Of a stretch of 6,806 nt of DNA, positions 1-6,806 are shown one piece after another; the stretch's first letter is position 1; every line of letters begins with the position of its first letter. The DNA lies in the NCBI GenBank assembly GCA_003222065.1, contig QHUV01000231.1:1-6806 (forward strand), given 5' to 3'. The DNA comes from Gemmatimonadota bacterium (GTDB lineage: Bacteria; Gemmatimonadota; Gemmatimonadetes; Gemmatimonadales; Gemmatimonadaceae). A program made the translations under genes and the position numbers. The notes under the pieces are model-generated. The model worked only from the letters and a program-made list of their open reading frames with translations. It did not search any database and was not told where the DNA came from.

Positions 1-2043
1 CGTCTCGACAATTGCCCAATCCCCGCGCGCATGCTCGAGAATGAAGGTGCTGCCGATGTTCGACGTCATGATGATCACGCTGTTTCTGAAATCCACCGTG
101 CGGCCTTGCGAATCGGTCAGCCGACCGTCGTCGAGAATCTGCAACAGGATGTTGAATACATCCGGATGCGCCTTCTCGATTTCGTCAAATAGAATTACCG
201 AATAAGGCCGTCGCCTAACGGCTTCGGTGAGCTGTCCACCCTCCTCGTAGCCGATGTACCCTGGCGGCGCGCCGATGAGCCGCGCCACGGCGTGCTTCTC
301 CATGTACTCCGACATGTCGATGCGCACCATCGCCCGCTCGTCGTCGAAGAGGAACTCGGCGAGGGCGCGGGCCGTCTCCGTCTTTCCGACGCCGGTGGGA
401 CCGAGGAAGATGAACGAGCCGATCGGCCGATGCGGATCCTGGAGGCCGGCGCGCGACCGCCTAACGGCGTCGGCGACGGCCTTCACCGCCTCGGGCTGGC
501 CGATGACGCGCTCGGCCAGCTCCGCCTCGAGCTTCGTTAGGCGCTCACGCTCACTCTCGAGAAGCCGCGTCACCGGAATGCCGGTCCAGCGCGCGACGAC
601 TTCGGCGATGTCGTCCGCGGTGACTTCTTCCTTGAGGAACTGCGGCCGCCCCTCTTTGGAGGCGAGCTTGCTCTCTGCCTCCGCCAGCTGCCTCTGTAAT
701 TGGGGGATGCGACCGTACGAGATCTCGGCCGCCTTGGCGAGGTCCCCACGTCGACTGGCCTGCTCGGCCTCGATCTTCGCCTGGTCGATCTCTTGTTTAA
801 TTTTGCCAACGGCGCCTAACGTCTCCTTCTCGCGCTGCCATTGGGCTTTCATCGCCGAAGATTTTTCTTTTAGCTCGGCGAGCTCGCGCTCGATTTGCTC
901 ACGGCGGGCTACGGCACTCGGATCTCGTTCTTTTTGCAACGCTGTGCGCTCGATCTCGAGCTGCATGATGCGACGCTCGACTTCGTCGATCTCCTGCGGC
1001 ATCGAGTCGATCTCGATGCGCAGCCGCGACGCGGCTTCGTCGGGCTGAAAGCGCCGCTCGAGCGCCGCGTCTTTCTCGACGTGCAGGCGATACTCGTCCA
1101 GCGTTGTCGCGCCGACGACGCGCAATTCGCCGCGCGCGAGCATCGGCTTGAGCATGTTGCCGGCGTCCATCGAGCCTTCTGCTTTACCGGCACCAACCAG
1201 CGTGTGCATCTCATCGATGAACACGATGTACTGCCCTTGACTGTCAGTGATCTCTTTGAGGACGGCCTTGAGCCGCTCCTCGAACTCGCCGCGGAACTTG
1301 GCCCCGGCGATGAGCGCACCGAGGTCGAGCGCCACGAGGCGCTTGTTCTTGAGACCCTCGGGTATGTCGCCGTTGACGATGCGCTGGGCGAGCCCTTCGA
1401 CGATGGCGGTCTTGCCGACACCGGGCTCGCCGATGAGCACGGGATTGTTCTTCGTGCGACGTGAGAGAACTTGAATCACGCGCCGGATCTCCTCGTCCCG
1501 GCCGATCACCGGATCAAGCTTCCCTTTCCTGGCTGCTTCGGTGAGATCGCGCGTGTATTTCTCCAGCGCTTGGTACTGGTTCTCCGGGTTCTGATCCGTG
1601 ACGCGGTGCGCTCCACGGACAGCTTCGAGCGCCTCGAGCAGACTATCGTGGGTTAGGCCGGCTTCATTGAGTAGCCGCCGAGACTCGCCTTTGACCTCGG
1701 CGAGCGCGAGCAACAGATGCTCGGTCGAGATGTACTCGTCGCCCAGTTTCTTGGCTTCCTCCTCGGCGCGGTCGAAGATCTGGTTGAGCTCGCGGGAGAG
1801 GTTGGGCTGCGCATCGCTCTGCTTCGGATAGCGCGCTATCTCGCGCTGGGTGCGCTCGCGAAGCGCGGCGACGCTCGCGCCGAGCTTCTGGAGGATCGGA
1901 ACGACAATGCTCTCTTGCTGGTCGAGCAGCGCCCCGAGGAGATGGATATCGTAGACGATCGGATTGCCGTTTCGCCGAGCGAGATTGACGGACTCGTTCA
2001 GCGCTTCGCCGGCTTTCACGGTGAGACGTTCGGCGTTGATCAT
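1..2043 (-). CDS. clpB: ATP-dependent disaggregase ClpB (Hsp100), C-terminus outside window, internal deletion in NBD1
   Basis: This is the AAA+ chaperone that, with DnaK, threads proteins out of aggregates in the cytoplasm; 681 codons are in the window. The ATG at 2043 matches the normal start, which reads [15 protein letters not shown]. In order: N-domain (about 1-145); NBD1 with Walker A GEPGVGKT at 205-212, pore loop AKFRGEFEE (Phe where E. coli has Tyr), Walker B IDE with E278, and arginines R330/R331 in LERRFQ; then the coiled-coil middle domain; then NBD2 with Walker A GPTGVGKT at 548-555, pore loop GYIGYEEGG, Walker B with E621, and sensor-1 region MTSN. By comparison with E. coli ClpB (857 aa), about 120 C-terminal residues (second arginine finger, sensor 2) lie beyond position 1. 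After LERRFQP the protein goes directly to [13 protein letters not shown], so about 59 residues of the NBD1 small domain are absent (see findings). The Shine-Dalgarno sequence is weak. The gene lies 104 bp after the lipid-transport operon. Confidence 0.97.
1039..1044 (-). other. Junction of an apparent in-frame internal deletion in clpB
   Basis: The codons read CAG CCC | GAC GAA, giving Q333-P334-D335-E336. In E. coli ClpB the same flanks (RRFQ and DEAAS) are separated by 60 residues. Those residues hold the motifs EPSVEDTIAILRGLKERYE, RYI.DR and LPDKAIDLI of the NBD1 small domain. Only one residue separates the flanks here. Walker A of NBD2 lies about 57 residues earlier than in E. coli (548 vs 605), and Walker B shows the same offset (621 vs 678), which agrees with a loss of about 59. 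The frame is preserved and there is no stop. Confidence 0.85.
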
Positions 2044-2113
2044 GGTGCGGCCTGACGGTGGGTGGTATTGCGGACGTCACTCACAGGGCAACGCTAGTGC
2101 CTCCTCGACGTGC

Positions 2114-2140
2114 CAATGCGGCGCAAGACGCGCCGCATTG
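2114..2140. repeat. Perfect 11-bp inverted repeat in the lipoprotein-clpB gap
   Basis: Arms CAATGCGGCGC (2114-2124) and GCGCCGCATTG (2130-2140) are perfectly complementary around a 5-nt loop, AAGAC on the plus strand. It is the only strong structure in the 104-bp gap between the lipoprotein stop and the clpB start. No T-run follows the stem on the minus strand, so it is not a classical intrinsic terminator. It does not match the CIRCE/HrcA sequence. It could be a Rho-independent-like attenuator, an mRNA stabiliser at the operon's 3' end, or an operator for clpB. I cannot identify a convincing clpB promoter in the gap; a weak TTGCCC/ATACCA-like pair with a 17-nt spacer is the best I see and is not reliable. 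Confidence 0.7.
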
Positions 2141-2147
2141 CCCGGGG

Positions 2148-2843
2148 TCAGGGACGCGAGCTTGACCCGTTGACAGGCGAGCGCACTGCCGAAGCGGCCG
2201 GTCTCAGGAGCGTCGCCCGCGCCGAATCCTGCATCTGTACGATAACATCGGTCGACAGCCGCGAGAGCGCCTCGACGATCGCCGGCATCGTACCCTCGGG
2301 CACCAGGCGCTCGGCGCGGGCGGTTCCTGACCAGAGGATGGAATCGTCGCGGGCGCGAACGACCCGGGCGTCGAGCCGAACCACCGCGAACACCTGGGTG
2401 CCGCGGTCGACTTCCTCGAGCTCCCGAACCAGCCCTCGCCAGACGTAGCTATATGCGTGCGGCGAGGGCGGATCGAACACCGCGGGATCGCGCGTCATCG
2501 GTCGAGCACGGAAGATGTCCTCGGTGAGCATGCCGAGCATCGTCGGCAGCGGCACAGCCCACTCGCGATTCGGGTACGAGCCGTACGCCATGTCGTCGAT
2601 TCGATAAACGATGTTGCCGTCGCCGTAGAGTCCGGGCGTGACGTAAGGGACGATGGCCATTCCGCCGGCGAGCAGCCCGGCAGACGCCCCGTCGGCGGGC
2701 CGGGCGGAGTCCCCAAGCTGTGGCATGCGAAGCCGATAATACTCGCGGGGCGCGAGCTTGCCGTGAAAGCACGCGCCGATGCCGAGGAGGGCGACCGCGC
2801 AGAGAACGCCGGCTCGCGTTAGGCGAAGGTCATTCGCGCGCAC
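2148..2843 (-). CDS. PqiC-like ABC-transport auxiliary lipoprotein
   Basis: The product is a 231-residue predicted lipoprotein of the ABC-transport auxiliary / PqiC (DUF330) type. Proteins of this kind sit at the outer membrane and partner MCE proteins in intermembrane lipid transport. A short basic N-terminus is followed by a hydrophobic segment (11-24) ending in a lipobox, IGAC, with C25 as the probable acylated cysteine. The mature protein opens with YYRLRMP (35-41). The central stretch, 'MAIVPYVTPGLYG' then 'NIVYR' then 'WAVPLPTMLGMLTEDI' (62-110), has the family pattern of a strand, a conserved 'Y' after an RID/RES-type motif, then a helix. The start is a GTG at 2843, inside the last codons of the MCE gene, giving a 14-nt overlap and suggesting translational coupling. 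An ATG overlapping the MCE stop is in another frame. Family assignment is from pattern recognition, and the lipid substrate is unknown. Confidence 0.85.
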   Translation of the reverse strand: MRANDLRLTRAGVLCAVALLGIGACFHGKLAPREYYRLRMPQLGDSARPADGASAGLLAGGMAIVPYVTPGLYGDGNIVYRIDDMAYGSYPNREWAVPLPTMLGMLTEDIFRARPMTRDPAVFDPPSPHAYSYVWRGLVRELEEVDRGTQVFAVVRLDARVVRARDDSILWSGTARAERLVPEGTMPAIVEALSRLSTDVIVQMQDSARATLLRPAASAVRSPVNGSSSRP

Positions 2844-3765
2844 GTGGTCCCGCCGGCTTGTTGGGGAGCGCGCGCTGCTTCAACAGACTCGACGGATCGC
2901 GCTCGATGCGCTCACTCAAGCGGGCGATGTTGTCCGATGCCGCGCTGAGATTGCGGACCATCTGATCGACGCCGCCCTCCTGCGACAACGCGTCCCGGAA
3001 ATCAGCGAGCAGTGTGTGAATCTCGTGCAACGACTCGACCGCCTCACGTTGGGTGGCGGCGAGCTGCGGACCGGCGGTGCGCGTCGCCGTGTCGAGCGCC
3101 GCCATCAGACGCTCCGAACGGTCCATCAGGCGTGACAGCCTAACGCTTGCGGTGTCGACGCGGGAGAACGTGCGATCGAGCGTGCTGAAACTCGTCTGGG
3201 CACCCGTCGTGGCGATCGCGAGCAGCGTGTCCATGCGGTTGAGCGTGGCATCGATGCGCTCGATAGGCGAGGCGCGCGCAAAACGCTCGGCGCCACGCAA
3301 GAGCGTGTCGGTGCGGTCGAAGAACTCCGCGAGGCGACGCATCGCGTCCTGAAAGCTCGGATTGTCGATGGTCGGGAGCATGCTTCCCGGTGGGACGACA
3401 GCGGCGAAGCGCGAGCCCGGATCGAGATGCAGATACGGCGCACCGAGAAGACCAACCTGCGTGATCGAGGCCTTGGTGTCGGCGCGAATCGGCGTGTTGT
3501 GCTTGACGCGGAAGGCAACGATGATGCGCGTAGGATCGGCGGGGTCGATGTCCATGCGTGTGACGGTCCCGACGGGGAGACCGCCGTAGCGCACTTCATC
3601 GCCCTTGTTGAGGCCCGCGACGCTCTTGAATACGGCGCGGTACTCGATCCCAGTGCGGAAAATCCCTGGATAGCGCGCGAGCACGAGCAGCGCGGCGAGC
3701 ACGAGAAGCGTGCCGCCCAACAACCAGATGATGCCGAATCGTGTTTCGCCGCTTCGCCTTCGCAT
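2830..3765 (-). CDS. mlaD: MCE-domain lipid-transport protein (MlaD-like)
   Basis: This is the membrane-anchored periplasmic substrate-binding component of an MCE lipid ABC transporter, 311 residues. A single transmembrane helix spans about residues 10-30, followed by an MCE domain at about 41-118. Within it are GLNKGDEVRYGGLPVGTV (about 51-68) and the typical end, GLLGAPYLHLDPGS. From about 130 to 290 the chain is rich in regular helices with heptad-like spacing (FDRTDTLLRGAERF..., LDRTFSRVDTASVRL...), as in MCE proteins that form a needle or coiled-coil tail. It ends near a 'RDPSSLL' motif common in this family. I chose the ATG at 3765, which shares one base with the ATPase stop (TGATG) and lies 8 nt after GGGAG. 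A GTG directly before it (3768) would add one residue. It overlaps the lipoprotein gene by 14 nt. MlaD proteins form hexameric rings that bind lipid; that is family knowledge, not visible here. Confidence 0.93.
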   Translation of the reverse strand: MRRRSGETRFGIIWLLGGTLLVLAALLVLARYPGIFRTGIEYRAVFKSVAGLNKGDEVRYGGLPVGTVTRMDIDPADPTRIIVAFRVKHNTPIRADTKASITQVGLLGAPYLHLDPGSRFAAVVPPGSMLPTIDNPSFQDAMRRLAEFFDRTDTLLRGAERFARASPIERIDATLNRMDTLLAIATTGAQTSFSTLDRTFSRVDTASVRLSRLMDRSERLMAALDTATRTAGPQLAATQREAVESLHEIHTLLADFRDALSQEGGVDQMVRNLSAASDNIARLSERIERDPSSLLKQRALPNKPAGPRARE

Positions 3766-4541
3766 CACTCACGCTCCCGGCGATGGAGAAGGCCATGAAT
3801 CACGGGATCATCGCTCCGCAAAAGCGACTCGCGCGTGCCACGCGCGACAATGCGCCCGCCCGCCAGAACATCGATCTGGTTTGCCGGCGTGTAGGCGTGT
3901 CGAATCTCGTGCGAGAAGATCACGATTCCGAAGTCGTATTTTTTCTGCACTGCGTGGAGCGTCTCGTCGAATTCGTGAGCGGCGGGCGAGTCGAGGCCAA
4001 GCGTCGGCTCGTCCAGAAGCATCAGTCGCGGCTTGAGCGCCAATGCCCGCGCGAGTGCGACGCGCCGCTGCCCTGCTCGTCCGAGCTGAACCGGCATCGT
4101 GTCGTCGTCGACCTGGATGCCGACCTCGGCAAGCAACTCCCGCGCCGCGTCGCGAGCGTGCGCACGTGAACTGTGCTCGTGCTCGAGTAACGGCAGCTCG
4201 ACATTCTCGAGCACGCTGATGCGCCGCAGCAGTGCCGAGCCCTCGAACAACACGCCGACGCGTGAACGGAGGCGACGAAGCGCTTTGTCTTCCGGCTTTG
4301 TCGGATCGAAGGCTTCGCCGTCGACGGCGATGGTTCCCGATGCCGCGCACTCGAGTCCGACGAGATGCCGCATGAGCATCGACTTTCCCGATTGAATCGG
4401 GCCGAGCACGAGCAGCGTTTCGCCGCGTGCGACGAAGATCTCTATCTCAAAGATGATCGGCGCACTTGCCGGACCGGTGAGGTGGTGTACCTCGAGGGCC
4501 CGCTCAGAGGACGAGGGCGGGAATGAAGTAGAGGATGGCAT
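3765..4541 (-). CDS. mlaF: MlaF-like ABC transporter ATPase with divergent motifs
   Basis: This is the cytoplasmic nucleotide-binding subunit of the MCE transporter, 258 residues from ATG 4541. An upstream in-frame TTG (4562) would add 7 residues; the ATG is preferred although neither has a clear Shine-Dalgarno. It overlaps the permease by 38 nt. Motifs from this start: Walker A GPIQSGKS (47-54), with Gln where most ABC proteins have the second Gly; the Q-loop region VLFEGSALL, where E100 replaces the usual Gln; signature LGRAG followed by QRRVALARAL, where LSGGQ/LSGGM is expected; Walker B MLLDEP with D177/E178; D-loop GLDS; and switch histidine in IFSHE (H211). Length and motif spacing match E. 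coli MlaF, so the frame is sound and the differences are substitutions. Family identity rests on context and overall pattern; full catalytic competence is uncertain. Confidence 0.9.
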   Translation of the reverse strand: MPSSTSFPPSSSERALEVHHLTGPASAPIIFEIEIFVARGETLLVLGPIQSGKSMLMRHLVGLECAASGTIAVDGEAFDPTKPEDKALRRLRSRVGVLFEGSALLRRISVLENVELPLLEHEHSSRAHARDAARELLAEVGIQVDDDTMPVQLGRAGQRRVALARALALKPRLMLLDEPTLGLDSPAAHEFDETLHAVQKKYDFGIVIFSHEIRHAYTPANQIDVLAGGRIVARGTRESLLRSDDPVIHGLLHRRERE

Positions 4542-5370
4542 TGACGAGCGTGTCGGCGGCAAGCACGCCCAACAGGCAATAGACGACGGCGCGGCTGGCT
4601 GCCTCGCCGATGGCGGTCACGCGTCGATCGACGCTGAGGCCTTCATCGGACGCGATGATGGCGATGACGAAACCGAAGATGAGTGACTTCGCGACGCCAG
4701 TAGCGATGTCGGAAGTCGACAACGAGGTGCGAATCTGCTCGAGGTAGAATCGAGAGTTGAATCCGAGGAACAACGTCGTACCCACCCAGCCGCCGAAGGT
4801 GATGAACCCATCGGCGATCACCGTTAGGGCCGGCAACGCCACAAATAGCGCGGCGAGCTTCGGCGCGACGAGATACTTGACGGGATCGAGACCCATGACG
4901 CGCAGGGCGTCGATCTCCCCGCCGCTCGTCATCGCCGCGAATTCGCCGGCGATCGCGGAGGCACTGCGCGTCACGACGAGCAGGGCGACGACAAGCGGGC
5001 CGACCTCTCGTGTCGCGAACCAACCGATCGCGAGCGCACTCACCGACTCGGCGCCATACTGCTTGAGCTGATACGCAACCTGGAAGGTCGCGATGAGGCC
5101 GACGAGAATCGACGCGCTGCCGACGAGTCGTAAGGCACCGACGCCGAGGGTGTCGAGCTCCCGCGCCACGCCGCCGCTCACCACGGAGCGCGGCGAGACG
5201 ATGATCCAGGAGAGCCAATGGAGGGCACCCAATGCGACGCGTCCGCGGCTGAGAAAGCGTCCGCCGAGCCGCGTGACGCCTGTCCCCACCGACCATTCGC
5301 CGGTGAGAAAGGTGCTGCTACGCGGTGTTCGTGAACCGACGTCGCTGTTGCGCACGGGCAAGCTCATCAT
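4504..5370 (-). CDS. mlaE: MlaE-family ABC transporter permease
   Basis: This is the inner-membrane permease of the lipid transporter, 288 residues from ATG 5370. After a polar N-terminus there are about five hydrophobic segments: residues 80-102, 121-147 (with the family pattern EVGPLVVALLVVTRSASAIAG), 168-196, 225-241 and 258-283. The conserved cytoplasmic motif EIDALRVMGLDP (152-163) matches the 'E..A..VM.(V/L)DP' of MlaE/TrnI-type permeases. E. coli MlaE is 260 residues, so the chosen start still gives a longer N-terminus; a GTG at 5289 is a shorter alternative. The frame stays open to an ATG at 5427, but that codon lies in a palindromic repeat, so I did not use it. It is first in a four-gene overlapping operon. 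No clear promoter is visible just upstream. Confidence 0.93.
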   Translation of the reverse strand: MMSLPVRNSDVGSRTPRSSTFLTGEWSVGTGVTRLGGRFLSRGRVALGALHWLSWIIVSPRSVVSGGVARELDTLGVGALRLVGSASILVGLIATFQVAYQLKQYGAESVSALAIGWFATREVGPLVVALLVVTRSASAIAGEFAAMTSGGEIDALRVMGLDPVKYLVAPKLAALFVALPALTVIADGFITFGGWVGTTLFLGFNSRFYLEQIRTSLSTSDIATGVAKSLIFGFVIAIIASDEGLSVDRRVTAIGEAASRAVVYCLLGVLAADTLVNAILYFIPALVL

Positions 5371-5420
5371 GACGATGAGGTTGCAAGACGGTGGCCAGGG
5401 GCGTGGAGCGTTGGGCGTGT

Positions 5421-5502
5421 TTGTCATCCCGAGCGAAGCGAGGGATCTGCACTTGGTCGGCTAAGTGCAGATCCCTCGTCGCTACGCTCCTCGGGATGAC
5501 AA
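5421..5502. repeat. REP-like palindromic repeat (long imperfect hairpin)
   Basis: The left arm (5421-5454) begins TTGTCATCCCGAG and ends GAGGGATCTGCACTT. The right arm (5463-5502) is its complement and ends CTCGGGATGACAA. They surround an 8-nt loop. The outer 13 bp and inner 15 bp pair perfectly; the middle is imperfect because the right arm has about six extra bases (CGTCGCTACG against CGAAGC). The motif CATCCCGAGCG..GCGAGGGATC is of the dispersed palindromic-repeat type seen in many GC-rich genomes. Translation through it gives the characteristic spurious peptides 'SVATRDL' and 'FARDDK'. It lies between the broken secreted-protein gene and the transport operon. It could act as a transcription or mRNA-stability element, but no T-run follows. 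A second small palindrome (CTGCGCT C AGCGCAG, 5503-5517) abuts it. Confidence 0.9.
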
Positions 5503-5508
5503 CTGCGC

Positions 5509-5785
5509 TCAGCGCAGCAGCATTTTCTTCATGCCGGACGGGTGACCGTCGATCAAAAGCTGGCAGAGTCACGACATGACGCTGCGTCCCTGTCGCACAG
5601 GCGGGGTCTCCGACACTGAACGGGATGGTCGTCTGTTGCGAAAACGGATTCGGCTGATTCTGACCGAGCACGCCCCGCCGGTGACCGCCTTCGGCACGCT
5701 GGTCTGGCACCTGGCTCGACGCGGGCAACGCGACGAGCGCGCACGCGACGAGCCCGAGGGCAGGTGATGCCCACCGGTGGACCAT
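5509..5785 (-). pseudogene. Broken gene for a small secreted FlgD-like/sorting-domain protein
   Basis: The start ATG at 5785 follows a strong Shine-Dalgarno. The product opens with a signal peptide (about residues 1-24, MVHRWAS... ending PASSQ), then VLGQNQPNPFSQQTTIPFSVGD (39-60) and RHVVTL (69-74). The 'QN.PNPF...T.IPF' pattern is typical of C-terminal FlgD Ig-like or secretion-sorting domains. The family then normally continues with a strand-rich middle and ends with something like 'YQL.VDG...KKM..R'. That tail is present but in another frame: QLLIDGHPSGMKKMLLR, stop at 5511-5509, starting only about one codon after L74. So the middle (some 50 residues by my recollection of the family) is missing and the frame is shifted near 5562-5567. 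In the original frame, translation would run on through the palindromic repeat to 5318, which I regard as spurious. Confidence 0.7.
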
Positions 5786-5789
5786 AAAA

Positions 5790-5797
5790 CTCTCTCC
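5790..5797 (-). promoter_or_regulatory. Strong Shine-Dalgarno for the broken secreted-protein gene
   Basis: GGAGAGAG on the minus strand lies just before TTTT-ATG, with the GGAG core 8 nt from the start codon at 5785. It is the clearest ribosome-binding site in the window and supports 5785 as a true ancestral start, even though the gene downstream is broken. Confidence 0.75.
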
Positions 5798-5865
5798 AGT
5801 ACTGACAGAACAGGACGGTGAGTCGGACTCCTGCTCGAGGTGAATAGTGGCTCGCGATTGTTGCG

Positions 5866-5894
5866 AAGGTAGAGCACGCCGCGTACAGCGTCAA
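5866..5894 (-). promoter_or_regulatory. Candidate sigma-70-type promoter
   Basis: On the minus strand, TTGACG (5894-5889) and TACCTT (5871-5866) are separated by exactly 17 nt. The -35 matches the consensus at five of six positions and the -10 at three of six. It would start transcription near 5858, about 75 nt upstream of the broken gene. It might also feed the lipid-transport operon if the palindromic repeat does not stop transcription. It begins directly after the selB terminator T-run. Supported only by consensus and spacing. Confidence 0.4.
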
Positions 5895-5920
5895 CAAAAG
5901 CAGCACCCGCTTGCGCGGGT
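5895..5920 (-). terminator. Probable intrinsic terminator of selB
   Basis: On the minus strand, ACCCGC and GCGGGT (5920-5915 and 5910-5905) form a perfect 6-bp GC-rich stem around the stable tetraloop GCAA. GCTGC and then TTTTG (T-run at 5899-5896) follow. It lies about 35 nt after the selB stop, in the right place and orientation. The T-run is short and begins 5 nt from the stem, so efficiency is uncertain. Confidence 0.5.
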
Positions 5921-5955
5921 TCCCGCTCGTCGCTGGCGCTCCTCGGGACGAGGGC
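5921..5955. repeat. Second, degenerate copy related to the palindromic repeat
   Basis: This stretch shares CCC..CGTCGCT..CGCTCCTCGGGA.GA with the right arm of the palindrome at 5471-5500. It contains its own inverted ends, CTCGTC (5926-5931) and GACGAG (5947-5952). It starts immediately beside the selB terminator hairpin and ends at the selB stop codon. The two related copies bracket the broken secreted-protein gene. Similarity is by eye. Confidence 0.6.
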
Positions 5956-6806
5956 TTACGTGCCACGCCAGGATCGACCTGTTGTCGTACGCATGGTGAG
6001 TCCTTGCCGATCGCAATACTCGAGAAACGGAATGAGAAACTTGCGGGAGAATCCAAGATATTCACGAAGCTCGGCAGGCGAATATTCGCGCCCCTTGACC
6101 ATACCAGCTCGTAGCCGGGCGACGAGTGACGCCAGGCCTTCGGCGGAATAAAAGCGCTCCCCCTCGACGGCAACGACGCGGCCTTCGCGCTCCAACATCT
6201 TCAACAGGTCGGAAGCTTGCACACCGAAGCGCGCCTCGAGCTCAGCGACGCTCGGTGGCTCGTGCGCGGCCTGACGAAGCGTATCGTCGATTTGGCGCAA
6301 TTTGTCGCGCTGCGCTTCGGTGAGTCGGGGCGACCAACCAAAGGCTCGAATGACACCGCCCGCCGTTTCGACGAGATGCCGCTCGGCGGCGCGCGCGAGG
6401 ACGAAGTCGATCAACTCAGCTGGCGCGGCGAGTCGCGAACGTACCTCCTGGAGCGAGACGCCGGGCTCCAGTGGACGTGCACGATGCGCTTCGTCGACGA
6501 GCCTAACGAGACGTTGCTCCAGCGAGGCCGATACGTCGACCGCGTACACGCGGCCGTTGAGCTGCAGGACCTCTTTCGGCGCGAGGAGACCCGCGAGCTC
6601 GCGCGGTAGCACGCCCAATCGCACCGGCAATGACGCGATCTCGACACCCGCCTCACCCGCCTCATTGAGGGCGAGCGAGAGTCGCTCGGCAGCCGGAGCG
6701 TGCGCGGACGTCGACCAGGGCCGCGCGCGGCGGGTGGCGAATGGATCGATGACGATGCCGCCGCCGACGGTCGCGGCGGGAGACGCCGAGCGAAGCACGA
6801 ATCGAT
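5956..6806 (-). CDS. selB: Selenocysteine-specific elongation factor SelB, C-terminal part (5' end outside window)
   Basis: SelB is the GTPase that brings selenocysteyl-tRNA to UGA codons marked by a SECIS hairpin. Only the last 282 codons are present; the frame is open to the window edge, reading R-F-V-L-R into the conserved domain III/IV junction GGGIVIDPFATRRAR. The rest is the C-terminal array of winged-helix domains. A pattern similar to other SelB proteins is seen in LEPGVSLQEVRSRL, SPRLTEAQRDKL, EPPSVAELEARFGV and the final SPAELREYLGFSRKFLIPFL followed by EYCDRQGLTMR. The last winged helix is the SECIS-binding part. The GTPase domain with its nucleotide motifs must lie beyond 6806. 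An in-frame GTG at 6798 is an internal Val codon, not the start. The stop is TAA at 5958-5956. The C-terminal part looks full-length. Confidence 0.93.
   Translation of the reverse strand, partial: RFVLRSASPAATVGGGIVIDPFATRRARPWSTSAHAPAAERLSLALNEAGEAGVEIASLPVRLGVLPRELAGLLAPKEVLQLNGRVYAVDVSASLEQRLVRLVDEAHRARPLEPGVSLQEVRSRLAAPAELIDFVLARAAERHLVETAGGVIRAFGWSPRLTEAQRDKLRQIDDTLRQAAHEPPSVAELEARFGVQASDLLKMLEREGRVVAVEGERFYSAEGLASLVARLRAGMVKGREYSPAELREYLGFSRKFLIPFLEYCDRQGLTMRTTTGRSWRGT

Follow-up and report, generated by a model that had tools for sequence, protein, structure and literature searches.

In ClpB, the small domain of NBD1 carries the middle domain. For NBD2, PMC3940203 describes a small domain that closes on the nucleotide and bears the sensor-2 arginine needed for hydrolysis. 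A real loss of the NBD1 small domain would therefore likely cripple NBD1. The gene considered here was assembled in G000, a 3.73-Mb draft genome with 736 contigs and a completeness of 81.7%, on contig C716, the whole of which (6806 nt) is the window of this study. Clp_N and two AAA large domains with their Walker A motifs were found in the assembled protein (Pfam, sequence), and together with the middle domain they align along the assembled frame with the ClpB/Hsp104 disaggregases (TIGR03346; PDB 1qvr and 6oax). Unlike in these proteins, 59 residues (177 nt) of the NBD1 small domain are missing from the assembled frame, whose C terminus, where the D2 small domain would lie, is beyond the contig. 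Intact ClpB of the same genus aligns with 6oax over residues 5 to 852.

The earlier note had described the frame as passing straight from LERRFQ to the root of the middle domain, and this is true of the assembly: P334 (1042 to 1044) is directly followed by D335 (1039 to 1041), with the break at 1041/1042 and the frame staying open. The count of 60 residues in E. coli ClpB versus one here also agrees with our alignment, in which 60 residues separate LERRFQ from DEAAS in 6oax ClpB (which we take to be the E. coli protein) and a single residue, P, separates them in the assembled one. With AAA_lid_9, the assembled ClpB scored 19.8 bits (cut-off, 22.8) and was covered at profile positions 54 to 102 only, short of a complete NBD1 lid; the intact database protein P0032 scored 120.3 bits over positions 1 to 102. 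The TIGR03346 score of 1076.2 bits was below the curated cut-off for a whole protein (1232.1), partly because the contig ends within clpB. For the same reason NBD2 cannot be called intact, as it had been: the gene exits the contig after residue 681, and ClpB proteins of the same genus are 869 to 870 residues long. Features of the gene, together with the losses found elsewhere in G000, are collected in Table 1.

Table 1. Features of the assembled clpB and other coding losses counted in G000. Positions refer to the window.
Feature	Position (nt)	Strand	Loss (nt)	Remarks
clpB as assembled	1–2043	(-)		681 aa; 3′ end beyond contig edge
GPTGVGKT in clpB	379–402	(-)		Presumed NBD2 Walker A; sequence and Pfam
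Middle (coiled-coil) domain of clpB	634–1017, approximate	(-)		Limits inferred
Junction P334/D335	1039–1044	(-)	177	Without 59 aa that relatives have; frame and alignments with relatives
LERRFQ, directly upstream of the junction	1045–1062	(-)		Presumed NBD1 arginine-finger motif; sequence
GEPGVGKT in clpB	1408–1431	(-)		Presumed NBD1 Walker A; sequence
clpC (C604)			172	Frame broken; in NBD2 small domain
Clp-like single-AAA protein (C196)			216	
Bacterial topoisomerase IB			207	Blind sample
Urocanase			178	Frame broken; blind sample
Uridine kinase family gene			202	Frame broken (by arithmetic)
Lipoprotein-like gene, no Pfam match			184	Frame broken; blind sample

The junction was compared with relatives, as the earlier note had suggested. 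In two genomes of the same genus, G001 and G002, exactly 177 nt (59 aa) more are present at the clpB junction, in flanks of 83 to 85% DNA identity. A motif scan of relative loci matched 20 of 31, every match having exactly 59 residues at this place; the other 11, several of which are clpC loci, fell outside the search pattern and are uninformative on the junction. Protein database searches were run with residues 314 to 355 (8000 candidates scored) and with the whole protein (7997 scored), and the best 120 of each were compared. In 234 of the 235 distinct matches listed, the junction holds 59 extra residues (2 of these matches do not fully span it); the sole exception, P0003, has 77. Thus, no other ClpB with the same gap, i.e., with zero extra residues, was found among these 235 matches; since a 90% cluster could hide a gapped member, this does not prove that the fused junction is absent.

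P0032, the nearest of the matches listed, comes from an independent record, is 98.7% identical to the assembled ClpB over 552 residues, and carries the 59-residue segment. P0121 and P0139 (97.3 and 97.4% identical over aligned residues) carry it as well; they differ from the assembled ClpB near their C termini. P0121 is near-identical for most of its length and then continues into a different ClpB C terminus, so that it looks like a chimeric assembly. The matches suggest that a normal ClpB exists elsewhere in this species or in one very close to it.

Within G000, a search with the clpB region of G001 (best 40 of 439 scored) matched the missing segment only to clpC-type paralogues and left the clpB 3′ end unmatched. 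A second clpB copy was looked for and not found, either among these 40 or in a separate search with 44 candidates, all of which were scored. The other G000 matches to ClpB were clpC (C604), Clp-like proteins (C210 and C196), and a weak match in C688. At first impression, one database locus, L025 (QHOS01000143.1, Verrucomicrobia MAG AV47; clpB at 4588 to 6954), appeared to have the same gap; this was dropped, as L025 is without a different stretch. Compared with 85 of 87 sequences, it lacks 68 aa (204 nt) in frame, where the NBD1 small domain ends and the middle domain begins. Given its like size, this gap may be an artefact similar to the losses in G000.

To survey the rest of the draft genome, we used blastn to align G000 contigs with segments of G001 and G002. 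A loss was counted when two alignments lay no more than 20 nt apart in G000 and the relative had 100 to 300 nt more, a size class chosen after a first look at sizes. In the blind sample (72 contigs, C1 to C72, 15 of them with 700 nt or more in alignments; 57.4 kb), there were three clean losses of 207, 184, and 178 nt, roughly one per 19 kb. The targeted sample (eight contigs, six of them aligned; 45.0 kb) contained four, of 177, 172, 216, and 202 nt, the first being that of clpB. Its contigs C604, C210, C196, and C688 were chosen through the ClpB search, and C724, C546, and C588 were picked after gaps of some kind had appeared, which makes C724 a biased pick. Overall, seven coding losses were found, all in the range of 172 to 216 nt, and the six regions other than clpB are intact in one or both of the relatives. 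These six losses are located at C3:1490, C8:4628, and C21:4674 in the blind sample and at C604:6096, C196:10649, and C724:5693 in the targeted one. Genes were named from Pfam matches on the relatives' proteins, except for ClpC and the lipoprotein-like gene, whose names are presumed from sequence. Losses of the clpB kind thus occur in unrelated genes of G000 whatever the frame, which is broken in four of the seven cases and kept in clpB and two others.

In clpB, clpC, and the C196 ATPase, lid sequence is missing, and a bias toward AAA+ small domains was considered. It was set aside because these contigs were picked through the ClpB search, while the losses in the blind sample hit urocanase, topoisomerase IB, and the lipoprotein-like gene. 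Two further gaps were seen on the targeted contigs. In clpC of L117 (G000:C604), near 5303, 18 aa between two DKE copies are absent from the middle domain in the protein alignment, corresponding to 45 nt in the DNA alignment; this is possibly a repeat collapse. In L257 (G000:C724), near 897, a purine nucleoside phosphorylase–like gene is ~187 nt short near its start compared to G001; it was not counted since the join is not clean, with 33 nt between alignments.

The same alignments revealed no 100- to 300-nt loss in the relatives. In the control comparison of G002 with G001, none was found either way in 47.3 kb, and further alignments of this pair, totalling ~53 kb (a minor share on the same contig as the 47.3-kb control), showed none when inspected by eye. 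Single G002 alignments run across the loss points in C196 and C724; in the longer alignment, G002 has a net deficit of 116 nt. A wider scan covered differences of 20 to 1500 nt, with an overlap filter that left out the joins of the window and C604. Here, G000 was also short by 23, 24, and 45 nt within alignments, by 108 nt in an intergenic region, and by 1064 nt; the relatives were short by 27, 88, 90, and 1165 nt compared to G000; and the control pair had one 305-nt difference. The 108-nt intergenic loss in C51 was not counted, nor was the 1064-nt absence in C38, which is common to G002 and therefore natural. Long stretches of G000 had no loss at all (e.g., 8.5 kb of C708, 5.1 kb of C63, and 3.5 kb of C13). 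Together with the other size differences, they indicate that losses in G000 are frequent but not everywhere.

Since six other genes of G000 are short by similar sizes and near-identical ClpB proteins elsewhere hold the segment, the clpB gap is very probably an assembly artefact, and the organism's own gene would contain the omitted 177 nt. As its alternative, the earlier note had given a deletion of this length introduced in assembly or sequence processing, and the intact near-identical proteins and the six other losses speak for it. Two pieces of an ordinary clpB would have been joined in the draft genome with the 177 nt between them omitted, perhaps when a scaffold gap, or the stretch left unsequenced between the two reads of a pair, was about that size and was closed without bases. 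The narrow range of 172 to 216 nt suggests a property of the library, for example the unsequenced stretch between paired reads. In that case, the true ClpB would be an ordinary disaggregase, its NBD1 small domain complete and carrying the middle domain. An organism that has shed 170 to 220 nt in this many unrelated genes is hard to credit; an assembly that has done so is not. Some observations count against an artefact. The clpB loss is exactly in frame, as are two of the six others, although three of seven, against the one third expected by chance, is unremarkable at such a small number. To make a join, a de Bruijn assembler must have some sequence that spans it; the two ends of the missing segment share 1 to 2 nt in register, which does not account for the clpB join. 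For joined non-overlapping reads, our literature search found no relevant paper. Technical artefacts that are read as pseudogenes, as presented in PMC11017572, are frameshifts and internal stops; the G000 cases resemble them as apparent gene damage possibly due to sequencing or assembly and differ in being clean losses within a narrow size range.

The clean in-frame junction could also reflect a true 177-nt deletion, fixed or polymorphic in the strain, that left ClpB crippled in NBD1; the gene would be a recent pseudogene, or the loss would be tolerated. In the absence of heat stress, ClpB is often dispensable. We consider a true deletion very unlikely, as losses of the same size affect six other coding regions, the frame-breaking ones including urocanase, uridine kinase, and clpC, and no protein among the matches listed has the fused junction. 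Still less probable is that a Gemmatimonadaceae lineage possesses a living ClpB in which the middle domain is fused to the NBD1 large domain, NBD1 serves only as a platform without a lid, and all the work falls to NBD2. A functional ClpB of a new architecture, with the middle domain grafted onto the NBD1 large domain, would fit the high conservation of the remaining sequence (the identity to P0032 given above), yet the matches listed include no homologue with the same junction, and we regard it as extremely improbable. The same conservation speaks against a long life without the lid, the nearest proteins among those matches being lidded and showing few differences. The lid-less ClpB of the earlier note, crippled or unusual in architecture, is therefore not borne out, near-identical proteins having the lid and unrelated G000 genes having the same type of loss. 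Its proposal that GTCGACGA-type coding at both ends could have promoted slippage fared no better. Short TCGACGA-like words are present in the G001 region, but they are not in register, and no direct repeats of at least 8 nt spaced near 177 nt were found in the same stretch of G001 or G002. Because of this, and of the 1 to 2 nt shared by the ends, replication slippage between GTCGACGA-type repeats, whether in the cell or during library amplification, has next to no likelihood.

Reading the gap as an assembly artefact removes a false lead on ClpB architecture. It also exposes a trap, in that in-frame losses of ~170 to 220 nt in a draft metagenome genome can mimic domain-deletion variants. Looking for losses of the same size in unrelated genes against genomes of the same genus is a cheap and general test.

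The rest of the contig holds other genes. Upstream of clpB on the same strand, at 2148 to 5427, are Mla-type lipid transport genes encoding MlaE, an ABC ATPase, MlaD, and an ABC_trans_aux lipoprotein (Pfam). The C-terminal winged-helix part of a SelB-like elongation factor occupies 5956 to 6804 and runs off the contig. At 5408 to 5515 lies a nested inverted repeat with 16-nt perfect arms separated by 8 nt, located within 26-nt arms that are 81% complementary.
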